Shown here: one piece after another, positions 1 through 64,000 of the stretch
Position numbering within the stretch: position 1 is the first letter of the stretch
Layout: every line of letters begins with the position of its first letter
From: Pseudoalteromonas shioyasakiensis
GTDB lineage: Bacteria > Pseudomonadota > Gammaproteobacteria > Enterobacterales > Alteromonadaceae
Direction: 5' to 3'
NCBI RefSeq assembly: GCF_001550135.1
Contig: NZ_LRUE01000024.1
Coordinates: 62,001-126,000, forward strand
DNA: 64,000 bases
Position numbers and translations under genes: made by a program
The notes under the pieces: model-generated
The model's database searches: none
Told to the model about the DNA's origin: nothing
Seen by the model: only the letters and a program-made list of their open reading frames with translations

Positions 1-1182
1 ACTATACCCTTGTATTAAAAGCTCTTTATATCTATTTTCGGTAAGCGTTAACGGCTCATTTAATACAAAGCTGTTACCTACCTTAAAGTTCAGGCTGCTT
101 GCATCTAAACTTGTGTAACCTTGGCGGATACTGCTTATATCACCCAATTCTTTAATGATGGGTGACTGTCCTTTGTTGTTTATTGCAATATCTATCTGGT
201 AATCGCCAAGTTCACTCTTTACAGTCACATCGTCTATTAGTAAGTCTACCCAATTGTCTTTAGCGTTAAATGGTATAGCGTGGTACTGGGCTATTTTAGC
301 GCTTTTCCATTCTCCTAAAGTTATTGAATCAATGGCCTTTTTATATAAAACACGGTTAACTTTACGTGCTATTTGGCGATTTGGGTCGTTTGGGTAAGCG
401 CCTGATTCAATTAATATAGTTCGGATACCTTTTTCCGAAAAAGTATCTCCAAAACTGCGATAAGAGTAACTGTCGTTGTACTTGCCTAAGTGCCCCGGGA
501 TCATTGTTTCAACTGTTTTGGCTAAGTGGGCAATAAACTGCATAGCCTCACCACGACTTTTATTTACTTCTCTTGCTTCATTATAGGCGGGTGCTAGCAC
601 TGAAATGGTGGCTTGTTTTCCCATTTTACCTGCACCGTAATAGGCATTCTGATCATGTAAGTTAAAGCCAAAGTCAGGTTTGAATGCATCTGCCGCAGCC
701 ATGAGTATTTGCCCTTCTTTTGTGCGAAGAGCTTTTGCATCACGATTTAAATCAATACCTTGTGCATTATGGCGGGTTTGAACAGCAGCGCCATCCGGGT
801 TCACCATAGGGATTATGAGAAGAGTTATTTTCTGTTGCCAGCTTTCTAGCCATTGTGCGTTTTCATCTGCGGTTATAAAGCTTAAAAAATCCATTAGTGC
901 GGCAGTAGCTGTGTTTTCGTCGCCGTGCATTTGGCTCCACATCATCACTTTGATTGGGCCTGTGCCGATTTTAAGAGAGTTAAGTGCCTGTCCTTGGAAA
1001 GAGGTGCCTAATTGTTTTAGTGTAACGCTTGGGTGTTTTGCTGCGCTTTTTAAGTGTGGCTCTATATCGGCGTAGTAAATCGCAGGTTTATCTAAGCCAG
1101 CTACAGCGGTGTCTTCAATCGTACTTGCGAATGTCGTGTTACTTAATACTAAAAGGGCTGTGGCGAGTGCATATAGGCGCAT
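1..1182 (-). CDS. M14-family zinc carboxypeptidase, secreted (C-terminal part outside window)
   Basis: The reading frame is open from an ATG at 1182 to the window edge, giving 394 codons, so the C-terminus is missing. The first 20 residues form a signal peptide (MRLYALATALLVLSNTTFAS), which implies export. Family M14 features are visible: the zinc motif MHGDENTA with His86 and Glu89, the substrate-carboxylate motif LNRDAK, a third zinc-ligand candidate in NLHDQ, and an IESGAYP segment near the catalytic region. Members remove C-terminal residues from peptides or trim cell-wall peptides; substrate cannot be told here. It is transcribed away from the orphan ORF at 1598 and shares no operon partner inside the window. 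The family call is firm and the substrate unknown. Confidence 0.88.
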   Translation of the reverse strand, partial: MRLYALATALLVLSNTTFASTIEDTAVAGLDKPAIYYADIEPHLKSAAKHPSVTLKQLGTSFQGQALNSLKIGTGPIKVMMWSQMHGDENTATAALMDFLSFITADENAQWLESWQQKITLLIIPMVNPDGAAVQTRHNAQGIDLNRDAKALRTKEGQILMAAADAFKPDFGFNLHDQNAYYGAGKMGKQATISVLAPAYNEAREVNKSRGEAMQFIAHLAKTVETMIPGHLGKYNDSYSYRSFGDTFSEKGIRTILIESGAYPNDPNRQIARKVNRVLYKKAIDSITLGEWKSAKIAQYHAIPFNAKDNWVDLLIDDVTVKSELGDYQIDIAINNKGQSPIIKELGDISSIRQGYTSLDASSLNFKVGNSFVLNEPLTLTENRYKELLIQGYS

Positions 1183-1451
1183 AATTATCTCTTTTATTCT
1201 TTATTTTAATGTTATTAAGAATATTATATTTTTTATGGTTTGGCTAATCCTTGTTCAGTATTAAAGCTTTGATTGCTACTGACTAAGTATGTTTTAAAAC
1301 GCTATTTTTATGCTATTTTCTTTTTCTTCATTGCTTTTCGCTATATAAAATACAGTATTACTTTTAAATACTTAGCTGTAATAAGGTTGGTTTTTTACAG
1401 TTTGTTATCAAATGGCTAAATAATACTTAACCATGTGCTGTTAAATTCTAC

Positions 1452-1479
1452 TTGTACCGTCTGTTGACTTTGTTATACT
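1452..1479 (+). promoter_or_regulatory. Candidate sigma-70 promoter upstream of ORF 1598 / cyo region
   Basis: TTGTAC at 1452-1457 and TATACT at 1474-1479 are separated by 16 bp. The -10 matches consensus at 5 of 6 positions, the -35 at 4 of 6. Transcription would start near 1486, just before the palindrome at 1491-1508. Assignment is by pattern only. Confidence 0.4.
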
Positions 1480-1490
1480 CCACATCGAAA

Positions 1491-1508
1491 TTTCAGTAAT
1501 TACTGAAA
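1491..1508. promoter_or_regulatory. Perfect 18-bp palindrome, candidate operator
   Basis: TTTCAGTAATTACTGAAA is its own reverse complement with no spacer. It lies about 11 bp downstream of the candidate -10 box, where a bound repressor would block initiation or early elongation. I do not recognise the cognate regulator. Confidence 0.5.
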
Positions 1509-1597
1509 CTTTATTGATGAAGATCATGTTACCGCATTAAAAAATAGGGTAAGCCACTTACCTCAAATGCAGTAAAAGCGATAAAAAGGCGTGAGTT

Positions 1598-2017
1598 TTG
1601 CGAGCAATTAATCAGTCACAAGGTGTCAAACAGTCTAGCTTAGCTAGATTGCAATTGGCTGCGCGTGCGTTTTTTGCTGGTAAAGAGCTAATGTCAGTTT
1701 TAGCCTTGTTGCTGATTAATTCAGCGATGCTAATCAACGGTACATTAGAAGATGCTCAAGGGCTAAGAAGTTTATTAAGCGAAGGTGCTTTATACGAAGC
1801 ACCATTGCTTAACGTGTTGAGTTTTTTAGCTTACCCTGTGGTGTCTTGCCAATTACTTATTGGTTTATGCTGGTTGGTCTTCCATTTCTTCCCTGCGCGT
1901 CGTGCAGGTGTCATTTTACGTAAAGCGGCCTTCGCTGCGCGTGAAACGATAAAGTCTTTAGTAGTACACAGCGCTCATGGCTGTCGTGCTCCTCCTCGTG
2001 TAAGTGGTTGTCTGTAA
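1598..2017 (+). CDS. Unrecognised small membrane protein upstream of cyoA
   Basis: This 139-residue ORF starts with TTG, the first possible start after an in-frame stop at 1592, with an AAGGCG-like ribosome site just upstream. I do not recognise the family. Two hydrophobic stretches are visible, about residues 32-50 and 70-98, the second followed by a basic segment (FPARRAGVILRKAAFAARE). The C-terminus is unusual, with two cysteines and two prolines in HGCRAPPRVSGCL, and the coding DNA there is richer in C than its surroundings. It sits between a likely promoter with palindrome and a terminator-like hairpin, 239 bp before cyoA, so it may be the first gene of, or a regulator beside, the oxidase operon. 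ATG codons inside (for example 1691) are alternative starts. Confidence 0.5.
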   Translation: MRAINQSQGVKQSSLARLQLAARAFFAGKELMSVLALLLINSAMLINGTLEDAQGLRSLLSEGALYEAPLLNVLSFLAYPVVSCQLLIGLCWLVFHFFPARRAGVILRKAAFAARETIKSLVVHSAHGCRAPPRVSGCL

Positions 2018-2081
2018 ATGAGCTTTGTTGCTTAAGTTCAGCCATTTTAGTCATTTTCTAAGTTGTCTTTACTAAGCACCT

Positions 2082-2139
2082 AGTGGGATTTTTACGCCCA
2101 AATTTCAGTCAGCCAACCTAATAAAATCCCTCACTTTTT
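2082..2139 (+). terminator. Terminator- or attenuator-like hairpin before cyoA
   Basis: AGTGGGATTTT (2082-2092) pairs with AAAATCCCTCACT (2123-2135), leaving two bases of the downstream arm unpaired, and runs into TTTTT. The loop is about 30 nt, which is long for an intrinsic terminator. Its position between the orphan ORF and cyoA suggests partial termination or attenuation of read-through into the oxidase genes. Confidence 0.4.
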
Positions 2140-2256
2140 AGCGTGCCTTTTTGTCGTGCTCGTTATTCAGCCGAGGGATATCTGTAGCATCTGTTGCAGA
2201 AAAGCGTCGTGTTCTTATTTCGACAAGTGTTAACTTTTAGGTTGTAGGATATTCCT

Positions 2257-3171
2257 TTGTCAATTCGAAACCTTTGTAATATTGCTCTAGCGTCTTTAGT
2301 GCTGGCTTTGTCTGGCTGTAAAGGCGGGGTACTCGATCCAAAAGGTCAAATTGGTGTCGACGAGAAGTATTTAATTATCGTAGCTACGGTGTTAATGCTG
2401 ATTGTTGTGATTCCAGTTATTGCCATGACAATTTATTTTGCATGGAAATACCGTGATGGACGAGATCAAGAAATTTACGCTCCAAAGTGGGCGCACTCTA
2501 ATAAGATTGAAGCTGTAGTTTGGACCATTCCTATCATCATCGTTGCGATTTTAGGTGTGATCACGTGGCAGTCAACGCAACAACTTGACCCATATAAACC
2601 ACTTGAGGGTAAAGGTAAGCACCTTACTGTTGAGGTTGTTTCTTTGAACTGGAAATGGTTATTCATTTATCCAGAACAAGGCATCGCCACAGTGAATGAG
2701 CTTGTTTTTCCTGCCAATGTGCCAGTGCAGTACAAAATCACCTCAGAAAGCACCATGAACTCGTTTTTCATTCCACAGCTTGGTAGCCAAATTTATTCAA
2801 TGGCCGGTATGGAAACAAAGCTTCACTTAATCGCTGATGAGCCGGGTACTTTTAAAGGCTTTTCTGCTAACTACAGTGGTGCAGGTTTCACTGGTATGAA
2901 GTTCGATGCCATTGCAACAGCCACAGAAGCTGATTTCGATGCTTGGGTAAACAAAGTAAAAAATACCGGTTCTGCATTGACTAAGCAAAGCTATGTTGAA
3001 CTTGCAAAACCAAGTGAATACGACCCAGTTAAATACTATGCCAGCGTAGATAAAGATATGTTCCATTCAATCGTAATGAAATATATGCAAGCGCATGGCT
3101 CTCACGGTGCAATGCAACACGCTATGCCAGAGCACTCAGCTCATAAAAAGCACAGCGAGGACGAGGAATAA
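2257..3171 (+). CDS. cyoA: Cytochrome bo3 ubiquinol oxidase subunit II
   Basis: Subunit II of the heme-copper quinol oxidase, anchored in the inner membrane with a periplasmic cupredoxin-fold domain. The start is TTG, chosen because AGGA lies 7 nt upstream and a lipoprotein signal follows with lipobox LSGC and Cys21 as acylation site. Two membrane helices follow (about residues 37-65 and 86-106), then the periplasmic domain with [22 protein letters not shown]. The CuA cysteine and histidine ligands of cytochrome c oxidases are absent, as expected for a quinol oxidase. The C-terminus is a histidine-rich tail ([20 protein letters not shown]). It is followed after 2 nt by cyoB. Confidence 0.96.
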
Positions 3172-3173
3172 TC

Positions 3174-5162
3174 ATGTCGTTGTTAGGTAAATTAACATTA
3201 GACGCAATCCCGTTTCATGAACCAATTATCATGGTTACCATGACGGTTGTTGCTGTCTTAGGTCTGTTAGTGGCAGGCTTAGTAACAAAATATAAAAAGT
3301 GGGGCGTGATTTGGCACGACTGGATCACCTCAATTGACCATAAGCGTTTAGGTGTGATGTACATCATTCTTGCGCTTATCATGCTTTTCCGTGGTTTCGC
3401 GGATGCCATTATGATGCGACTGCAATTAGCAATGGCTACCGGCGGTGCAAGTGGTTACTTACCACCAGAACACTATGATCAAATCTTTACGGCGCACGGG
3501 GTGATCATGATCATCTTTATGGCGATGCCGTTTATGATTGGTTTAATGAACATCATCTTACCGTTGCAAATTGGTGCTCGTGATGTTGCATTCCCATTCT
3601 TAAATAACCTTAGCTTTTGGTTAACTGCTGGCGGTGCAATCCTAATCAATATCTCATTATTCTTTGGTGAGTTTGCGAAAACGGGTTGGGTGGCATATCC
3701 ACCATTGTCAGAGTTGTCATTCAGTCCGGGTGTCGGGGTCGATTATTATATATGGGCCTTGCAGATATCCGGCTTGGGTACCTTATTAACTTCGGTAAAC
3801 TTCTTAGCGACTGTATTTAAAATGCGTGCACCAGGCATGACATTAATGAAAATGCCTATTTTTACTTGGGCATGTACGTGGGCGAATATCTTAATTGCAG
3901 CATCGTTCCCAATTTTAACAGCGGTACTGGCAATGCTAACGCTTGATCGTTATCTCGATTTCCACTTCTTCACGAATGAATTAGGTGGTAACGCGATGAT
4001 GTACATCAACTTATTCTGGGCCTGGGGTCACCCTGAGGTTTACATTCTGATCTTACCTGCGTTTGGTATTTTCTCAGAAGTTATCTCAACGTTTGCGGGT
4101 AAACGCCTGTTTGGTTATAAGTCGATGGTTTATGCAAGCGGTGCAATTTCGATTTTAGGTTTCATCGTTTGGCTTCACCACTTCTTTACTATGGGCTCAA
4201 GCGCTAACGTTAATGCCTTCTTTGGTGTTATGACCATGGTTATTGCGGTACCGACCGGGGTTAAGTTGTTTAACTGGTTATTCACTATGTATCGTGGTCG
4301 TTTACGTATTACTGTGCCTGTCCTTTGGACTTTAGGTTTTATGGTGACGTTCACTATCGGTGGTATGACCGGCGTGTTACTTGCTATTCCTGGTGCTGAC
4401 TACGTATTACATAACAGCTTATTCTTAATCGCTCACTTCCATAACACCATCATTGGTGGTGCGGTATTTGGTTATTTAGCTGGTTTTGCGTTTTGGTTCC
4501 CTAAAGCAATGGGCTTCAAACTTGACGAGAGCTGGGGCAGACGATCTTTCTGGTGCTGGTTAATTGGTTTCTTCGTGGCATTTATGCCGTTATACGTACT
4601 TGGTTTCTTAGGTATGACACGTCGCTTAAACCACACGAACAACCCTGATTGGAACATTTGGTTATACATTGCAGCTGGTGGTGCGGTGATCATTATGTTC
4701 GGTATCTTGTTCCAAGTTGTGCAACTTGTAGTGAGCTTCAAAAACCGCGAGCAACTTGATGATACAACGGGCGATCCGTGGAATGGTCATACCCTTGAGT
4801 GGGCATCGGCTTCACCTCCGCAGTACTACAACTTTGCGAAAATCCCTCATGTTGATGACATCGATGCGTGGACAGACATGAAAGAAAAAGGCTTAGCTTA
4901 CAAGCAAGAAGACTCTTATAGCCCAATCCATATGCCAAAGAATACATCGGCAGGTGTATTAATGAGCGCAGCTTTAACAACCTTCTGTTTTGCCATGATC
5001 TGGCACATTTGGTGGCTTGCAGCCTTTGGTTTACTGGGTGCTATCGTGGTGTTCATCAAACGTTGTTACATCAGCGATGTTGATTACTACGTGCAACCAG
5101 ATGAAATTGTTGAACTGGAAACGGCTCACAATACAGCCGCTACGAAGGAGGTGAATGCATGA
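3174..5162 (+). CDS. cyoB: Cytochrome bo3 ubiquinol oxidase subunit I
   Basis: The catalytic, proton-pumping subunit carrying low-spin heme b and the heme o3/CuB centre. Its 662 residues match the family length. Diagnostic segments are visible: [15 protein letters not shown] (heme ligand region), [17 protein letters not shown] (CuB histidine with the His-Tyr pair), LHHFFTMG (the two further CuB histidines) and [12 protein letters not shown] (ligands of both hemes). It begins with ATG 2 nt after the cyoA stop, with GAGG in the end of cyoA as ribosome site, and its TGA overlaps the cyoC ATG. Identity is certain. Confidence 0.98.
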
Positions 5163-5794
5163 GTAGCATTTCTGCAGGACTCGACACCTTAAACGGCGCA
5201 CACGGTCATGTCGATGCACATGACCATGAGCACCACGATACAGGTGGTAACACCGTATTTGGTTTTTGGCTTTACCTTATGACTGACTGTTTGTTGTTTG
5301 CATCATTCTTTGCAACCTACGCAGTATTGTTCATGAACACTGCTGGCGGTGTGTCGGGTAAAGACATTTTTGAACTTGATTTTGTTGCGGTTGAAACCGC
5401 AGCTCTACTACTTAGTAGTATCACTTTTGGTTTCGCGATGATTTCTGCTCATGGGCAGAAAAAGGCGGCTACGTTAACTTGGTTGCTGGTTACTTTTGCC
5501 TTTGGTGCAGTGTTTATTGGTATGGAAGTTTACGAATTCCATCACCTAATTGCGCACGGTAATGGCCCTCAGCAAAGTGCCTTTTTAACATCGTTCTTCT
5601 CTTTGGTGGGCTTACATGGTCTTCACGTAACAGCTGGTCTTATTTGGATGACTGTCCTGATGATTGAAGTTGTGCGCCGTGGTTTAAACCCACAAACAGT
5701 GACACGCCTAAGTTGTTTAAGCCTATTCTGGCACTTCTTAGATGTGGTGTGGATCTGTGTATTTACCGTTGTTTATTTAATGGGAGCAATGTAA
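5159..5794 (+). CDS. cyoC: Cytochrome bo3 ubiquinol oxidase subunit III
   Basis: Subunit III (211 residues) is a five-helix membrane protein that stabilises the oxidase core. Typical family segments include [21 protein letters not shown], here with the usual Glu-containing helix MEVYEFHHL and [16 protein letters not shown]. The ATG overlaps the cyoB stop by four bases (ATGA) and has a strong AAGGAGG site 8 nt upstream, so translation is coupled. The N-terminus is histidine-rich ([11 protein letters not shown]), an elaboration shared in style with CyoA and CyoD here. The stop overlaps the cyoD start by one base. Confidence 0.97.
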
Positions 5795-6153
5795 TGAGCC
5801 ACAGTGAATCACATGTAATGAATAACTTAGAAGTTCATGCACATAACGAACAATCACATGGCAGTGTTAAAGACTATTTAATTGGTTTTGTATTGTCAGT
5901 GGTTTTAACGGCTATTCCATTTTGGGCTGTGATGAGTGGTTCGTTTTCTAAAACGACCACTGCATGGTGCATCGTGAGCATGGCGATTGTGCAAATTTGG
6001 GTGCATTTGAAATATTTCTTACACCTAAACTTCAAAACTGAAGACGGCAAGGCAAGTTCATTGTCGTTTATCTTTAGTGCTTTAATCATTGTAATGGTGG
6101 TTGGTTTGTCGGTGTGGATCATCTACGAATCGAACGCCATGATGATGTACTAA
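5794..6153 (+). CDS. cyoD: Cytochrome bo3 ubiquinol oxidase subunit IV
   Basis: Small subunit IV of the oxidase, 119 residues with three membrane helices (about residues 27-45, 54-74 and 87-110). The segment AIVQIWVHLKYFLHL is characteristic. I place the start at the ATG in TAATG, where the A is shared with the cyoC stop; a longer in-frame extension reaching back to 5713 lies wholly inside cyoC and lacks support. The N-terminus is histidine-rich (SHSESHVMNNLEVHAHNEQ). A long intercistronic hairpin follows before cyoE. Confidence 0.96.
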   Translation: MSHSESHVMNNLEVHAHNEQSHGSVKDYLIGFVLSVVLTAIPFWAVMSGSFSKTTTAWCIVSMAIVQIWVHLKYFLHLNFKTEDGKASSLSFIFSALIIVMVVGLSVWIIYESNAMMMY

Positions 6154-6182
6154 TAACAATTACTTGGTAATTGGTAAAAGAT

Positions 6183-6257
6183 TTACGAAAGGAGCTGGTT
6201 AGTCTGAGGTTGTGTCTCCAGTTCTCACAGTCTGTTACTAACTAGTTTCTTTCGTAA
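6183..6257 (+). other. Long intercistronic hairpin between cyoD and cyoE
   Basis: Bases 6183-6203 can pair without interruption with 6237-6257: TTACGAAA with TTTCGTAA, GGAG with TTTC (two G-U pairs) and CTGGTTAGT with ACTAACTAG (one G-U pair). This makes a 21-bp stem with a 33-nt loop. No T-tract follows, so it is not an ordinary intrinsic terminator. It could protect or process the cyo mRNA and set the ratio of CyoE to the oxidase subunits. Confidence 0.6.
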
Positions 6258-6294
6258 TATTGCGTTTGTGCTGAAAATTAGAGGAGTCGAGGAA

Positions 6295-7179
6295 GTGTTT
6301 CGACGTTATTTAAATGTCACTAAACCTGGCATTATCATGGGCAATTTGATCTCTGTCGCGGGGGGATTCTTGCTAGCCTCTCGTGGTGATGTTGACCCAT
6401 GGTTAATGATCGCAACCTTACTAGGGTTATCTTTAGTAGTGGCATCAGGATGCGCGATTAATAACGTAATTGATCGTGATATTGATGTTGCTATGGCGCG
6501 CACTCGCAAACGCGTCACAGTGACTGGCGAAATGTCAGCAAAGGCGGCTATGGCACATGGCATCGTGCTTGGTGTTATTGGTTTCGGATTATTAGCAGTG
6601 TATACCAACGTAGTGGCACTCTTATTTGCTACTTTTGGTTACGTCATCTACGTAGGTGTGTACAGCTTATACATGAAACGTCGTTCTGTGTACGGCACCT
6701 TTGTAGGAAGTTTATCTGGCGCAGTACCACCTGTAGTGGGTTATTGTGCCGTAACTGGGCAGTTTGATGCTGGTGCTGTGATTTTATTGGTTATGTTTAG
6801 TCTATGGCAAATGCCTCATTCATATGCAATTGCAATCTTTCGTTATAACGACTACCAAGCGGCCAGAATTCCCGTGTTACCAGTAGCTCAGGGGATCGAG
6901 AAGGCAAAGCATCACATTGTTTTATATATCGCCGTGTATGCGTTGGTTGTGATGTTATTAACCATTAGTGGTTATACAGGTTTAGCCTTTATGGCTGTAG
7001 CCTGTACAACGAGTTTTTGGTGGTTGCTAATGGCGCTTCGTGGCTATCGTCGCAATATTGACGTAAGCGGCTGGGCGCGCCAAGTGTTTGCTTTTTCAAT
7101 TGTAAACATCACGGTTTTGAGCATAGCTATGGCTTTAGATTACCATTCGGTAGCTCCACAGCTACTTGTTTTAACTTAG
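6295..7179 (+). CDS. cyoE: Protoheme IX farnesyltransferase (heme O synthase)
   Basis: A membrane UbiA-family prenyltransferase that adds a farnesyl group to heme B to make heme O for the oxidase encoded upstream. The start at GTG 6295 is preferred over an in-frame GTG at 6268 because GAGGAG lies 8 nt upstream and the resulting N-terminus ([20 protein letters not shown]) aligns with the usual CyoE start; this gives 294 residues. The Asp-rich prenyl-binding motif is [12 protein letters not shown], and a second conserved loop (YTLYMKRR-like, here YSLYMKRRS) follows. It ends the cyo operon before a strong terminator. Confidence 0.96.
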
Positions 7180-7215
7180 AAAAAAGTTGCTAACATATCC
7201 CAATGTTACAGTAGC

Positions 7216-7250
7216 AAAGGCCCGGTTTTTTCTCCACCGGGCCTTTTTTC
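7216..7250 (+). terminator. Intrinsic terminator of the cyo operon
   Basis: AAAGGCCCGG (7216-7225) pairs perfectly with CCGGGCCTTT (7237-7246) and continues into a T-rich stretch. It lies 36 bp after the cyoE stop. Confidence 0.9.
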
Positions 7251-7260
7251 TTTGTTGTTT

Positions 7261-8169
7261 TTAAAATCGAGCAGCTTGCTCTACCACAATGCCATGACGA
7301 GCCGCTAAACGGCGATGGTCTTTATCATAACCACCCCCAATTACGGTTGCGACAGGTACATTGTGCTCAAGGCAACGTTTGAGAACTAAATGGTCCCGTT
7401 GTGCTATCCCTTGCCAGCTTATATCAAGTTTTCCTAAGCCATCTTGCTGCCACACATCTACACCTGCATCATAAAGCACTAAATCTGGGTTTAGGGTGTT
7501 TAATAAATAACTCAGCGTATCGTCAACAATGCCTAGGTATTCATTATCAGCGACATTCGGTGCTAAACCTATGTCTAAATCGCTGGCTGACTTTCGAAAC
7601 GGAAAATTCTTTTCACAGTGAATAGAGCAGGTATAAGCATAGGGCTGATGCGCCAGCATTGCTGCAGTACCATCACCTTGATGAACATCTAGGTCAAAAA
7701 TAAGTATATTGGTCACTTCACCACTTTTTATCAGGGTTTCGCTGGTAAAAGCGAGATCGTTTACCATGCAATAGCCTGAGCCAAAATCAGTATGGGCATG
7801 ATGAGTGCCACCGGCTAAGTGACAAGCGATGCCATGTTTAAGTGCTAAACGTGCTGTTTGTAAGGTGCCTAGAGGCGCAGTAAAGGTACGTGCCATCAGC
7901 TCTTTTGACCAAGGTAAGCCAATACGGCGCATCGCTTTTTCATCTAAGCGGTTGTGCCAAAGGTCGTGGATATAGTTTTCGCAGTGCACTAATTCAAGAG
8001 GTTCAGGGCTGCCAAGCACTGGTTGAGTTAGGTTGTCATTTATTAATCCAAGGTTTTGCACATGCTCATATAAATAAGCAAACTTACTCATTACAAAGCG
8101 ATGGTTAGGATCGAAACTAAACGAATAATTAGGATGATACACCAAGGGTAAGTGGGGATTTAACTGCAT
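7261..8169 (-). CDS. Histone-deacetylase-superfamily protein (AcuC/HDAC-like)
   Basis: A 302-residue zinc-dependent amidohydrolase of the class II histone deacetylase-like superfamily, presumably acting on acetylated lysines or acetylpolyamines in the cytoplasm. Visible active-site segments are GGTHHAHTDFGSGYC (paired histidines 123-124), DLDVHQGDGTA (zinc Asp/His, residues 159-169) and YDAGVDVWQQD. The ATG at 8169 begins MQLNPHLPLVYHPNYSF. It converges with cyoE and lies upstream of nothing else on its strand; the PilZ gene precedes it after a 53-bp gap, so the two could be cotranscribed. The family is clear, the substrate is not. Confidence 0.88.
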   Translation of the reverse strand: MQLNPHLPLVYHPNYSFSFDPNHRFVMSKFAYLYEHVQNLGLINDNLTQPVLGSPEPLELVHCENYIHDLWHNRLDEKAMRRIGLPWSKELMARTFTAPLGTLQTARLALKHGIACHLAGGTHHAHTDFGSGYCMVNDLAFTSETLIKSGEVTNILIFDLDVHQGDGTAAMLAHQPYAYTCSIHCEKNFPFRKSASDLDIGLAPNVADNEYLGIVDDTLSYLLNTLNPDLVLYDAGVDVWQQDGLGKLDISWQGIAQRDHLVLKRCLEHNVPVATVIGGGYDKDHRRLAARHGIVVEQAARF

Positions 8170-8222
8170 AGCTCATTGAATAGCTGAATTTGCTACAGCA
8201 TAACGAATCTACCGACAAATGT

Positions 8223-8588
8223 TTACTCTGGTGTGTGAATTAAATGAGCTAACTCGCGATGTAATAATGCTTCGTCACCCAGATTGAGCTCAATCAATCG
8301 TTTTAAGTGAGTAATACTATCAATATCAATATGTTCGCAGCGAAGGCCTGCATGCTGATGCTCAACATGGCACAGCTCCACTTGCATTTTAATCTCGATA
8401 GTTGACTCTGGCAGGGTGAAGATTAAGTCAGCTTTACTATGAATAGGCACTAAAAATGAATCACTTTTAGTAATGAGCGCACCTTGTAAAGATAAATCAA
8501 GTAACTGACAGTGATAGTCGTTATCTTCGATACGAAGGATCGCAGGGCAAGAAAATAATACCCGCGAAAACTCTCTGCGTTCATTCAT
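8223..8588 (-). CDS. PilZ-domain protein (probable c-di-GMP receptor)
   Basis: A 121-residue single-domain PilZ protein. The c-di-GMP binding signature is present: RREFSR at residues 4-9 (RxxxR) and DLSLQGALI about 30 residues later (DxSxxG). I use the ATG at 8588, preceded by GGGAG at 7-8 nt, rather than an upstream GTG at 8603 that would itself overlap this ribosome site. Such proteins bind c-di-GMP and modulate motility or surface behaviour through partners. A GGDEF protein that could make the ligand is encoded at 15828-16868. Confidence 0.85.
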   Translation of the reverse strand: MNERREFSRVLFSCPAILRIEDNDYHCQLLDLSLQGALITKSDSFLVPIHSKADLIFTLPESTIEIKMQVELCHVEHQHAGLRCEHIDIDSITHLKRLIELNLGDEALLHRELAHLIHTPE

Positions 8589-8664
8589 AGCTGTATCTCC
8601 CACTTTAGTTACTTAATGAGTATAGATCATAATGGAGTGAGTGATAGTAAAGCTTAATGCAACA

Positions 8665-8690
8665 AAAAAGCCCCTAAACAGGGGCTTTTT
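8665..8690 (-). terminator. Intrinsic terminator of ettA
   Basis: AAAAAGCCCC (8665-8674) and GGGGCTTTTT (8681-8690) form a perfect 10-bp stem with a 6-nt loop. Read on the minus strand it ends in a T-run and lies 14 bp after the ettA stop. Confidence 0.88.
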
Positions 8691-8703
8691 GAGTATCAGC
8701 TAA

Positions 8704-10377
8704 TTAGCCAATTTTTTTGTATTTAATACGCTTTGGTTGTGCCGCTTCTGCGCCTAAGGTTTTCTTCAACCACTCTTCGTATTCTGTGTAGTTACCATCG
8801 AAGAAGTTAATTTGGCCTTCATCACGGTAATCAAGAATATGTGTAGCAATACGGTCAAGGAACCAACGGTCATGCGAGATACACATTACACAGCCAGGGA
8901 ACTCTAAAATAGCGTTCTCAAGTGCACGTAGTGTTTCAACGTCTAGGTCATTGGTTGGCTCATCCAGTAGTAATACGTTACCACCTGCTTTTAATAGCTT
9001 AGCTAGGTGTAAACGGTTGCGCTCACCACCTGATAGGTCTTTAACGAATTTTTGTTGGTCGTTACCTTTGAAGTTAAAGCGGCCAACATAGGCACGGCTC
9101 GGGAATTCAAAGTTACCAATTTTTAATACGTCTTGGCCGTTAGAGATTTCTTGGAAAACAGTGTTGCTTTCGTCCATGTCGCCACGGAACTGATCAACCG
9201 TTGCAAGCTCAACTGTGTCACCAACAATGATCTCACCGCTATCAGGCGTTTCTTCACCACTTAGCATTTTGAATAGCGTTGATTTACCCGCACCATTGGC
9301 ACCGATAATACCTACGATAGCGCCTTTCGGCATTGCAAAGTTTAAGTCATCGATTAATACACGGTCGCCAAAGCTCTTCTTCAGGCCTTTCACTTCGATA
9401 ACTTGATCACCTAAGCGTGGACCCGGTGGAATGAATAGCTCATTCGTTTCGTTACGCTTTTGGTAATCGTTTTGCTGAAGCTCAGAGAACTGTGCCATAC
9501 GTGCTTTAGACTTAGCTTGACGGCCTTTCGGGTTTGAACGAACCCATTCAAGTTCTTGCGCGATTGATTTTTGACGTGCTTTTTCAGATTTCTGTTCTTG
9601 TTGTAAACGTAAATCTTTTTGCTCAAGCCACGATGAGTAATTACCTTCCCAAGGAATACCTTCACCACGGTCAAGCTCTAAAATCCAACCTGCTACGTTA
9701 TCTAAGAAGTAACGGTCGTGGGTTACAGCAACCACGGTACCTTCATAGTCGTGTAAGAAGCGCTCTAACCAAGCAACTGACTCAGCGTCTAAGTGGTTGG
9801 TAGGTTCGTCAAGAATAAGCATATCTGGTTTTTCAAGTAGTAAACGACAGATCGCAACACGGCGACGCTCACCACCCGAAAGGTGTTCAATTTTTGCATC
9901 CCAAGGTGGAAGGCGTAATGCATCAGCTGCACGCTCTAACACGTTGTCGATATTGTGACCATCGTGTGCTTGGATGATAGCTTCTAGTTCGCCTTGTTCT
10001 TTCGCAAGTGCATCGAAGTCAGCACCGTCCATTGCATACTCGTTGTATACTTCATCAAGGCGGTTTAGTGCATTTTTAACTTCGCTAACTGCTTCTTCTA
10101 CTGTTTCGCGAACCGTTTTGCTTTCGTCTAGTACAGGTTCTTGCGGTAAGTAACCGATTTTAGTGCCTGGTTGAGGGCGAGCTTCACCTTCAAAGTCTTG
10201 GTCAACACCAGCCATAATGCGAAGTAACGTTGATTTACCTGCACCGTTTAGACCTAGCACACCAATTTTTGCGCCTGGGAAAAAGTGTAAAGAAATATCT
10301 TTTAAGATAGTGCGCTTAGGTGGCACAACCTTAGAAACTCGACTCATCGAGAATATAAACTTATCTGGTAACACCAT
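8704..10377 (-). CDS. ettA: Energy-dependent translational throttle protein EttA (ABC-F)
   Basis: A cytoplasmic ABC-F ATPase that binds the ribosomal E site and gates the first elongation cycle according to ATP/ADP state. Two ABC modules are visible, with Walker A GLNGAGKST and GANGAGKST, signatures LSGGERRRVA and LSGGERNRLH, and Walker B motifs LILDEPTNHLD and LLLDEPTNDLD. The open frame extends 48 codons further upstream, but the family N-terminus (IFSMSRVSKVVPPKR) and an AAGG site 8 nt ahead favour the ATG at 10377, giving 557 residues, close to the usual 555. A folded repeat lies just upstream, between this gene and metA. Confidence 0.96.
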   Translation of the reverse strand: MVLPDKFIFSMSRVSKVVPPKRTILKDISLHFFPGAKIGVLGLNGAGKSTLLRIMAGVDQDFEGEARPQPGTKIGYLPQEPVLDESKTVRETVEEAVSEVKNALNRLDEVYNEYAMDGADFDALAKEQGELEAIIQAHDGHNIDNVLERAADALRLPPWDAKIEHLSGGERRRVAICRLLLEKPDMLILDEPTNHLDAESVAWLERFLHDYEGTVVAVTHDRYFLDNVAGWILELDRGEGIPWEGNYSSWLEQKDLRLQQEQKSEKARQKSIAQELEWVRSNPKGRQAKSKARMAQFSELQQNDYQKRNETNELFIPPGPRLGDQVIEVKGLKKSFGDRVLIDDLNFAMPKGAIVGIIGANGAGKSTLFKMLSGEETPDSGEIIVGDTVELATVDQFRGDMDESNTVFQEISNGQDVLKIGNFEFPSRAYVGRFNFKGNDQQKFVKDLSGGERNRLHLAKLLKAGGNVLLLDEPTNDLDVETLRALENAILEFPGCVMCISHDRWFLDRIATHILDYRDEGQINFFDGNYTEYEEWLKKTLGAEAAQPKRIKYKKIG

Positions 10378-10421
10378 GAAAGGAGCCTTCAATTTATAAG
10401 AAAAATTAACAGCGTATATTG

Positions 10422-10686
10422 TATACCCAAACCACCTCAAGGTGCGAGTTTCAGTTGGAATTAAAAGCGATTTAGGCAAGGCATTGATTGCAAACAATAG
10501 TGGTTCTATTGTTAAAATCAATAACGCAGTATAAATCGCTTTTAAACCAACCCTTTGGGCGCTTCACAGGCACTTACTCTCATCGTTGTTACTTTTTAAA
10601 AGGGACTGCCATTCTTGCAAAGTAACGCCTTGATATTAAGCACCTGTGAAACGCTGAATTCTGCATCTTGAGGAGGCTTGGGTATA
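10422..10686. repeat. 265-bp multi-stem palindromic element with TATACCCAA ends
   Basis: The termini are perfect inverted repeats (TATACCCAA at 10422-10430, TTGGGTATA at 10678-10686) and the similarity continues inward for about 30 bp. Inside are nested arms: a 14-bp perfect stem 10461-10474/10532-10545 capped by AACAATAG/CTATTGTT, then GCGCTTCACAGG (10559-10570) against CCTGTGAAACGC (10643-10654, one mismatch) enclosing GTTACTTT/AAAGTAAC. No coding frame is supported and no target-site duplication is obvious. It looks like a non-autonomous repeat or a structured RNA-like element in the gap between ettA and metA. It fills most of the 462-bp intergenic region. Confidence 0.75.
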
Positions 10687-10758
10687 GATGCTCTGTCGCG
10701 TATACGTCAACGAAACAGGCTTTTATGGACTTTGCTTTCAAACAAATAAAATTCATTT

Positions 10759-10782
10759 GGACATCTAAACATCTAGAGGTTG
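10759..10782 (+). promoter_or_regulatory. MetJ-like operator (tandem met boxes) upstream of metA
   Basis: Three tandem 8-mers resemble the met box AGACGTCT: GGACATCT (6/8), AAACATCT (6/8) and AGAGGTTG (5/8). MetJ with S-adenosylmethionine binds such tandem arrays to repress methionine genes. The site lies 57 bp before the metA start, which fits promoter occlusion. metJ itself is not in the window. Confidence 0.65.
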
Positions 10783-10839
10783 AAATTTCTAACTATCCGT
10801 TCATAATTAGCAGTCAGATAAGTATGCTCGGAGCCAGCT

Positions 10840-11787
10840 ATGCCCATTACAGTAAAAGATGAATTGCCTGCCATTGCAAAGTTACGTCAAGAAAACGTGT
10901 TTGTAATGCCAAAAAGTCGTGCTAAAACGCAAGAAATCCGCCCAATGCGTTTGGCCATCTTAAACTTAATGCCAAACAAAGTTGAAACCGAAGTGCAGTT
11001 TATTCGCTTGTTAGCAAACTCACCGCTGCAAGTTAATGTTGAGCTGTTGCGCTTAGATACCCATCGCACCAGTAGTAACTCTGAACAGCACATGGATACG
11101 TTTTATCGTTATTTTTCAGAAGTGAAAGATAATAACTACGATGCCATGATCATAACAGGCGCGCCGCTTGCTCATTTAGAGTATGACGAAGTTGCTTACT
11201 GGGACGAACTAAAAGTTATTTTAGATTGGGCAGAGCAGCATGTTACGTCTACGCTGTTTTCGTGTTGGGCGGCCCATGCCGGTCTTTATCATCACTATGG
11301 CCTCAAACGTGATCTGAAACCAAACAAACTCAGTGGCGTATTTACCCATAAAAGCTATTTTGACCATGCAGCGCTGACGCGTGGCTTTGATGATACCTTT
11401 TTAGTGCCACATTCTCGTTATGGTCATATTGATATCGATAAGATTAATGCCTGCGAAGAGCTGGTAGTATTAGCCGGATCAGAGCGAGTTGGTGCCTACT
11501 TAATTAAAAATAAATCAGGTAGCCAAGTGTATATTACTGGCCATCCAGAGTACGATGCTCATACCTTAAAAGGGGAGTATTTACGCGACCAAGAAAAATC
11601 AGCGGATGCACCTAAGCCAGAAAATTACTTCCCTGACGATAACCCAGACAACGAACCGTCGAAAACGTGGCAAAGTCATGCCTTTTTATTGTTTTCGAAT
11701 TGGTTAAACTATTATGTGTACCAAACTACACCGTATGATATTAACTTAGTTAGCCAAGATGTAAGGACTAACAACTATGCCGAGTAA
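10840..11787 (+). CDS. metA: Homoserine O-succinyltransferase
   Basis: First committed enzyme of methionine synthesis, acylating homoserine from succinyl-CoA in the cytoplasm. The 315-residue protein carries the nucleophile Cys142 in [15 protein letters not shown] and His235/Glu237 in TGHPEYD, at the numbering of the Escherichia coli enzyme. Family members may use acetyl-CoA instead; acyl donor is inferred. The ATG has GGAG nearby upstream. Its last 11 bases overlap the start of the first methionine-synthase gene, so the pathway's first and last steps are translationally coupled, and a MetJ-like operator precedes it. Confidence 0.95.
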
Positions 11788-12844
11788 TGCAGTGAATAAA
11801 CGCGAACAATTAACCGAGGCGCTAAAACAGCGAATTTTAATCCTCGATGGCGCGATGGGCACCATGATCCAAGAATATAAATTAGAAGAACAGGATTATC
11901 GCGGTGAGCGCTTTAAAGACTGGCATGTACTTATTAAAGGCAATAACGATTTATTAAGCCTAACTCAGCCAAAAATCATTGCTGATATTCATCGTGCTTA
12001 CTTAGAAGCCGGTGCTGATATTATCGAAACCAACACCTTTAATGCCACGACTATTTCGATGGAAGATTACGATATGGCGAGCCTTAGCCGCGAAATCAAC
12101 TTCGAGTCAGCGAAGCTTGCACGCAGCGTGTGTGATGAACTTGAAGCAAAGGATCCTAGCAAACCGCGTTATGTAGCCGGTGTACTTGGGCCAACGTCAA
12201 AAACCTGTTCTATTTCACCAGATGTAAATGACCCAGGTTATCGTAATATCAACTTTGATAAGCTGGTGGCTGCCTATGTTGAGTCTACACTGGCATTAAT
12301 GGAAGGTGGTGCTGATCTTATTTTGATAGAAACCATCTTTGATACCCTTAATGCAAAAGCGGCTTCGTTCGCTGTAGAAGAAGCATTCGAGCAAGCTGGT
12401 CGTAGTTTACCTGTAATGATCTCAGGCACCATTACCGATGCCTCAGGCCGTACTTTATCAGGGCAAACCACAGAAGCATTTTATAACTCAATTCGCCATA
12501 TTAAACCGCTATCAATCGGCCTTAACTGCGCCCTTGGTCCAGACTTACTGCGCCAGTATGTTGAAGAGTTATCGCGCGTTTGTGAAACCTTTACCTCGGT
12601 GCATCCAAATGCAGGTTTACCGAACGAGTTTGGCGAATATGATTTAGAAGCTCCTGAAATGGCCCAAGAAATTATTGATTGGGGCAAGTCTGGCTTTATC
12701 AACATTGTTGGTGGTTGTTGTGGCACCACACCGGCTCATATTAAGGCATTTGCGAAAGGCCTTGAAGGTGTTAAACCTCGCCAATTACCTGAGCTTGAAG
12801 TGCGTATGCGCTTATCGGGCCTTGAAGCGTGTAACTTAAACTAG
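11777..12844 (+). CDS. metH: Methionine synthase, homocysteine-binding half (split MetH, N-terminal module)
   Basis: This 355-residue protein is only the homocysteine-binding TIM-barrel module of cobalamin-dependent methionine synthase. The zinc ligands that activate homocysteine are in place: Cys251 in GLNCALGP and Cys314/Cys315 in [10 protein letters not shown]. It begins inside the end of metA (ATGCCGAGTAA overlap) and ends with TAG 9 nt before the second half. In Escherichia coli this module and the rest form one 1227-residue chain; here the break falls in the linker between the homocysteine and folate modules. AGGA between stop and next ATG shows the second piece is translated as its own protein. 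Confidence 0.93.
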
Positions 12845-12853
12845 GAAACCGAC

Positions 12854-15484
12854 ATGACTGACCAAATTGCTGTATTTACTAACGTCGGTGAGCGTACCAA
12901 TGTAACAGGCTCGGCTAAGTTTAAGCGCTTGATCATGGAAGAAGATTACGAGACCGCTCTCGATGTTGCTCGTGAACAAGTAGAAAATGGCGCGCAAGTA
13001 ATTGATATCAACATGGATGAAGCCATGTTGGACTCGAAAGCGGCGATGGTAAAGTTTTTAAACTTAATTGCCTCAGAGCCTGATATCTCAAAAGTACCTA
13101 TCATGGTCGACTCATCTAAATGGGAAGTGATTGAAGCAGGCTTAAAGTGTATTCAAGGTAAGGCCATTGTTAACTCAATTTCACTTAAAGAAGGTGAAGA
13201 GCCGTTCATCCGCCAAGCTAAGTTAATTAAACGCTTTGGCGCTGCTGCGGTTGTAATGGCATTTGATGAAACCGGGCAAGCAGAAACTGCTGATCGTAAG
13301 TTCGAGATTTGTCAGCGTAGCTACAAAATACTCGTTGATGATATTGGCTTTCCGCCAGAAGATATTATTTTTGACCCGAACATTTTTGCTGTAGCAACGG
13401 GTATTGAAGAGCATGATAACTACGCTGTTGAGTTTATCGAAGGTACGCGCCGAATTAAGCAAGGCTTACCGCACTGTAAAGTGTCGGGTGGTGTATCGAA
13501 TGTGTCGTTCTCGTTCCGAGGTAATAACCCAGTACGTGAAGCTATTCACTCTGTGTTTTTATACCACGCGATTAAAGCGGGTATGGACATGGGCATTGTA
13601 AATGCGGGCCAATTAGCGGTTTACGATGATATCCCTGAAGAGCTGCGCAAAGCTGTAGAAGATGTGATCCTCAATACCGATCCAGGTGCTGGTGAGCGAC
13701 TTGTTGAACTTGCACCCAAATACTCAGGTATGGCGCAAGCAGAGAAAGTAGAAGATTTAGAGTGGCGTACTTGGCCTGTCGAAAAGCGCCTTGAACATGC
13801 GTTAGTAAAAGGCATTACCGAGTACATCGACGAAGATACCGAAGAGTGCCGTAAGAGCAAGGCTAAGCCTATCGAAGTGATCGAAGGCCCGCTGATGGAC
13901 GGCATGAACGTAGTAGGTGACTTATTTGGCGCGGGTAAAATGTTCTTACCTCAGGTTGTTAAGTCTGCACGTGTAATGAAGCGCGCCGTTGCCTATCTTG
14001 ACCCTTTCATTGAAGCCGAAAAAGAAGAGGGCGCAACCAATGGTAAAGTGGTTATGGCAACCGTTAAGGGCGACGTACACGACATTGGTAAGAATATAGT
14101 AGGCGTTGTACTGCAATGTAATAACTACGAGGTTATTGACCTTGGTGTGATGGTGCCGGCAGAGAAAATTTTGCAAACCGCCATTGACGAAAAAGCTGAC
14201 ATTATTGGTTTATCAGGGCTGATTACCCCATCACTTGATGAAATGGTGCATGTTGCGAAAGAAATGACTCGTCGTGGTTTTGAATTACCGTTACTAATTG
14301 GTGGTGCAACAACCTCTAAAGCGCATACTGCGGTTAAAATTGAGCCTCAGTATGATAAAGGTGTGGTTTATGTAAATAACGCCAGCCGCGCTGTAGGGGT
14401 GGTTTCTAATTTACTGTCGAAAGAGTTAAAGCCAGCATTTTTAGAGAAAACCAAGGCTGAGTATGAAAAAGTACGTGAACAACAAGCACGTAAAAAGCCG
14501 CGCTCAAAACCAGTTACTTTACAGCGTGCTCGCGACAACGCTGTAAAACTCGATTGGGACAACTACACGCCACCTGTACCGAAAAAGCTGGGTGTGACTG
14601 AGTTTAAAGATGTTTCGATTACGACGTTAAGACAGTACATCGACTGGACACCTTATTTCATGACGTGGTCAATCGCTGGTAAGTACCCACGTATTCTTGA
14701 AGATGAAATTGTAGGTGAACAGGCTAAAAGCTTATTCGCTGATGCCAACGCAATGCTTGATGAGCTTGAGCAATCAGGTGCGCTACAACCTCTAGGTGTC
14801 ATTGGTTTATTCCCTGCAAACCGAGTAGGGGATGACATTGAGATTTACACCGATGAGTCACGTACAACGCTTTTAACTACATCGTGTCATTTACGTCAGC
14901 AAACTGAAAAAACCGACTTTGCTAACTATTGTTTAGCTGATTATATTGCGCCAAAAGGCACTCCTGATTACTTTGGTGCTTTTGCGGTTACTGGTGGTCT
15001 TGAAGAAGATGACCTTGCCGATGCCTTCGATGCTAAGCAAGATGATTATAATAAGATTATGGTTAAAGCCGTTGCAGACCGTTTAGCTGAGGCGTTTGCT
15101 GAGTACTTGCATGAGCAAGTGCGTAAAGAGTATTGGGGCTATGCGGTAGATGAAAATCTATCGAACGATGAACTTATTCGTGAAAACTACCAAGGTATTC
15201 GCCCAGCGCCAGGTTATCCTGCTTGTCCTGAACATACAGAGAAGAAGAAAATCTGGCAGTTACTTGATACCGAGCAGCGTATTGGCATGAAGCTAACAAG
15301 TTCATACGCAATGTGGCCGGGTGCGGCGGTTTCTGGTTGGTATTTCTCTCACCCTGAAGCTAAGTACTACGCAGTGGCGCAAATTCAAAAAGATCAGGTT
15401 GAAGATTACGCTAAGCGTACCAACATGACTCTTGCAGAAGCTGAGCGTTGGTTGTCGCCTAATTTGGGCTATGAACCAGAATAA
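12854..15484 (+). CDS. metH: Methionine synthase, folate/cobalamin/reactivation part (split MetH, C-terminal modules)
   Basis: An 876-residue protein holding the remaining three MetH modules. Residues 1-320 form the pterin-binding barrel ([29 protein letters not shown]). Residues about 335-570 are the cobalamin cap and Rossmann domains with the lower-ligand histidine His409 in [10 protein letters not shown]. The C-terminal part is the SAM-dependent reactivation domain ([15 protein letters not shown]). An AGGA site precedes the ATG. Together with the 355-residue upstream protein the total, about 1231 residues, equals full-length MetH, so the enzyme should assemble from two chains. A strong terminator ends the metA-metH unit. 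Confidence 0.95.
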
Positions 15485-15515
15485 TAACCTTTAGTTACTA
15501 GCTTTTGTTTGAATT

Positions 15516-15547
15516 AAAAACGAGCCCCCAAATGGCTCGTTTTTTTA
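15516..15547 (+). terminator. Intrinsic terminator after the methionine operon
   Basis: AAAAACGAGCC (15516-15526) pairs with GGCTCGTTTTT (15534-15544), followed by further T residues. It lies about 30 bp after the stop of the second metH gene. Confidence 0.9.
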
Positions 15548-15631
15548 TGCTTATTTTTTATCATACTTTTTTCTTTTTAATTGCTTTAATACTGGCAAAT
15601 TCCTTCTATTTTAAATATTTGTGTTAAAGTT

Positions 15632-15793
15632 ATACCAATTCGCTTAATAAAGTGGTCTATTTTGAGGCAATAAAACCTCGTTGATAACAAGGCAAAAATT
15701 TCGTTATTTAGTTGTTCTAAATCAGAAATTTTTAACGCAGGTAGCGACAGGTTTAATCCCTCAAAATGATTAAGTATTATTGCGGATTGGTAT
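15632..15793. repeat. 162-bp palindromic repeat with ATACCAAT ends
   Basis: ATACCAATTCGC at the left end and GCGGATTGGTAT at the right end (15782-15793) are inverted copies with one mismatch. Pairing continues inward through TTTTGAGG/CCTCAAAA and AACCT/AGGTT, then a central AAAAATTTC/GAAATTTTT stem with ATTTAG/CTAAAT at its tip. The element thus folds into one long imperfect hairpin. It fills the gap between metH and the diguanylate cyclase; an apparent minus-strand ORF crossing it is an accident of the fold. Confidence 0.75.
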
Positions 15794-15827
15794 TGTTGAG
15801 ATTGATCAAGAAATCTAAGGTGAAATT

Positions 15828-16868
15828 GTGATTGATACAGTGAATGCAAGTGACAAAGATAAAGCACGATTTTTACGTGTTTTTGCATTTATTGGTTCGA
15901 TTACCTCGTTTTTAATGGCGATCACCAGCTATCAAGATGGTTACCATGCCCTTAGCTATTTATTAATTATTGGCGGTTTTGTGTTTGCCTCACCTTTCGT
16001 CATTAAAAATCGTGACGAAACCATCGCAGTACTTATGCTGTACGCCCTCTATTCGATGATGTGTTTTTTAATCGTCTCTGGGGGCAGCAATGGCACTGGG
16101 CCGTTATGGCTATTTATTGTATCTCCTGTGACATTTTTTATTCGTGGCTTAAAGCGCGGAGCATTTGATCTTATCTTGCTTGCCATTATTATTTCGGTGC
16201 TTTTCTATTTTACTGAGCAATTTGGTTATTACAGTTATTCGAGTCACTACTTTCCTACACGTGTCATGCTGTGTTTCTCGATTTTATGTATTTTGGCTGG
16301 CTTCTACGAATATTACCGCAATAAATACAGTTTGCAGTTAATGGAACAACTTAAGCTTAATCAAAAGCTTGCGCGTACTGATGCGATGACTGAACTCGCT
16401 AACCGTCGCTACGCAACTGAATGCTTGCAAGATAAGCGCTTTGGCGAAGGGGCTGTGTTCTTGCTGATGGATGTTGATAACTTTAAACAAATCAACGATA
16501 CCTACGGTCATCAAGTGGGCGATGAGGTGCTAATATTTTTCGCTGATGTCTTTAAAGAAGTGTGCACAGAAGAAGATGTTATTTCCCGTTGGGGAGGCGA
16601 AGAGTTTCTAATTGTGATCCCAACAGGGCATGAGCTTAGAGCTAGAAAAGTCGCTGAAAAAATCCATAAGAAGCTCGCTGAAAAGCCATTTACGAGCGGC
16701 CAACATCGTTTTAATGTCACCTTAAGTATTGGCTTGTACGTGCGCGTTGCTGATGAGAGCATGGATCACTGTTTGAACATTGCCGATAAACGGCTTTACC
16801 GCGCTAAATCGCAAGGTAAAAATCAAACGGTTGCTGAAGTCGATTTAGCAAAGCATGAGCCTGCTTGA
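15828..16868 (+). CDS. Membrane-bound diguanylate cyclase (GGDEF)
   Basis: A 346-residue protein with about six N-terminal membrane helices (residues 15-165) and a cytoplasmic GGDEF domain (about 180-335) that makes c-di-GMP from two GTP. The active loop reads RWGGEEF, an accepted variant, and the GTP/Mg segment DVDNFKQINDTYGHQVGD is intact. The position five residues before the loop, where RxxD forms the inhibitory site, reads TEED, so product inhibition is probably absent. The start is GTG with AAGGTG upstream, 35 bp after the palindromic repeat. The sensory input of the membrane part is unknown. Confidence 0.9.
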   Translation: MIDTVNASDKDKARFLRVFAFIGSITSFLMAITSYQDGYHALSYLLIIGGFVFASPFVIKNRDETIAVLMLYALYSMMCFLIVSGGSNGTGPLWLFIVSPVTFFIRGLKRGAFDLILLAIIISVLFYFTEQFGYYSYSSHYFPTRVMLCFSILCILAGFYEYYRNKYSLQLMEQLKLNQKLARTDAMTELANRRYATECLQDKRFGEGAVFLLMDVDNFKQINDTYGHQVGDEVLIFFADVFKEVCTEEDVISRWGGEEFLIVIPTGHELRARKVAEKIHKKLAEKPFTSGQHRFNVTLSIGLYVRVADESMDHCLNIADKRLYRAKSQGKNQTVAEVDLAKHEPA

Positions 16869-16870
16869 TA

Positions 16871-16897
16871 AATAAAGCCGCAATTAGCGGCTTTATT
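16871..16897. terminator. Bidirectional terminator between the cyclase and the CsbD-like gene
   Basis: AATAAAGCCGC (16871-16881) and GCGGCTTTATT (16887-16897) form a perfect 11-bp stem with a 5-nt loop between two convergent genes. Each side has only a short T-run. Confidence 0.7.
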
Positions 16898-16908
16898 GAT
16901 TGCTCAAA

Positions 16909-17106
16909 TTAATGGCTTTTTTCAAAGTCGCTGACTTCACGCTCAGCTTCTTCCTTAGATTTACCGTATTTTTGCTGAAGTTTACCAACCAGCTCTTTAC
17001 GGCTACCTTCAATTTTATCTAAATCATCATCGGTAAGGTCACCCCATTTACGTTGTGCTTTACCTTTCAGCTCTTTCCAGTTGCCTTCTAAATGATCGCT
17101 GTTCAT
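16909..17106 (-). CDS. CsbD-family small stress protein (YjbJ-like)
   Basis: A 65-residue, highly charged protein of the CsbD/YjbJ family, abundant in stressed or stationary cells of many bacteria but of unknown biochemical role. Family segments GNWKELKGKAQRKWGDLTDDD and IEGSRKELVGKLQQKYG are unmistakable. Two adjacent ATG codons could start it; the second (17106) has the better distance from AAGGAG and matches the usual MN start. It converges with the diguanylate cyclase gene across a shared hairpin. Confidence 0.9.
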   Translation of the reverse strand: MNSDHLEGNWKELKGKAQRKWGDLTDDDLDKIEGSRKELVGKLQQKYGKSKEEAEREVSDFEKSH

Positions 17107-17302
17107 CATAATCTCCTTACTTTGTTAAACATTCATCTTAGTAAGAGCAATCGCTGTACCAATTTGGTGAAATTTATTAACTTATTGATTTATAGTTATT
17201 TTATGATTTTACATATAATGAGTGGAATTTATAAGTTTGCAATTACTACGTAGTTTTTAGAATCAGCCTGTAATATTTTCTGTTGCGCTAGTTTTTAGAT
17301 AC

Positions 17303-18070
17303 TTAGTGGCTCTTAGAGGTATAGCGATTGATTATCCGCGTGTATTCTTCAGTTGATTTTAGTTTACGTAAGTTCTCGTTAAACAGGTCTCTTAAGGCTT
17401 CGTCTCGAAATAAAAAGCCACTGGGGTTTTTGCCAAATAACGCAAATCGTTGCACAGGTTTAGAGACATCAATTTCGTTATTGATATTAATTAACGCTCG
17501 ATAATAATCAAAAATTTTACCGTCCATCTGGATCACTTCGTAGCGCTCTCGATACAAAAGCTGTACTTGTGCAAGTTGATCATAGGTTTCTGCGTATTGT
17601 GGGTTTTCTTTGGCCATTACTTGATATTCTGGTGAGAGTAATTCTTTTGCACCTTGCCATGAAAGAACACTAAAGTGTTTTAATTGTGCGATAGAGCTAA
17701 GCTGCAGGTTTTGCTTGGCCAGACTAAAAGCAAAGTTCTCGTAGCTGTAAGCAATATCTGAAAAGTAACCGCTCATTTGATGGGTTTCGATAACTTTTTC
17801 ATTAATATCAGACACAACATCAACTAAGTTCTCAGTATACAAAGGGATCCGCCTTGCATAGGGAACGTAGACAAAGTGTATTTGATAACCGTGAACACTG
17901 AGTGTTGCACGAAGTAAGTCAGGAATAATGCCTGTGTTGTCTTCAACCATGACCCAAGGGGGTAGTGTATTGCCAAGTGCAACCGTAATTTTTTGCTGAC
18001 TAAATGCTTTTTGAAACGGGAAAACTAAAAGTAGCAAGGTGATTAAAATACGGGGGTAAATCCTGCACAA
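17303..18070 (-). CDS. Periplasmic solute-binding protein, family 3 type
   Basis: A 255-residue exported protein: the first 24 residues are a signal peptide ending at AFSQQ, followed by a two-lobe family-3 binding fold (VALGNTLPPWVMVEDNTGIIPDLL near the start, and IINRYTSKSH at the end). Such orphan proteins without permease genes nearby often act as sensors or minor binding proteins, for example of the group resembling amino-acid receptors. The start is TTG at 18070, chosen for an AAGGA site 7 nt upstream. No ABC permease or sensor kinase adjoins it, so ligand and role are open. Confidence 0.72.
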   Translation of the reverse strand: MCRIYPRILITLLLLVFPFQKAFSQQKITVALGNTLPPWVMVEDNTGIIPDLLRATLSVHGYQIHFVYVPYARRIPLYTENLVDVVSDINEKVIETHQMSGYFSDIAYSYENFAFSLAKQNLQLSSIAQLKHFSVLSWQGAKELLSPEYQVMAKENPQYAETYDQLAQVQLLYRERYEVIQMDGKIFDYYRALININNEIDVSKPVQRFALFGKNPSGFLFRDEALRDLFNENLRKLKSTEEYTRIINRYTSKSH

Positions 18071-18239
18071 GTTAATTCCTTATTCTGATTTTTGTTTGGT
18101 CGTTTAATCAAGAATAAGTCTAAACTGGCAGAATGCAATGTTTTCACTTCTAAAGCCCGAGATAGAAAATAAGCCTATAGCCATCGCAATTTTTAGTTTT
18201 TTGATACAATGCGCGAAAAGAAAGTAAGAGATACCTAAC

Positions 18240-20660
18240 GTGCTGCCAGTTCAAGATATTTATCAATCCCTGTTAACCACATTACAGAGTAACCCAATGG
18301 CCTTATTGCAAGCGCCACCAGGAGCGGGTAAATCGACATGGCTGCCTCTTACCCTAATGCGCGAAGGGCACTTTAAACGCATTGTTATGTTAGAGCCAAG
18401 ACGACTCGCCGCACGCAATATTGCCCAGTATTTGGCAAGCCAGCAAAATGAAAAAGTTGGCGACAGTGTCGGCTTGCGCATTCGTGGCGAATCAAAAGTA
18501 AGTTCTGCAACTAAACTCGAAATTGTCACTGAAGGCATGCTGACGCGTATGTTGCAAAATGACCCAGAGCTTAGTGATGTAGACTTACTTATTTTTGATG
18601 AGTTTCACGAGCGCTCAATTGCCGCAGATACGGCTTTGGCATTTGCCCTCGAAACACAGGCGGCACTTCGCGATGATTTAAAAATCTTACTGATGTCGGC
18701 AACCTTAGATGGCGATCGTTACAGTGAGTTTTTCAGCTGTCCTATCATCTCATCACAAGGACGAAGCTACCCCATTGATGAAGTTTACATTCCACTTAAA
18801 GACGAAAGCCGCTGGCTTGATGACATACCTGCAGTAATAAAACAGGCGCTTAGTGAGCAAACGGGCAGTGCTTTAGTATTTTTGCCAGGGCAGCGTGAAA
18901 TCATGCGCGTTCAGCAGTCTTTAAATGATTTAGGTGATAGCGTCGAAGTATTCAGCTTGTATGGTGAGCAAAATAAAAACGAGCAACAAGCTGCTATCGC
19001 GCCTGCTAAAAATGGTAAACGCAAAGTGGTATTAACCACCAATGTGGCTGAAACCAGTTTGACCATTGAAGGAATACGCATTGTGGTAGATAGCGGCAAA
19101 CGCCGTGCTGCCAATTTCAATTTAAAAACCGGTGTTACAGAGCTTGTTACGCAAAGCATTTCTCGTTCTTCAGCCATACAGCGCGCTGGTCGTGCTGGGC
19201 GAATTGAGCCGGGGGTTGTGTATCGATTAGGTTCTAAACAAACCTTTGAGCGCCGTAACAGCCATGATGCGCCAGAAATTTTGACCAGTGATATTAGTCA
19301 GTTGTTATTAGAGGCAAAGCAGTGGGGGGCATCACTTGCTGAGCTTAGCTTACTCGACCCACCTAGTAGCCAGCAGATTAAACAAGCAACGGCACTTTTA
19401 AAAATGCTCGAAGCCATTGATGACAATGAAAAGCTGACACCCCTTGGCAGCCAAATGCTGAGCTATGGAGCCGATATTCGCCTCTCGCATATGCTCATTA
19501 AGGCAAAGCAACTAGAGCAGCACATGTCTGGTATTTATGTATTAGCGGGGTATTTAACTGCACTGCTTGAAAGCCGCATTAGTATGCCAGCTGATCTTAA
19601 TTTGGCATTGCATAGCCAGCACAGCAAACCGCACCCAGTATTTAAGCAGCAATTAAATTATTGGCTATCGCGCTTGCAACTCAAGCCGGTTAATGAGCTT
19701 AAAACAGAGTACTTGTCGCTGCTGGTGGCACTTGCCTTTCCTGACCGCCTAGCCAAAAAGCGCGGTAATGGTTATTTACTTGCCAATGGTGCAGGCGCCG
19801 ATTTAAGTGAGGAGTTTTGGCATAACGATGACTATATTGCCATTGCGCATATGGGCGGCCATAAGGGAAACCGTGTTTTTGCTGCTGTTGCCTTTATGCC
19901 AAGTGAGCTTGAAGATGAGCTTTCGCATTTATTTACTGAGCAAACTCGCTGCGAATACGATGAAAAAGCAGGGCGTTTTATTCATCAAGATGAGCTAAAG
20001 CTGGGTGCCATCACCATAGCGAGTCAGCCAAGTAAACAGCCCCTAGATAAGAGCGAGCGCACCAAAGCCTGGTTAAACTTATTTAGTAAGCAGGGCTTTT
20101 CGTTATTTAATGAACAGCCCGACAGTGAGCAATTACTTATTCGAATGAGCTTGGCAAGTAAGCTGTTACCAAAGTCATTCCCGCTTTTAAATCACGATGA
20201 ATTAATTGCCTATAACCAATGGCTTGCACCTTATTTGGATGATATTAAAAACCTTGAACAATTAAAAAAGTTCAATTACAGCGAAGCGATTAAAAACTGT
20301 TTTGATTGGCAGCAGCAAAGCTTATTGAATGAATTGCTCCCCTTACGATTAACGGTGTCAAGTGGTTCAAATGTAAAAGTGACCTATCAGCTCGATGGTC
20401 CTGCGAAGCTCAGTGTGCGCATGCAAGAAGTGTATGGCATGACCAGCACGCCTTTGCTAGCCCAAGGTAAACTGCCATTATTAATGGAGCTATTATCACC
20501 AGCGAGGCGACCACTACAGCTAACTCAAGATTTAGCTAATTTTTGGCAAACAAGTTACCGCGATGTGCAAAAAGAAATGAAAGGGCGTTATCCAAAACAT
20601 TTTTGGCCAGATAACCCCGCCACCAGCCAAGCGACTAATAAAGTAAAAAGTAAAATGTGA
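18240..20660 (+). CDS. hrpB: ATP-dependent RNA helicase HrpB
   Basis: An 806-residue DEAH-type helicase, nearly the same length as Escherichia coli HrpB. Motifs in order: Walker A QAPPGAGKST near residue 30, LEPRRLAARN, DEFHERS (the DEFH variant typical of HrpB), LMSATLDGDR, NVAETSLTIEG and QRAGRAGRIEPG, followed by the long HrpB-specific C-terminal region ending RYPKHFWPDNP. The start is GTG with only a weak ribosome site. The cellular role of HrpB is poorly defined; RNA remodelling is inferred from the family. It stands alone, convergent with the toxin-antitoxin pair. Confidence 0.95.
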   Translation: MLPVQDIYQSLLTTLQSNPMALLQAPPGAGKSTWLPLTLMREGHFKRIVMLEPRRLAARNIAQYLASQQNEKVGDSVGLRIRGESKVSSATKLEIVTEGMLTRMLQNDPELSDVDLLIFDEFHERSIAADTALAFALETQAALRDDLKILLMSATLDGDRYSEFFSCPIISSQGRSYPIDEVYIPLKDESRWLDDIPAVIKQALSEQTGSALVFLPGQREIMRVQQSLNDLGDSVEVFSLYGEQNKNEQQAAIAPAKNGKRKVVLTTNVAETSLTIEGIRIVVDSGKRRAANFNLKTGVTELVTQSISRSSAIQRAGRAGRIEPGVVYRLGSKQTFERRNSHDAPEILTSDISQLLLEAKQWGASLAELSLLDPPSSQQIKQATALLKMLEAIDDNEKLTPLGSQMLSYGADIRLSHMLIKAKQLEQHMSGIYVLAGYLTALLESRISMPADLNLALHSQHSKPHPVFKQQLNYWLSRLQLKPVNELKTEYLSLLVALAFPDRLAKKRGNGYLLANGAGADLSEEFWHNDDYIAIAHMGGHKGNRVFAAVAFMPSELEDELSHLFTEQTRCEYDEKAGRFIHQDELKLGAITIASQPSKQPLDKSERTKAWLNLFSKQGFSLFNEQPDSEQLLIRMSLASKLLPKSFPLLNHDELIAYNQWLAPYLDDIKNLEQLKKFNYSEAIKNCFDWQQQSLLNELLPLRLTVSSGSNVKVTYQLDGPAKLSVRMQEVYGMTSTPLLAQGKLPLLMELLSPARRPLQLTQDLANFWQTSYRDVQKEMKGRYPKHFWPDNPATSQATNKVKSKM

Positions 20661-20698
20661 TTTTAATGAAGTGAGTTTTACAGCGCTTTGGATTAGGC

Positions 20699-21001
20699 TT
20701 AAGCGATTACTTCTAACCCTTTTTGCTCTGCCAGAGTGAGCATTTTCAATGCAGCTCCACTTGGTGAGCTATCACCTTGCTCCCATTTTTTAACTAACTT
20801 GTCACTGACATTTAAGTATTGAGCAAAAACCGGTTGTGAGAGATTGTATTTCAGTCTTAAATTACGAACTTGTTCGGGGGTAAATTCATGAACACTTGTA
20901 AGGCATAATGCGTCAAATTTACGCATCGTCGTTTTGTCTATAACTCCTGACTTTTTTAATCCACTCGCTGTTTTGTGAACTGACTTTAATATGTCACTCA
21001 T
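20699..21001 (-). CDS. HigA-type antitoxin with helix-turn-helix domain
   Basis: A 100-residue protein whose C-terminal half is an Xre-family helix-turn-helix (LRLKYNLSQPVFAQYLNVSDKLVKKWEQG). It should neutralise the toxin encoded upstream and repress the pair's promoter. I take the ATG at 21001, which has AGGTG 6 nt upstream and overlaps the toxin stop (ATGAGTGA); GTG and ATG codons a few positions earlier are possible but fit worse. The toxin-first order is the HigBA arrangement. This gene appears intact even though the toxin gene looks frameshifted. Confidence 0.85.
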   Translation of the reverse strand: MSDILKSVHKTASGLKKSGVIDKTTMRKFDALCLTSVHEFTPEQVRNLRLKYNLSQPVFAQYLNVSDKLVKKWEQGDSSPSGAALKMLTLAEQKGLEVIA

Positions 21002-21367
21002 GATCATCACCTACAATTAAAAGTTCGCCATCATCGACTAGTTGTTCAAGTTCACTTTGGGAAAATCGAATAAACTCTTTTGCTAACTCTTTTAATGCTA
21101 ATTTTTCTTTAGCGTTTATATTAGCTCTAGCGTTTTTAGCAAACACATAGAGAAAGAAATATTTATCACCAATTACCGCCCCGACAATAGTTCTATAGCC
21201 AGCTCTTTTTCCTTTACTGCCCATGGCTACGCGCTTTTTATAGACATTACCACCTAGGTCTGCATCGTAAAGGCCTGCTGACATCTCTCTGCAAGCGTTT
21301 ATTAAATCAATATCAGACAAACTTCCTTTTTCTTGCGCGAAACAAAATCCTTTGTTTTATAAATCAT
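20994..21367 (-). pseudogene. RelE/HigB2-type toxin gene, frameshifted near its 5' end
   Basis: The main frame (20994-21320) encodes the conserved HigB2/RelE body: DADLGGNVYKKRVA, GYRTIVGAVIGDKYFFLYVFAKNARANI and LKELAKEF. The family N-terminus is missing from that frame, which could start only at a TTG. In another frame an ATG at 21367 with GGAG 6 nt upstream encodes MIYKTKDFV, the expected N-terminus, and then hits a stop. A single missing base, for instance in the AAA at 21340-21342, would explain it. Alternatively a -1 ribosomal slip at the A5 run 21327-21331 would join the parts with correct length. So it is either inactivated, recoded, or a sequencing error. Confidence 0.7.
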
Positions 21368-21390
21368 AGTATACTCCATTAGGGTACACT
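21368..21390 (-). promoter_or_regulatory. Inverted repeat at the toxin-antitoxin promoter
   Basis: AGTATAC (21368-21374) and GTACACT (21384-21390) are inverted arms with one mismatch and a 9-nt spacer, directly ahead of the toxin ATG. This is the usual place for an antitoxin operator. Confidence 0.45.
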
Positions 21391-21537
21391 TTCAATGTTC
21401 CACTCAGTAGCAAATCAATGATAATGGAGTTTTCATTGGTGTCCCTCTAATGTTGATAGCAGAAGTAATGGGTGATTACTAGTTATCTATCTGCGCAAAA
21501 CCAATACGAATAAAATAAACCGTTACAATTTCTAGCC

Positions 21538-22044
21538 TTGTTTTGGTTTCTCTTTTGTAGGCTGTTTAGTAGTCTAATTGAGTCATTAGTAAAAAAGAGA
21601 AAGCCAGTGTCTGCAGCTATTACCCTTGCTCAATATGTTAAAAAACGAACAGGTGTGCCCCTTGGGCATAAAGATTCGCTGCGCAATATGCTGACACGTT
21701 CTCTAGGTGCTAGCTCGTTTTATCTGTTTTGGCGATATTGGAATCCGGTGTGGAGCTATTATTTATCTCGGTATGTAATGAAGCCTTGCAATGACATTAT
21801 GCCGGTTTGGTGTGCGGTTGTTGTTACTTTTGCCGTCAGTGGGGCGCTGCACGATTTAGCGGTGAGTTTAGTGAAGTTAAAGCCACTATTCTTTTTTACT
21901 CCTTGGTTTACTGTGATGGGCGTGTTGGTATTAGTAAGCAAGTACAGCCAACTCCAGTTTAGCTCTGCTCCTTGGTGGTTAAGAGCGCTCGCCAACATCA
22001 GCTTTATTGTATTGAGCTATTTGTTGACGAGCCACCTTTTTTAG
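21538..22044 (+). CDS. Small MBOAT-like membrane protein
   Basis: A 168-residue membrane protein. The segment FYLFWRYWNPVWSYYLSRYV followed by VTFAVSGALHDLAVSL resembles the FW..RW / SG..H core of membrane-bound O-acyltransferases, with the histidine in place, but the protein is less than half the size of full MBOAT enzymes and has room for about four helices. The TTG start at 21538 is the longest option; GTG at 21607 is an alternative that would remove a basic amphipathic N-terminus. It converges with the Old Yellow Enzyme gene at a 4-bp gap. It may be a minimal acyltransferase or a degenerate relic. Confidence 0.5.
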   Translation: MFWFLFCRLFSSLIESLVKKRKPVSAAITLAQYVKKRTGVPLGHKDSLRNMLTRSLGASSFYLFWRYWNPVWSYYLSRYVMKPCNDIMPVWCAVVVTFAVSGALHDLAVSLVKLKPLFFFTPWFTVMGVLVLVSKYSQLQFSSAPWWLRALANISFIVLSYLLTSHLF

Positions 22045-22048
22045 TGCG

Positions 22049-23140
22049 TTATTGCGTTGCTAAAGGGTAGTCAGTGTAGCCTTTAGCACCGCCTCCAAAT
22101 AGGGTATCTGGATCATGCTGAGCAAGCTCAATGCCTTGTTCAATGCGCGCTGGCAGATCTGGGTTGGCAACAAACGGGCGACCAAAACCAATTAAATCAG
22201 CCCAGCCTGCGGCTATTGCTAGTTCTGCTTTCTCGCCAGTGTATTTACCTGCATAAATCATTAATCCAGCATAGTTTTCACGTAGCGCTTGCTTAAAACT
22301 TTGCTCCATTAAAGGCGCATCATCCCAATCAGCTTCGGCAATGTGCAAATAAGCAACGTTAAGGTCATTGAGTACTTTTGCTGCGCCAATATAGGTTTCA
22401 AATGGGTTATCATCGACCGTCCCATTGAGGGTTGTGAGTGGAGCAAGGCGTACGCCAATACGTTCAGCGCCAATTTCATCACAAACCGCTTGTGTCACTT
22501 GTTGTAAAAAGCGTAAGCGGTTTTCTAAACTGCCGCCGTATTTATCGGTGCGTTGGTTCGACTCTGAATCAATAAATTGATTAATTAAGTAACCATTAGC
22601 AGCGTGAAGTTCAATACCATCAAACCCTGCATCTACTGCATTACGAGCAGCTTGACGGTATTCGTTTATAACGTGTTTGATGTCGTCATGACTCATCGCA
22701 CGTGGCTGTGCTGTGGCAACAAAGTCAGGTTTGTCATCTTCATCAATAAAAACTTTTACGTCTTTAGCTGCAATAGCAGATGGCGCAATTGGTTGCTCGC
22801 CACCTGTGTTACTTGGGTGAGAGACTCGGCCAACATGCCAAAGCTGAGCGAACATAACGCCACCAGCTTGATGAACTTTGTCGGTTACTTTCTTCCAACC
22901 TGCAATTTGCTCGGCAGTGTAAATACCTGGTGTCCAAGCATAACCCTTACCTAGGGCTGATATTTGTGTGCCTTCGCTGATAATTAAGCCGGCGCTGGCA
23001 CGCTGTGCATAGTAGTCGGCCATTAACTCATTGGCGATATCACCGGGTTGTGATGAGCGAGAGCGGGTCATCGGTGGCATAACAATGCGGTTTTTTAAAG
23101 TATGACCGGCAAGTTGTACGGTATCGAATAATTTGTTCAT
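22049..23140 (-). CDS. Old Yellow Enzyme family ene-reductase (NemA-like)
   Basis: A 363-residue FMN-dependent flavoprotein that reduces activated C=C bonds or nitro compounds with NAD(P)H. Family hallmarks include MPPMTRSRSSQPGD near residue 20, GFDGIELHAANGYLINQF, ESNQRTDKYGGSLENRLRF and IGFGRPFVANPDLP. Length matches NemA-type enzymes. The ATG at 23140 has AAGGAT upstream. A short inverted repeat sits just ahead of the gene, and a LysR gene follows the same strand upstream by 98 bp with its own divergent partner. Inducers are likely electrophiles; this is inferred from the family. Confidence 0.93.
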   Translation of the reverse strand: MNKLFDTVQLAGHTLKNRIVMPPMTRSRSSQPGDIANELMADYYAQRASAGLIISEGTQISALGKGYAWTPGIYTAEQIAGWKKVTDKVHQAGGVMFAQLWHVGRVSHPSNTGGEQPIAPSAIAAKDVKVFIDEDDKPDFVATAQPRAMSHDDIKHVINEYRQAARNAVDAGFDGIELHAANGYLINQFIDSESNQRTDKYGGSLENRLRFLQQVTQAVCDEIGAERIGVRLAPLTTLNGTVDDNPFETYIGAAKVLNDLNVAYLHIAEADWDDAPLMEQSFKQALRENYAGLMIYAGKYTGEKAELAIAAGWADLIGFGRPFVANPDLPARIEQGIELAQHDPDTLFGGGAKGYTDYPLATQ

Positions 23141-23150
23141 TACGGATCCT

Positions 23151-23170
23151 TGAAAGCGAATATGCTTTCA
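23151..23170. promoter_or_regulatory. Inverted repeat upstream of the Old Yellow Enzyme gene
   Basis: TGAAAGC (23151-23157) and GCTTTCA (23164-23170) are perfect inverted arms with a 6-nt spacer, 10 bp ahead of the start codon. It may be an operator or a 5' leader hairpin. Confidence 0.3.
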
Positions 23171-23238
23171 GCATAACGAAAATCATTTATGAAATTAATG
23201 CCACTAATCACAAAACACTTTTGTTAAAAATGCAAAAA

Positions 23239-24126
23239 CTAAAGCGTTAACCTTGGTGCTATAAAGTCTAAAAACGCTAATACTCGTGATGACACACCGC
23301 TGTTTTGGTAATACACCGCATGCACTTTTTCGCGGCGATTAGGGCTCAGTACCTCGCCTTCAAGCACTTTTACTAAACGGCCTGCTTTTAAATCTTCGTT
23401 GATCATAAATTCCGACAACAAGGTAATGCCATGACCTTGAATACAAAGCTGGCGCACAGTTTCACCACTTGATGCACTGATTGAAAATTTAAGATCTAAA
23501 GGCGTGGTTAGCGGCCAGTGATTTAAATGCGGCGCATCGGTAAAACCAATAAGCTGGTGCGAGGCTAAGTCGGTTAGCTCATTTAATGCTGGTGCCGCTT
23601 TTAAATAATCAGGGCTGGCAACGAGCTGTAGTTTGCTAATTCCCAAAGTGCGCGCATGCAAGTTTGAGTCAGCAAGTTCGCCAATACGAATAGCAATATC
23701 GGTTTTATGCTCAAGCAAATCGATAATGTTGTCGTGGCTGGTGATCTCAAGTTTTATGTCAGGATAAGCTTGGTTAAAGGCTTTTAAATGTGGCGCTAAT
23801 TGGTGAAACACAAAAGGACTTGCGGCATCGACTCTTAATTTTCCTGATGGCGCACAGTGCAGAAGCTTTAAGGCCTCTTCGCCTTGTGCAAGCTGACTCA
23901 GTGCTTCTCTAGCATATCCTAAAAATAACTGACCTTCTTCGGTTAGCTCAATGCGCCTTGTAGTGCGGTTGAATAAGGTAACGTTTAAGGATTTTTCGAG
24001 CCGAGTTACCGCCCGTGATATTTTTGCTACTTGCTCATCTAATGCATTGGCTGCACTTGAGAACCCGCCGGTATCAACCACGCTAATAAATGCTTCTAAA
24101 TCTTGGGTGTTGGAGATCACGCTCAT
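23239..24126 (-). CDS. LysR-family transcriptional regulator
   Basis: A 295-residue LysR regulator: N-terminal winged helix-turn-helix (DLEAFISVVDTGGFSSAANAL, then RLEKSLNVTLFNRTTRRIELTEEG) and a C-terminal effector-binding domain. The start is the ATG at 24126, preceded by AAGGT; a further 65 codons open upstream run across the divergent promoter and are rejected. It is divergent from the MFS exporter gene at 24236, with a near-perfect palindrome in the 109-bp gap, the classical arrangement for autoregulation plus control of the neighbour. Ligand unknown. Confidence 0.92.
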   Translation of the reverse strand: MSVISNTQDLEAFISVVDTGGFSSAANALDEQVAKISRAVTRLEKSLNVTLFNRTTRRIELTEEGQLFLGYAREALSQLAQGEEALKLLHCAPSGKLRVDAASPFVFHQLAPHLKAFNQAYPDIKLEITSHDNIIDLLEHKTDIAIRIGELADSNLHARTLGISKLQLVASPDYLKAAPALNELTDLASHQLIGFTDAPHLNHWPLTTPLDLKFSISASSGETVRQLCIQGHGITLLSEFMINEDLKAGRLVKVLEGEVLSPNRREKVHAVYYQNSGVSSRVLAFLDFIAPRLTL

Positions 24127-24145
24127 GGTTTTACCTTTTCGTTTT

Positions 24146-24164
24146 TGACAAAAGTATTTTGTCA
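24146..24164. promoter_or_regulatory. Palindromic operator between LysR and MFS genes
   Basis: TGACAAAA (24146-24153) and TTTTGTCA (24157-24164) are perfect 8-bp inverted arms around GTA. The site is 20 bp ahead of the LysR start and 72 bp ahead of the MFS start, fitting a LysR binding site that contains the T-N11-A pattern. Confidence 0.6.
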
Positions 24165-24235
24165 CTACTGCTATTTTTGCAAATTTAATTTTAGCCACAA
24201 TAGCCGCACTTTCAAAATTAAACAGAGGATATGTG

Positions 24236-25417
24236 ATGCCAATAGCATTACTTGCGTTAACTCTCAGTGCGTTTGCCATAGGCACCACTGAGTTTGTGAT
24301 TGTCGGCTTAGTGCCAACCATCGCTGATGATTTAGCGGTTTCGTTACCGAGTGCCGGACTACTTGTTAGCTTGTACGCATTAGGGGTTGCGGTGGGGGCG
24401 CCAGTATTAACCGCGCTTACCGGACGCTGGAATCGAAAACATGTATTACTTAGCTTAATGAGCCTATTTGTAATTGGTAATTTACTGGCTTGGCAAGCAC
24501 CTAGTTATGGTAGCTTGATCACCGCAAGGATTCTAACAGGCCTTGCCCATGGGGTGTTTTTCTCAATTGGTTCAACGATCGCTACTGGGCTTGTCAGTAA
24601 AGATAAAGAAGCCAGTGCCATTGCGATTATGTTTACGGGGTTAACGGTTGCATTAGTAACCGGTGTGCCATTAGGGACTTGGATTGGTCAGCACTTTGGT
24701 TGGCGAGCGACCTTTTTAGTATTGTCTTTACTGGGCTTAATTGCACTGGTTGGTAGCGCGTTTTTAATTCCGAGCAACTTAAAGCAAAGTAAACCAGCGA
24801 CTTTGGGTGAGCAGCTAAAAGTAATGGTGCAACCTAGGCTTTTACTGGTGTACTTGATGACCATACTTGGTTATGGCGGCACATTTACTGCCTTTACCTA
24901 TTTAGCGCCTATTTTAGAGCAGCAAACTGGATTTGCATCAGCCATTATTAGCTTAATCATGCTGGTATATGGGGTATCGGTTGCTGTTGGCAATATTTAC
25001 GGCGGTAAGTTAGCTGATAAAAAAGGCCCCATTAGTGCGCTGACTATTATCTTTAGTGCTTTAAGTATTGTGCTGTTAGTGCTGACCTTTACCATGCAAT
25101 CTAAAGTCGCTGCGGTACTGACCATACTTGTATGGGGGGCATTTGCGTTTGGTAATGTGCCTGGGCTGCAAGTTTATGTGGTTAAACTTGCCGAAAAGTT
25201 CACACCCAATGCCGTCGATGTGGCATCAGGGTTGAACATTGCAGCGTTTAATATCGGGATTGCGCTAGGTTCAGTGTTAGGTGGTGTTGTCGTTGAAAAC
25301 TACTCATTGCAAGACACTGCTTGGATTGGCGCTATCATCAGTTTAGCTGCGTTAATTGCAACACGATACAGCGGTTATTTGGATAAACGCGAGACCCCAA
25401 AGCCACAAACAGCTTAA
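24236..25417 (+). CDS. MFS efflux transporter (DHA1, AraJ/YdhP-like)
   Basis: A 393-residue major facilitator protein with 12 predicted helices. The start SAFAIGTTEFVIVGLVPTIADDL and the motif-A-like loop TGRWNRKHV identify the AraJ/YdhP branch of drug:H+ antiporters. I choose the ATG at 24236, with GAGG 7 nt upstream, over the GTG three bases earlier. It is divergent from the LysR gene across an inverted-repeat operator, suggesting substrate-induced export. The exported compound cannot be deduced. Confidence 0.9.
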   Translation: MPIALLALTLSAFAIGTTEFVIVGLVPTIADDLAVSLPSAGLLVSLYALGVAVGAPVLTALTGRWNRKHVLLSLMSLFVIGNLLAWQAPSYGSLITARILTGLAHGVFFSIGSTIATGLVSKDKEASAIAIMFTGLTVALVTGVPLGTWIGQHFGWRATFLVLSLLGLIALVGSAFLIPSNLKQSKPATLGEQLKVMVQPRLLLVYLMTILGYGGTFTAFTYLAPILEQQTGFASAIISLIMLVYGVSVAVGNIYGGKLADKKGPISALTIIFSALSIVLLVLTFTMQSKVAAVLTILVWGAFAFGNVPGLQVYVVKLAEKFTPNAVDVASGLNIAAFNIGIALGSVLGGVVVENYSLQDTAWIGAIISLAALIATRYSGYLDKRETPKPQTA

Positions 25418-25505
25418 ACTAAAATATTGATAGTTCGGGGCTTTGTCGTTATTTTAGGTTCGTAGTTTGATTATTAGTCAATAACTAAAACCACAAGGAA
25501 TAACG

Positions 25506-25973
25506 ATGAAGCACCTTTATTTTCTGGCTATTTGCCTGTTGAGCACATTTAGCAGCCAAGCAAAGCAAGTTAATCCAGAGCTTACAGCATTAGCACAGCA
25601 GTACTTTAATACCATGGTTGCAACACAAGCACCGAATGCCACCAACAAAGAGTTAGAAGCCTTTTTAGCTTTATTAACTGACGATGTAGCAAATCAACAC
25701 TTACCTTATCAAACAGATGATTCTAGAGAGCCAGATGGCAAAGCGATGATGCGTAAAGGCATGACCTTTTACCTTGGGGCACACACTGAATACCAAGCAA
25801 ACTTACTCGATACCTTTATTTTTAATGATTCTGCCATTGCTTTACGTTATACCCATCACGCTAAAGGTATACATCCACAAAACCAGCAAGAAATTGAATA
25901 CACGCAAACCATTATGGATGTGCTCGAAATCGAAGATGGCAAGATAGCGGTGATTCGTAAATACCACGAATGA
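25506..25973 (+). CDS. Secreted NTF2/SnoaL-like protein
   Basis: A 155-residue protein with a signal peptide of about 19 residues (MKHLYFLAICLLSTFSSQAK) and a single cystatin-like alpha+beta barrel typical of the NTF2/SnoaL superfamily (LTALAQQYFNTMV, then FLALLTDDVANQHLPYQ and MDVLEIEDGKIAVIRKYHE). Such domains serve as small-molecule pockets or enzymes with very varied chemistry, so no function is assigned. An AAGGAA site precedes the ATG. It is followed by its own terminator and may be monocistronic. Confidence 0.75.
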   Translation: MKHLYFLAICLLSTFSSQAKQVNPELTALAQQYFNTMVATQAPNATNKELEAFLALLTDDVANQHLPYQTDDSREPDGKAMMRKGMTFYLGAHTEYQANLLDTFIFNDSAIALRYTHHAKGIHPQNQQEIEYTQTIMDVLEIEDGKIAVIRKYHE

Positions 25974-26000
25974 GCTTAGCTTAACTTTTAGCCTAACATG

Positions 26001-26022
26001 AGCGCTTTTTAAGCGCTTTTTT
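26001..26022 (+). terminator. Intrinsic terminator after the SnoaL-like gene
   Basis: AGCGCTT (26001-26007) and AAGCGCT (26011-26017) form a tight hairpin followed by a T-run. The stretch from here to 26239 shows no gene. Confidence 0.85.
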
Positions 26023-26239
26023 ATTAAAAATACGCCTGCAATAAATTTTCTCTTTTTTCCGCATTTCAGCTTAAATTCATACTTTTTAGGCTTTATTTTG
26101 AATAAATTTAAAACTTTTTTATATTTCTGATAATAAACGTAAGAACAGTGGGTTAGCTTAACTTACGTGTGTAGCTTTGCGGTTGTTTACAATTTGTCAA
26201 CCTTGAATTGCCATGCTCATTACCTTAACCTTTATTTTA

Positions 26240-26253
26240 ATTGAACGTTCAAT
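26240..26253 (+). promoter_or_regulatory. BetI-type operator upstream of betI
   Basis: ATTGAACGTTCAAT is a perfect 14-bp palindrome 12 bp before the betI start, and closely resembles known BetI/TetR-type choline-responsive operators. Binding here would repress betI and the cotranscribed choline genes until choline accumulates. Confidence 0.75.
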
Positions 26254-26265
26254 CAATAAAAAATT

Positions 26266-26856
26266 ATGCCGAAAGTTGGAATGGAACCTGTTCGTCGTCA
26301 GCAGTTAATTGACGCCACAATAGAGTCGGTTGCAGAGCTTGGTTTGCAAGGCACTACCATAAATAGCATTAGTAAAAAGGCAGGCTTATCGTCTGGCATT
26401 ATCAGTCATTATTTTGGTGGTAAGCAGGGCTTAATTGAAGCCACTGTGCGTTATTTATTGACCAGCTTAAAGCAAGCACTTTTGAATCAAGTAACGCCAC
26501 AAACTAGTCCAGAGCAACGATTAATGTTTATCGTTGAAGCAAACTTTTCGCGTATTCAGCAGCAAAGCAACAACACCAAAACTTGGTTGAGCTTTTGGGC
26601 GCATTCAATGCACGACGCCCAGTTGCATCGCTTACAAAACGTAAATAGTAAACGTTTATTTAGTAACTTATTAAGCTCATTCAAACAGTTAATGAGCGAT
26701 AGCGATGCCAATTTAGCTGCTGAGCTAAGTGCAGCCATGATCGATGGTTTATGGCTAAGAGCCGTATTAAGTAAGTCAGACCAAGATCAATTCGAAAATT
26801 GTGAGCGATTAGCTAAAGACTACATTCGTTCACTGATAAAACAGTATGGAGCCTAA
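26266..26856 (+). CDS. betI: TetR-family choline-responsive repressor BetI
   Basis: A 196-residue TetR regulator with the BetI-typical N-terminus [20 protein letters not shown] and helix-turn-helix [26 protein letters not shown]. It should repress the betaine synthesis genes and release DNA on binding choline. The ATG lacks a clear ribosome site and lies 12 bp from the palindromic operator, so it could be poorly translated or translated from a short leader. Its stop is separated from the betB ATG by one base, so betI is the first gene of the operon. Confidence 0.94.
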
Positions 26857-26857
26857 A

Positions 26858-28321
26858 ATGACCACACCTGTTTACGAAAATTTTATTAATGGCCATTTTT
26901 TAAAGAATCAAACTGGCGATACCTTTGCAGTTAAGAATCCTGCAACGGATGAAGTGATTTATCACGTTGAAATCGCTGATGAGTTTATTCAAAACGCGGC
27001 AATCGAAAGCGCAAAACAAGGGTTTGCAGCATGGTCTGCAATGACGCCAATTGAGCGTAGCCGTATTTTATTAAAAGCCGTGGCAATCTTACGCGAACGT
27101 AACGATGAACTGGCAAAAGTAGAAGTACTTGATACGGGTAAGCCTTGGCAAGAAGCCGAGTGTGTCGATGTTGAAACTGGCGCCGATGTTATCGAATATT
27201 TTGCTGGTCTTGCTCCTGCGCAAGTGGGTCAGCAACAAATGGTTGGCAATGACTTTTACTACACACGTAAAGAGCCTTTAGGTATTTGTGCAGGTATTGG
27301 TGCATGGAACTATCCACTGCAAATTGCGTGTTGGAAATCAGGCCCAGCACTGGCTGCGGGTAATGCGGTTATTTTCAAGCCTTCTGAAGAAACACCACTT
27401 GGTGCAATTAAACTTGCAGAGATTTTCATCGAAGCGGGTGTACCTGCTGGCGTATTCAACGTTGTGCAAGGCGCTGCTGAAGTAGGGCAATGGTTAACAA
27501 CAAACCCAAATATTGAAAAAGTGTCTTTCACTGGTGAAGTGGGCACAGGCAAAAAAGTGATGGCAAGCGCTGCTGGCTCACTTAAAGATGTGACCATGGA
27601 GCTTGGCGGTAAGTCACCGTTATTAGTATTTGATGATGCCGATGTATCACAAGCTGTTAGTGCGGCAATGTTAGGTAATTTTTATACGCAAGGCGAAATC
27701 TGCACTAACTGTACGCGCATTTATGTGCATAAAAATGTTTATCAGCAGTTTATTGATGAGCTGAAAACACGCACTGAGCAAAATATTATCGCTGGCGATC
27801 CAATGGATCCTGAGGTGAATTTAGGGGCGCTTATCTCTAAAAAACACCAAGAGCTTGTACTTGGCTATATCGATAAAGGTATTCAAGAAGGCGCAACCTT
27901 ACTAACCGGCGGTAAGGCACTATCACCAGCATCTGCGCCAAACGGCTACTTTGTGGAACCGACCGTTTTTGTCGACTGTAAAGACGACATGACCATAGTT
28001 AAAGAAGAGATCTTTGGCCCGGTAATGAGCGTGTTGGTGTTTGATGATGAAGATGACGTTATTCAGCGTGCAAACGATACCCACCTAGGCTTAGCCGCAG
28101 GCGTGTTCACTAAAGATATTCAGCGCGCACACCGCGTGATCCACCAATTACAAGCCGGTATTTGTTGGATAAACAGCTATGGTAATTCACCTGCAGAAAT
28201 GCCAGTAGGTGGCTACAAGCAATCAGGTATCGGCCGTGAAAACGGTATCGAAACTTTAGATCACTATACCCAAACTAAATCGATTTATGTGGGTATGAGC
28301 AATATAGAGAGTCCATTTTAA
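26858..28321 (+). CDS. betB: Betaine aldehyde dehydrogenase
   Basis: NAD(P)-dependent oxidation of betaine aldehyde to the osmoprotectant glycine betaine. The protein (487 residues) shows the cofactor region [21 protein letters not shown], the catalytic glutamate in [18 protein letters not shown] and the catalytic cysteine in [15 protein letters not shown] start at ATG 26858, with GGAG inside the betI end 6 nt upstream; an ATG four codons earlier lies within betI. The stop overlaps the betA ATG by one base (TAATG), so the two enzymes are made together. Confidence 0.96.
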
Positions 28322-29991
28322 TGAGTACACAGAACTATGATTACATCATAGTCGGTGCTGGCTCAGCAGGCTGCGTGTTGGCAAACCGACTATCAGCAGA
28401 CCCTTCTAATAAGGTGTTATTACTTGAAACGGGTGGTAGCGATAAAAGCATTTTTATAAAGATGCCTACCGCGCTATCAATCCCGATGAATACCGACAAA
28501 TATGCATGGCAATTTCATACTGAGCCAGAGCCATATTTAGATAACCGTCAGATGCACTGCCCGCGAGGTAAGGTGTTAGGTGGCTCATCATCGATTAACG
28601 GCATGGTCTATGTACGTGGTCATGCCAAAGATTTTGATGAGTGGCAGCAACACGGCGCTAATGGTTGGGATTATCAAGCATGTTTACCGTACTTTAAACG
28701 TGCGGAATCATTCTACTTAGGTGGTAACAGTTACCGTGGCGATAACGGCCCTTTAGGGGTTAATAACGGTAATGAAATGGCTAACCCGCTTTATAAAGCC
28801 TTTATCAAAGCGGGCCAACAAGCAGGTTATGCGCAAACTGATGACTACAATGCAGCCCAGCAAGAAGGTTTTGGGCCAATGCATATGACAGTTAAAGATG
28901 GCGTAAGAAGCTCTGCTAGCCGTGAGTATCTAGACCCAGTTAAGTCACGTAAAAACTTAACGCTAGTCACCGGTGCTTTAGCGGAAAAAGTTTTGCTAGA
29001 AGGCAAAAAAGCCGTTGGTGTTGAGTTTTCAGTATCTGGCTCTAAGCAGCAAGCATTTGCAGCAAAAGACGTTATTTTAAGTGCGGGCCCAATTGGTTCA
29101 CCGCATATTCTGCAATTATCAGGTATTGGTGATAAAGACATCCTGAGCGAAGCGGGGGTTGAGGTTAAACATCACTTACCAGGTGTTGGCCAAAACTTAC
29201 AAGATCACTTGGAGTTTTACTTCCAATATAAGTGTAAGCAACCAATTACTTTAAACGGCAAATTAGGCCTTGTTTCAAAAGGGCTAATTGGTGCTCGTTG
29301 GTTATTAAATCGCTCAGGTTTAGGGGCGACTAACCATTTTGAATCATGTGCATTTATTCGCTCAAAACCGGGTGTTGAATGGCCAGATATTCAGTATCAC
29401 TTTTTACCAGCAGCCATTCGTTATGACGGTAAGAGTGCCTTTGATGGTCATGGTTTCCAAGTTCATGTTGGGCATAACAAACCAAAAAGCCGTGGTGCAG
29501 TAACGATTAAGTCAGCGGATCCACAGGTTGCGCCTAAGATCCAATTTAACTACTTACAGCATCAAGATGACATTGAAGGCTTTAGAGCTTGCGTACGTCT
29601 AACTCGCGAGATTATTGAGCAAAGTGCGTTTGATGAATATCGCGATGGTGAAATTCAACCCGGTAAAGATGTTCAAAGCGATGAAGAAATCGATGCTTTT
29701 GTTCGTCAAGCGGTTGAGAGTGCTTACCATCCGTCATGTTCGTGCAAGATGGGTGAAGATGAGATGGCCGTGGTTAACTCGCAAACTCAAGTACACGGTA
29801 TCGAAGGTTTACGGGTTGTGGATTCATCTATCTTCCCAACCGTTCCAAACGGTAATTTAAATGCGCCAACCATTATGGTGGCAGAAAAAGCGGCGGACCA
29901 CATTTTAGGTAAGCCTGTGTTATCGGCATCAACTGCAGATGTTGCCATGGAAAAACAATGGCAATCAACGCAGCGTAGTTCGGAGATCTAA
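28321..29991 (+). CDS. betA: Choline dehydrogenase
   Basis: A 556-residue FAD-dependent GMC oxidoreductase that oxidises choline to betaine aldehyde at the inner membrane. The dinucleotide fold [19 protein letters not shown] opens the protein; the GMC signatures [18 protein letters not shown] and [17 protein letters not shown] follow, and the C-terminal active site includes [10 protein letters not shown] and [19 protein letters not shown]. It overlaps the betB stop by one base. After it come two hairpins and a short leader ORF before the transporter gene. Confidence 0.96.
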
Positions 29992-29999
29992 TAAGGCCA

Positions 30000-30057
30000 C
30001 CCGCAGTTTCGGCTGTGGGGCTTGCAGTGGCGCGCATCACGAGTTGTTTGTGGTGCG
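30000..30057 (+). other. Two intercistronic hairpins between betA and the transporter gene
   Basis: CCCGCAG/CTGTGGG (30000-30006 with 30013-30019) and CGCATCAC/GTGGTGCG (30033-30040 with 30050-30057) each form a stem of 7-8 pairs including G-U. No T-run follows either, so they look like mRNA stability or processing elements rather than terminators. Confidence 0.45.
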
Positions 30058-30086
30058 TTAATGCGAGGAATAAAACTGGAGAAACA

Positions 30087-30137
30087 ATGAAGTATTATTA
30101 CTTATTTTGGGGGGGTAACTATGACCTTTTGGCTTAG
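30087..30137 (+). CDS. Short leader ORF overlapping the transporter start
   Basis: This 16-codon ORF (MKYYYLFWGGNYDLLA) has a better ribosome site than the transporter itself, GGAG 5 nt before its ATG. It crosses a run of seven G at 30109-30115 and ends 17 bases inside the transporter gene in a different frame. With six G the same ATG would read directly into the transporter. It may be a coupling leader, the true N-terminus interrupted by a length change in the G-run, or a sequencing artefact. Confidence 0.4.
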   Translation: MKYYYLFWGGNYDLLA

Positions 30138-31338
30138 TGCTGGCATCATTTTTACCCTGTTAGCAATTGCGGTTATTTTATTTAAATGGGGTACGGTTAG
30201 GTGTGTTGGCGTCACACCGGTTAGAACGTTTACGTTCATTGCAATTTTATTTACATCGGGCCTAGATGTTGGCTTGATTATGTTTCCACTGACAGAGTTT
30301 GCAGGTTATGCAGACATAAAAGCAAGCCCAGAGTATGCGTTTGCCAATCCTCTAGCCATCGAATTTGGTTATTGGGGCTTCTTGATCTGGGGATTTTATT
30401 TCCTTACGTGCTTTTATTTCTGTGTAATAGAACCCAAAGTAAAGTTCTTTGAAATTGCTTGGGTAAAACTAATTAATAACATCGTTATTATTGGTACATG
30501 CGCATTTACTGCATTTTTATTGCTGTCGAATTTACCTTGGTATTTGCCGTCACTTGGTGATGGTGAGTCAATTATTCCGACATTCTACTTAATGGTGTTT
30601 GCAGCGATTTGTTTTGCTGTTTATTCGAGCACAGACATTAAGTATGTACGCTTTTTAAGTATTTCTACTACTTGGTTGTTTATCGCTTTAATCGCATTTA
30701 TGTGGTTCGGTGCCTTTGTTGGTTCTGATGCACAAACATCAGCATTTGTTGATAACCTTGCGTTGATCGGCGGTTACTTCGGCAATATCAATGAATTTAT
30801 ATTACCGCTGAATGATTACCATGCCTTCTACCTGTTTTGGTGGTTTGCTTGGAGCATCATGATTGGTCAATTTACCTCACGTTTTGTGGGTGGTTTAAAA
30901 ACTTACCAAGTGCTGGCGGCTATGTTGATTTTCCCGTCTATTCCAATCGCTATCTGGTTTAGTGTTTTGTATCAATATCATGAAGCGGGTATTGCAACAG
31001 CAGGCCTGAAAAACATCGCTATGGTGTTTGTTGGTGTGGTGTTTGTGATCAACTCACTTGATTCTTTGATCCGTTTATACACAGATAACCTAAACTTAAC
31101 GGTGAAACGTTTAGGTAAATTTAATTATATTGCCTTAAATGTGGTGGCACTTTCATTATTAACCCTGCTGTTTAAGTTCGACTTTTTACAGATCCAATGG
31201 GTTGGTGCGCTCGTTATTGCGTTATTTTTCGGCTGTGCTGCGTTCATTGGCTACAGCAAGTTAAAAACAGTGAAAAATATCGAAGGTTCACCAAAAGACA
31301 ATAAATTAGATTACACAAAAATAGAAACAGTTAGCTAA
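30121..31338 (+). CDS. Short BCCT-family choline/betaine transporter
   Basis: A 405-residue multi-helix protein. FIAILFTSGLDVGLIMFPLTEFA matches the BCCT substrate-site helix that usually reads GxGxG, FGYWGFLIWGFYFLTCFY its following helix, and FYLFWWFAWSIMIGQFTSRFVGG the BCCT signature with its tryptophan box. Most BCCT proteins exceed 500 residues; here about 90 N-terminal residues (roughly two helices) are missing. The ATG at 30121 could use the G-run as ribosome site. Its place after betA and before a porin implies choline uptake. Whether the G-run truncates a longer protein is discussed under the leader ORF. Confidence 0.75.
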   Translation: MTFWLSAGIIFTLLAIAVILFKWGTVRCVGVTPVRTFTFIAILFTSGLDVGLIMFPLTEFAGYADIKASPEYAFANPLAIEFGYWGFLIWGFYFLTCFYFCVIEPKVKFFEIAWVKLINNIVIIGTCAFTAFLLLSNLPWYLPSLGDGESIIPTFYLMVFAAICFAVYSSTDIKYVRFLSISTTWLFIALIAFMWFGAFVGSDAQTSAFVDNLALIGGYFGNINEFILPLNDYHAFYLFWWFAWSIMIGQFTSRFVGGLKTYQVLAAMLIFPSIPIAIWFSVLYQYHEAGIATAGLKNIAMVFVGVVFVINSLDSLIRLYTDNLNLTVKRLGKFNYIALNVVALSLLTLLFKFDFLQIQWVGALVIALFFGCAAFIGYSKLKTVKNIEGSPKDNKLDYTKIETVS

Positions 31339-31349
31339 GGGAAACCAAC

Positions 31350-32057
31350 ATGACAACAAGACAAACAGTATTAGCAGCAGCGTTGCCATTGGCATTACTA
31401 TCGACATCAGCCATGGCTGACTTATCGACTACGGTTACATTGGCATCAGATTACACCTTCAATGGTGTAAGCCAAACTATGAATGACCCAGCGATTCAGG
31501 GCAGCTTAGATTATGCTTTTGCAGATTCAGGTATGTATGTAGGTACGTGGGCTTCAAATGTAGATTTTGGCGATGGCACCGACATCGAGTGGGATGCGTA
31601 TTTTGGTAACTATGCTGAGTTAACTGACGCCCTTAGTGTTGATTATGGTATTGCTTATTACTCTTACCATGGTGAAGATTACTCAAGCGATGGCAACTAC
31701 CCTGAAGTGTATTCTAAATTTGGTTATGCCAGCAGCATTGGTCAAGTAGAGCTTAACTTTTGGTATACTTGGGATTACTTTGGTACTGGTGCAGGCCATT
31801 TAATCTACATGGTAGCGCACACATTTGAAGTAGCGCCAAATCATGCAATTCGTGCCAGCTTTGATGTATCTAATTCACTAGATGGCGATAAGTTTAGCTG
31901 GGATGGCAGTGATAAGTCATACAAGCATTATCGTTTGGCGTATCAAACGAGCTATGCGGGCTTTAATATTGAAATTGCAGGTGAGAATACCAGCATTGAT
32001 TCTGAGTACGCAGACGAGCGAATTGTTGCGTCTATTTCACGTAGCTTTGATTTATAA
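31350..32057 (+). CDS. TorF-family putative outer-membrane porin
   Basis: A 235-residue beta-barrel protein with signal peptide cleaved after AMA (residue 23) and the family opening LSTTVTLASDYTFNGVSQTMNDPAIQGS. The aromatic C-terminal residue pattern ending RSFDL fits outer-membrane insertion. Members of this family (Gcw_chp type) accompany uptake systems and are thought to be small porins. It starts 11 bp after the transporter stop with AAGG upstream and ends the bet cluster before a strong terminator, so a role in choline entry across the outer membrane is a reasonable inference. Confidence 0.85.
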   Translation: MTTRQTVLAAALPLALLSTSAMADLSTTVTLASDYTFNGVSQTMNDPAIQGSLDYAFADSGMYVGTWASNVDFGDGTDIEWDAYFGNYAELTDALSVDYGIAYYSYHGEDYSSDGNYPEVYSKFGYASSIGQVELNFWYTWDYFGTGAGHLIYMVAHTFEVAPNHAIRASFDVSNSLDGDKFSWDGSDKSYKHYRLAYQTSYAGFNIEIAGENTSIDSEYADERIVASISRSFDL

Positions 32058-32086
32058 GTAGCGTTTTATTGTAAGGCTTTAAAATG

Positions 32087-32117
32087 AAACGGCTAACCTT
32101 AGTTAGCCGTTTTTTTA
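32087..32117 (+). terminator. Intrinsic terminator of the bet cluster
   Basis: AAACGGCTAAC (32087-32097) pairs perfectly with GTTAGCCGTTT (32102-32112) and a T-run follows. Confidence 0.9.
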
Positions 32118-32134
32118 TGTCTAGAATTTGATAA

Positions 32135-32350
32135 TTAAATCTCTTCGCCTTCGTGTTGCATCGCTAAATCATCAAGCTCTGCAAGAGTGTAATCAAAACC
32201 ACTGGTATCGACTTCGTAGCGTATTTTCACGCCATAACCACCTTGGCAAAGACTCGCCGTGACCTTAGCCACTGACCAATGCTTAAGCTTGTTTAAAAAC
32301 CGATTGGCGGTTTGCTGTGAGTCAAAGCGATAACTGACTTGCGATTCCAT
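32135..32350 (-). CDS. Unrecognised small protein
   Basis: A 71-residue soluble protein with no signal or membrane segment. It alternates charged and aromatic residues in a pattern compatible with a small alpha/beta fold (SQVSYRFDSQQTANRFLNKL, then GGYGVKIRYEVDTSGFDY) and has an acidic C-terminus. I do not recognise the family, but codon usage and the ATG with GAGA just upstream look genuine. It follows the hydrolase gene's opposite end: the hydrolase at 32399 is on the same strand and upstream, 48 bp away, so both may share a transcript. Confidence 0.6.
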   Translation of the reverse strand: MESQVSYRFDSQQTANRFLNKLKHWSVAKVTASLCQGGYGVKIRYEVDTSGFDYTLAELDDLAMQHEGEEI

Positions 32351-32398
32351 CTCTTTTCTAGCCTAAAATTTTTTCGAGAGTGTATGAAATTGCTCTGT

Positions 32399-33289
32399 TT
32401 AAATCAATTGCTCATTGAAAAACGCCAATGTGCGCTGCCATGAAAGCTCCGCCTGTTTTTCATCATAACGAGAAGTAGAGTCGTTATGAAAACCATGATT
32501 TGCTTGCTCATACATGTGCATAGTGTAAGGCACTTGATGCGCTTTTAAGTCGCTCTCGTATTCTGGCCATGTTGCATTAACGCGTTTATCAAATTCAGCT
32601 AAGTGTACTAGTAGTGGGGCTTTGATATTTTGTCTGAGTTCTTTAACGGCAGGAGTGCCGTAATAAGGCACGCCCGCATCAATTAATTTGCTATCAACTC
32701 CTGCTAAGTAGTTAACCATATAGCCACCAAAGCAAAAGCCTACCGCACCAAGTTTGCCGTTACTATTTGGGTGTCTTTTTATGTATTCTGCTGCGGCGAT
32801 AAAGTCTTGTTGGATTTTTTGTTTATCCATAGAGCGCTGCATGGCGCGGCCTTCATCGTCATTGCCAGGGTAGCCACCAAGAGGGTGTAATGCATCTGGC
32901 GCAAAGGCAATAAAACCGGCTTTGGCAAGGCGGCGAGCAACATCTTTAATGTAAGGGTTTAAGCCTCTGTTTTCGTGGATCACTAACACTATTGGGTGCT
33001 TACCAGTTAAATTAGCGGGTTCGACTAAATAGCCTTTACCTTCGCCGTGACCTTTAAACGAATCAAAGGTTTTATAACTGGCTTTGATATCAGGGTCATT
33101 AAAGGATACTTGCTCAGCTAATGCGTAGTTTGGCAGTAAAGCGCTACTTAGCATTGCCATTGAATAACCAAGGGCGACTAAGCCACCCAGTTTTTTCATA
33201 AAGGTGCGACGGTCCATTAAGCCATGGGCGTATTCATCGTACCAATCGAAAGCTTCTTGGGGAATGTGGTTATGGCGTTGCTCAGTCAT
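32399..33289 (-). CDS. Dienelactone-hydrolase family protein with Tat-like leader
   Basis: A 296-residue alpha/beta hydrolase. The catalytic triad candidates are the cysteine in GAVGFCFGGYM, the aspartate in AEFDKRVNA and the histidine in ANHGFHNDST, the pattern of dienelactone hydrolases. Residues 25-60 carry DRRTFMKKLGGLVALGYSMAM, a twin-arginine plus hydrophobic segment, so the enzyme is likely exported folded to the periplasm or anchored there. The preceding 24 residues are an unusually long N-region for a Tat signal. Substrate is unknown; no aromatic degradation genes adjoin it. Confidence 0.85.
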   Translation of the reverse strand: MTEQRHNHIPQEAFDWYDEYAHGLMDRRTFMKKLGGLVALGYSMAMLSSALLPNYALAEQVSFNDPDIKASYKTFDSFKGHGEGKGYLVEPANLTGKHPIVLVIHENRGLNPYIKDVARRLAKAGFIAFAPDALHPLGGYPGNDDEGRAMQRSMDKQKIQQDFIAAAEYIKRHPNSNGKLGAVGFCFGGYMVNYLAGVDSKLIDAGVPYYGTPAVKELRQNIKAPLLVHLAEFDKRVNATWPEYESDLKAHQVPYTMHMYEQANHGFHNDSTSRYDEKQAELSWQRTLAFFNEQLI

Positions 33290-33337
33290 ACTTATATCCT
33301 TTAAAAACGAGTTAGGTTTATAACTTTAGCTGAAATA

Positions 33338-34489
33338 TCAGCGATTAACAGCCAGTTGCTTTGTTTGTATTACCACGTCCATAAAGCGGCGCTGCCAAAT
33401 GGCCTTAAAGGCTTTGTTAAATAGGTATAAAAATATTAGCGGCATTAATAACAGCTTTAAAATCAGTAGTGACAAGATATTCAAAAAGTCGATAAATAAG
33501 TCTTCGACGGCAGCCACCATGTTGCTTATGCCAGAGGTGACGGTATCGATAATTTTACTCACCTGCGACGATTGGTCTTGATTGAGTGATGCGTTAAGGT
33601 TTTCTAGTTGTTCGTTTAAGGCGTCTTTGTCAAGATTCAGCTGTCTTTGCTGGTTTAGTACTGCATTAAACTGCGCTGTTAATTGCTGTTTTTTATCAAG
33701 TAATGGCTTGGCTTGTTCAAGCTCAGTAAAGGTCAGTCGCTCAGACAAGCTGCGAGTTGCTTGAATCGCCTCTATTTGGCTATCAACCTCTGCCAGCTTA
33801 ACTTTGAGTTCTGTCGCTTGCTGGTGGTTTTTTATCTGCTGCTCATTTAATAGTGAGAGCTTGTCGAAGATGGTTTGTTTTTCACTATCGACCTCGGCCT
33901 TTAGCTTGGCAGATAGGGCTGAGGTATTATTTGCACTGCTATTCACCGTATCGACTTTTTCGCTCACGATTTCACTTTGCTGGTTTATTTGCTCATCTAA
34001 GAATATTTGACTAACAAAACCAGTTGTAAGTACTACTGCTGGCACTAAAAAGCGAATTAAAATCAGGCTCGCCATAATTTTATGACGCAAGTTAGGTAAG
34101 AAGTTACGCCATTCACAAATAAAGTAAGCGACGACCGAAACAGTAAAAACACCACTAAAAATAACCCCAGAAGAAATGGTGTATAAAATGCGCTGTAAAA
34201 ATAACGAGCCTATAGCAAGGCGCATAGCATCCGACATGTATTCAGCTAGGTCATTGACTGGGTCGAGTAGTTGTGCAGGTTGAATACTCGCAATACCAAT
34301 GCCCACTTCGGCTGATTGCAATAGTGATATAGCAGCATTAACTGTACGAGATGAAGCGTACACTAAGGTTGATTGTACAAGGGCGCTGTCGATAAAGCGC
34401 ATAATGAAATGGTTATAATGCTCTAGCCAACAAAGAAGTAGCAGTATTGTAAGAGATAAATACTTGATAATATGTTGTTTAGTTAGCAT
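33338..34489 (-). CDS. Unrecognised membrane protein with long coiled coil
   Basis: A 383-residue protein with a membrane region at each end. Helices lie near residues 8-22, about 105-130 and 145-165, then residues about 170-310 are a long heptad-rich stretch dominated by Gln, Leu, Lys and Glu (EKQTIFDKLSLLNEQQIKNH is representative), and residues 315-365 contain two more hydrophobic segments before a basic tail. This layout suggests an inner-membrane protein with a periplasmic or cytoplasmic stalk. I do not recognise the family and assign no function. It is divergent from the MarR gene at 34617. Confidence 0.65.
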   Translation of the reverse strand: MLTKQHIIKYLSLTILLLLCWLEHYNHFIMRFIDSALVQSTLVYASSRTVNAAISLLQSAEVGIGIASIQPAQLLDPVNDLAEYMSDAMRLAIGSLFLQRILYTISSGVIFSGVFTVSVVAYFICEWRNFLPNLRHKIMASLILIRFLVPAVVLTTGFVSQIFLDEQINQQSEIVSEKVDTVNSSANNTSALSAKLKAEVDSEKQTIFDKLSLLNEQQIKNHQQATELKVKLAEVDSQIEAIQATRSLSERLTFTELEQAKPLLDKKQQLTAQFNAVLNQQRQLNLDKDALNEQLENLNASLNQDQSSQVSKIIDTVTSGISNMVAAVEDLFIDFLNILSLLILKLLLMPLIFLYLFNKAFKAIWQRRFMDVVIQTKQLAVNR

Positions 34490-34585
34490 AACGCCCCCGA
34501 CAGTTAGTACGCTTCTTCACGCTACACTATTCATAGCCGTTGAAGCAATCTAATAGGATTGAATTTTTTTGCCGATTAACTGTCT

Positions 34586-34601
34586 ATGAATTGCTATTCA
34601 T
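34586..34601. promoter_or_regulatory. Inverted repeat upstream of the MarR gene
   Basis: ATGAAT (34586-34591) and ATTCAT (34596-34601) are perfect inverted arms with a 4-nt spacer, 15 bp ahead of the start. MarR proteins commonly bind such sites in their own promoters. Confidence 0.4.
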
Positions 34602-34616
34602 CGCTTTAGAGGAAAT

Positions 34617-35081
34617 ATGAAAGAACCTGCATCAATTGGCCAGTGCTGTATTGAAGATTTAGATCCCGTGCAAGACTTAGGTCGCTTAGTCTCTTACTTA
34701 CGTTCAAATCTGGTGACTCATCTTGATAATGCGTTAGAGGATAAAGAGTTAACTTCGGCTCAGTACATTGTGGTTGTGCTACTTGCGCGTGGTAAAGTAA
34801 ATACCTTGGCTGAGCTGTGTGAGCACATGATGTATGACCGTGGTGCCATGAGTCGGTTACTTTCTCGTTTAGAAGACAAGGGCTTAGTTGCTAAAAAGCA
34901 GTCAGTTGAAGATCGCCGTTCAACTCTTTTATGCCTGACTGAAAAAGGCCAACAGCTTTACCCGGAAATTTTACCCACTGTAAATGATATCTATCGCAAA
35001 GCACTCACAGGCTTCTCTGATGATGAGCAAGAGCAACTCGCTAGCTTGTTGTTTAGAGCAATTCATAATTTAAAAGCATAA
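34617..35081 (+). CDS. MarR-family transcriptional regulator
   Basis: A 154-residue MarR protein with the winged helix core TLAELCEHMMYDRGAMSRLLSRLEDKGLV followed by the wing KKQSVEDRRSTLLCLTEKGQQL. Length and layout match the family. GAGGAA lies just upstream of the ATG. The neighbours are an unrecognised coiled-coil membrane protein (divergent) and a kinase-fold protein (87 bp downstream), either of which might be regulated; an inverted repeat in its promoter suggests autoregulation. The effector is unknown. Confidence 0.92.
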   Translation: MKEPASIGQCCIEDLDPVQDLGRLVSYLRSNLVTHLDNALEDKELTSAQYIVVVLLARGKVNTLAELCEHMMYDRGAMSRLLSRLEDKGLVAKKQSVEDRRSTLLCLTEKGQQLYPEILPTVNDIYRKALTGFSDDEQEQLASLLFRAIHNLKA

Positions 35082-35167
35082 ATTTCTCTAAGCGGTACAT
35101 TGTCGCTGTAGACGCATTTTGATAATATAGTTGCCTAGGCATTTAATTTTAACAAGTCCGGGTTGTT

Positions 35168-35917
35168 ATGTTTGAATCATCTTTGCTTGCAGAGCTTCAC
35201 GCTCAATTTCCAGCTCATCAATTTAGCCCAGAAGGTTTGTCGGTTGTTCACACAGGCCGCTTTGCCAATGCCATTGTTTATCGTTATAAAGACGCGAAAT
35301 TTGATTTAATTATTAAAGATTTTCAGCACAGCCCATGGTGGGTGAGAAAAACCATCGCGCCGCTTTTTATCAATCAAGAGTACAAAGGGCTGGCACGCCT
35401 GCAAGACGTAGACGGAGTGGTTGATAACTTTTGCCGCTTGTCATCGATTGCCATTGCTTATGACTTTATTGAAGGCACGCCACTTCGCCAGCTTGCCTTG
35501 CAACAGCAGCATTTACCGAGTGAGTTCTTTAAAGAATTTGAGCGTTTGGTAGCAAAAATGCACCGCCGTGGCGTGGTGCACCTCGATTTACGTAATTTAG
35601 GTAATGTTATTTGTTCAAAAGACGGCAAGCCTTACATTATTGATTTTCAGTCAGCGATTCGCTTTGCACGCTTTCCGCGCTGGTTACAGCGTTTTATGCG
35701 TGGTGCCGATATGAGTGGGGTTTATAAAGCATGGCATAAGTTAGCCAAAGACTCGTTACCGCAAGCAAAGGCTGATTATTTGCACGACTTTAATCATGTG
35801 CGTAAGCGTTGGATTTTTAAAGGTTACCCGATTCAACGTGCCTATTTGTGGTGTAGCGGGGCAGTAACTCAGATTCTTAATTCTGAATTTGTTCGCAGTA
35901 TATTAGATAGATTGTAA
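35168..35917 (+). CDS. Kinase-fold protein of the Kdo/WaaP-like family
   Basis: A 249-residue protein of the protein-kinase-like fold. The catalytic loop reads HRRGVVHLDLRNLGNVIC and the metal-binding motif IIDFQSAIRF, equivalent to HxD and DFG; an upstream lysine in FDLIIKDFQHSP fits ATP binding. Lipopolysaccharide core kinases and small bacterial Rio-like kinases share this pattern, so a lipid or glycan kinase is likely but the substrate is unproven. The C-terminal third is basic and aromatic, compatible with membrane association. It ends just before a hairpin shared with the convergent arabinanase gene. Confidence 0.75.
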   Translation: MFESSLLAELHAQFPAHQFSPEGLSVVHTGRFANAIVYRYKDAKFDLIIKDFQHSPWWVRKTIAPLFINQEYKGLARLQDVDGVVDNFCRLSSIAIAYDFIEGTPLRQLALQQQHLPSEFFKEFERLVAKMHRRGVVHLDLRNLGNVICSKDGKPYIIDFQSAIRFARFPRWLQRFMRGADMSGVYKAWHKLAKDSLPQAKADYLHDFNHVRKRWIFKGYPIQRAYLWCSGAVTQILNSEFVRSILDRL

Positions 35918-35918
35918 A

Positions 35919-35938
35919 AAGCGCGCTTGCACGCGCTT
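35919..35938 (-). terminator. Hairpin terminator serving the arabinanase gene
   Basis: AAGCGCG (35919-35925) and CGCGCTT (35932-35938) form a perfect stem. Read on the minus strand it is followed by TTTTT, about 12 bp after the stop of the gene at 35950. Confidence 0.65.
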
Positions 35939-35949
35939 AGTGGGGAGAA

Positions 35950-37362
35950 CTAGTATTTAGGCCAACCATTAGCATCCCAATTCAGGGTGCTGATGAGCAA
36001 TTTAGGGGTGCCATTATCACCTGCATCATAAGCATGACGAACAATCACATCGGTATTTAAAATGTCTTGTCCACCCGGACCTACCCATTGGCTATTGCCC
36101 GCATCTAGAATGCTCCCGCCGCTAGCTAGCATGTCGGTGCCATTTTTATCTAGGTATGGACCGCGGATGTCACTAGAGCGGCCATACGCAATACGGTAAG
36201 TACTATTCGTGCCATCACAGCATTTGCCAACTGAAACAAACAAATAGTAGTAGCCTTGGCGATACACTATGGTAGGTGCTTCGATACCACCAGAGCGACT
36301 TGCTAAAGAGTAGATTTGACCAAATGGTTTCATGGTTATTGGGTTAATACGCGTTAGTTTAATACCCGAATTCCATGAGCCAAAGGCAAGCCAAGGTGCA
36401 CCATCTTTTGCTACCACCAGATCAGGGTCAATGGCGTTATAATTATTGCTATTGGTCGTGTTAATTACTAAACCATCATCACGCCAATCACCGGCTGCTA
36501 CACTACTTGCTGAGGTAAGACCAATAGCGCTGACACGTGAACCAAAGGTCGAAATCGAATAATAAAGCCAGCTACGACCATTGTAGCTTTTTAATTCAGG
36601 CGCCCAGACATCAATTCCATCATGATCTGGCACATAGTTACTCCACCAGCTTAAACCATTTGAAAAAATTGGTAGGGCATCATTCCAATCTACACCGTTA
36701 CTTGAATATTTACCGTAGATACCAGGGCCTGTTTGAAAAACCCACCAAGTGCCATTTTCATAGCCAAGGGTTGGATCGTGGGTGACTAAATTACCAGTAA
36801 GTGGCCAGTGATCTGCAGCGCCATTGGTTGTGGATGGATCCCAAGGGGTTGATTCAACATTAGCAAGCTTGGTTAGCTGCCACTGCTGTGCATCGCTGCC
36901 GTTGTAGCTCCACTGGCTAATATTCGCGCCATCGTTGCCATCAAAAGCATAAAGGTCGAGTGCCTTACCACTGTGATCGTTAATGAAGCTGTAATAGCCG
37001 CTACCTTCATCATTAATATGCCAGTGTTGGCTGGCAAGATTAGCGTACTCATATTGCACCACATTGCCGCCATCGGCAGTCGAGAAGTCAAACACTTCTA
37101 GGGCTTTACCACTATTTAAGTTAATAACCGAATAGTTGCTGCCACCTATGTTGGTGATTAACCAGCGCTGGGTGTCGTGATTCGTGTCAGCCCATTGACT
37201 AACATTCGCACCATCGTTGGTTTGCGCGCTGGCTACTTCAACAAACTTAGCACTGTACTTTGATTTAATGGTGTATACGCCATTATCAATCGCATAAGCA
37301 GTGGGCAGTATGAGGGTTGTTGCCAAGCTGAGCGCAGCTAGCGCTTTTTTTGAAAGTATCAT
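35950..37362 (-). CDS. Secreted GH43 endo-arabinanase with N-terminal ricin-type lectin domain
   Basis: A 470-residue exported glycoside hydrolase. Signal peptide residues 1-24, then a beta-trefoil carbohydrate-binding domain with three QxW-like repeats (QRWLI, QHWHI and QQWQL) to about residue 165, then a GH43 five-bladed propeller. The catalytic base is Asp196 in THDPTLG, the second conserved Asp is in AIDPDLV and the acid Glu in GGIEAPTIV, the pattern of arabinan endo-1,5-alpha-L-arabinosidases. Placement of the lectin module before the catalytic domain is less usual. No other polysaccharide genes or transporter surround it, so it acts as an isolated scavenging enzyme. Confidence 0.88.
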   Translation of the reverse strand: MILSKKALAALSLATTLILPTAYAIDNGVYTIKSKYSAKFVEVASAQTNDGANVSQWADTNHDTQRWLITNIGGSNYSVINLNSGKALEVFDFSTADGGNVVQYEYANLASQHWHINDEGSGYYSFINDHSGKALDLYAFDGNDGANISQWSYNGSDAQQWQLTKLANVESTPWDPSTTNGAADHWPLTGNLVTHDPTLGYENGTWWVFQTGPGIYGKYSSNGVDWNDALPIFSNGLSWWSNYVPDHDGIDVWAPELKSYNGRSWLYYSISTFGSRVSAIGLTSASSVAAGDWRDDGLVINTTNSNNYNAIDPDLVVAKDGAPWLAFGSWNSGIKLTRINPITMKPFGQIYSLASRSGGIEAPTIVYRQGYYYLFVSVGKCCDGTNSTYRIAYGRSSDIRGPYLDKNGTDMLASGGSILDAGNSQWVGPGGQDILNTDVIVRHAYDAGDNGTPKLLISTLNWDANGWPKY

Positions 37363-37584
37363 TGTGTCTCCAAATCATTGTTATTGAGCTTTCCTTGTGT
37401 GTTTTGCTCCTTGGATTAGTTTTGATCTACAGCTAATAACTCAATTAAGAGCATTGGTGCAAATGAAAACTATTTATAATACTTTATTATATTATTACTT
37501 TTGTAAAGGTGAACGGTAAAATTAATTAACAAAAATTTTACCTTTAACCATTTTGGAAGGGACTTGAGTGTTTAGCTGAGATAC

Positions 37585-37614
37585 AAAAAAGCCACTCAGT
37601 GAGTGGCTTTTCGG
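37585..37614 (-). terminator. Intrinsic terminator of the PepSY operon
   Basis: AAAAGCCACTCA (37587-37598) and TGAGTGGCTTTT (37600-37611) form a perfect stem; on the minus strand it ends in a T-run directly after the stop at 37618. The 255-bp gap to the arabinanase start holds no other clear feature. Confidence 0.85.
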
Positions 37615-37617
37615 ATG

Positions 37618-38088
37618 TTATTGAGTAATAAACTGGCTGGGAATATCCCATTTGAGGGTATGCAGTTGGCCTTGCCAAGTTTGGATGGTGATCCACAGTT
37701 TATCATCTGCTGATATGGTTTTGGGAGCTATCGCATGGGCGTGCTGACCATGATTGGTGCCATGCATTATGCCTTCTTCATCTTTAGCAAACTCCGTTAG
37801 TGGTAAAGGCGCTTGGCCAATATTTAAATACGCCTGACGAACATTGCTTAAGTCACCTTGATTAAAGGCGATAAAGAAATCTTTCACATACTCATTGTGG
37901 TGTGAATACGGGGCGTCTTCATTAAGCGGCATTGGAGCGATTTTAAATTCGCCCGCTTGTTGTTCTTGCCAAAGTGCAGGAAACTGAGGATTCAATGACT
38001 GATAAATATACCATACAGGTAAAGCCAATATCACAGCATGTAAAACATACTTTTTACGTTGCCACCAAGTTGCTTGTAAACGAGCCAT
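37618..38088 (-). CDS. Unrecognised membrane-anchored protein of the PepSY pair
   Basis: A 156-residue protein with a basic N-terminus and one membrane helix (residues about 12-30), then a soluble domain with a histidine-rich patch (MHGTNHGQHAHAI). I do not recognise a family. Its ATG overlaps the PepSY gene's stop (TAATG) with GGAGG 7 nt upstream, so it is translationally coupled to it and is likely part of the same iron-related system. A terminator follows directly. Confidence 0.75.
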   Translation of the reverse strand: MARLQATWWQRKKYVLHAVILALPVWYIYQSLNPQFPALWQEQQAGEFKIAPMPLNEDAPYSHHNEYVKDFFIAFNQGDLSNVRQAYLNIGQAPLPLTEFAKDEEGIMHGTNHGQHAHAIAPKTISADDKLWITIQTWQGQLHTLKWDIPSQFITQ

Positions 38089-39230
38089 TAGTTTGCCTCC
38101 TGAACGTTATTCACTGGCGCAGCTTGGCGCGCTTTTACAGGTTTTTTATTTACTAATTTTGCGGCATACATCATAAAGCCAGTGATCGACATACCACTTA
38201 AAATCAAACCAAAGATAAACCAAATAACCTTTGTCCACAGACCGCCAATATTACCGTAATGCAGCGGATCGGCGATATGCGAAAGGGTGAGTAGTCCCGA
38301 CATTGTTTCTGGGCTCTTGCTTGCTGCAATTTCACCTGTCCAAGGATTGATTGAAGTTGAGTAAGCGTAGTTATCGTAGAAAATAGTATCGCCACTGCCC
38401 ATGATATTAAACATGCCGCGGTTATGCTCTGGCAGCATCACATAACTAGGTTTGAAATCTGGGTATTTCTCTTTGGTAATTGCCAGTGCCGCTTTTAAGT
38501 CGGTTGGTGGTGTTTGTTTTTCTGCAGGTAAAGTTGAAACCGCCACTAGCGGTGCATGCTCTTCTATGTCTATTTCGTTATGCCACATGATGGCTTGCAC
38601 TAAATACCACAGGCCTGTGAGTGCCATTACTGCCATAAACCAAATTGACCAAACGCCACTTAAGGTATGTAAATCTTTTAGAAAGGTTTTTTTACCTTGG
38701 TTAAAACGTAGTTTTGGCTGACTAAATGCGCGCCAAAAGTTTTTATAAATCACTAAACCAGTTACTAGTGCACCCAAAAGGACAAAAGCCATGGCGCTGA
38801 CGAGGTAGTAACCTACGCTGTAACCTTCTTGCCAAGGAAAGAATAGCCAGCCGTGTAGGGTACGCATAAATTCAATGAATGAGATAGTGTCATTAACCGC
38901 TTGTACTTCGCCGGTGTATTGATTGACGTAAGCCACAGCATAAGGTTTGTCGGTGTCTGTAAAAATAACCGCATTAACCAAGTAAGGCTCATAAGTAAGT
39001 ACACTCATTACATCGGCAGTCGGATAGGCTTTTTCAACGCTATTAATAACTTGATCAACACCAAGTGCTGGTAAATCATTTGGGTTGTTTGCACGTGCTT
39101 CACTGTTGGTCAGCCAAGTAAGCTCATGGCTTATAACCGACACAGTACCTGTGACGCAGATAAAGCAAAATAGCACCCATACAGGGAGCGAAAACCAACC
39201 ATGTAGTTGGAACCAAAGACGTTTACTCAT
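38088..39230 (-). CDS. PepSY-associated membrane protein, iron-regulated type
   Basis: A 380-residue inner-membrane protein of the PepSY-TM family. It has four hydrophobic segments (about residues 12-32, 140-165, 190-215 and 340-365) separated by periplasmic loops with PepSY-like repeats; conserved histidines occur in the opening FQLHGWFSLPVWVLFCFI, in FMRTLHGWLFFPWQ, in LHTLSGVWSIWFM and in SHIADPLHYGNIGG. Such proteins are often ferric reductases or siderophore-related reductases beside TonB receptors; no receptor is here. A Fur-like box lies 25 bp upstream of its start, supporting iron repression. Confidence 0.88.
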   Translation of the reverse strand: MSKRLWFQLHGWFSLPVWVLFCFICVTGTVSVISHELTWLTNSEARANNPNDLPALGVDQVINSVEKAYPTADVMSVLTYEPYLVNAVIFTDTDKPYAVAYVNQYTGEVQAVNDTISFIEFMRTLHGWLFFPWQEGYSVGYYLVSAMAFVLLGALVTGLVIYKNFWRAFSQPKLRFNQGKKTFLKDLHTLSGVWSIWFMAVMALTGLWYLVQAIMWHNEIDIEEHAPLVAVSTLPAEKQTPPTDLKAALAITKEKYPDFKPSYVMLPEHNRGMFNIMGSGDTIFYDNYAYSTSINPWTGEIAASKSPETMSGLLTLSHIADPLHYGNIGGLWTKVIWFIFGLILSGMSITGFMMYAAKLVNKKPVKARQAAPVNNVQEAN

Positions 39231-39254
39231 GGTAAAAATAGCCCGACGTTAATT

Positions 39255-39273
39255 GATGATAGTAATTGTTATC
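39255..39273 (-). promoter_or_regulatory. Fur box upstream of the PepSY operon
   Basis: GATGATAGTAATTGTTATC matches the 19-bp Fur consensus at 14 positions by hand alignment. It lies 25 bp before the PepSY start, where Fur-Fe(II) would repress transcription. Confidence 0.7.
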
Positions 39274-39326
39274 ATTTAAATTGTACTACAATCTTTTGAA
39301 CAAACACAATCTCTGTCGACGAGCTG

Positions 39327-39350
39327 CAAAAAAGGCGCTTTAAGCGCCTT
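39327..39350 (-). terminator. Intrinsic terminator overlapping the end of the MscS gene
   Basis: On the minus strand AAGGCGCT, then TA, then AAGCGCCTT form a stem followed by a T-run. The upstream arm is made of the last codons (Lys-Gly-Ala) and the stop codon TAA sits in the loop region, so the terminator overlaps the coding sequence. Confidence 0.8.
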
Positions 39351-40179
39351 TATCATTAGTTTGATTGAGGGTAACAATTCGTTGTGGGAAAGGAATTTCG
39401 ATATCTGCTCCTTGAATTGCTTTAAATACATTGCGGTTCACCGCTAATTTGGTCTCAATAATTTTGGTGGTTGGCACCCAAAAGCGATAGCTCAAGGTAA
39501 CACCGCTCTCAGCAAAACGCTCAATACCGACTTGTGCATGAGGAGAGTCACTAACTAGTTCATGCTCGTCTAACACTTTTTCGATAAGCTCAATAGCGAG
39601 ATCTGCATTGGCATCATAAGCGATGTCAATTTCACCTTTAACTAATGAATAGCTAAACGAGTTATGTAAAATCTCACCAACAATATGTTTGTTAGGAATG
39701 GTGATTTCGACTTTTTCTTCGTTAATCAGAATTGTGTGACCAAGCTCAATGGTTTTAACTTGCCCACTAACGCCTTTTACTTCAATAGTATCGCCAACAA
39801 CAAATGGCCTTGTTGCAATGATAGCAAGGCCCGCACCATAGTTTGAAAGCATGCCTTGCATTGCTAAACCTGCACCGAGTGATGCAGCACCAATGGCAGC
39901 GACAAATGGGGTCACGCTTATACCAATTTTGCCAAGGGCAATAACCAAGAACATGATGATCAGCAATACTTTTATGACATTACTGACAAAGTTGGTGAGG
40001 GTAATATCGATATTGTGACGCTGCATGAGGCCAGCAACCATATTCGATGCTTTTTGCGCAATCCATAAACCAATAAATAGAATTAAGATGGCACCTAAAA
40101 TTTGCATACTGTAGGTGACCAAATATTCCATAATCAGATTGTAGTATTTTTCGACTTGCTGAATTTCTGAGTCAATCAT
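39340..40179 (-). CDS. Small-conductance mechanosensitive channel MscS
   Basis: A 279-residue mechanosensitive channel that releases solutes on hypo-osmotic shock. Three helices precede the beta domain; the pore helix carries the Gly/Ala-rich AAIGAASLGAGLAMQGMLSNYGAG and the beta domain GDTIEVKGVSGQVKTIELGHT. I start at ATG 40179, which has AGGA 6 nt upstream; the upstream TTG adds five residues without support. Its terminator overlaps the last codons. No operon partner is evident. Confidence 0.94.
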   Translation of the reverse strand: MIDSEIQQVEKYYNLIMEYLVTYSMQILGAILILFIGLWIAQKASNMVAGLMQRHNIDITLTNFVSNVIKVLLIIMFLVIALGKIGISVTPFVAAIGAASLGAGLAMQGMLSNYGAGLAIIATRPFVVGDTIEVKGVSGQVKTIELGHTILINEEKVEITIPNKHIVGEILHNSFSYSLVKGEIDIAYDANADLAIELIEKVLDEHELVSDSPHAQVGIERFAESGVTLSYRFWVPTTKIIETKLAVNRNVFKAIQGADIEIPFPQRIVTLNQTNDKGA

Positions 40180-40212
40180 GTGTTTTCCTAACAAGGTTAC
40201 TGCGAATTCTGA

Positions 40213-40923
40213 CTATACCAGAACATGCTGAATAACAGGATAAAGTATCGGCACTATTATAGCGCTGAGAAGCGCACTTAATGCCATCGCCACAGAGGCA
40301 AAGGCACCGGCTTTTGGCTGATCACTAATCAGTGATGCTGTGCCAATGGCATGGCAAGCGGTACCAATAGCAACACCTTTTGCTTGGGCGTTGCGGATAT
40401 TGATAAGCGAGAAAATCAAATTACCAAATATAGCCCCAAGTACGCCAATAAAAATCACCATAGCTGCCGCTAAAGAAGGTATTCCGCCTAGCGACTCTGT
40501 CACTAACAAGGTGATAGGGGTTGTTACAGATAAACTTGCTAAAGATGCGCTTAACTGTGCAGGGGCTGCAAAAACATAGCATATTAGCGAGGCCACCAAG
40601 GTGGCATTGATCACCCCTAAGCTGCAACTTATGAGGATTAGCAGCAGGTTCTTTTTTACGTGGATAAATTGCTGATAAAGCGGTAAAGCCAGTGCCACAA
40701 TGGCAGGCTCAAGCAACCAGCTTAAAACTTTACTTTGCTCGGCAAAAGGCTCATAGGGGAGCTTTAGTGCCACTAACAAGGCTGCAGTTAATATAATTGC
40801 CCAGCACACAGGATTACTAAGCGCTTTGGCAGTGGCATGCTGGGTTTTCGCGTTTAAAAAACGCAGTACTAAGAAAAGCGCAATAATGCACGGAACGCAG
40901 AGCCACCATAAACTAACTGTCAT
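40213..40923 (-). CDS. lrgB: LrgB/CidB-family membrane protein
   Basis: A 236-residue multi-helix protein of the LrgB family, which with LrgA-type proteins forms a holin-like module affecting murein hydrolase activity or carboxylate export. Family regions include LPLYQQFIHVKKNLLLI, TPITLLVTESLGGIPSLAAAMVIFIGVLGA and the GTACHAIGTASLI segment near the end. The ATG at 40923 has AAGGG at workable distance and overlaps the lrgA end; a GTG two codons earlier is possible. No LytSR-type regulator is present nearby. Confidence 0.9.
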   Translation of the reverse strand: MTVSLWWLCVPCIIALFLVLRFLNAKTQHATAKALSNPVCWAIILTAALLVALKLPYEPFAEQSKVLSWLLEPAIVALALPLYQQFIHVKKNLLLILISCSLGVINATLVASLICYVFAAPAQLSASLASLSVTTPITLLVTESLGGIPSLAAAMVIFIGVLGAIFGNLIFSLINIRNAQAKGVAIGTACHAIGTASLISDQPKAGAFASVAMALSALLSAIIVPILYPVIQHVLV

Positions 40924-41266
40924 TTTCACGGCCCTTAAAATAGGCGATAACAGCGCCTATGAGTAAAACACTGGTCAGTGGCACGACTATAAAAATAGTC
41001 AGTAATAAAGGCCAGTTCTGCGAAATTAAACCTAGATGCTCAATTATGCCAACCCCTGCAGGGATGAAGAACAACGGCATGTAATTAAGTAAAGGGCTGG
41101 CAGCTGGTTTTAAATGTTTCTCTTTTACGAGGCCTGTTAACAGTAGCACGAGCAGTAACACCATACCGAGTAATGGGGCAGGGAAAGAGCTTTCAAGCAA
41201 AGCCGTTAAAAACTTGGCAACGGCTAAGCAGGTAAGAATAATGACACTACTGATAAGGTATTTCAT
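40913..41266 (-). CDS. lrgA: LrgA/CidA-family holin-like protein
   Basis: A 117-residue protein with four membrane helices, matching the LrgA/CidA family (ESSFPAPLLGMVLLLVLLLTG and NYMPLFFIPAGVGIIEHLG are the recognisable regions). It is thought to oligomerise in the inner membrane and work with LrgB. The end overlaps the lrgB start by 11 bases, so the pair is translationally coupled. Confidence 0.9.
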   Translation of the reverse strand: MKYLISSVIILTCLAVAKFLTALLESSFPAPLLGMVLLLVLLLTGLVKEKHLKPAASPLLNYMPLFFIPAGVGIIEHLGLISQNWPLLLTIFIVVPLTSVLLIGAVIAYFKGRENDS

Positions 41267-41335
41267 GAGTCAGGATAATTGCGAATAAAGTACAACTACA
41301 TCATACCCTTGTCAGTTGTACTATGCGACTTTAGC

Positions 41336-42127
41336 TTACCATGATTTGGCATTATTAAATTGAATATCCTCTGCACCTTTCGCCTTTGCAATCGCCTTTT
41401 TAGTATTAGGGTTCATCAGTAAGCGAATTTGACTCCAGGTTTCTTTAGCGAGAATCTTACGCTGCTGTGAACGGTAGCTTTGCTGAGTAATTCGTTTAAT
41501 TGCTGCCAGAGTATCTGGCGAGCGCGCTAGTAGCGTTTCTAGTACGGTATCGGTTTGTTTATCAACGTCATCAGTGAGCTGTGTAACTAAGCCATACTCC
41601 TTAGCATCTTCAGCAGAGACAGGCCCTGCATGACTTGCTAACCAAAGTGCTTGGTCACGCTTCATTAAACCTGCAAGCACCACGTTAGCCCCCATGTCAG
41701 GGCATAAGCCCCAACGAGCTTCCATGATCGCTAATTTAGCGTTTTTATCGACGATGCGGTAATCAGCACCGAGTGCGATTTGCATACCGCCACCAAAGCA
41801 GTGTCCGGTTACTTTTGCAATCACAGGAATACTTAAGTCTTGCCAACCTAGCACTACTTTTTGCGCTAAATTTTGGTTTCCTGGTAACCACTTGAATAAA
41901 AGCTTGATGATATTGCTTGGCTTTTTCATCACCGCAGCAACATCCAGTCCAGAGCAAAAGTGTTCGCCTTCGCCAGAGATAACCACCGCACGTAAGCTGC
42001 GATCACGTTTAATTTTTTTGATTACGTTTGAAAGCTCGACAAACATGGCAAAACTCAGCGCATTTTGTTTCTCTGGACGAGCAAGGCTAACCCATGCGAC
42101 TTGTTGTTTTATTTCTAGCTTTATCAT
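41336..42127 (-). CDS. Enoyl-CoA hydratase/isomerase family protein
   Basis: A 263-residue crotonase-fold protein. The acyl-CoA oxyanion hole regions are visible: VISGEGEHFCSGLDVAAVM (first Gly of the hole) and TGHCFGGGMQIALGADYRI (second), while the usual catalytic glutamate position in EARWGLCPDMGANVVLAGLM holds LCPD, as in several isomerase or non-hydratase members. So CoA-ester binding is likely but the reaction is uncertain. The gene is divergent from the RND efflux operon and has no fatty-acid neighbours. Confidence 0.85.
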   Translation of the reverse strand: MIKLEIKQQVAWVSLARPEKQNALSFAMFVELSNVIKKIKRDRSLRAVVISGEGEHFCSGLDVAAVMKKPSNIIKLLFKWLPGNQNLAQKVVLGWQDLSIPVIAKVTGHCFGGGMQIALGADYRIVDKNAKLAIMEARWGLCPDMGANVVLAGLMKRDQALWLASHAGPVSAEDAKEYGLVTQLTDDVDKQTDTVLETLLARSPDTLAAIKRITQQSYRSQQRKILAKETWSQIRLLMNPNTKKAIAKAKGAEDIQFNNAKSW

Positions 42128-42385
42128 GGTAACTCCTCTGACCTGTTTGCTAGAGCTTACGAGTTAATTACAACTAAGTAAAGAATTGCTGATGTGTCGC
42201 AAAGAATCATTATATTTTCCAAAAATGGGTAACCTTGTCATATATTTAGTTACAAATTGGTGTATATTTTTAAAACAAAGATGCTAGTTCATCGCTAGTT
42301 TGATTTTGTGATTAGTTAGATACTTTCGCAAAATCCCATGACACGACTAGACTTAGCTTTAAGTCGCGCTACAAGGAGTAAATAT

Positions 42386-43588
42386 ATGCTGATGCGCAAA
42401 ACAGCTCGCATAACAAAACAATCATCTCGTTCTTTGGCTTTTGCTGCAATTTCTGTCGCATTAACAACCACATTGGTTGGCTGTTCAGATGATAAAGCAC
42501 AACAACAAGCTACGCCGCCACCGGCTGTATCAGTATTTAATGTCGTTACACAAGAAGTTGGTAATTACCGAGAATTTGTCGCGCGTACTGAAGCATTCCA
42601 AGAGGTTGCGATTAGAGCCCGTGTTGAGGGGGAACTTATTGAACGTCACTTTAATGAAGGCTCATCGGTTGAAAAAGATCAGCTCTTACTGCGTATTGAC
42701 CCATCTGAGTACCGCTCGACTGTGTCAGAAGCTGAGGCTGATTTAAAAAGTAAAATTGCCGCAGCAGGCGCCGCTGAACGTGATTTAAAACGCGGCAAAG
42801 ATGTGGCTGCGCAAGGTTTTATTTCACAATCAGACCTCGATAAACTAACCACTAATTTTGAGCAAACCACCGCAGCTGTTAAAGCCGCAGAAGCTGAACT
42901 TGAAAAAGCAAAACTTAACCTAAGTTATACCGAAATTCGTGCGCCGTTTGCAGGGCGTATTGGTAAAGTGAACTATGATGTGGGGAATATTGTTGGGCCA
43001 TCATCCAATGAGCTTGCGGAGCTGACCGATGTAGACCCAATTTATGTAAGTTTTCAGGTTGAAGAAGCTGACTACATCTCTTATCGCCAAAATCATCAAG
43101 CACCGTCAGATAAAGACCCTCGAGATGTGCCTATCGATTTAACTTTACGCTTACCGAATAACTCGACCTTTCCTGATAAAGGCGTACTTGATTTTGCTGA
43201 TACCAAAATTAACCGCAATACAGGCACGGTTGAGCTTAGAGCCGCTTTTGATAACCCAGATGGCATTGTCATGCCGGGCTTATTTGTCACCTTGATCGTT
43301 GAAAGCACCAATAAACAAGACTTGGCACTCATTCCTCAAGTAGCGGTACAAGAAAACCAGCAAGGTAAGTTTGTGCTTGTTGTTGATGACGAAAACAAAG
43401 TGGCTATGCGGATTGTTAAACTGGGTCGACGTATTAATGCGATGTGGGTGGTTGAGTCAGGCTTAGAGGCTGGTGAAAAAGTCATTATTGAAGGTTTACA
43501 AAAGGTACGCCAAGGCGCTGAAGTGAAAGCTGTTGAAAAAAATGTCGATGAAACAACCGGCACTATTTCTAGCAAAGCTAACTCTTAG
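42386..43588 (+). CDS. RND efflux periplasmic adaptor (membrane fusion protein)
   Basis: A 400-residue lipoprotein adaptor that links an RND pump to an outer-membrane channel. After a long N-region the lipobox LVGC places the acylated cysteine near residue 33. Then follow the lipoyl/hairpin domain (RARVEGELIERHFNEGSSV, a coiled-coil hairpin with Ala/Glu-rich repeats, and LSYTEIRAPFAGRIGKV) and the beta-barrel domain with GTVELRAAFDNPDGIVMPGLFV. I start at ATG 42386, 5 nt after AAGGAG, rather than 16 codons upstream. An outer-membrane TolC-type gene is not nearby. Confidence 0.94.
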   Translation: MLMRKTARITKQSSRSLAFAAISVALTTTLVGCSDDKAQQQATPPPAVSVFNVVTQEVGNYREFVARTEAFQEVAIRARVEGELIERHFNEGSSVEKDQLLLRIDPSEYRSTVSEAEADLKSKIAAAGAAERDLKRGKDVAAQGFISQSDLDKLTTNFEQTTAAVKAAEAELEKAKLNLSYTEIRAPFAGRIGKVNYDVGNIVGPSSNELAELTDVDPIYVSFQVEEADYISYRQNHQAPSDKDPRDVPIDLTLRLPNNSTFPDKGVLDFADTKINRNTGTVELRAAFDNPDGIVMPGLFVTLIVESTNKQDLALIPQVAVQENQQGKFVLVVDDENKVAMRIVKLGRRINAMWVVESGLEAGEKVIIEGLQKVRQGAEVKAVEKNVDETTGTISSKANS

Positions 43589-43597
43589 GAGTGAGAT

Positions 43598-46500
43598 ATG
43601 ATCAGTAAAACTTTTATATCTCGCCCAAAATTTGCCTTGGTAATTTCGATTGTTATTACCATTGCGGGTTTAATTTCAATGGCCTTGCTGCCAGTGAATA
43701 TGTATCCGCAAATTACCCCTCCGCAAGTACAAATTAGTGCTAGTTACCCAGGTGCAAGTGCGCAAATTGTAGAAGAGTCGGTGATCCGGCCCATAGAAGA
43801 GCAAGTTAATGGCGTTGAAGATATGATGTACATCGAATCAACATCGTCTAATAATGGCACGGCCAACATAACTGTTTATTTTAAGGTCGGCACAGATACA
43901 GATATTGCCCAAGTTAATGTGCAAAACCGTGTGGCACTTGCTGAAGCAGGCTTACCTGAAGAGGTTAAACGGCAAGGTGTGTCGGTTAAGAAAAAATCGA
44001 GCTCAATGCTACTCGGTATCAACTTGTACTCTAACCAAGAAAATATCGACGCTATTTTCTTAAGCAACTATGCAACCAACTACTTAACCGAGCCTCTTGG
44101 CCGTATAAATGGAGTTGCATCTGCTGAGGTAATGGGTGAACAAACCTATTCAATGCGCTTGTGGTTACGCCCAGATCGAATGGCATCACTGGGTTTAACT
44201 GTGTCAGAGGTTCAAGCAGCGCTACAAGAGCAAAATACTATCGTAGCAGCAGGTAAACTCGGGGCTGCACCCTCTGCACCGAGCCAGCAATTTGAATATT
44301 CGATTCAGGCAAAAGGGCGCTTAAAAACCCCTGAAGAGTTTGGTCAAACTATTATTCGCTCGAGTAAAGATGGTAACTTTGTGCGCCTGCATGATATTGC
44401 CCGAATTGAATTAGGTGCAGCAAGCTACAGCACAACAGCAAAGTTAAACCAGCAAGACACTGCATTTATTGTTATTTATCAGCTAACAGAAGCGAATGCG
44501 ACGCAAGTTGCCAACGATGTAAAAGCACGTATGGCAGAGCTGGCTAAACAGTTACCTGATGGTGTTGAGTACTCAATTCCTTATGACACCACAGAGTTCA
44601 TCAATCGCTCGATTGATGAAGTGGTCGTCACCCTTGTCCAAGCGGTTGGCTTGGTTATTTTAGTGGTATTTTTATTCTTACAAAATTGGCGCGCTACGCT
44701 CATTCCAACGGTGGCTATTCCGGTATCTTTGGTGGGGACTTTCGCGTTTATGATGATGATGGATTACTCCATCAACTTAATCACCTTGTTTGGTTTAGTG
44801 CTTGCAATAGGTATTGTGGTTGATGATGCCATTATCGTTATTGAAAACGTTGAACGAATACTTAAAGAAGAAAAGCTGCCAATTAAAGAAGCGGTTACCA
44901 AAGCGATGGAGCAGGTATCTGGGCCGATAGTGGCAACAACCCTAGTTTTGCTTGCGGTGTTTGTGCCAGTAGGCTTTATGCCGGGAATAACCGGGGAGCT
45001 TTATAAGCAATTTTCGGTGACGATTTCATTTGCAGTACTCATTTCATCTTTAAATGCACTGACATTAAGCCCTGCTTTGTGTGCTTTATTGTTAAGTGAA
45101 AAAGCCATGAAGCCGATTAAATGGCTAGCCCCGTTTGAAAACATCATTACCCGCTCAACCAATGGTTACAGTAAAGTTATTAACTTTATCCTCAAACGTA
45201 CAGCGAGAATGGCACTGTTTGCGGTGGTTATTTTTGCTGCTGCAGGGTGGCTAGTAAAAACAGTGCCTACAGGCTTTGTACCAGCAGAAGACCAAGGCTT
45301 TCTTTTTGTTGATGTGCAATTACCTGATGCCGCAGCAAGCGGCCGTACCCAAGATGTAATGCATAAGTTGGGGGATATTGTTAAAAATGAACCAGCGGCA
45401 ACCGATTTTATTGCGGTTTCTGGTTTTTCATTACTCGGTGGTGCGGGTTCTAATAATGCGCTTGGTATCGTAGTACTTAAAGACTGGGAAGAACGAACTA
45501 GCCCTGAGCTTGGTTTACGAGCGGTACTAACGCGCTTAATGGGTCAGTTCTGGGCTATGCCTGATGCGCAAATCATGGCCTTTAACCCGCCTTCAATACC
45601 TGGACTTGGTACAAGTGCTGGCTTTGAGTTTAGGTTACAAGACAGTGAAGGGCGTGAGCCTGCTGAGCTTGCTCAAGTATTAAATGGTTTGATTTATGAA
45701 GCGAACCAGCGCCCAGAGCTATCAAATGTTTACAGTACATTTAGAGCGAATGTGCCACAGTATTTCCTTGAAATTGACCGTAATAAGGCAAAAGCTCAAG
45801 GGGTCGCGCTTAGCGATATTTTCTTAACCTTGCAGGCGCAACTGGGCTCGTTATACATTAATGACTTCAACCAATTTAGCCGTACTTACCGCGTTATCAT
45901 GCAGGCGGAAAGCCGTTTTCGTCAAAACCCTGCAGACTTACAATACTACTATGTACGTAATGATGAGGGAGCAATGGTGCCGCTCACTACATTGGCTAAA
46001 CTTGAGCCAATTCTGGGCCCAACAAGCTTAACGCACTTTAACTTATACCGCAGTGCAAGCATTAGCGGACAACCTGCGGCGGGGTATGCCAGTGGTGATG
46101 CCATTAAAGCAATGCAAGAGCTGGCCGAGCAATTACCTACAGGCTATGTATATGAGTGGGCAGGGCAGTCTAAGCAAGAGATTGAAGCGGGTAACATGGC
46201 GCCAATCTTGTTTGGCTTAGCGGTGGTATTTGTGTATCTATTCTTGGTTGCGCAATACGAAAGTTGGACAATTCCGTTCTCAGTCATTGCAGCGGTGCCG
46301 CTGGCATTATTTGGTGCCATGCTTGCGCTGTATGTAATTGGCATGGAAAACAACATCTATGCGCAGGTTGGTTTAGTGCTACTGATTGGCCTATCCACCA
46401 AAACCGCTATTTTGATTGTTGAATTTGCTATGGAAGAACGCGCGGCAGGCAAAAGTATTTTTGAAGCGGCTCTTAACGCGGCAAGATTACGTTTTAGAGC

Positions 46501-46711
46501 GGTGTTGATGACGGCACTGTCGTTTGTACTTGGCGTATTACCATTGGTGTTTGCAAGTGGCGCAGGAGCAGGTAGTCGAATATCACTCGGTATTACTGTG
46601 TTATTCGGGATGTTAGCTGCAACCATTTTTGGCACCTTACTTGTTCCTCTATTCTATACACTCGTGCAATCAATGCGCGAAAAAATAAAAGGCACAGCAA
46701 GTGCTGAGTAA
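43598..46711 (+). CDS. RND multidrug efflux pump (HAE1 family, AcrB-like)
   Basis: A 1037-residue inner-membrane proton/drug antiporter. Typical landmarks are the opening FISRPKFALVISIVITIAGL, YPQITPPQVQISASYPGASA, the proton-relay helix LFGLVLAIGIVVDDAIIVIENVER with its paired aspartates, GFVPAEDQGFLFVDVQLPDAA and AQVGLVLLIGLSTKTAILIVEFA. Hydrophobe/amphiphile type is clear; substrates are not. It follows the adaptor gene after 9 nt with AGGAG between, so they form one operon, ended by a terminator. Confidence 0.95.
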   Translation: MISKTFISRPKFALVISIVITIAGLISMALLPVNMYPQITPPQVQISASYPGASAQIVEESVIRPIEEQVNGVEDMMYIESTSSNNGTANITVYFKVGTDTDIAQVNVQNRVALAEAGLPEEVKRQGVSVKKKSSSMLLGINLYSNQENIDAIFLSNYATNYLTEPLGRINGVASAEVMGEQTYSMRLWLRPDRMASLGLTVSEVQAALQEQNTIVAAGKLGAAPSAPSQQFEYSIQAKGRLKTPEEFGQTIIRSSKDGNFVRLHDIARIELGAASYSTTAKLNQQDTAFIVIYQLTEANATQVANDVKARMAELAKQLPDGVEYSIPYDTTEFINRSIDEVVVTLVQAVGLVILVVFLFLQNWRATLIPTVAIPVSLVGTFAFMMMMDYSINLITLFGLVLAIGIVVDDAIIVIENVERILKEEKLPIKEAVTKAMEQVSGPIVATTLVLLAVFVPVGFMPGITGELYKQFSVTISFAVLISSLNALTLSPALCALLLSEKAMKPIKWLAPFENIITRSTNGYSKVINFILKRTARMALFAVVIFAAAGWLVKTVPTGFVPAEDQGFLFVDVQLPDAAASGRTQDVMHKLGDIVKNEPAATDFIAVSGFSLLGGAGSNNALGIVVLKDWEERTSPELGLRAVLTRLMGQFWAMPDAQIMAFNPPSIPGLGTSAGFEFRLQDSEGREPAELAQVLNGLIYEANQRPELSNVYSTFRANVPQYFLEIDRNKAKAQGVALSDIFLTLQAQLGSLYINDFNQFSRTYRVIMQAESRFRQNPADLQYYYVRNDEGAMVPLTTLAKLEPILGPTSLTHFNLYRSASISGQPAAGYASGDAIKAMQELAEQLPTGYVYEWAGQSKQEIEAGNMAPILFGLAVVFVYLFLVAQYESWTIPFSVIAAVPLALFGAMLALYVIGMENNIYAQVGLVLLIGLSTKTAILIVEFAMEERAAGKSIFEAALNAARLRFRAVLMTALSFVLGVLPLVFASGAGAGSRISLGITVLFGMLAATIFGTLLVPLFYTLVQSMREKIKGTASAE

Positions 46712-46730
46712 AATCTGTTATTAATTACAA

Positions 46731-46759
46731 AAAAGTCAGGGCAACCTGGCTTTTTTTTT
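46731..46759 (+). terminator. Intrinsic terminator of the RND operon
   Basis: AAAAGTCAGG (46731-46740) pairs with CCTGGCTTTT (46745-46754, one G-U) around GCAA, followed by a run of T residues. Confidence 0.88.
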
Positions 46760-46829
46760 GGTAAAACTCAAAAGAGGTTTGTTATCATAGCCAGATTCAA
46801 AGCGATACACATGTGCAGAGGTTTAAGGA

Positions 46830-47150
46830 ATGGCTGGTCCACGCTTATACAGTGAAGAAGAAGTAACTCATCAGGCTTATGATATCTTTTTAGAGTTAGC
46901 ACCTGATAATTTAAGCGAGCAAGATATTGCTGATTTTAACGAGCACAGAGAAGAGCTTGGCTTTATTGAAGAAGGTGAGCCTGACGAGCAGTGGCAAGAT
47001 TTTGTTGCACTAGAAATTGAACCTGAGCTGTTTGTACAAGTCTTAGTAGGACTTGAATTCGACAATCAAGATATCTTGTTTGCGAAAATTTTAATTAGCC
47101 GAGACAAAGATGCACCGTTTTGCCACATTCTTTGGAAAGATAGCGAATAA
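46830..47150 (+). CDS. Unrecognised small acidic protein
   Basis: A 106-residue soluble protein, strongly acidic, with no signal or helix. It opens MAGPRLYSEEEVTHQAYDIF and ends DAPFCHILWKDSE. I do not recognise a family, but the reading frame is well separated, the ATG has GAGG 8 nt upstream and codon usage matches its neighbours. It precedes the outer-membrane protein gene by 11 bp, so the two are probably cotranscribed. Confidence 0.65.
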   Translation: MAGPRLYSEEEVTHQAYDIFLELAPDNLSEQDIADFNEHREELGFIEEGEPDEQWQDFVALEIEPELFVQVLVGLEFDNQDILFAKILISRDKDAPFCHILWKDSE

Positions 47151-47161
47151 CTCTCCAGCCG

Positions 47162-48004
47162 ATGTTTGACTCTACTTTTAGTTGTTTTAATTCAATAAAA
47201 CGAATTATTTTGCCCGCCCTGCTAGTTTGCAGTTGGCAGGCTTTTGCTGTTGATCCGTTTGAAGACTTTCATGAGTACGGGCAATTATCAGAAGAAGAAA
47301 TCCATAAAATTCATAAAGGCGAGTTGCTGTACGGAGATATGGAGTTTGGTTTTATGGTAAGCCGCGGCAATACCAACTCAACCAGCTTCAAACTTAAAGG
47401 TAACCTGTACCAAGATTTCGAAAAGTGGCGTAACCAATTTAAGCTCGATACTTTATACAAACGTGACCGTAATGAAGAAACTGGTGATGAAGAAGTCTCT
47501 GCTGACCGTATTTTTGTATCAGGTCAAGGTAACTATAAGCTAAATGTGAAAAATGAGTCATTTTTCATTTATGGTGACTACGAGCGAGATAAGTTTAGTG
47601 GTCTTGAGTTTAAGAGCACCATAGCGACTGGTTACGGTAACCGCATTTACCAAGGCAGCAAGAATAAAGTCGATATCGATGTGGGGCCGGGTTTATACCG
47701 CTCGGTGGCTGATCAAGAGACTGCAACAGAAGAAGATGAAACAAAAACCGGTTACCTGCTTCGTTTAGCGCTGCAGTGGGAGCGTACGGTTTCTGCTCGT
47801 ACTCGCTTTAATCAAGATGTCAGTTATGAACAATCATTGTCAGGGTTAAACTCGCGTTTAAAGTCAGAAACATCCCTGATCAGCAAAATTATGGGTGATG
47901 TATCACTCAAATTTACTTACATGTATCGCTATAACTCAAAACCAGAGGAAGATAAGCTCAAGTACGATTCTGAGCTGAGTGCAACCTTTGTTTATAGCTT
48001 TTAA
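47162..48004 (+). CDS. DUF481-family outer-membrane beta-barrel protein
   Basis: A 280-residue exported protein, signal peptide to about residue 29 (ending QAFA), then DUF481 features: GDMEFGFMVSRGNTNSTSFKLKGNLYQD and repeated amphipathic strands with alternating charge, ending with the aromatic C-terminus TFVYSF. The family (YdiY-like in enteric bacteria) consists of small outer-membrane barrels, some acid- or salt-induced, of unknown substrate. It lies in a three-gene run with the proteins at 46830 and 48019. Confidence 0.85.
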   Translation: MFDSTFSCFNSIKRIILPALLVCSWQAFAVDPFEDFHEYGQLSEEEIHKIHKGELLYGDMEFGFMVSRGNTNSTSFKLKGNLYQDFEKWRNQFKLDTLYKRDRNEETGDEEVSADRIFVSGQGNYKLNVKNESFFIYGDYERDKFSGLEFKSTIATGYGNRIYQGSKNKVDIDVGPGLYRSVADQETATEEDETKTGYLLRLALQWERTVSARTRFNQDVSYEQSLSGLNSRLKSETSLISKIMGDVSLKFTYMYRYNSKPEEDKLKYDSELSATFVYSF

Positions 48005-48018
48005 GAGAATACTTCAGA

Positions 48019-48489
48019 ATGTATCAACATAAACAGTACGCTATTTTTATTTTTGTTATCTTAGGCTGGATTGGCGCCTTCATTGCCTTAGCTTGGAACT
48101 TAATTGGTGCAGATATTCCTCTTATGGTGTTTAGCGCTATCTTAGTGCTGGTGGCCTTTTTGTTTCATGGCTTAACGATTAAGGTGAGCGATAAAACAGT
48201 AAGCTGGGCATTCGGTCCGGGTGTATTTGGTAAAACAGTGACTTTTGATGAGATTGAATCTGTTCGAGCGGTAAGTAATTCATTTCGTCATGGTATTGGT
48301 CTGCGTATCACGCATGATGGCTGGGTTTACAGTGTATCTGGATTTAGTGCTGTCGAATTGGCAATGAAAGACGGTACGCACTATCGCTTAGGGACAAATG
48401 ACCAAGAAGGCTTACTTGCTGCGCTTAGAGAGCATATTGCAGAACCTGTGACAGACGCTTCTGTGGATACAGAAGAAGTAGTCGAATAG
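48019..48489 (+). CDS. Unrecognised membrane protein with a PH-like domain
   Basis: A 156-residue protein with two N-terminal membrane helices (about residues 8-30 and 35-52) and a C-terminal beta-rich domain. GLTIKVSDKTVSWAFGPGVF and VTFDEIESVRAV, with YRLGTNDQEGLLAALREHI, resemble the bacterial PH domains of the YdbS/DUF304 type. Function is unknown; such proteins are often involved in envelope stress. It follows the DUF481 gene by 14 bp and ends at a shared terminator. Confidence 0.7.
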   Translation: MYQHKQYAIFIFVILGWIGAFIALAWNLIGADIPLMVFSAILVLVAFLFHGLTIKVSDKTVSWAFGPGVFGKTVTFDEIESVRAVSNSFRHGIGLRITHDGWVYSVSGFSAVELAMKDGTHYRLGTNDQEGLLAALREHIAEPVTDASVDTEEVVE

Positions 48490-48503
48490 GCACACAGCAG
48501 ATA

Positions 48504-48533
48504 TAAAAAAAGCGCCAATGGCGCTTTTTTTAT
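48504..48533. terminator. Bidirectional terminator
   Basis: AAAAAAAGCGCC (48505-48516) and GGCGCTTTTTTT (48520-48531) form a perfect stem with a 3-nt loop between convergent genes; T-runs exist on both strands. Confidence 0.88.
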
Positions 48534-48542
48534 AGTAATCGT

Positions 48543-49028
48543 TTAGTGGCTGTGACCACAACCACCTTCACCGTGCACATGACCATGTGCTAATTCTTCT
48601 TCAGTTGCATCGCGTACTTCAAGTACTTCAACATCAAAATGAAGGGTAATACCTGAAAGAGGGTGGTTACCATCTACAATAACGTCTTCGTCTTGAATTT
48701 CAATGATCATCACTGATTGGTCGCCAGCGTCTGTCGTAGCGCGGAACTGCATACCAACTTCAATTTCCATACCTTCAAACATTGATTTTGGCACTGCTTG
48801 CATTAGGTCATCGTGACGCTCACCATAGCCTTGCTCTGGTTCAACTGTTACGCTGAATGTGTCGCCCGCTTCTTTACCTAATAGCGCATTTTCGAGGCCT
48901 GGAATTAAGAAACCCGTGCCAACGATAAACACTAGTGGCTCGCCATCGAAAGAGTTGTCGATGGTGTTTTTGTTATTATCCAATACTGAATAATGCATTT
49001 TTACCACTTTGTTTGCTGCTACGATCAT
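48543..49028 (-). CDS. slyD: FKBP-type peptidyl-prolyl isomerase SlyD
   Basis: A 161-residue proline isomerase, chaperone and metallochaperone. The FKBP active-site fold (FIVGTGFLIPGLENALLGKEAG, then FSVTVEPEQGYGERHDD) is followed by the IF chaperone domain and a metal-binding tail GHVHGEGGCGHSH. The tail is shorter than in enteric bacteria but keeps histidines and a cysteine, consistent with nickel handling. I take the ATG at 49028, since the earlier ATG leaves no room for the AGGA ribosome site. It follows ygfZ by a few bases on the same strand. Confidence 0.93.
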   Translation of the reverse strand: MIVAANKVVKMHYSVLDNNKNTIDNSFDGEPLVFIVGTGFLIPGLENALLGKEAGDTFSVTVEPEQGYGERHDDLMQAVPKSMFEGMEIEVGMQFRATTDAGDQSVMIIEIQDEDVIVDGNHPLSGITLHFDVEVLEVRDATEEELAHGHVHGEGGCGHSH

Positions 49029-49040
49029 AGTCATTCCTAT

Positions 49041-49952
49041 TTATTCATCTTCGAGAGAGTAAGGCAGAGCTTGAATAGATAACTCTACCTGAGTGAGGTG
49101 TTTTGCTCGCAAAATTTGGCCTGCTTCATTGTCGTTAGGAAGCACAACCAGACCCATTAAGGTTTGCGTTTTTTGATTATAACTTTGGCTAATAAGCTTG
49201 CCAGCACGGCGCCAGTTTTCGCCCATTTGTGTTTCGAGTTCAAGCTCGTCAAGTAAGCCTTCAGCTTTGCCCGAAACTATATACATAGCACGTTTATTTT
49301 TGCCTAGGTATTTCATACGAGCGACGGTTTCTTGCCCTGTGTAGCAGCCTTTTCTGAAACTGATACCACCAAGCGCTTGCAAGTTAACCATTTGCGGTAC
49401 GTATTCGCCAATAGCGTCGCTGTTTAATGACGGCTCGCCTGCGGCAATAGCTGCCTGTTGCCATAACGCGTCATCATCAAGAGCTGTAGCGTTATCAGGC
49501 AAACTAAACTCATCATTTACCATAAGTAATACGCGGTTATCAGCAAGCTTTAACGCTTTACCGCCTGCAAAATCGACTGCGCTGTGCTCGTCGTCAAATT
49601 TAATTGCTAAGGCGTCTAAAGTCGCTGTTAGGTCATCGCCTAATAAGCCAATTAGCTGATTTTCGCATTGCTGAATTTCTACTTGCGAAAATACCGCATA
49701 TTTTTTTAACTCGACTAGTGATTGCTCAACTTCAGGTTTTGAACCTGCAAGGTAATAGCTATCAAGATATGAAAACAATCTAAACACACCCCAAAGCTTG
49801 CCTTTGGCATTACAGTGACCAGCCCATAGGAAGTTATCATTATTTAGTTTGTTGATATCTTGAGTAATTTGTCCGTGAAGGTAAGACAACTTATCTTTGC
49901 CAGTTAGGCTGATAAGTGAATGAGATAAAGGACATGCGTAAACAGTCGACAT
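49041..49952 (-). CDS. ygfZ: tRNA-modifying protein YgfZ (folate-binding)
   Basis: A 303-residue folate-binding protein of the YgfZ/GcvT-like family that helps maintain iron-sulfur enzymes, including the tRNA thiolase MiaB. The diagnostic segment FRKGCYTGQETVARM contains the conserved Cys of the KGCYxGQE motif. Position matches the usual neighbourhood, divergent from sdhE across a 120-bp promoter region. It may share a transcript with slyD downstream. Confidence 0.94.
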   Translation of the reverse strand: MSTVYACPLSHSLISLTGKDKLSYLHGQITQDINKLNNDNFLWAGHCNAKGKLWGVFRLFSYLDSYYLAGSKPEVEQSLVELKKYAVFSQVEIQQCENQLIGLLGDDLTATLDALAIKFDDEHSAVDFAGGKALKLADNRVLLMVNDEFSLPDNATALDDDALWQQAAIAAGEPSLNSDAIGEYVPQMVNLQALGGISFRKGCYTGQETVARMKYLGKNKRAMYIVSGKAEGLLDELELETQMGENWRRAGKLISQSYNQKTQTLMGLVVLPNDNEAGQILRAKHLTQVELSIQALPYSLEDE

Positions 49953-50072
49953 AAAAACCTTCTTTACGATATGAATGAGCGCTAATGATAACTTAGTTAG
50001 GGTAGCAATTTAAATAGCTGTTTATTCGATAGCAATTTGGTAAACTGCAGACAAATAAGTACGAGGTTTAAA

Positions 50073-50324
50073 ATGACTGAAATTCACAGTAAAGAACGTA
50101 TTCGTTGGGCATGCCGTCGCGGTATGTTAGAACTAGATGTTTTATTTATGCCATTCGTTGAAGAAGCGTTTGACTCACTATCAAAAGAACAGCAAGCCGT
50201 TTTTCAACGCTTACTTGAGTGCGATGATCCTGATTTATTCGCCTGGTTCATGGGTCATGAAGAGTGTAAAGACCCAGAGCTTAACGGTATGGTCGCGTTA
50301 ATTTTAGACCGAGTTCGTGTATAG
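50073..50324 (+). CDS. sdhE: Succinate dehydrogenase flavinylation factor SdhE
   Basis: An 83-residue protein of the SdhE/YgfY family that promotes covalent FAD attachment to succinate dehydrogenase. The RGMLELD signature is intact (WACRRGMLELDVLFMPFVEE) and the length is typical. The ATG at 50073 has GAGG 6 nt upstream; an in-frame extension of 12 codons before it is less supported. It overlaps ygfX by 8 bases (GTGTATAG). A complete intrinsic terminator lies 25 bp after its stop, inside ygfX. Confidence 0.94.
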   Translation: MTEIHSKERIRWACRRGMLELDVLFMPFVEEAFDSLSKEQQAVFQRLLECDDPDLFAWFMGHEECKDPELNGMVALILDRVRV

Positions 50325-50724
50325 ATTTACCGTTACAAATAACACCCCAGACCACAAACCCTTTGTGGTCTTTTTTTGCTTAACAGCCATCACTTTATGC
50401 TTTGTTTACCAGCATGTTTTCGCTCAACTTTTGGCTTGTTTAGCGTGCTTTTTCTTAGCCATTCTTAGTTTTAAAAAAGTCCAGCAAGCACAGCCTGAAA
50501 AGGGTTTTATAATTTTAGAGCAAGCAGAGCTCAGGTTTGTTAACGACAAACTTAAAATTCAAGGCCAGATAACTGCTAAAAGTTATGTGTTTGCTAATTT
50601 TGTAGTGCTGAGGTTGGCTGGGTTTTATCAATCACACTGGCTGATTGTAAGTTCAGCCAGTGTTGATGAAGAAAGTTTCTCGCGTTTAAAGCGTGCGATT
50701 ATTGCAGTGCAGCGACCGACTTAG
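50317..50724 (+). CDS. ygfX: YgfX (CptA-like) inner-membrane protein
   Basis: A 135-residue membrane protein of the YgfX family, adjacent to sdhE as in Escherichia coli; described there as a toxin-like inhibitor of cell division or a cofactor of succinate-dehydrogenase maturation. Two helices lie near residues 19-50 and the C-terminal part is soluble. It starts GTG within the sdhE stop, so translation is coupled. Codons 11-21 ([11 protein letters not shown]) coincide with a perfect terminator hairpin and its T-run, which should reduce transcription into the rest of the gene. The last 26 bases overlap the convergent nadB. Confidence 0.8.
50349..50377 (+). terminator. Perfect intrinsic terminator inside the 5' end of ygfX
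   Basis: AGACCACAAA (50349-50358) pairs with TTTGTGGTCT (50362-50371) around CCC, and T residues continue to 50377. It is as strong as any terminator in the window yet lies within ygfX, 25 bp after the sdhE stop. It probably limits ygfX expression relative to sdhE. Confidence 0.8.
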
Positions 50725-52321
50725 GCGTTAAAATTGTCGGCGTTGGATTTTCGTTTTGCTCTGGGTAATCAATCGTGTAATGAAGACCACGACTTTCTTT
50801 ACGCTCAAGGGCGCTGCGAATAATCAGCTCTGCAACTTGTACTAGGTTTCGAAGTTCTAATAAGTTATTTGTCACCCTAAAGTTCGCGTAATAGTCGTGA
50901 ATCTCTTGCTGCAGTAATTCAACGCGGTGAAGCGCACGTTCTAAACGTTTTGTTGAGCGTACAATGCCCACGTAATCCCACATAAATAACCTTAGTTCAT
51001 GCCAGTTGTGGGTAATAACGATTTCTTCGTCTGAGTTAGATACGCGACTTTCATCCCAAAGTGGTAAGGCTTCAAGGGCAGGGCTTGCATCGATTTTGCT
51101 CAGAATATCTTTCGCGGCAGCATGGGCAAACACGATACATTCGAGTAGCGAGTTACTCGCCATACGGTTAGCACCGTGTAAGCCTGTGTAAGCCACTTCG
51201 CCAACCGCATAAAGATTGTCTAAATCTGTACGGCCGTTAAAGTCAGTCATAACACCGCCACAGGTATAGTGCGCAGCCGGCACCACAGGAATGGCTTCTT
51301 TCGTAATGTCGAGGCCAACACTTAAGCATTTTGCGTAGATAGTTGGGAAGTGCTCAATGATAAAATCTTTATCTTTGTGACTAATATCAAGGTACACACA
51401 GTTCGCACCAAGGCGTTTCATTTCAAAATCGATAGCACGAGCAACAATATCGCGAGGGGCAAGTTCTTCGCGCTCATCAAAGTCTTTCATAAAGCGAGTG
51501 CCATCAGGGCGTTTTAAATAAGCACCTTCACCGCGCATTGCTTCGGTGATCAAAAAGTTTTGCAGCTCTGGGTGGTACAAACTTGTTGGGTGGAATTGGT
51601 TAAACTCCATATTGGCAACACGGCACCCTGCACGCCATGCCATTGCTATACCATCACCACTCGATACATCAGGGTTAGAAGTATATAAGTACACTTTACT
51701 TGCGCCGCCTGTTGCCAGTGATACGAACTTAGCTGCGATAGTTTCAACTTTTTTATCAACACAATTCCAGACGTATAAGCCGTGAACATGCTTGCCTTTT
51801 TTGGCTAAGCTTTTATCTGTGATTAAATCAATGGCATTGTAGTTTTCTAACAGAGTGATGTTAGGGTGTGCTTGTACTTGGCTAATTAAGGTGGTTTGCA
51901 CTGCTCGGCCAGTTGCATCGGCAGCATGTAAAATACGGCGGTGACTATGACCACCTTCGCGAGTTAAATGAAAACGCTCTTTACCTTTTGAATCGAACTC
52001 CATATCAAAAGGTACGCCTTGCTCAATCAGCCACTTTAAACATTTTTTTGCATTGCTCGCTGTGTAGTGAACCGCATCACGGTCACATAATCCGCCACCT
52101 GCATCGAGGGTATCTTCAACATGAGATTCAATGCTGTCATTCTTTTTATCAAATACTGCTGCAATACCGCCTTGAGCATATAAGGTAGAGCCTTCTGTTA
52201 ATGCGCCTTTACTAAGTACCGTCACCTTACAGTGATTAGCAAGCGATAAAGCAAGAGAAAGGCCAGCGGCGCCGCTGCCAATGATAGCGACATCAGTAAT
52301 GTGATGTTTATTTTGGTTCAT
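50699..52321 (-). CDS. nadB: L-aspartate oxidase
   Basis: FAD enzyme for the first step of de novo NAD synthesis, oxidising aspartate to iminoaspartate. The 540-residue chain opens with the FAD-binding fold [17 protein letters not shown], has the succinate-dehydrogenase-type substrate region [19 protein letters not shown], and later [12 protein letters not shown] and [14 protein letters not shown]. It is convergent with sdhE-ygfX, overlapping ygfX by 26 bases, and divergent from rpoE, the common gammaproteobacterial arrangement. Confidence 0.96.
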
Positions 52322-52389
52322 GTCTGTGGTCTTTGCGGTTACAATGCTCGGCTAGTAGTGCCAAAAGTTTGAGCAAATAAATTTTTATG

Positions 52390-52409
52390 TGGTATACGTA
52401 TATGTACCA
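52390..52409. promoter_or_regulatory. Inverted repeat upstream of nadB
   Basis: TGGTA and TACCA flank a TATACGTATA core, about 70 bp ahead of nadB on its strand. The position suits an operator, but the pattern does not match a NAD regulator I can name. Confidence 0.3.
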
Positions 52410-52445
52410 TATTTGCTTTAACACTATTAGTCATTTTAAAACGTT

Positions 52446-52573
52446 ATACCAATCTTATTAGTTTTATCGTCACATAAACAGTTTATTGTTAGCTGTTTTA
52501 AATTGTGAATTTAATTTAGATAACCGTTGATTTTTAAGCAGTTATTGAGGTTGTCGTGTAATAAGATTGGTAT
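52446..52573. repeat. 128-bp element with perfect 15-bp inverted ends (ATACCAATCTTATTA)
   Basis: The left 15 bp (52446-52460) and the right 15 bp (52559-52573) are exact reverse complements. Inside is a smaller AAACAG/CTGTTT arm. No ORF lies within. End sequence and size resemble a miniature inverted-repeat element related to the repeats at 10422 and 15632. It fills much of the gap between nadB and the rpoE promoter. Confidence 0.75.
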
Positions 52574-52619
52574 GACTCAATTTATTTGCGTGCTATTTTA
52601 TAAAAAAATCATTTTAAAC

Positions 52620-52648
52620 TGAACTTTTATATTCATGGTGCAGTCAGA
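52620..52648 (+). promoter_or_regulatory. Sigma-E-type promoter of rpoE
   Basis: TGAACTT at 52620-52626 and TCAGA at 52644-52648, spaced by 17 bp, resemble the extracytoplasmic sigma consensus (GGAACTT ... TCAAA/TCTGA). This is the autoregulated rpoE promoter expected in gammaproteobacteria. Confidence 0.6.
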
Positions 52649-52714
52649 GTTTGTGTAAACAATGGCGAGTATATGAATAGCAAGCAAGAATCAAACAGAG
52701 GAGTACCGGCTCGA

Positions 52715-53296
52715 ATGAGCGAGCAGGATTTGGATTTAGCGCTAGTTAAAAGGGTCCAGCAAGGAGATAAAAACGCCTTCAACCTATTAGTTAGAAAATA
52801 TCAGAATAAAATTGCAGGTTTGATTTCACGTTATGTATCGAACCAAGGTGATGTTGCTGATGTCGCACAAGAAGCTTTTATTAAAGCTTACCGTGCTTTA
52901 CCTAACTTTAGAGGTGATAGCGCTTTTTATACTTGGTTGTACCGTATCGCCGTAAATTGTGCTAAAAATTACTTAGTTGCGCAGGGTCGTAAACCCCCAG
53001 CTAACGATGTTGATGCCGAAGAAGCAGAATTTTATGACAGTGCAGATGCAATGCGTTCAAACGCATCGCCAGAAAACCTGTTATTAAGTGACGAAGTACG
53101 TGCTGTAATTTTTAATACGATTGATAGTTTGCCTGAAGATCTAAAAACCGCGATTACCCTTCGTGAAATTGAAGGTATGAGCTATGAAGAAATAGCCGTG
53201 GTTATGGATTGCCCTGTGGGAACGGTACGTTCACGTATTTTCCGTGCCCGTGAGGCGATTGATAATAAATTGAATCCATTAATAGGTGAGTCTTAG
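52715..53296 (+). CDS. rpoE: RNA polymerase sigma-E factor
   Basis: The extracytoplasmic stress sigma factor, 193 residues from the ATG at 52715, close to the family length (191). Sigma region 2 is seen in YQNKIAGLISRYVSNQGDVADVAQEAFIKAYRAL and region 4 in LKTAITLREIEGMSYEEIAVVMDCPVGTVRSRI. An in-frame ATG 14 codons upstream (52673) is possible; both lack an ideal ribosome site, since GAGGAG sits 11 nt before 52715. A sigma-E-like promoter precedes it, and rseA, its membrane anti-sigma, follows within 2 bases. Confidence 0.95.
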   Translation: MSEQDLDLALVKRVQQGDKNAFNLLVRKYQNKIAGLISRYVSNQGDVADVAQEAFIKAYRALPNFRGDSAFYTWLYRIAVNCAKNYLVAQGRKPPANDVDAEEAEFYDSADAMRSNASPENLLLSDEVRAVIFNTIDSLPEDLKTAITLREIEGMSYEEIAVVMDCPVGTVRSRIFRAREAIDNKLNPLIGES

Positions 53297-53297
53297 T

Positions 53298-53924
53298 ATG
53301 ACAAAAGCAGACGTTAACAAGTTGGATAATGAGCAGTTGTCCGCGTTACTTGACGGCGAGCAGCAGTTAACTGATCAAGCGATCACAAACGACGATGTGT
53401 CTACATTTGGTCGTTACGCAATGATTGGTGATGTAATGCGTGCTGAGGCAAATAACAACGCTTTTAATTTTGACATTGCAGATGCAGTGGCAGAATCACT
53501 TGAGCAAGAACCTGTTTACGCAGATTTCGCGAATAAAACAACGGCACCAAAAAGCGAAGAGATCGTGGCGGCAACAGGCACTGATAACGTGGTAGCATTT
53601 AATTGGCGTCGTCCATTTGCACAAGTGGCCATTGCTGCTAGTGTTGCTATGTTTGCGATTGTGGGCGTACAAACATTGCCACAAAACACCGAGTCTCCGC
53701 AAAGTGACATTCCAACATTACAAACAGTACCATTAACAGGTATGGCTTCTCCTGTAAGTTACTCATCTGAGCAGCCTGCATTAGAAAATGCAGAGCAAGG
53801 TTTACGTGAGTTACAACAGCAGCGTATTGGCGCATTAGTTCTTGAGCACCAACGTCAAGCACGTGTTGCATATTCGCTAGAAAAATCGCAAACTGCAGAA
53901 AATGCAGACGAGGAAAAAAACTAA
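53298..53924 (+). CDS. rseA: Anti-sigma-E factor RseA
   Basis: A 208-residue single-pass inner-membrane anti-sigma factor. The cytoplasmic N-terminus carries the family motif DNEQLSALLDGEQ that binds sigma-E; one helix (about residues 97-117, PFAQVAIAASVAMFAIVGVQ) leads to a periplasmic domain cleaved by DegS under stress. The ATG follows the rpoE stop by 1 base; an in-frame extension four codons upstream is unsupported. It is cotranscribed with rseB and rseC. Confidence 0.95.
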   Translation: MTKADVNKLDNEQLSALLDGEQQLTDQAITNDDVSTFGRYAMIGDVMRAEANNNAFNFDIADAVAESLEQEPVYADFANKTTAPKSEEIVAATGTDNVVAFNWRRPFAQVAIAASVAMFAIVGVQTLPQNTESPQSDIPTLQTVPLTGMASPVSYSSEQPALENAEQGLRELQQQRIGALVLEHQRQARVAYSLEKSQTAENADEEKN

Positions 53925-53928
53925 TTAA

Positions 53929-54882
53929 ATGAAAGTTTTTACTTTTATTTTGTCGCTGGTATTAACGGCTCCAGCCATTGCCAGCGACGAAAATCCCGCC
54001 AAGACTTTATTAAATGATATGGCTACGGCCGTTCATACTCGCAACTTTGACGCATCATTTGTGGTTGTAAAAGGCCAAGCTATGGAACCCTATCGCTGGT
54101 TACATGCAAAACAAGGTGATATTGAACTTGAGCATCTAAGTTTACTGAACGGCGCTGGCCTAGAAATGGTGCGCGTTGACGATCAAGTGACCTATTTTGA
54201 GCCTCATTCAGAGCCTTATTCAGTTAAAACAGACTCTATTGCCGGGCCAATTCCTGAGGTACTTTTTAAAGATATAAATCGACTAAGCGCTCACTATGAT
54301 TTTGTGCTTGGCGGAAAAGGCCGTATTGCAGGGCGCTCAGCACAGTTAGTGCGTATCGAATCTAAAGATGAATACAAGTATAACTACTGGATTTGGTTAG
54401 ATACTGAGTCTTCGTTGTTACTTAAATCTGCCTATGTGAATCACAAAGGTGAGATGCTTGAGCAGTTACAGTTAACTCATATCAGCGTAACAGAGCAGCC
54501 TGCTCCTATGTTAGTTGAAATGCAAAATCGTGACTTTCCTGCGGTGCTTGCGACTAACGATTTAGCCAATAATGAAGACAGCGCAGCGAATGATTGGAAA
54601 ATTGGTTGGCTTCCTGATGGCTTTAAGTTATTAAAGTCTGATCGTCATAAACTTGATTTAAATAATGAACTTGCTGACTATTATTTATATTCAGATGGGT
54701 TTGTTGAAGTGTCTGTTTTTATTCAAAGACCTTTACCAGGTAAGCGCGCAAGCGGCGCTTTAACCTCAGGTGCAACGACTGTGTATGTGCACAATGGTGG
54801 TAGCTTTGATGTATCGGTTGTTGGTAATATTCCTGCTATGACAGCCAAAGCTATAGCTGAGTCGGTAGCGCGACCTCTTTAA
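53929..54882 (+). CDS. rseB: Sigma-E regulatory protein RseB
   Basis: A 317-residue periplasmic protein that protects RseA from cleavage and senses lipopolysaccharide or lipid. A signal peptide of about 18 residues (ending AIAS) precedes the MucB/RseB N-terminal domain (KTLLNDMATAVHTRNFDASFVV) and the smaller C-terminal domain (GWLPDGFKLL). The spacing of 4 bp after rseA and 3 bp before rseC indicates one operon. Confidence 0.95.
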   Translation: MKVFTFILSLVLTAPAIASDENPAKTLLNDMATAVHTRNFDASFVVVKGQAMEPYRWLHAKQGDIELEHLSLLNGAGLEMVRVDDQVTYFEPHSEPYSVKTDSIAGPIPEVLFKDINRLSAHYDFVLGGKGRIAGRSAQLVRIESKDEYKYNYWIWLDTESSLLLKSAYVNHKGEMLEQLQLTHISVTEQPAPMLVEMQNRDFPAVLATNDLANNEDSAANDWKIGWLPDGFKLLKSDRHKLDLNNELADYYLYSDGFVEVSVFIQRPLPGKRASGALTSGATTVYVHNGGSFDVSVVGNIPAMTAKAIAESVARPL

Positions 54883-54885
54883 ATC

Positions 54886-55335
54886 ATGATTGAACAAACA
54901 CTCACTGTCGTGTCGGTTAAAGGCACGACAGCGAATTTAGAAGCAGAACAAAAGCAAGCCTGTGCCGGCTGTAATGGTCGTTGTGGTTCGCAAGTTTTTG
55001 CAAAGCTGTTTGGAACAGCTAAAAAAACCTTTCCTTATACCTTCGAAAAAGAGCTCCAAGTAGGGCAAAAAGTAACTTTAGCACTCGATGATAGCCACTT
55101 AGTTAAACACGCTATGGCTGTTTACATGCTACCCCTTTTGTTTAGTTTAGGGTTTGCTTTAATCGCATTTTCGGCTTTTTCGCTTACAGAAGGCTGGCAA
55201 ATTTTAGCCGCCGTGATTGGTGGCTTAACGGGCTATGCGATAGCAAAATCAAGGGTTAAGAGCCTTAAGCATGATATTAAAGTAATAAAAATTCACCCAA
55301 TTACTATTCCTTTCACTCAAATAGATGGTGATTAA
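54886..55335 (+). CDS. rseC: SoxR-reducing system protein RseC
   Basis: A 149-residue inner-membrane protein of the RseC/MucC family, with a cysteine cluster CAGCNGRCG near residue 25 and two helices (about residues 73-94 and 98-116). It participates in redox maintenance of SoxR and in sigma-E modulation. It is the last sigma-E gene before lepA, with a 70-bp gap. Confidence 0.92.
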   Translation: MIEQTLTVVSVKGTTANLEAEQKQACAGCNGRCGSQVFAKLFGTAKKTFPYTFEKELQVGQKVTLALDDSHLVKHAMAVYMLPLLFSLGFALIAFSAFSLTEGWQILAAVIGGLTGYAIAKSRVKSLKHDIKVIKIHPITIPFTQIDGD

Positions 55336-55405
55336 AGCCAATTAAATGTAAAATTGTCGCTTTATACACTTAGTCCATTTTATATAGAAGTTTAGAATCC
55401 AGTTT

Positions 55406-57193
55406 ATGAAGCATATCCGTAATTTTTCGATCATCGCCCATATTGACCATGGTAAATCGACTCTCTCTGACCGTCTTATCCAAGTTTGTGGTGGTTTAAC
55501 AGACCGTGAAATGCAGCAGCAGGTGTTAGACTCAATGGACATTGAGCGTGAGCGTGGTATTACCATCAAAGCGCAAAGTGTAACGCTAAATTATAAAGCT
55601 AAAGACGGCGAAACATATCAGTTAAACTTTATCGACACGCCAGGACACGTTGACTTCACATACGAAGTATCGCGTTCACTTGCAGCCTGTGAAGGTGCGC
55701 TTTTAGTTGTTGATGCGGGTCAAGGTGTGGAAGCTCAAACTTTAGCTAACTGCTACACAGCAATCGAAATGGACTTAGAAGTTATTCCAGTTCTGAATAA
55801 AATCGATTTACCGCAAGCCGACCCACTGCGTGTAGCAGAAGAAATTGAAGACATCATTGGTATCGATGCCCTAGATGCTGTGCAATGTAGTGCTAAAACT
55901 GGTATTGGTATTGAAGAAGTACTCGAAATCATTGTTAAAGATATTCCGCCACCAGAAGGTGACAAAGATGAGCCACTACAGGCGCTTATCATTGACTCAT
56001 GGTTTGACCCATACCAAGGCGTTGTATCACTTGTGCGTATTAAGCATGGTGAATTGCGCTCGGGCGATAAAATTAAGATCATGTCGAATGATCAAGTTCA
56101 TATCGCAGATAAAGTGGGTATTTTCACACCAAAACAAACCAACACGGGTATCCTAAAAACCGGTGAGGTAGGCTTTGTTATTGCGGGTATTAAAGAAATC
56201 CATGGTGCACCTGTAGGTGATACCATCACTTTACAACGTAATTCTGCTCCAGAGCGTTTACCGGGCTTCCAACGCATTAAACCGCAGGTTTATGCAGGTA
56301 TGTTCCCAATTTCATCAGATGACTATGAGTCATTCCGTGATGCGCTAGATAAATTAAGCTTGAACGATGCGTCGTTATTCTTCGAGCCAGAAAACTCAAC
56401 AGCACTAGGCTTTGGTTTCCGTTGTGGCTTCTTAGGTATGCTACACATGGAAATCATTCAAGAGCGTCTTGAGCGTGAATACGACATTGATCTTATTACC
56501 ACTGCGCCAACAGTAATCTACGAAGTAGAGACTAAAGACGGAACTAAACAGATAGATAACCCGTCTGACTTACCACCGGTGAATAATATTCTTGAAATCC
56601 GTGAGCCAATTGTTGAAGCTAACATACTAGTTCCGCAAGAGTTTTTAGGTAACGTAATTACGCTTTGTGTTGAAAAGCGTGGTATGCAAACTAAAATGAG
56701 CTACCATGGTAAGCAAGTTGCGGTGACGTACGAATTACCGATGGCTGAAGTAGTCATGGACTTCTTCGATAAGTTAAAATCAACAAGCCGTGGTTTTGCA
56801 TCGCTTGATTATAACTTTAAGCATTTCCAAGCTTCAGACATGGTACGTGTTGACGTATTAATTAATGGTGAGCGTGTTGATGCGTTAGCGATTATTGTAC
56901 ACCGCGATATTGCACAATCACGTGGTCGTCAGTTAGCTGAAGCACTGAAAGACTTAATTCCACGTCAGCAGTTTGATATTGCGATTCAAGCAGCGATTGG
57001 TCAGCATGTTATTGCCCGTACAACAGTTAAGCAATTACGTAAAAACGTAATCGCGAAATGTTACGGTGGTGACGTGAGTCGTAAGAAGAAACTACTACAA
57101 AAACAAAAAGAAGGTAAAAAGCGAATGAAGCAACTAGGTAACGTTGAAGTACCTCAAGATGCATTCTTAGCTATCCTTAAAGTTGGTAAATAA
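55406..57193 (+). CDS. lepA: Elongation factor 4 (LepA)
   Basis: A 595-residue translational GTPase that acts on stalled or mistranslocated ribosomes. The G1 motif [15 protein letters not shown]3 DTPGHVDF and G4 NKIDLP are present and the characteristic C-terminal domain follows ([36 protein letters not shown]). It starts the lepA-lepB-rnc-era-recO-pdxJ block; lepB begins 26 bp after it. Confidence 0.97.
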
Positions 57194-57219
57194 TTAGAAG
57201 TAAATAAAGGAATTAATGC

Positions 57220-58155
57220 ATGGCGGGTTACTTTTCTATTTTCTTAGTGTTGTTAACGCTAGGCTCAGGATTAATTTGGTTAATTGACCACTTTATGTTT
57301 GCGCCAAAGCGTCAGCAACGCATTGCCCTTGCTCAAAATGCAGCAGGTGGCGAATTAGACGAAGAAACCGCTGCATTAATTGCGCCTGAGCCAAGCATCA
57401 CTGAAACGGCTAAGTCAATCTTCCCGATGATTGCAGCGATCACTATTTTTCGCTCTTTCATTTTTGAACCGTTTCAAATTCCATCAGGTTCAATGATGCC
57501 AACCCTATTAGTGGGTGACTTCATTTTGGTACAGAAGTACTCATATGGCATCAAAGACCCAATTTGGCGTAGCCAGTTAGTTGATGTTGATGAACCTGAA
57601 CGTGGTGATATTGTGGTATTTAAATACCCATTAGACGAGCGCGTGGATTACATTAAACGCACGATTGGTTTACCGGGCGATAAAATTGTATATCGCAATA
57701 AGCACCTTTATATTCAGCCAAAATGTGCCGAAGGTGTAACACAGCAAGGTGATTTGCTGTGTAATGAATACAACAAAATTGATATGGAAATCCTCAATAG
57801 TGACGAGTTCAAGCAGGGTTCGATGAATTTAGTGCGCTTAGAAGAAAACCTAAGCACAGTGAATCATAATATTTTAATTAACCCGCAAGCTCCTGAAATG
57901 AAAGGCCGTTATTATCAACAACCAGGTACACGCTCAGACGAGTGGGTTGTTCCTGCCGATCATTATTTCATGATGGGTGATAACCGTGATAATAGCCAAG
58001 ACAGTCGCTTTTGGGGCTTTGTACCTAAAGAAAACTTGGTAGGTAAAGCCGTCTTTATATGGATGAGTTTTGAATTTGAGAATGGCCCAGATGACTTTTT
58101 ACCAGGCTGGGTTCCAACTGGTGTTCGTTTTGAACGCCTAGGTAATATTCAGTAA
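57220..58155 (+). CDS. lepB: Signal peptidase I
   Basis: A 311-residue membrane peptidase that removes signal peptides after Sec or Tat export. Two N-terminal helices anchor it, the catalytic serine is Ser91 in [14 protein letters not shown] and the general base Lys146 in [15 protein letters not shown], and the C-terminal box [17 protein letters not shown] follows. The ATG lies 26 bp after lepA; rnc starts 2 bp after its stop. Confidence 0.97.
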
Positions 58156-58157
58156 CG

Positions 58158-58835
58158 ATGAAAAAAAACGTAACAGAGTTATACAACAAAATAGGTTATA
58201 CATTTACTGATCAAGCTTTGCTTGAGCAGGCAATGACGCACCGCAGTCATAAAGGCCAACATAACGAGCGCTTAGAGTTTTTAGGTGATTCTATTTTGAG
58301 CTTTGTGATTGCGAATGCGCTTTACACTAAATTTCCAAAAGCACGCGAAGGTGATTTAAGCCGCATGCGTTCGACCCTAGTTCGTGGTCAAACGTTGGCT
58401 GAATTTGGCCTAGAGTTTGGCTTAGGCGATTACTTACGCTTAGGTCCGGGTGAGCTTAAAAGCGGTGGTTTTCGCCGTGAATCAACCCTTGCTGATGCCG
58501 TAGAGGCGATTATTGGTGCGGTGTTTTTAGACTCAAACATTGAACAATGTGGTGAGTTAATTTTAAGTTGGTACGAGTCGCGTCTTGATGCAATTTCGCC
58601 GGGCTTAAATCAAAAAGATCCGAAAACATTACTTCAAGAATACTTACAAGCGCGCAAATTATCGTTACCTGGCTACACTGTAATTGATACAAAAGGCCAA
58701 GCGCACAATCAAACATTCACGGTTGAATGTATTGTTGAAGGGATGGATAGCATTATCTCAGTAGGTAGCTCACGTCGTAAAGCTGAGCAAAAAGCCGCTG
58801 AAAAAGCCTTAAAGATACTTAAAAATGAATCTTGA
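58158..58835 (+). CDS. rnc: Ribonuclease III
   Basis: A 225-residue double-stranded RNA endonuclease for rRNA and mRNA processing. The catalytic signature is [18 protein letters not shown] and the second acidic site is [14 protein letters not shown]; a C-terminal dsRNA-binding domain follows ([31 protein letters not shown]). It starts 2 bp after lepB and its last 11 bases overlap era. Confidence 0.97.
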
Positions 58836-59757
58836 TGATTTAATTAGCAAAGAACCTGCAGAGCTAGATACGCACTGCGGTATGGTTGCCATTGTTGGCC
58901 GCCCAAATGTAGGTAAATCAACCTTACTTAACTATATTGTTGAGCAAAAGGTGTCTATTACCTCACGTAAGCCACAAACCACACGACACCGTATCATGGG
59001 TATTCATACCGAAGGTAAATACCAAGCTGTTTATGTTGATACACCAGGCTTACACGTCGAAGAAAAACGCGCTATTAACCGTTTAATGAACCGTGCTGCA
59101 TCAAGCTCAATTGGCGATGTAGAACTGATCATCTTTGTGGTTGAAGGCACACACTGGAACGAAGACGATGAGATGGTACTAAATAAAGTACGTCAGAGTG
59201 GTCGTCCAGTATTGTTAGTGATGAATAAAATTGACCAAGTTAAAGACCGTGATTTAGTGCTTCCGCACATGCAGTTTTTAGGTGGTAAATTTGATTTTGT
59301 GGCTATTATGCCGGTCTCTGCGAAGCAGGGTAAAAATATTGATTTAATCAAAGATGAAGTGAAAAAGCGTTTACCGCTTTGTGAGTTTTACTTCCCTGAA
59401 GACTACGTAACAGACCGTTCAATGCGCTTTATGGCGGCTGAAGTGATCCGTGAAAAGCTGATGCGCTTTATGGGTGATGAGCTACCATATTCAGTCACCG
59501 TAGAGATCGAGCAGTTTAAATGGCAAGAAAACGGTGTCTGGCAAATTAATGGTTTGATCCTCGTTGAGCGTGAAACACAAAAGCGTATGGTGATCGGCAA
59601 TAAAGGCGAAAAGCTCAAAGTGATTGGCCGTGAAGCTCGTAAAGACCTTGAAGACATGCTTGATAACAAAGTGTTTTTAGAACTTTGGGTAAAAGTGAAG
59701 TCTGGCTGGGCTGACGATGAGCGTGCGCTACGTAGCCTTGGCTATGGTGAAGACTAA
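58825..59757 (+). CDS. era: GTPase Era
   Basis: A 310-residue GTPase needed for 30S assembly and 16S maturation. G motifs are clear: GRPNVGKST, the switch region [15 protein letters not shown] and NKIDQV. The C-terminal KH domain is in [22 protein letters not shown]. The ATG lies within the rnc end (AAAATGAATCTTGA region), giving coupled translation. Confidence 0.97.
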
Positions 59758-59774
59758 GTAAAGCCTTACACGCC

Positions 59775-60461
59775 ATGGATAGCGAATTCTACACAGCATA
59801 CCTGCTGCACCGACGTCCATTTAGCGACTCGCAAGTCATGCTCGATATGCTGGTAGAAGGCGTAGGTCAGCTTAGAATGCTGGCCCGTGTTAGTGGTCGC
59901 CAGGCCACTAAACATAAAGCACAATTACAACCTTTCCAATCTCTGCTCGTACAATATAGCGGCAAGTCTGATTTAAAATACATCAATCGTTTTGAGCCCC
60001 ATGGCGGGCAAACTATGTTGCAGGGCACCGAGCTTTATTGCGGCTTCTATATGAACGAATTAACCAATCGTATCGTACCTATCAATGAGCCGATGGAAAG
60101 TGTATATCATCTTTATAAACAGCATCTAGACGAGTTATCAACCACTAAAAACCTACAAGCTGTGCTGCGCTCTTACGAGTTTCAACTGTTAGAGATGCTG
60201 GGTTATGGCGTTGATTTTACTGTTGATGCCGAAGGTGATGAAATTAACGATGCAGCAAATTACCAGTACTTTGCTGAATACGGTTTCTTGCTGCATGACG
60301 ACCCCAATAGTGGCTTTTCAGGAAAGCAATTAAATGCCATAGCAGCTCATGACTTTAGCGCCCCTGATGTGTTATATATGGCAAAGCAATTAAGTAGATA
60401 CCTACTCAAGCCTTTACTTGGTAAAAAGCCATTAAAAAGCCGTGAGTTATTTATTAAGTAG
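59775..60461 (+). CDS. recO: DNA repair protein RecO
   Basis: A 228-residue recombination mediator that helps load RecA on SSB-coated DNA. The opening EFYTAYLLHRRPFSDSQVMLDMLVEG matches the OB-fold N-terminus, and the later helical part (LRSYEFQLLEMLGYGVDF) is standard. There is no zinc finger, as usual in gammaproteobacteria. It begins 17 bp after era. Confidence 0.95.
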   Translation: MDSEFYTAYLLHRRPFSDSQVMLDMLVEGVGQLRMLARVSGRQATKHKAQLQPFQSLLVQYSGKSDLKYINRFEPHGGQTMLQGTELYCGFYMNELTNRIVPINEPMESVYHLYKQHLDELSTTKNLQAVLRSYEFQLLEMLGYGVDFTVDAEGDEINDAANYQYFAEYGFLLHDDPNSGFSGKQLNAIAAHDFSAPDVLYMAKQLSRYLLKPLLGKKPLKSRELFIK

Positions 60462-60504
60462 GCTGATGTTCAGCCTTGAATCGTTGTATTAAACAGGTAA
60501 AAAA

Positions 60505-61236
60505 ATGAAAGATATTCTTCTTGGTGTAAACGTTGATCACATTGCCACTTTACGCCAAGCGCGTGGCACGAGTTACCCAGATCCTGCGCATGCTGCAGCT
60601 GTTGCAGAGCATGCTGGTGCAGATGGTATCACCATTCATTTGCGTGAAGACCGTCGTCACATTCAAGACCGCGACGTATATGTGATGGCAAAAACGATTC
60701 AAACACGTATGAATCTTGAGATTGCAGTCACCGATGAAATGATCGACATCGCCCTTGAAGTGAAACCTGCTTATGTTTGTTTAGTGCCTGAAAAACGTGA
60801 AGAGCTCACCACTGAGGGCGGCCTAGATGTTGTGGGTAATTTTGAAAAAGTAAAAGCAGCAACAGAAAAGCTAACAGCTGCGGGAATTAAGGTTTCGTTA
60901 TTCATTGATGCCGACAACGCACAACTTGACGCTGCAAAAGCGTGTAATGCTCCATACGTTGAAATTCACACAGGTGCTTATGCTGATGCTGAAAATGACG
61001 AAGAGCTTCACACTGAGCTTGAGCGTATACGTAGCGGCGTACAATATGCTGATAGCTTAGGTTTAATCGTTAATGCCGGCCATGGTCTTCATTATCACAA
61101 TGTAAAACCCATTGCGGCAATGCCAGAAATTTATGAGTTAAACATTGGCCATGCGATTATTGCCCGTGCAGCGATTGATGGTTTAGAAAAAGCAGTCAGC
61201 GATATGAAACGTTTAATGATTGAAGCAAGACTTTAG
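60505..61236 (+). CDS. pdxJ: Pyridoxine 5'-phosphate synthase
   Basis: A 243-residue TIM-barrel enzyme that condenses 1-deoxyxylulose 5-phosphate with 3-amino-2-oxopropyl phosphate in pyridoxine biosynthesis. The signature [20 protein letters not shown] opens the protein; the phosphate-binding loop region [20 protein letters not shown] and the C-terminal [13 protein letters not shown] and [11 protein letters not shown] are present. It ends the recO-pdxJ run at a terminator. Confidence 0.96.
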
Positions 61237-61274
61237 CTGACGCCTTTAATAAGAGCCAGCAAATTTGAATACTG

Positions 61275-61310
61275 AACGCGGTGGAGATAATATCCATCGC
61301 GTTTTTATTT
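61275..61310 (+). terminator. Intrinsic terminator after pdxJ
   Basis: AACGCGGTGGA (61275-61285) pairs with TCCATCGCGTT (61293-61303, one G-U) around a 7-nt loop, followed by TTTTATTT. It slightly overlaps the end of the convergent gene. Confidence 0.8.
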
Positions 61311-61631
61311 ACTCAGATAAACAATAAATTGTGCAAGCAATGAAGATAGCCAAGGCGAAAGGCAGAGTAGGGCCACTAAATATTGATGTTTTTTCTTAAA
61401 GCTTTTTAAAACATCATCATCTACGGCCGACAATTCACCTTTTTTAATTGAATGAAAAACCATCGAGTTAGGTTTTGCCTTCATCAAACGGGCTTGGCTT
61501 TCGTATGTTTGCCACTGCTCTGTGTAATTGGTTTTTACGTAATTATTAGCTTCTATACTTAGTTTTTTATAGCGGAGGAAAAACCAAGTGAGTGAAATAG
61601 CACTAAAGACGATAAGTAAGATAAAATACAA
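61305..61631 (-). CDS. Unrecognised small membrane protein
   Basis: A 108-residue protein with a membrane helix at each end (residues 2-18 and about 84-106) joined by a basic, soluble stretch (LSIEANNYVKTNYTEQWQTY and following). I do not recognise the family. The start is TTG with GGGAG 6 nt upstream, overlapping the end of the lipoprotein gene at 61644, so it is probably translated in the same operon. Confidence 0.6.
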   Translation of the reverse strand: MYFILLIVFSAISLTWFFLRYKKLSIEANNYVKTNYTEQWQTYESQARLMKAKPNSMVFHSIKKGELSAVDDDVLKSFKKKHQYLVALLCLSPWLSSLLAQFIVYLSK

Positions 61632-61643
61632 AGCAAGCTCCCT

Positions 61644-62120
61644 TTAATACTTCACTACGCGTGTACCCGTGGAATAAATAATATCTGAACTAGGGCATGA
61701 ATAGTTAGGTTTTAGCTCTTTGCAAGATTGCTCAGGTGTGTCAAAACAAAAGTCAAAGCGAGTTTGGGTTTTCACCGCTTTATCAGTAATATTTTTCGCC
61801 AGCTCATTCCAGTGCCAATTAGTGATTACATCTTTTGCTGCGTCGGCAAATACAGAGTTAGTTGAGGCAACTACCTGAATATCTCTAATCTCATTTTGTG
61901 GCGTAATGACATACTCAATAGTTGCGCAACCTTCTTTTGCTTGGATAACTGCTTTTTTTGGGTATCTGGCAGGAAAGCGTTCAAGCTGTTGCCATTTTGC
62001 TGACTCCATTTCATTATAGCTAACAGCTAAATCCGCATACTCTAATTTTACTGGTTTGTCTGAGGTTGATGCGCAACCAAAGACAAACAAACTGCCAGCT
62101 AGTATTAAAGAGTTTTTCAT
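61644..62120 (-). CDS. Lipoprotein with TonB C-terminal-like domain
   Basis: A 158-residue lipoprotein with a lipobox at FGCAST (Cys at residue 16) and a TonB/energy-transducer C-terminal-like domain: RFPARYPKKAVIQAKEGCATIEYVI with DIQVVASTNSVFADAAKDVITNWHW. Without an N-terminal transmembrane transducer segment it cannot act as TonB itself; related proteins are single-domain adaptors of unknown role. It lies between barA and the small membrane protein on the same strand, 36 bp after barA. Confidence 0.8.
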   Translation of the reverse strand: MKNSLILAGSLFVFGCASTSDKPVKLEYADLAVSYNEMESAKWQQLERFPARYPKKAVIQAKEGCATIEYVITPQNEIRDIQVVASTNSVFADAAKDVITNWHWNELAKNITDKAVKTQTRFDFCFDTPEQSCKELKPNYSCPSSDIIYSTGTRVVKY

Positions 62121-62156
62121 TAATATATTCCTTTATATAATTTATTGGGTGTTCTT

Positions 62157-64000
62157 TTATCTTTGTTGCTCAACCATACCTGCATCACTTAACAAATTAT
62201 TCAGCTCATCAACAAGCTCAAATAGTTCAGGCTCAATGTAATTTAAATCGCAATCGCCTTTTAAAGCTGTCTCGAGTGTTTCGGCAAGTGATTTTAGTTT
62301 TGGTACGCCTGTGTAACAACATGCTCCATGGAACTTGTGCACTATGCTAAGTACATGTTCACAATCTTCTTTTTCTATAGCTTCATTGAGTAGGCGCAAG
62401 GTTTCAGGCACGCTGAGTAATAGCATGTTGAGCATTTCTAGTGCTAGTTCTTCTTTACCGCCTGCGCGTTGAAGTGCCAGTTGCCAATCGAGGCGGGCAC
62501 TTTCAAATGGAGGTTCTGAGTCAACTGCGGCAGTTTTGCTACGTTCACGATTAATTGGCGATTGCGGGCTATGATCGCTAATTATTTGTTTTAGCATGTC
62601 CTCATCAATAGGCTTAGTTAAGTAACCTTTAAAGCCATCTTTAAGCAGTTGCTCTTTTTCACCTGCGAGGGCGTGAGCAGTCACTGCAATGATAGGGGTA
62701 TCTTCATTGAGAGATGACTCGCGAATAAGTTTACATGCGGTAATACCATCCATAATTGGCATTTGGATGTCCATAAAGATCAAGTCATATTTATGGCTTT
62801 TACTTAAACTGTAAGCTTGTGAGCCATTATGTGCGGTATCAATTAGCTCAATTTGTTCTTCAAGCAAGGTGCAAATCAGTTTTAGGTTGGCATCGTTATC
62901 GTCAACAACCAGTACTTTAAGTGGTAATAATTTTTCATCACCTTGCTCAATGTTATGCACCGGGTGGTCAAGACGGTAAGGCGCAGCAAGTACCTCACAT
63001 AATTTACGGTGGTTAAGCGGTTTACTTAAGCAAGCATCTGCACCGCTACCGACAAAGGCTTCACGCATATTATGCGAAACCGTATTAAGCATTATGTATA
63101 AATAATCAGTGACAGGGCGGACTGCTTTTACATAACTCTTAAGTTGCTGCATATCGTCAATAGTAGCGGTATGGCCAATAATACAAATATCGTAGCTGAA
63201 GTCTTTGTTGATCTCATTTAAGAAGCTTTCTTCATCCATGCAGGCGGTAACGCGAGTTTGCCATTCATGTAGTAGCGATAACGTTGCTTGATGGGTATGC
63301 TCATGAGGCTCAAGATACAAAATACGTTTATTGATCAGTGATTGAGTCGGTAAGTCACTGGTAATTGAGTTACTTGGCGTTCTGAATACGGCATTGAACG
63401 TAAAGCAGGTACCATTACCAGGTGCTGAGTTTAGGGTAATGCGGCCATTCATCGCTTCAACAATATGTTTAGTGATGATTAAGCCAAGACCTGTGCCACC
63501 AAATTTACGGGTGATACTAGAGTCTGCTTGGCCAAATGGTGTAAACAACGCATCTTGTTTATCCATTGGGATGCCCACACCGGTGTCGGTGACAGACACC
63601 AAAATCGAGGCGCGCTCTTCATCCAGTAAACGGTAGCCAACATCAACCTTGATTGAGCCTTTTTCAGTAAATTTAATGGCATTGCTTAACAGGTTTATCA
63701 AAATTTGTTTAAAGCGGGTCGGGTCGCCAGTTAGATTGTCTGGTACTTGTGGATGGATAAATATTGAAAGCTCAAGTTGCTTTTCGTGAGCACTCGGTGC
63801 CAACAAGGTCATAACTTCATTAATATTGTCACGGAGCTGGAATTGCATTGACTCAAGTTCCATGGCACCGGCTTCTAATTTCGAAAAGTCTAAAATATCA
63901 CTGATAATTGTAAGTAAGCTATTGGCCGACAGTTCAATGGTATCTAGATAATCTTTTTGATGCTTATTGAGCGGGGTTTTATAAAGCTGGCGCGTAAAAC
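62157..64000 (-). CDS. barA: Hybrid sensor histidine kinase BarA (N-terminal part outside window)
   Basis: The frame is open to the window edge, so the sensor and the phosphoacceptor histidine are missing. Visible are the end of the dimerisation domain (TPLNKHQKDYLDTIELSANS, DFSKLEAGAMELE), the ATPase core with NAIKFT, DTGVGIP and FGGTGLG, a receiver-like domain lacking the phospho-aspartate (ICIIGHTATID), a true receiver with LIFMDIQMPIMDG, and a C-terminal HPt domain with SIVHKFHGACCYTG. This matches BarA, the kinase of the Uvr/GacA-Csr regulatory cascade. The lipoprotein and small membrane genes downstream may be in the same transcript. Confidence 0.92.
   Translation of the reverse strand, partial: FTRQLYKTPLNKHQKDYLDTIELSANSLLTIISDILDFSKLEAGAMELESMQFQLRDNINEVMTLLAPSAHEKQLELSIFIHPQVPDNLTGDPTRFKQILINLLSNAIKFTEKGSIKVDVGYRLLDEERASILVSVTDTGVGIPMDKQDALFTPFGQADSSITRKFGGTGLGLIITKHIVEAMNGRITLNSAPGNGTCFTFNAVFRTPSNSITSDLPTQSLINKRILYLEPHEHTHQATLSLLHEWQTRVTACMDEESFLNEINKDFSYDICIIGHTATIDDMQQLKSYVKAVRPVTDYLYIMLNTVSHNMREAFVGSGADACLSKPLNHRKLCEVLAAPYRLDHPVHNIEQGDEKLLPLKVLVVDDNDANLKLICTLLEEQIELIDTAHNGSQAYSLSKSHKYDLIFMDIQMPIMDGITACKLIRESSLNEDTPIIAVTAHALAGEKEQLLKDGFKGYLTKPIDEDMLKQIISDHSPQSPINRERSKTAAVDSEPPFESARLDWQLALQRAGGKEELALEMLNMLLLSVPETLRLLNEAIEKEDCEHVLSIVHKFHGACCYTGVPKLKSLAETLETALKGDCDLNYIEPELFELVDELNNLLSDAGMVEQQR

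Follow-up and report, generated by a model that had tools for sequence, protein, structure and literature searches.

Repressors of the GbsR type have been described for cytochrome bd operons: DNase footprinting placed the Alishewanella protein CydE on TATTTCAGAAATTTCTGAAAGTTCA and on another site of dissimilar sequence (PMC6096048), and CioR is a second repressor of this kind (PMC11837568). A different type of control element is the arrest-peptide leader, examples of which are known or proposed to precede genes of the secretion machinery, the gene of a copper importer and certain genes connected with metals and thiols. The motif RAPP forms the core of the known arrest peptides ApdA, ApdP and CruR, and is reported to cause a stall in which the ribosomal P site holds the third residue of the motif (PMC10951233, PMC10987492, PMC12992588). 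Proteins carrying RAPP tend to be small, to have the motif near the C-terminus and to be encoded upstream of genes that they may regulate, although efficient arrest was not seen for most of the natural RAPP-like proteins assayed from E. coli and B. subtilis (PMC10987492). Nascent membrane proteins can exert force on the chain still held by the ribosome: a transmembrane helix is described as pulling from the point at which its first end lies about 45 residues from the reaction centre until its last end does, and for one GlpG helix the force peaked with the middle of the helix at 45 residues (PMC7886326).

Among the literature matches listed, none tied an arrest peptide or RAPP leader to cyo or to a respiratory oxidase. 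In its main text, PMC12992588 names other targets and does not use the words 'oxidase', 'cyo' or 'cytochrome'; the leader described below may be among its unnamed cases. The window analysed here, a 64,000 nt stretch of the Pseudoalteromonas shioyasakiensis genome, includes the region upstream of cyoABCDE (Table 1). It is likely, judging from sequence comparisons, that two stacked controls precede this operon: a CydE-type repressor acting at a palindrome, and a membrane-inserted RAPP arrest-peptide leader acting post-transcriptionally. Conservation, synteny, motif, geometry and purifying selection are the observations behind this proposal; from them we infer binding by the repressor, ribosome stalling, the signal and the direction of control.

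Table 1. Features upstream of cyoA, in window positions (clade hairpin: locus handles)
Feature	Position	Strand	Description
Promoter	1452..1479	+	Weak -35 TTGTAC (1452-1457); extended -10 TGTTATACT (1471-1479)
Candidate CydE-type (GbsR/MarR) operator	1491..1508	none	Perfect 18 bp palindrome TTTCAGTAATTACTGAAA
FNR/Anr-like box	1514..1527	none	TTGATgaagATCAt, just 3' of the palindrome
Leader ORF, 139 aa	1598..2017	+	TTG start; two hydrophobic segments, acidic loop, C-terminal HGCRAPP; proposed arrest-peptide leader
HGCRAPP codons	1976..1996	+	Predicted stall position: Pro132 in the P site, Pro133 in the A site, placed by analogy with PMC12992588 and PMC10987492
Tentative RNA helix P1	2006..2114	+	2006-2014 and beyond (3' end of the ORF) paired with 2102-2114; in the MFE fold of 2000-2270
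Tentative RNA helix P2	2115..2243	+	AACCUAA (2115-2121) with UUAGGUU (2237-2243); in the MFE fold of 2000-2270
cyoA	2257..3171	+	TTG start; TIGR01433, E 3.9e-108; first gene of the proposed controlled operon
Clade hairpin	L009-L016, L119-L130, L139		CCCAAGTTAACTT...AAGTTAACTTGGG, between leader and cyoA

Promoter, palindrome and candidate regulator

The product of cyoA scores 360 bits with TIGR01433 (cut-off 266), and 239 nt separate the gene from the leader ORF, copies of which in P. shioyasakiensis, P. gelatinilytica and P. lipolytica UCD-48B records are 97-99% identical. The sequence-only reading had placed a promoter and a perfect 18 bp palindrome at the head of this region. The palindrome is indeed present, starting 11 nt beyond the -10 element. 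The promoter held up in its extended -10, which is good and recurs as TG[TCA]TATA[CA]T in all 52 cyo loci of the genus with CyoA of at least 75% identity (one of them, G090, in two pieces, one of 70%); its -35 is poor, and a consensus promoter scan did not list it.

In each of these 52 loci the best-matching copy of the palindrome lies 10-11 nt after the -10, with 0-5 mismatches; twenty copies are perfectly self-complementary, and the other 32 retain 6-8 of the 9 arm pairs. As the second-best site in the 52 regions has 4-7 mismatches, the assignments in the 31 loci with 3-5 mismatches rest on position and spacing, not on score. The adjoining box, named from what we take to be the FNR/Anr consensus, matches with at most one mismatch in 10 in 41 of the 52 loci and with 3-5 mismatches in the other 11. 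The operator was not seen in 20 leader loci outside the genus (best site 5-8 mismatches), nor upstream of the divergent CyoA copies of the genus (47-50% identity; 5 of 17 examined, L141-L145; best site 5-7 mismatches).

Within the window the palindrome is matched once at up to 3 mismatches, against 0.09 expected. The only other site with up to 2 mismatches in the 4.8-Mb genome has one mismatch and is directly upstream of cydA, while at up to 3 mismatches there are 17 sites, these two included, versus 15 for a reversed control pattern. A site with up to 2 mismatches is found in 107 of 108 genomes of the genus; since the control pattern, at this tolerance, also turns up 0-6 times in each genome, the case for an operator rests on position. 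The best site of 30 genomes (L027-L056) precedes the cyo leader in 6, cydA in 8, a cio-type cydA homologue in 14 and neither in 2; 13 of the 14 cio-type sites are immediately followed by the start of a MarR-family gene (neighbourhood read in L028 and L035). In L064, a MarR-family regulator gene alone lies behind the palindrome. A perfect copy elsewhere (L057 2968-2985; G030:C54:147667-147684) has neither cyoA nor cydA nearby, and is flanked by what we take to be an M61-peptidase-like gene and a UPF0126-like membrane gene.

The first CydE footprint contains an 18 bp palindrome, TTTCAGAAATTTCTGAAA, identical to that of the window at 16 of 18 bases (PMC6096048), and from this resemblance, together with the placement of its copies, the palindrome is very probably a CydE-type operator. 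Footprinting across relatives, as the sequence-only reading had suggested for finding the regulator, recovers a site kept at every genus cyo locus examined and points to a regulator of the CydE type. The corresponding protein of this genome is encoded elsewhere in it (G000:C7:373299-373835) and is 77% identical to the cio-linked regulator; the latter matches Pfam MarR_2 and scores 45.5 bits, below the cut-off of 218, with the NCBIfam profile of the choline regulator CudC, its class being taken from these profiles. A single copy of the regulator gene is present in 107 of 108 genus genomes; the remaining genome is a 3.6-Mb assembly in one contig. In this genome it has no oxidase gene directly beside it in 5 kb (L146 1797-2354), and a weak site, TTTCTGAAATTTTTGAAT (L146 1769-1786, 5 mismatches), ends 10 nt before its ATG. 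A site with two mismatches is present about 15 nt ahead of the regulator gene in G008, G061 and G067.

The repressor encoded on contig C7 would bind the palindrome just past the extended -10 and block the promoter; it probably acts likewise at cydAB, with the FNR-like box adjoining the palindrome at cyo. That some other regulator serves the palindrome is considered quite unlikely. Such a reading would fit the weak site upstream of the regulator gene in this genome, and binding by the CydE-like protein is itself a prediction. Against it stand the near identity to the CydE footprint and the position of the site in relatives, directly before the regulator gene and cio genes.

A conserved leader ORF ending in RAPP

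The leader ORF, whose C-terminus reads HGCRAPPRVSGCL, lies between operator and cyoA in 52/52 genus loci, so that promoter-operator, ORF and cyoA occur together throughout; the layout of a regulated leader gene, put forward earlier, is thereby supported, as is the synteny with cyoA that had been named as a check on it. In all 52, HGCRAPP followed by 1-9 residues forms the C-terminal end, the peptide being invariant while 6 of its 7 codons vary synonymously, and 35 residues separate a W-x-x-F-[HY] motif from HGC. Values of dN/dS over the last 66 codons were 0.05-0.32 in nine pairs: the leader ORF is under purifying selection at the peptide level. Leader and cyoA are co-directional, at a distance of 235-688 nt in the genus and 132-625 nt in 20 distant loci. 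Pfam returned no match above cut-off for the leader ORF or 14 relatives (nine genus and six distant leaders in all), the best among the nine genus members being PspB at E 0.0019, with cut-offs listed for the first of the nine; NCBIfam gave no match for the leader ORF, and the two Rfam matches fell far below their gathering scores. A single AlphaFold prediction had no confident structure (pLDDT 53).

A profile of nine leaders, searched at E ≤0.01 in 394 genomes of the order, matched in 33, of which 31 are outside the genus. Twenty of these 31 were read, and in every one the translated ORF ends in RAPP and is followed by cyoA and cyoB. Among the other 11, six were confirmed as leaders and five are partial matches (E 0.0018-0.0063), some of which are chance, because the cyo locus of one of them (G456) has no leader. 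CyoA was found at E 1e-60 in 119 of the 394 genomes, with at least 65% identity in 36; 33 of these, including 31 of the 34 that lie outside the genus, have RAPP at the C-terminus of a leader. The outside-genus leaders have strongly diverged, keeping the hydrophobic segments, the acidic loop, the C-terminal RAPP and the adjacent cyoA, and HGC becomes HGS, LGS, FGC, HSC or RGC. Across all loci collected, 2563 distinct frames of at least 60 aa were found, 80 of which end in RAPP, and 80/80 of those have [GSN][CS]RAPP.

The leader is dispensable, since three close cyo loci, all of one genus, have no RAPP leader (G407, G359 and G470; L220, L222 and L226). These genomes are natural comparison cases for cyo without a leader. 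More divergent cyo loci had no leader in any of 50 examined: 16 from the 83 order genomes with CyoA below 65% identity, 29 from a class-wide sample of 41 further CyoA genomes (two with only about 300 nt upstream) and the five loci of the divergent genus type.

Leader RNA

The RNA of 2000-2270 is more stable than its shuffles (z -3.17), values in 28 loci chosen from the clades ranging from -6.2 to +0.1. A hairpin with T-run before cyoA had been proposed from the sequence, with attenuated read-through into the operon. The T-run region is present at about 2081-2139; as a main terminator the hairpin was rejected as weak, for it is not listed by the terminator scan and lies outside the MFE fold, and within the nearest clade the T-run is kept at just 7 of 13 loci. 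Attenuation as such is possible. One Pseudoalteromonas clade of 21 loci has a stronger candidate, a conserved long hairpin that is identical in its stem strands and has T-rich sequence after it; this hairpin is absent here (Table 1).

Beginning nine nt past RAPP, a stretch of the leader RNA can pair with sequence about 75-125 nt downstream in many loci, not all, and its sequence changes by clade. In a scan of ORF-end pairing over 52 related, and so non-independent, loci the shuffle p was ≤0.1 in 41 and 0.13-0.85 in 11; the best partner is another segment in L005 and L112-L114, and an unconstrained duplex scan stayed at shuffle level for most loci. Pairings like helix P1 occur with changed sequence in part of the other loci. 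Helix P2, which adjoins the cyoA Shine-Dalgarno TAGGA (2245-2249), is by eye not clearly kept in the alignment of clades B-D. No RNA switch conserved across all clades was found in the loci scanned. A two-state switch, in which the end of the ORF and the cyoA Shine-Dalgarno region would compete for one strand, is not claimed, since both helices form together in the MFE fold and P2 is not clearly kept in other clades.

Proposed arrest and alternative readings

Kyte-Doolittle profiles of 79 distinct leaders (48 from the genus, 31 others) have two hydrophobic segments separated by a loop that is net negative in 79/79; the best two 19-residue windows average 1.9-2.1 (lowest printed 1.50), these being picked as maxima so that two are always returned. 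From the centre of the second segment to the P-site proline there are 39-60 residues, with medians of 46 in the genus and 43 in the others, over a scanned range of 25-75. The ORF would be a leader made in order to stall, inserting as a two-segment hairpin. On reaching R130-A131-P132 the ribosome would pause before P133. At that moment the second hydrophobic segment would be 40-50 residues away from the peptidyl-transferase centre, the separation at which a nascent chain is pulled by its insertion into the membrane, and efficient insertion would release the pause. Through the fold of the leader mRNA, its translation or its access by Rho, pause or release would then change cyo output, which the pause may raise or lower. 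The signal sensed may be insertion, membrane potential or copper.

The cyo operon encodes a heme-copper oxidase, and the leader might accordingly resemble CruR, with the nascent H-G-C beside RAPP binding copper, freeing the stall and coupling the oxidase to copper supply. The heme-copper assignment is supported by the Bordetella bo oxidase (CrpH paper, PMC13038864), HGC is invariant in the 52 genus loci and CruR is itself a copper-responsive RAPP leader (PMC9426467). We nevertheless regard a copper-sensing leader as unlikely: DUF2946 (PF11162) gave no match to the window ORF up to E 10, or to nine genus and six distant leaders up to E 1, CXXC occurs in 0/52 genus leaders, and the CruR CXXC is placed 45 residues before RAPP, residues beside the motif sitting deep in the tunnel. 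Copper binding by HGC was rejected as a general rule, H and C both varying in other genera. Less likely still is that the ORF encodes a small membrane protein acting after its synthesis, as an accessory subunit or assembly factor of the oxidase, its RAPP tail being incidental. Conserved hydrophobic segments, a conserved charged tail and tight synteny with cyoA would suit such a protein, but its body has diverged strongly around an unchanging RAPP, always 1-9 residues from the stop, and the ORF is missing from the 50 more divergent loci examined and from three close ones. The earlier suggestion of an oxidase assembly or sensing factor is kept for sensing, which fits a putative arrest peptide of the RAPP type; assembly has no positive support.

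A further idea is that the leader acts as a voltmeter, the membrane potential pulling the acidic loop across the membrane, freeing the RAPP stall and tuning a proton-pumping oxidase to the cell's own proton-motive force. The positive-inside rule likewise predicts acidic outer loops, and because of this, and because non-acidic stretches also release, voltage sensing is offered as a possibility, and an improbable one. A review describes acidic residues in SecM being pulled by membrane voltage strongly enough to release it, with basic and uncharged stretches also raising release, which simple pulling by voltage does not explain (PMC6028853).

Comparison with known systems

A conserved arrest-peptide leader on a terminal oxidase would, if real, mean that ribosome stalling also tunes respiration, and would provide a defined system for asking what frees a stall, be it membrane insertion, voltage or copper. 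Were it a voltmeter, energy from respiration would feed back directly on the synthesis of the enzyme that generates this energy. If the CydE-type operator is shared, cyo, cyd and cio would belong to a single oxidase regulon.

At the level of transcription, the closest described systems are two GbsR-type repressors that act on cytochrome bd operons, CydE from Alishewanella and CioR from Chromobacterium. The likeness lies in the palindrome, with its 16 of 18 identical bases, in a MarR-family regulator weakly similar to the GbsR-like CudC profile, and in the many relatives in which the operator precedes the regulator and cio genes. Unlike in those systems, the operator here also precedes cyo and, in trans, cydA, and the regulator gene is elsewhere in the genome.

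For the leader, CruR of Bordetella pertussis (DUF2946) is comparable in being an ORF of about 140 aa with a C-terminal RAPP, a signal for export or the membrane, and much intergenic DNA ahead of the gene it regulates; the leader here differs in having no DUF2946 match or CXXC, in its two hydrophobic segments and in its target, a terminal oxidase. ApdA, ApdP, SecM, other RAPP/RAGP arrest peptides and MifM combine a C-terminal arrest motif with a localisation signal, as this leader is predicted to do, and MifM, a monitor of membrane insertion, offers a parallel to its proposed role. Leaders of that kind precede secA, secDF or yidC, whereas this one precedes the operon of an energy-conserving oxidase.
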